Positions 1 to 6,131 of a stretch of 6,131 nt of DNA are shown in pieces. The translations under genes were made by a program, and so were the position numbers. Positions within the stretch are counted from its first letter, which is position 1; each line of letters begins with the position of its first letter. Below the pieces are notes generated by a model. It saw only the letters and a list, made by a program, of their open reading frames with translations, did no database searches and was not told the DNA's origin. The stretch comes from Phycisphaerales bacterium (lineage in GTDB: Bacteria; Planctomycetota; Phycisphaerae; Phycisphaerales; SM1A02), in the NCBI GenBank assembly GCA_030748455.1, contig JASMLY010000069.1, forward strand, positions 1 through 6,131, read 5' to 3'.

Positions 1-1206
1 TGGAGTACCGAAATCCGAAATAATAATCGGAAAATCTACATGCAGAAATTCGTCAAGTTTCGCGCTCATGAGCATAAGATCACGAGTTGCCCTTCCACCT
101 TGACCACCTACAAGACACTGAACCCCCAGCGCATCGAGTGAGACGCCCTCTTGAGCTAATCTCGATAAAAACACGTGTGCATTACACGCACCAGGCGTCG
201 TCGCAACAAATTCAGAAAATGTCTCTGCGATTTCAATCATCACCTTTGATTCTTGCCTTCCTTGCTTGACTAGAAGGCGAGCAGTTCGTACAAGGTCAAC
301 CAAATTCGGCAAAGATAGTTGCACATGCCTGTTAAGATTTAACCCGGCTGCAACATTCCAAAAAAGAACTGCGGCACCGTACCTTTGTACTACACGTTCG
401 ATATGGTCATAACATTTATCACGAAACAAAGAATAATCATGCTCTGTTTTTTTAACCCACTCTGGGATTCCATCCTTTGAAGTAAAGTCTAGCAATGGTC
501 CAGCGATAATATGTTTCTTGTGATCACGAGCCCACTTTACCCAACGATCAATAGAACCCCATTGAAAGTCCCCTTCTTCTGGTTCAATTTCCGACCATTG
601 CATTGGAATTTTTACAATATCAATAGTATTGCTTACAAGATCTCGGAGCGGTTCATCAAATCTCTGAGATGCGATGTTTACACCAAGAGTTGAGCTGGAA
701 GCATTTTTTGTAGCGTACCGGCGGTGTAACAAAATTTGTGCATGCGCCATCGCAAGGCGTTCAGAAGCATCTATCGAAATTTCTAATGCTCGTCTTGCCA
801 AATCGTTTGCCTTATTTTGATTGGCGCACACAAGGGCTTTCGTAAAAATCAATCGAGATTCTTCCCAGAGTTGTACTGCAGGGTTGTCTTCAGAAAGATG
901 AAAAAGACTCCAGTTTTCACTCAAATCAAGGAATGACTTAATGCGATGCCTCGCCAATTCAAGTGAAAGCATGTATGGCTTCACTCGACGAGGAAGAATT
1001 GAAGTCTGGAGCATCAAGCGACCAGCACTCCCAGCATCGTAAAGTAAACCGATTGCGAAATTTGCATGCCCATCAGCGTCAGCAGTTATTATTCCATTTT
1101 CAATTGTAACCCTGCCCGGAATCACTTGATTATCTCTCGTGAGGAGGTGAACGTTGACGAGTTTTTCGGCAATACTATTCTGGCTACAAAGGGTAAAACG
1201 AATCAT
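1..1206 (-). CDS. GH10 endo-xylanase-like protein, catalytic glutamates not conserved (3' end outside window)
   Basis: The minus-strand frame is open from the ATG at 1206 to the window edge (402 codons, no stop seen). An in-frame TAG at 1215-1213 rules out an earlier start. Residues 1-170 form an N-terminal region (YDAGSAGRLMLQTSILPRR, SLELARHRIK, ASERLAMAHAQILLHRRY) of the kind I associate with planctomycete GH10-like proteins. From about 174 a GH10 TIM-barrel pattern follows: LGVNIASQRF, KIPMQWSEIEPEEGDFQW (199-216), then WVKWARDHKKHIIAGPLL. Two sites look degenerate. The acid/base motif WDVVNEA reads WNVAAGL (283-289), without Glu. The nucleophile strand, usually ITE, reads ISDFG (396-400), with Asp. 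No signal peptide is visible, so a cytoplasmic location is suggested. The fold is fairly sure; xylanase activity is doubtful, and a carbohydrate-binding or altered-specificity role is possible. It is divergent from purC. Confidence 0.75.
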   Translation of the reverse strand, partial: MIRFTLCSQNSIAEKLVNVHLLTRDNQVIPGRVTIENGIITADADGHANFAIGLLYDAGSAGRLMLQTSILPRRVKPYMLSLELARHRIKSFLDLSENWSLFHLSEDNPAVQLWEESRLIFTKALVCANQNKANDLARRALEISIDASERLAMAHAQILLHRRYATKNASSSTLGVNIASQRFDEPLRDLVSNTIDIVKIPMQWSEIEPEEGDFQWGSIDRWVKWARDHKKHIIAGPLLDFTSKDGIPEWVKKTEHDYSLFRDKCYDHIERVVQRYGAAVLFWNVAAGLNLNRHVQLSLPNLVDLVRTARLLVKQGRQESKVMIEIAETFSEFVATTPGACNAHVFLSRLAQEGVSLDALGVQCLVGGQGGRATRDLMLMSAKLDEFLHVDFPIIISDFGTP

Positions 1207-1212
1207 TTGAGT

Positions 1213-1227
1213 CTACAAGTATTGTAG
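1213..1227. promoter_or_regulatory. Perfect inverted repeat CTACAA-GTA-TTGTAG in the divergent purC/GH10-like gap
   Basis: Six-base arms flank a 3-base spacer. The hexamer CTACAA occurs again at 1184-1189 (inside the GH10-like gene) and at 1254-1259, where it overlaps the proposed purC -10. The palindrome also overlaps the proposed -10 of the GH10-like gene (1221-1226). It could be a repressor operator, or simply two overlapping -10-like hexamers. The function is inferred only. Confidence 0.3.
1221..1226 (-). promoter_or_regulatory. Candidate -10 (TACAAT) of the GH10-like gene
   Basis: Read on the minus strand, TACAAT lies 14 nt before the ATG at 1206, which would give a leader of about 8 nt. 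No Shine-Dalgarno sequence and no convincing -35 are visible. Confidence 0.3.
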
Positions 1228-1254
1228 TTTCCACTTCTTAGGGTGTGTGGACGC

Positions 1255-1260
1255 TACAAT
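1255..1260 (+). promoter_or_regulatory. Candidate -10 (TACAAT) of purC, leaderless
   Basis: TACAAT is followed by 7 nt and then the ATG at 1268, so transcription would begin at or one base before the start codon. This placement argues against the earlier GTG (1247) and ATG (1259) starts, which would lie upstream of or inside the hexamer. No -35 is apparent. Confidence 0.4.
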
Positions 1261-1267
1261 GCAAATC

Positions 1268-2218
1268 ATGAACACTACTGAATCCGCCGTCTATGAAACC
1301 CACCTCCCTTTTGACCAGCGCCGCCAAGGCAAAGTCCGAGATATCTACCAAATCCCTGCAAAAAATGGGCAAACTGGGATGGTTTTAATTATCGCAAGTG
1401 ACCGAATCAGCGCATTTGATGTCGTTATGCCAAATCCAGTGACCGGAAAGGGTCGAGAGCTTACGACAATTAGTTGCAAGTGGTTTGATTTCATTCGTGA
1501 TCTCGGAATAATTCAAGACCATTTAATTTCGACGAATCCAGAGGATGTTCCGGATCTTGACCCTTCACTCTATGATCAATGCGAGGGACGCATGATGCTA
1601 GGGCGGGCTTGCGAAGTAATTCCTGTCGAGTTCGTCGTTCGCGGGTACTTGGCGGGCAGCGGTTGGAAGGAATATCAAAACGATGGGACGGTTTGCGGGA
1701 TTCCACTCCCTCAGGGGTTACAACTTTCAAGCAAATTACCTGAACCAATATTTACTCCAGCAACAAAAGCTGTTGAAGGACATGACGAAAACATTGATTT
1801 TGAAACAGCGTGTGAGATTGCAGGACGCGATGTGATGGAACGTTTGCGAGCTGTCTCTCTTGAAATGTATACAAAGGCAGCAGAGTATGCGTCTGAGCGT
1901 GGCATCATTCTTGCCGACACTAAATTTGAATTTGGATATGCTCTTGATGAAGCGGGCAATGCAACCGACGAGTTGCTCTTGATTGACGAAGTGCTCACTC
2001 CAGACAGTTCACGGTTCTGGCCAGCAGACGAATACGAAGTTGGACGAGAACAAGATAGTTTCGACAAACAGTATGTTCGTAATTGGCTTGAGACAATAGT
2101 CGCTTCTGGCGATTGGGACAAAACACCTCCAGGGCCTGAACTTCCCTCCGAAATCATCGAAGGCACAGTCTCCCGCTATCGCGAAGCCGCCACCCGCCTC
2201 TTTTCCTCACCCATTTAA
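1268..2218 (+). CDS. purC: Phosphoribosylaminoimidazole-succinocarboxamide (SAICAR) synthase
   Basis: This cytoplasmic enzyme of de novo purine synthesis joins CAIR and aspartate using ATP to form SAICAR. From the ATG at 1268 it has 316 residues, matching the longer yeast-ADE1-like form rather than the roughly 237-residue E. coli form. Clear family blocks appear in order: QGKVRDIY near the N-terminus, IIASDRISAFDVVMP, EVIPVEFVVRGYLAGSGWKEY, EGHDENI, GIILADTKFEFG, LLIDEVLTPDSSRFWP and SFDKQYVRNWL. GTG 1247 and ATG 1259 are in-frame alternatives; 1268 is preferred because a -10-like TACAAT ends 7 nt before it and no ribosome-binding site precedes any of the three. The TAA stop lies at the first base of a palindromic repeat array. 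The gene is convergent with folD, whose one-carbon chemistry feeds the same pathway. Confidence 0.96.
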   Translation: MNTTESAVYETHLPFDQRRQGKVRDIYQIPAKNGQTGMVLIIASDRISAFDVVMPNPVTGKGRELTTISCKWFDFIRDLGIIQDHLISTNPEDVPDLDPSLYDQCEGRMMLGRACEVIPVEFVVRGYLAGSGWKEYQNDGTVCGIPLPQGLQLSSKLPEPIFTPATKAVEGHDENIDFETACEIAGRDVMERLRAVSLEMYTKAAEYASERGIILADTKFEFGYALDEAGNATDELLLIDEVLTPDSSRFWPADEYEVGREQDSFDKQYVRNWLETIVASGDWDKTPPGPELPSEIIEGTVSRYREAATRLFSSPI

Positions 2219-2311
2219 TTACCTCCGAGGTCATTGATTCCTCTAATTACCCCTAATTACCTCCGAGGTCATTAATTCCTCTAATTACCCCTAATTACCT
2301 CGGAGGTAATT
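2217..2311. repeat. 38-bp tandem repeat with palindromic 19-bp core, 2.5 copies (array A)
   Basis: Units begin at 2217, 2255 and 2293, exactly 38 bp apart. The first two units differ at one base (2236 against 2274). Each starts with a 19-bp inverted repeat: AATTACCTCCGAGGTCATT at 2217 and 2255 (9-base arms, one mismatch, 1-base centre) and AATTACCTCGGAGGTAATT at 2293 (perfect arms). In the third unit the centre and its neighbours look like the reverse-complement orientation. The array occupies nearly the whole gap between the convergent purC and folD stops; its first two bases are the AA of the purC TAA. As RNA, each palindrome can fold into a stem of about 7 bp on either strand, so a bidirectional terminator or 3'-end stabiliser is plausible. 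There is no U-tract, so it is not a classical intrinsic terminator. Confidence 0.9.
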
Positions 2312-2314
2312 AAG

Positions 2315-3169
2315 TTATTCGGCGGCCTGCACGGTATTGCGGAGCAGCATTGCAACGGTCATCGGTCCAACGCCGCCTGGAACGGGGGATATGAAGCCAG
2401 CAACTTTTTTGACTGCCTCATAATCGACATCACCAACCGTACGTTTTTTCCCGTCCTCACCAACAATTCGGTTGATACCAACATCAATCACAACGGCGCC
2501 TTCTTGCACAATATCAGCGGTAACTAAATTGTGTACCCCAGCAGCCGTCACAAGAATATCTGCGTTCCGTGTTAAAGTTTCTTGGTTTGAAGTATGTTCG
2601 TTCGTCGAAATCACCGTCGCCTCGGCTTGCATCAGCAAGACTGCGACTGGCTTGCCAACAATGGTACTTGCCCCAACACAAACCGCTTGCTTGCCTCGAA
2701 TCTCCATACCAGTCGATTCAATCATCTCCATCACAGCCAGTGCCGTGCAAGGGACTAAACTCCTGCGCCCAAAAACAATATTACCAATATTCGCAGGATT
2801 CACACCTTCAACATCTTTGTCAACAGCAATCATTGTTTGAATGGCATCTGTATCAACGCTTTCTGGCAATGGCATATGCACCATTATCGCAGTCACCATA
2901 GGATTTCCGTTGAGGGCATCGATTGTCGCTACCACCTCTTTGTGGCTTGCTGACTCTGGCAATTCATGCAAGTTATATTCAATCCCAACAGCGTTACATG
3001 CTTTCTCCTGATTTTTAGCATACAAATGTGCTCCCTGATCTCCCCCAACAAGAACTGCATCAAGCCGAACACATTTTCCGCGGTCTTTCAAACCATCCAC
3101 CCGAACCGCAAGGGAGTCCTTCACCTTCGCCGCCAAAGCGCGTCCATCAATAATCGTTGCGTTTGCCAT
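2315..3169 (-). CDS. folD: FolD: methylene-THF dehydrogenase / methenyl-THF cyclohydrolase, variant active site
   Basis: FolD normally interconverts 5,10-methylene-, 5,10-methenyl- and 10-formyl-THF with NADP. The 284-residue product has the usual length and blocks: IIDGRALAAK, PLPESVD, KDVEGVNPANIG, VPCTALAV, the Rossmann loop VGASTIVGKP (165-174), ADILVTAAG, GAVVIDVGINR, VGDVDY and SPVPGGVGPMTVAML. The start at 3169 (MANATIIDGR) is chosen over 3217 because homology begins there and a TATCCT hexamer lies 8 nt upstream; the longer form would overlap the coaX start. The oddity is in the active site. Aligned by eye to E. coli and human enzymes, Tyr50 matches Tyr52, but the catalytic Lys56 position is Gln54, Gln100 is His98, and Asp125 is Glu121. 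Human Lys56 mutants lose cyclohydrolase but keep dehydrogenase activity, so this may be mainly a dehydrogenase. The family call is certain; the activity inference is moderate. Confidence 0.95.
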   Translation of the reverse strand: MANATIIDGRALAAKVKDSLAVRVDGLKDRGKCVRLDAVLVGGDQGAHLYAKNQEKACNAVGIEYNLHELPESASHKEVVATIDALNGNPMVTAIMVHMPLPESVDTDAIQTMIAVDKDVEGVNPANIGNIVFGRRSLVPCTALAVMEMIESTGMEIRGKQAVCVGASTIVGKPVAVLLMQAEATVISTNEHTSNQETLTRNADILVTAAGVHNLVTADIVQEGAVVIDVGINRIVGEDGKKRTVGDVDYEAVKKVAGFISPVPGGVGPMTVAMLLRNTVQAAE

Positions 3170-3177
3170 GAAGTGGC

Positions 3178-3186
3178 AGGATACCA
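3178..3186 (-). promoter_or_regulatory. Candidate extended -10 (TGGTATCCT) of folD, leaderless
   Basis: On the minus strand, TATCCT preceded by TGG (an extended -10 pattern) ends 8 nt before the ATG at 3169. Transcription would start within about two bases of the start codon. No Shine-Dalgarno sequence is present. Confidence 0.4.
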
Positions 3187-3190
3187 ACGA

Positions 3191-3196
3191 TACAAT
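3191..3196 (+). promoter_or_regulatory. Candidate -10 (TACAAT) of coaX, leaderless
   Basis: TACAAT is followed by exactly 6 nt and the ATG at 3203, so +1 would be the A of the start codon. It is the same hexamer seen before purC. The folD -10 lies only 7 bp away on the other strand, inside a 33-bp divergent gap. Confidence 0.45.
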
Positions 3197-3202
3197 ACCT
3201 TG

Positions 3203-3985
3203 ATGAGCACAGATCACCCCTTCTTAGCAATTACTGTCGGTAATACCCGAACTTCAATCGCAACCTTCAAAGAAAATGCGATCGATGAACTTTCCTCGTT
3301 CAACTCATCAGCCACAAGTGACATTGTTGAACAAGCATTGATTTATTGGAACGAACTTGATGGTGAAAGCCCACAAATCGTGATGGCATCATCAAATGAA
3401 ACCGCTGGAGACGCCATAAAAGGCATGCTCGCGGACCAGACTTCGAAACAAATATGGGATATTGGCGAAGATGTCCCTGTTGCTATTGGAAGGCATCTCG
3501 ACCCTGAAACAATTACAGGCGTCGATCGCCTTCTCAACGCAGCTGCTGCATGGGAATTATCAAACCAAGCATGTATCGTGGTTGATGCGGGCACTTGTGT
3601 CACTGTAGATTTTGTTGATGGCGAGGGCACCTTTCACGGAGGCGCAATTGCTCCAGGCGCCAAGATGCAATTACAAGCAATGCACAATGGAACTTCTGCC
3701 CTTCCAGATGTTGAGTTTGAGCGCCCACTTCGAGAAGCATTCGGCAAGAACACTGCTCAAGCAATGTTGCAGGGCGTCTACCATGGAATTCATGGCATGG
3801 TCCGCCAACTCTCTGAGCAATACGCCTCTAGATACGGCGCCTATCCACGCATTCTTGCAACAGGTGGTGACGCTGAACTCCTTTTCGAAGATGATGAACT
3901 TATTGAGCAGATTATTCCTAGCTTGCAGTTGCAAGGCATTGCAATTTCAGTCAAACACGCAATGACTATCGAAGAAGATGTCTAA
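3203..3985 (+). CDS. coaX: Type III pantothenate kinase
   Basis: CoaX catalyses the first step of CoA synthesis, ATP-dependent phosphorylation of pantothenate, in the cytoplasm. The 260-residue product is the usual family length. It has the ASKHA-fold motifs: N-terminal phosphate loop AITVGNTRTSIA (9-20), GVDRLLNAAAAW (106-117) with the presumed catalytic Asp108, CIVVDAGTCVTVDFVDG (124-140), FHGGAIAPG (144-152) and ATGGDAELL (219-227). One deviation is that the first loop normally reads D-x-G-N-T, and here the Asp is Thr11. The frame stays open upstream to 2966, but that extension overlaps folD antisense and lacks homology. ATG 3203 is supported by the family N-terminus and the TACAAT six bases ahead of it. 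The 3' end overlaps the MnmE-like gene by 8 bp, which suggests one operon with translational coupling. Confidence 0.93.
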   Translation: MSTDHPFLAITVGNTRTSIATFKENAIDELSSFNSSATSDIVEQALIYWNELDGESPQIVMASSNETAGDAIKGMLADQTSKQIWDIGEDVPVAIGRHLDPETITGVDRLLNAAAAWELSNQACIVVDAGTCVTVDFVDGEGTFHGGAIAPGAKMQLQAMHNGTSALPDVEFERPLREAFGKNTAQAMLQGVYHGIHGMVRQLSEQYASRYGAYPRILATGGDAELLFEDDELIEQIIPSLQLQGIAISVKHAMTIEEDV

Positions 3986-4991
3986 AACAACGTGGACGTT
4001 ACTCACGCCTCCAAGCCAAGGCGCGATTTCTATTATTCAATTAGCAGGGAACGTCACGACGACCCTTTCTCAAATCGCAAACCGATCGAATTGGATTGAG
4101 GGCAGACTTTACCTCGTTGACATTCCAGAAATCGACGAGGCGGTTGCTGTGCAAATTAACAATCAGCTCGCACACATTATGCCACACGGCGGGATGCAAA
4201 TCCTACGCAAACTCGCCAAGCGCTTTAGCGAACTTGGCATTGAGCAAACAGATGAACCACAATTTCCTGAAGCGCAAGACGAAATCGAAGCCGTGATGCT
4301 CAAAACACTTTCAATTGCAGAGAGCCCACTTGCAGTGGAGTTATTGCTTAAGCAGCCGGAAAAATTGCGAGGCACAACTCCAGTAGAAGACGATCTGAAG
4401 CGTGCAGCGATTCTGAACCATCTTATCTTCCCACCAAAAGTTGTATTGCTTGGGTCCCCCAATACCGGTAAAAGTACGCTGATGAATGCGCTAACAAAAC
4501 AAGACTCTTCCATAGTCCACGACCTTCCGGGCGCAACTCGTGATGCTGTTGGTGCTCGCATAAACTGCGGCGGGCTCGTGCTTGACTTGTACGACCTTCC
4601 CGGCTTTCGCGATTCCGATGATGCCGTCGAACAAGAAGCAATAACAATTGCAAAAAAAATCGCTACCCAAGCCATCCTAACAATTCTTATTGCCGATGAC
4701 ACACACGATTGGCTTGCCTATTCTGACCCTGCTACCAATTCTGGCTCTGCTGCCCAAGTTGGCTCAGAGCCAACTTGGCTCAGAGCCAACTTGGCTCAGA
4801 GCCAAATTAAAATTGCGACAAAAGCTGATAATCAAAAGCGTACAGATGCAGCCCTTTGCGTCAGTGCACACACTGGCGAAAACATGCAAGAACTTACACT
4901 TCTCATTCGCGATGCAATTGTTCCCTCGGAAGTATTAAATCATGATGGTCCGTGGTTTTTTCCCGGCAGTTACAGTCCAACTGATGAGTAA
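3978..4991 (+). CDS. Truncated MnmE/TrmE-like GTPase lacking the C-terminal cysteine motif
   Basis: The 337-residue protein resembles MnmE, the GTPase that with MnmG modifies tRNA wobble U34, but is about 110 residues shorter. Residues 7-24 (TLLTPPSQGAISIIQLAG) recall the MnmE folate-binding domain, and MPHGG (68-72) its conserved HGG. The usual PGEFT-RAFLNGK region that follows is missing or unrecognisable. The G domain is intact: P-loop GSPNTGKS (159-166), GATRD (185-189), DLPG (206-209, in place of DTAG), TKAD (281-284) and SAHTG (296-300). The protein ends in PWFFPGSYSPTDE with no FC(I/V)GK cysteine motif, so canonical U34 chemistry is unlikely. Residues 261-276 are encoded by a triple palindromic DNA repeat just before TKAD. 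It is coupled to coaX by an 8-bp overlap and has no promoter of its own that I can see. Its exact role is unknown; a GTP-dependent switch is safe to say. Confidence 0.8.
   Translation: MSKTTWTLLTPPSQGAISIIQLAGNVTTTLSQIANRSNWIEGRLYLVDIPEIDEAVAVQINNQLAHIMPHGGMQILRKLAKRFSELGIEQTDEPQFPEAQDEIEAVMLKTLSIAESPLAVELLLKQPEKLRGTTPVEDDLKRAAILNHLIFPPKVVLLGSPNTGKSTLMNALTKQDSSIVHDLPGATRDAVGARINCGGLVLDLYDLPGFRDSDDAVEQEAITIAKKIATQAILTILIADDTHDWLAYSDPATNSGSAAQVGSEPTWLRANLAQSQIKIATKADNQKRTDAALCVSAHTGENMQELTLLIRDAIVPSEVLNHDGPWFFPGSYSPTDE
4759..4805. repeat. Three tandem 16-bp palindromes inside the GTPase coding sequence (array C)
   Basis: TTGGCTCAGAGCCAA (7-base arms around one A) occurs at 4759-4773, 4775-4789 and 4791-4805, identical in all three copies and separated by single C residues. 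The junctions are palindromic too (GAGCCAA-C-TTGGCTC), so the whole 47 bp is nearly self-complementary: 21 of 23 positions pair around 4782. The period of 16 is not a multiple of 3, so the copies are read in three different frames, as GSEPT, WLRAN and LAQSQ. Three copies add 48 bp and therefore keep the gene in frame. The array lies about 165 bp beyond the fabI stop on the antisense side. Confidence 0.92.
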
Positions 4992-5737
4992 CCGCAATCC
5001 ACGTACAAAACCTGCCCCGTCACGCCCGAAGACATATCGCTAAGCAAGTAAACCGCAGAGTTCCCAACATCTTCACCCGTCACATTTCGCTTGAGTGGCG
5101 CTTTTTCTTCGACCCAGTCAAGAATCGAACTAAACCCGCCGACTGCCATCGATGAAAGCGTTTTCAAAGGACCGCCACTAATCGAGTTCACCCGAATATT
5201 TTTCTCACCAAGTTCCATCGCAAGGTACCGAGTTGCTGACTCAAGCGCACTTTTCGCAACGCCCATGACGTTATAGCCGGGCACTGCTTTGACTGCACCA
5301 AGGTAACTCATCGAAATGATTGAGCCACCATCTTTCATAAGGGGAGCCGCTCGATTTGCCATCGCCATCAATGTGTACGCGCTAATGTCAAGCGCCTGCG
5401 TGTAGACCTCGCGCGGGGTTGCTGCAAATTTGCCTTCTTTGAGCCAGTCCTTATCTGCAAAGGCAATTGAGTGAACCAAAAAATCGATTTCACCAAGATC
5501 TCCAAAGACCTTGTCCAAGTCCTCATCGGATCCAGCATCCATCGAAATAAGATTTGGTTCGCTGATGCCAATTGCCTCAAGTGCTTTTCGGCATCGCCGT
5601 TCCATTTTCTCTCCAGGCAAGTGTGTAAATACACACTCTGCACCATTTTCAACGAGCGATTTTGCGATGTACCAAGCGTAACTTCGTTCATTGGCAATGC
5701 CAACGACGAGACCTTTTTTGCCTTGCATAATTGTCAT
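4970..5737 (-). CDS. fabI: Enoyl-[acyl-carrier-protein] reductase (NADH)
   Basis: FabI reduces trans-2-enoyl-ACP in the last step of each fatty-acid elongation cycle. From the ATG at 5737 it has 255 residues and the classic short-chain dehydrogenase-like layout: GKKGLVVGIANERSYAWYIA (cofactor loop), DFLVHSIAFADKD, LDISAYTLMAMA, SMSYLGA with Tyr145, YNVMGVAK with catalytic Tyr155 and Lys162 (Tyr-x6-Lys), RVNSISGGPLKTL (substrate loop) and VDCGY. These numbers match E. coli FabI (146, 156, 163) within one residue, which supports this start; ATG 5746 and 5728 are in-frame alternatives. Small departures are Tyr for Ile in the SIAW cofactor motif and DCG for DGG near the end. The 3' end overlaps the convergent MnmE-like gene by 22 bp, so there is no room for a terminator between them. 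Confidence 0.95.
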   Translation of the reverse strand: MTIMQGKKGLVVGIANERSYAWYIAKSLVENGAECVFTHLPGEKMERRCRKALEAIGISEPNLISMDAGSDEDLDKVFGDLGEIDFLVHSIAFADKDWLKEGKFAATPREVYTQALDISAYTLMAMANRAAPLMKDGGSIISMSYLGAVKAVPGYNVMGVAKSALESATRYLAMELGEKNIRVNSISGGPLKTLSSMAVGGFSSILDWVEEKAPLKRNVTGEDVGNSAVYLLSDMSSGVTGQVLYVDCGYSSVGL

Positions 5738-5744
5738 GGCGTGC

Positions 5745-5750
5745 ATGATA
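5745..5750 (-). promoter_or_regulatory. Candidate -10 (TATCAT) of fabI, leaderless
   Basis: On the minus strand TATCAT ends 7 nt before the ATG at 5737, the same geometry as purC and coaX. A competing -10 is TATACT (5784-5779, minus strand), which would give a leader of about 35 nt. No Shine-Dalgarno sequence precedes any of the three possible fabI starts. Confidence 0.35.
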
Positions 5751-5780
5751 CCCTCACAAACGACTCTGGGCTATACAGAG

Positions 5781-5786
5781 TATAAT
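5781..5786 (+). promoter_or_regulatory. Consensus -10 (TATAAT) of tRNA-Arg
   Basis: A perfect TATAAT lies 16 bp before the mature tRNA 5' end, predicting a 5' leader of about 10 nt to be removed by RNase P. No clear -35 is seen. It overlaps TATACT on the other strand, so fabI and the tRNA may fire divergently from one AT-rich core. A CTCTG/CAGAG inverted repeat (5764-5780) sits just upstream. Confidence 0.45.
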
Positions 5787-5802
5787 TCGCATCCCTACCC
5801 GA

Positions 5803-5876
5803 GCGCGTGTAGCTCAATTGGATAGAGCATCGGCCTTCGAAGCCGAGGGTTGGGGGTTCGAGTCCCTCCACGCGTG
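5803..5876 (+). tRNA. tRNA-Arg, anticodon TCG
   Basis: A complete 74-nt cloverleaf can be drawn. The acceptor GCGCGTG (5803-5809) pairs with CACGCGT (5869-5875), including one G-T wobble at the end. The D arm is GCTC/GAGC. The anticodon stem TCGGC/GCCGA encloses loop CTTCGAA with anticodon TCG at 5837-5839. The T arm GGGGG/CCCTC encloses TTCGAGT. The discriminator is G. The 3' CCA is not encoded, so it would be added by nucleotidyltransferase. It reads CGA and, by wobble, other CGN arginine codons. It is the first gene after the divergent fabI promoter region and is followed 16 bp later by palindromic array B. Confidence 0.95.
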
Positions 5877-5892
5877 TTTCCCCCCGAAAAAA

Positions 5893-6006
5893 CAATCCAA
5901 AAACAATCCCGCGGGAAATTTTTTCACTCGCGAAACATAAACTATCCCGCGGGTCGTTTATTCCCATGCAAAACATAAACTATCCCGCGGGTCGTTTAAT
6001 TTCCTG
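5893..6006. repeat. 38-bp tandem repeat with CCCGCGGG core, three copies (array B)
   Basis: The self-complementary octamer CCCGCGGG lies at 5908, 5946 and 5984, exactly 38 bp apart. The units 5893-5930, 5931-5968 and 5969-6006 align without gaps. Units 2 and 3 are nearly the same (AACATAAACTAT before the core, TCGTTTA after it). Unit 1 is clearly decayed, keeping the core and scattered flank positions. In units 2 and 3, TAAAC before and GTTTA after the core add a second pair of arms. Unit 1 is followed by six T residues (5919-5924), which might help end the tRNA transcript. The array fills the space between the tRNA and the convergent Dabb-like gene, whose stop codon lies inside unit 3. Confidence 0.9.
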
Positions 6007-6131
6007 AAATATCATAGACCCGCAGTGATTGAAGTTTTGATTTCCAATCGGTTACGAAACCAACGTGGCTTGGGTGTTTCACGTACGCTTCATAGTCATC
6101 TAGTGAATCAAACGCAAAATAAATACCAACA
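5996..6131 (-). CDS. C-terminal end of a stress-responsive Dabb alpha-beta barrel domain protein (5' end outside window)
   Basis: A minus-strand frame enters from the right edge and ends at TAA (5998-5996), giving 44 residues. The pattern VGIYFAFDSLDDYEAYVKHP followed by SHVGFVTDWKSKLQSLRVYDI matches the end of Dabb (Pfam PF07876) proteins: a strand, then FDS-x-x-x-YxxYxxHPxHxxFV, a helix with a basic patch, and a final RVYD strand. These are small proteins of about 100 residues, usually dimeric ferredoxin-like barrels of poorly defined function. The last codons and the stop fall inside the third unit of array B, so the repeat forms the gene's 3' end. It is too short and partial for a standard ORF call, but the motif is convincing. 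Confidence 0.75.
   Translation of the reverse strand, partial: VGIYFAFDSLDDYEAYVKHPSHVGFVTDWKSKLQSLRVYDISGN

Follow-up and report, generated by a model that had tools for sequence, protein, structure and literature searches.

Triple palindrome arrays of a Phycisphaerae-type planctomycete as probable lineage-specific clusters of RAYT-associated repeats

Three arrays of three palindromes each lie at or near convergent gene ends in the stretch of DNA analysed here (6,131 nucleotides, the window), which raises the question of whether they form a device for gene ends or have come to these places as repeats. The initial annotation favored some process that makes or maintains tandem palindromes where transcripts end. 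Our analysis agrees that such a process exists but points to transposase-linked repeats rather than to a convergent-end device. We judge it likely, with good confidence, that the arrays, here called A, B, and C, are lineage-specific REP/BIME-like clusters of RAYT-associated palindromes in a Phycisphaerae-type planctomycete. The observations behind this reading are units scattered over the genome of the closest relative, orthologous sites that lack the arrays in the relatives examined, and families of the same plan that flank RAYT-type genes.

Three palindrome arrays and their genes

Array A (positions 2215 to 2313) consists of three 23-nt palindromes (2215-2237, 2253-2275, and 2291-2313) with the core TTACCTCSGAGGTAA and C, C, and G as their centre bases, and it fills the convergent gap between purC and folD. 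The stop codon of purC (SAICAR synthetase, PF01259; 1268 to 2218, plus strand) lies at 2216-2218 within the first palindrome, and that of folD (2315 to 3169, minus strand) at 2315-2317, immediately beyond the last. Array B (5898 to 6000) lies between a plus-strand tRNA-Arg (TCG; 5803 to 5876), the only Rfam match of the window at gathering scores, and the C-terminal end of a minus-strand Dabb-domain gene (5996 to 6131; Pfam PF07876, 35 bits with a cut-off of 25). Its three imperfect 27-nt palindromes (5898-5924, 5936-5962, and 5974-6000) have the core CCCGCGGG; copies 2 and 3 carry arms of the ATAAAC/GTTTA type, copy 1 is degenerate, and the Dabb stop codon (5996-5998) falls within copy 3. The exact 38-bp period ascribed to both arrays holds, with spacings of 38 and 38 bp in each.

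Array C (4754 to 4808) is built of three TTGGCTCAGAGCCAA palindromes (4759-4773, 4775-4789, and 4791-4805) spaced 16 and 16 bp apart, the 15-nt core sitting within longer nested palindromes. It lies in frame within the coding sequence of an MnmE-like GTPase (3978 to 4991, plus strand), 162-216 bp from the stop of fabI (enoyl-ACP reductase; 4970 to 5746, minus strand), whose 3′ end overlaps that of the GTPase gene by 22 bp. The proposed rule of one array at each convergent gene end thus describes A and B, which stand between convergent units, but not C, which is intragenic. The array forms a 24-residue insert in a linker of the protein, just ahead of the TKxD motif, and this insert is missing from all 29 aligned GTPase relatives (29/29); it is a further example of palindromes in an array that a conserved GTPase tolerates in frame.

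None of the arrays is assigned a strand. Their existence and coordinates are confirmed. TRF scores of 175 (A), 133 (B), and 97 (C), compared with a top score of 62 among 200 dinucleotide-shuffled versions of the window, place them far beyond chance. On either strand, each whole array folds into predicted hairpins, which are long in A and C (native sequence only). The cores had been described as unrelated, which is not true of all of them: TTNNCTCNGAGNNAA is common to the cores of A and C. When ten cores were each sought as a perfect 15-nt palindrome in six sequence sets, it was the only one to occur.

Dispersal of the units and orthologous sites

In the closest relative (G056, 2.0 Mb), the units recur at dispersed places. 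The B unit CTATCCCGCGG has 17 copies there (reversed-pattern control, 0), the C core TGGCTCAGAGCCA has 20 (control, 0), with four more in the other 12 genomes, and the A core ATTACCTCSGAGGT is found at eight places with up to one mismatch, two of them exact (control, 0). A search of 101 family genomes for pairs of the B core (CCCGCGGG twice, 26-34 bp apart) was positive in seven genomes, with one place in each, versus three in the reversed control, which we read as chance.

None of the arrays A, B, and C is present at the orthologous site in any syntenic relative examined. The purC/folD gap holds a different palindrome of array A's plan in three of 11 relatives (G103, G104, and G105; judged by eye) and an unrelated repeat of 3 × 10 bp in the closest relative, which also has a single degenerate B-like palindrome on the 3′ side of tRNA-Arg.

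Association with transposase genes

Ten genes with a PF01797 (Y1_Tnp) match are spread over four of the 13 genus genomes, and matching repeats flank both sides of the gene at five of these 10 loci (in G104, G105, G056, and G106). The flanking families of G104 and G105 have the same plan as A and B; those of G056 and G106 are other families. At the RAYT-type gene of G104 (L259), TTAATTGACTCSGAGTCAATTAA-type copies 35 bp apart stand on both sides, and the four flanking copies are among the six of 197 near-palindromes nearest to array A (9/11 arm positions). This family has the 23-nt plan of array A and 116 matches per strand (control, 0), and it forms arrays of three to eight copies in which, among the 20 clusters listed, 49 of 82 spacings are 35 or 36 bp. 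The transposase gene of G105 (L260), whose product is 52% identical to that of G104, is flanked on both sides by AATAAACTCACCCCCGGTGAGTTTATT, which shares the 27-nt length and the end arms of the B palindrome. Across 13 sequence sets, the window included, the arm pair [AC]ATAAAC...GTTTATT occurs seven times in six genomes, always over 27 nt, and encloses three distinct cores and a variant; three control arm pairs occur 0, 0, and 1 times.

Several families of one plan with different cores bear out the suggestion that the architecture is conserved while the sequence is not. As a general constant, 38 bp does not survive, given the 35-36 bp that prevail in G104 and the spacings of 14, 40, 45-50, and 63-77 bp in other families.

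We also scanned 67 RAYT loci (10 from the genus, 27 from the family, and 30 from the order, some genes being present twice and several loci ending at contig ends). The A core, the C core, and CTATCCCGCGG are absent at all 67, and the 8-mer CCCGCGGG occurs once each at seven of them, never as a flanking pair. From sequence comparison, the arrays appear to be linked to transposases through a shared plan, not through an exact A, B, or C core.

Some observations count against a REP/RAYT origin. Array C is inside a gene, and for REPs the three units have few copies in the closest relative. No exact core accompanies a RAYT gene in the 67 loci, the two RAYT-type genes of the closest relative being flanked by repeats other than the A, B, and C units. 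Units are carried without a PF01797 match by two genomes, G019 (10 matches to the A core at one mismatch or fewer, a number close to that of the closest relative) and the draft genome G098 (copies of B and C).

A REP-type transposase has nonetheless probably spread the A, B, and C repeats, and a RAYT origin is likely for the window's own arrays. Each array would belong to a dispersed repeat family, with families of its plan flanking RAYT-type genes in congeners. By analogy with published RAYT and IS200/IS605 enzymes, an HUH tyrosine transposase would recognize the folded palindrome as single-stranded DNA, spread it, and multiply its copies into regularly spaced arrays. These may survive where they do least harm, in short gaps by the 3′ ends of genes and in flexible protein linkers; selection may thus account for their position. 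If the arrays also affect termination, mRNA stability, or gyrase binding, that role would be secondary.

Gene orientation, stop codons, and termination

Two alternatives tie the arrays to gene ends. According to one of them, the transposase-linked palindromes form superfamilies with constant arms or skeleton and a core that differs per genome (AATAAAC-N13-GTTTATT; TTNNCTCNGAGNNAA), and stop codons in the arms on both strands let the element donate its host gene's stop, as a portable gene-end module. In the G104 family, a neighboring gene's stop codon lies inside nine of the 20 listed arrays, mostly as TGA at one fixed position of the element, which speaks for donation. Against it, B copies in the closest relative overlap stop codons at chance level (5/16 versus 23% of random intergenic-edge 27-mers, P = 0.31), and we regard the module as rather unlikely. 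Within 4 bp of a stop codon the share of B copies is 8/16 versus 26% (P = 0.03), a weak signal, and targeting of stop codons by B was rejected.

The reading nearest to the initial annotation is that the arrays are kept as bidirectional terminators or other 3′-end devices: a two-way stop, a shield of the mRNA 3′ end, or a supercoil sink. It is consistent with the convergent gaps filled by A and B, with the hairpins predicted on both strands, and with several B copies at gene 3′ ends in the closest relative. Gene orientation divides the families. With orientations taken from a home-made codon-model gene caller and positions in both genomes being samples, B and C copies in the closest relative are enriched at convergent gaps (14/25 versus 18% expected by bases, P = 2e-5), whereas the abundant G104 family ignores orientation: the 20 arrays listed comprise five convergent, eight codirectional, and six divergent ones and one at an edge or partial, and the convergent share of 5/19 fits what intergenic bases, as measured in G056, would give (P = 0.24). 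The proposed enrichment is seen in one family set and not in the other; a distribution independent of orientation had been named beforehand as grounds for refuting the idea, and the G104 arrays lean that way. REPs of other bacteria are likewise reported as enriched at convergent gaps in part of PMC3733652. A consensus scan of the window for intrinsic (Rho-independent) terminators gave eight sites, no better than the mean of 6.5 in shuffles, and none of the eight (0/8) lies in an array. Together with the lack of an array at orthologous junctions of most relatives examined and the intragenic position of C, the terminator scan, the G104 arrays, and the chance-level overlap of B copies with stop codons make a dedicated 3′-end device quite unlikely.

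Replication slippage could have duplicated an ordinary hairpin locus by locus, with no mobile element involved. In its favor, copies 1 and 2 of array A show 97% identity across 38 bp, spacer included, and the 3 × 10 bp repeat and single B-like palindrome at the orthologous sites of the closest relative also fit. Slippage as the sole cause does not explain the same units at many unlinked places in that genome or the families of the same plan beside transposase genes, and we hold it to be very unlikely, although it may still have fixed the copy number of each array. A CRISPR-like array, suggested by palindromic repeats of 23-27 nt at regular intervals, separated by 11-15 nt, can be dismissed almost entirely, since the spacers are too short and largely repeated along with the unit, there are three repeats only, the unit differs among arrays, and no cas-like family is found among the six window proteins scanned. 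DNA uptake sequences that double as terminators are similar in having a short motif that occurs within genes, where it prefers one frame, and as palindromes at convergent ends; by comparison the C core has only about 20 copies in 2 Mb, and this candidate was rejected.

Comparison with known repeat systems

The repeats resemble the REP/RAYT-BIME systems described in parts of PMC2817692 and PMC3116915 in being short dispersed palindromes in regular or tandem clusters, in the flanking of Y1_Tnp genes by cognate repeats on either side (here the families of G104, G105, G056, and G106), and in families that differ between genomes and mix within clusters. They differ in that none of the 67 RAYT loci is flanked by the exact A, B, or C core. 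Against the REP length of 20-40 nt, A measures 23 nt, B 27 nt, and C a 15-nt core in longer palindromes; A and B are extragenic and C is not; and dispersal in the closest relative is at lower copy number (17 for B, 20 for C, and eight places for A). By eye, no GTAG/CGTC tag of the REP superfamilies, as given in part of PMC3733652, is present in the A, B, and C units or in a 22-copy B consensus. The regular spacing of BIMEs is seen in the window arrays and in the G104 family, their alternation only in part, as the centre base is reversed in the third copy of A and B copies 2 and 3 share one orientation. On the plus strand, array A is predicted to form a single long hairpin with its outer two copies paired to each other, a fold that may be compared with the REPIN, a mobile unit of two inverted REPs in one hairpin.

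Part of PMC3733652 also describes TIRYT genes, which are RAYT-like and flanked by TIR-type repeats without GTAG, some self-complementary and forming clusters elsewhere. The repeat GGGGACAG of the closest relative fits the GGGGWSAS motif of such repeats; A, B, and C lack it, and the named families come from other species.

On this reading, what looked like an unfamiliar gene-end device belongs with the mobile palindromes of a known class, which are here represented by families in uncultured Phycisphaerae-type planctomycetes. Among the search results listed, no paper treats repeats of this kind from Phycisphaerae, which is no proof that none exists. Several families that keep one plan while their cores vary, some of them next to a transposase of their own, would form a natural series for testing hairpin recognition by RAYTs, and they could also serve to test how periods near 35-38 bp originate in such arrays.

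As an in-frame palindromic insert in a variable linker, array C is like the Rickettsia palindromic elements (RPE) and intragenic REPs treated in part of PMC3733652, and unlike them it consists of 16-bp units, three in tandem, each read in a different frame. Within the genes of the closest relative, at least one further C-core copy looks like a substitution rather than an insertion.

Palindrome arrays and gene content of the window

The window contains a GH10-like gene, folD, fabI and the end of a Dabb gene on the minus strand, purC, a type III pantothenate kinase gene and an MnmE-like GTPase gene on the plus strand, and tRNA-Arg. The 3′ ends of the GTPase gene and fabI share 22 bp (4970-4991). 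By synteny and identity, the window groups beside Phycisphaerae MAGs: It aligns with its closest relative, G056 (2.0 Mb), in blocks of 2.2-2.4 kb at 90-93% identity, and its FabI shares 95% identity with the FabI of isolate MED703, from whose name we would guess a marine source.

Array A (2215..2313) consists of three 23-nt palindromes and occupies the purC/folD gap; array B (5898..6000), of three 27-nt palindromes, lies 3′ of tRNA-Arg. The exact 38-bp period attributed to both in the initial annotation, with three copies each, is confirmed. Array C (4754..4808) has three 15-nt palindromes with a period of 16 bp and lies within the GTPase gene, as 24 residues immediately N-terminal to the TKxD motif. 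The proposal of one array at each convergent gene end therefore holds for A and B, which lie between convergent units, but not for the intragenic C. TRF scores for the arrays are 175, 133, and 97, against a maximum of 62 among 200 dinucleotide shuffles. The 24-residue insert occurs in none of 29 aligned relatives (the alignment comprises 30 of 120 listed proteins, including the window's own).

Dispersed repeat families

In G056, each of the A, B, and C units belongs to a repeat family. Seventeen copies of the B unit, CTATCCCGCGG, are present there, with five more across three genomes and none in the other nine of 13 genomes (reversed-pattern control: one match over all 13). The C core, TGGCTCAGAGCCA, occurs 20 times in G056, three times in G098, once in the congener G104 and not in 10 others (control, 0). 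Allowing ≤1 mismatch, the A core, ATTACCTCSGAGGT, is found at eight places in G056, two of which are exact (control, 0). Six further genomes have matches as well (5 + 5 in G019; controls, 0-1 per strand in each genome), so A is not confined to G056. Another family, GGGGACWGTCCCC, absent from the window, has 109 matches per strand in G056 (control, 0) and 1-7 in three other genomes; in G056 it often forms pairs 14 bp apart that recur every 77-78 bp (for example, loci L118 3705-3809 and L145 11832-11960).

When words are counted over 568 kb of G056, GGGGAC words are far above Markov expectation, as is the B word CCGCGGGATAGT (nine observed, 0.01 expected); C words are mildly over-represented (TTGGCTCTG, 25 vs. 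6.5), and no A words are among the top words listed. The census of smaller G098 and G080 samples lists no such palindrome families.

Orthologous sites in relatives

None of the three arrays was found at the orthologous sites of four syntenic relatives. With seven shorter loci added, the purC/folD gap is readable in 11 relatives: By eye, three have a different palindrome of the same plan, namely, G103 (AATAAACTACGTACGAGGTAGTTTATT), G104 (AATAAACTCACCGGGGGTGAGTTTATT), and the congener G105 (B-like, ATTAAACGACTCGCGGGATTATTTTT), and none was seen in the remaining eight. The G056 gap holds an unrelated 3 × 10 bp repeat, TTCATTAAAC (L112 10394-10423). The downstream side of tRNA-Arg is readable in seven relatives; G056 has one degenerate B-like palindrome there, TCCCTCGGGA, and in G103 an A-like palindrome is present, with a T-run hairpin beyond it (L365 9480-9619). 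The GTPase insert is not present in any of 11 relatives. At the array C position, the G001 GTPase linker has two different imperfect palindromes (L001 2320-2262, minus strand).

Relation to Y1_Tnp transposases

RAYT genes are described as having cognate REPs on their flanks and in regularly spaced, tandem, or mixed-family clusters (PMC2817692, PMC3116915). Genes of the RAYT type (Y1_Tnp, PF01797) are present in 56 of 151 family genomes; within the genus there are 10, in four of 13 genomes. Matching repeats flank the gene on both sides at five of these 10 loci: L257 (GGGGACWGTCCCC) and L254/L128 (GGGTCTGGTACGGACCTGGTACAC) in G056, L252 in G106 (GGGTCAGACC-type words), L260 in G105 (AATAAACTCACCCCCGGTGAGTTTATT), and L259 in G104 (TTAATTGACTCSGAGTCAATTAA). 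No flanking pair was found at L251, L253, L255, L256, or L258, two of which are truncated by contig ends.

The L259 palindrome is equal in length to that of array A, shares its S centre, and matches it at nine of 11 arm positions. Only six of 197 near-palindromes of array-A size (from ∼888 kb plus L259 itself) reach that match; four of these flank the L259 gene, with 35-bp spacing on either side, and G098 and G056 have one each. With ≤1 mismatch, each strand of G104 gives 116 matches to the L259-type family (control, 0), and three other genomes give 1-2 per strand. Its G104 clusters have 3-8 copies each, with 49 of 82 successive spacings being 35 or 36 bp (20 among the clusters listed, excluding the transposase locus).

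The plan recurs with different cores. The B arm pair [AC]ATAAAC-GTTTATT occurs seven times among 13 sequence sets, in six genomes, window included, and is invariably part of a 27-mer. Three cores and one variant are represented; the control arm pairs, three in number, gave 0, 0, and 1. TTNNCTCNGAGNNAA, common to A and C, occurs four times in the window, three in the G056 sample, and 44 in the G104 clusters; nine other cores tested gave 0 in all six sequence sets. At L117 25-95 in G056, an A/C hybrid palindrome adjoins a B-type palindrome with another core. The A core, C core, and CTATCCCGCGG were not found at 67 RAYT loci (some genes counted twice), so that what connects the window units with a transposase is shared plan. 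The 8-mer CCCGCGGG occurs once in each of seven of the 67, never as a flanking pair.

REPs are reported from several phyla, the PVC superphylum among them, and intragenic copies may occupy linkers (PMC3733652). The same source describes RAYT-like genes with untagged, TIR-type flanking repeats, some sharing GGGGWSAS, a motif that the G056 repeat GGGGACAG fits. The window arrays agree with the RAYT/REP picture as outlined in these three papers, except that they carry no GTAG or CGTC tag and no cognate transposase was found. On this combination, they are probably best placed with RAYT-associated untagged palindromes working like BIMEs, rather than with the tagged REP superfamilies.

Gene orientation, stop codons, and reading frame

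Genes were called with a custom codon-model caller, by which convergent gaps make up 18% of intergenic bases in the G056 sample, codirectional gaps 50%, and divergent gaps 32%. The 17 B copies in G056 comprise seven convergent, seven codirectional, one divergent, one genic, and one edge; the 20 C copies comprise seven convergent, two codirectional, one divergent, and 10 genic (three in doubtful frames). Intergenic B and C copies together are convergent in 14 of 25 cases (P = 2e-5 against base shares), the copies being partly dependent (in one case, a B copy and a C copy are separated by 21 bp). The 20 G104 arrays show no such excess (five convergent, eight codirectional, six divergent, one edge or partial; P = 0.24, using G056's base shares), nor do the GGGGAC clusters of the G056 sample (two of six intergenic, with a seventh genic; P = 0.29). 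Enrichment at convergent gaps thus holds for B and C in G056 but not for these other sets; it varies by family and is found in low-copy families. We infer that it reflects selection on position, not targeting. REPs are likewise described as preferring gaps of the unidirectional and convergent types; in the two species diagrammed, the majority of copies in convergent gaps lie ≤20 bp from each of the two gene ends (PMC3733652).

Among B copies in G056, stop-codon overlap is at chance level (5/16 vs. 23%), and a stop ≤4 bp away is slightly above expectation (8/16 vs. 26%, P = 0.03). Counting the five copies from other genomes, eight of 22 contain a stop codon. In G104, the neighbour's stop codon lies inside nine of 20 arrays, mostly as TGA at one element position.

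The C core lies inside genes at L217, L218, L230, L231, L211, and L213 (G056), L209 (G098), and L210 (G104), and is read in the GSEP frame in eight of nine credible genes. Relatives of the L231 gene are of equal length, with different residues at the C core position, which looks like substitution rather than insertion.
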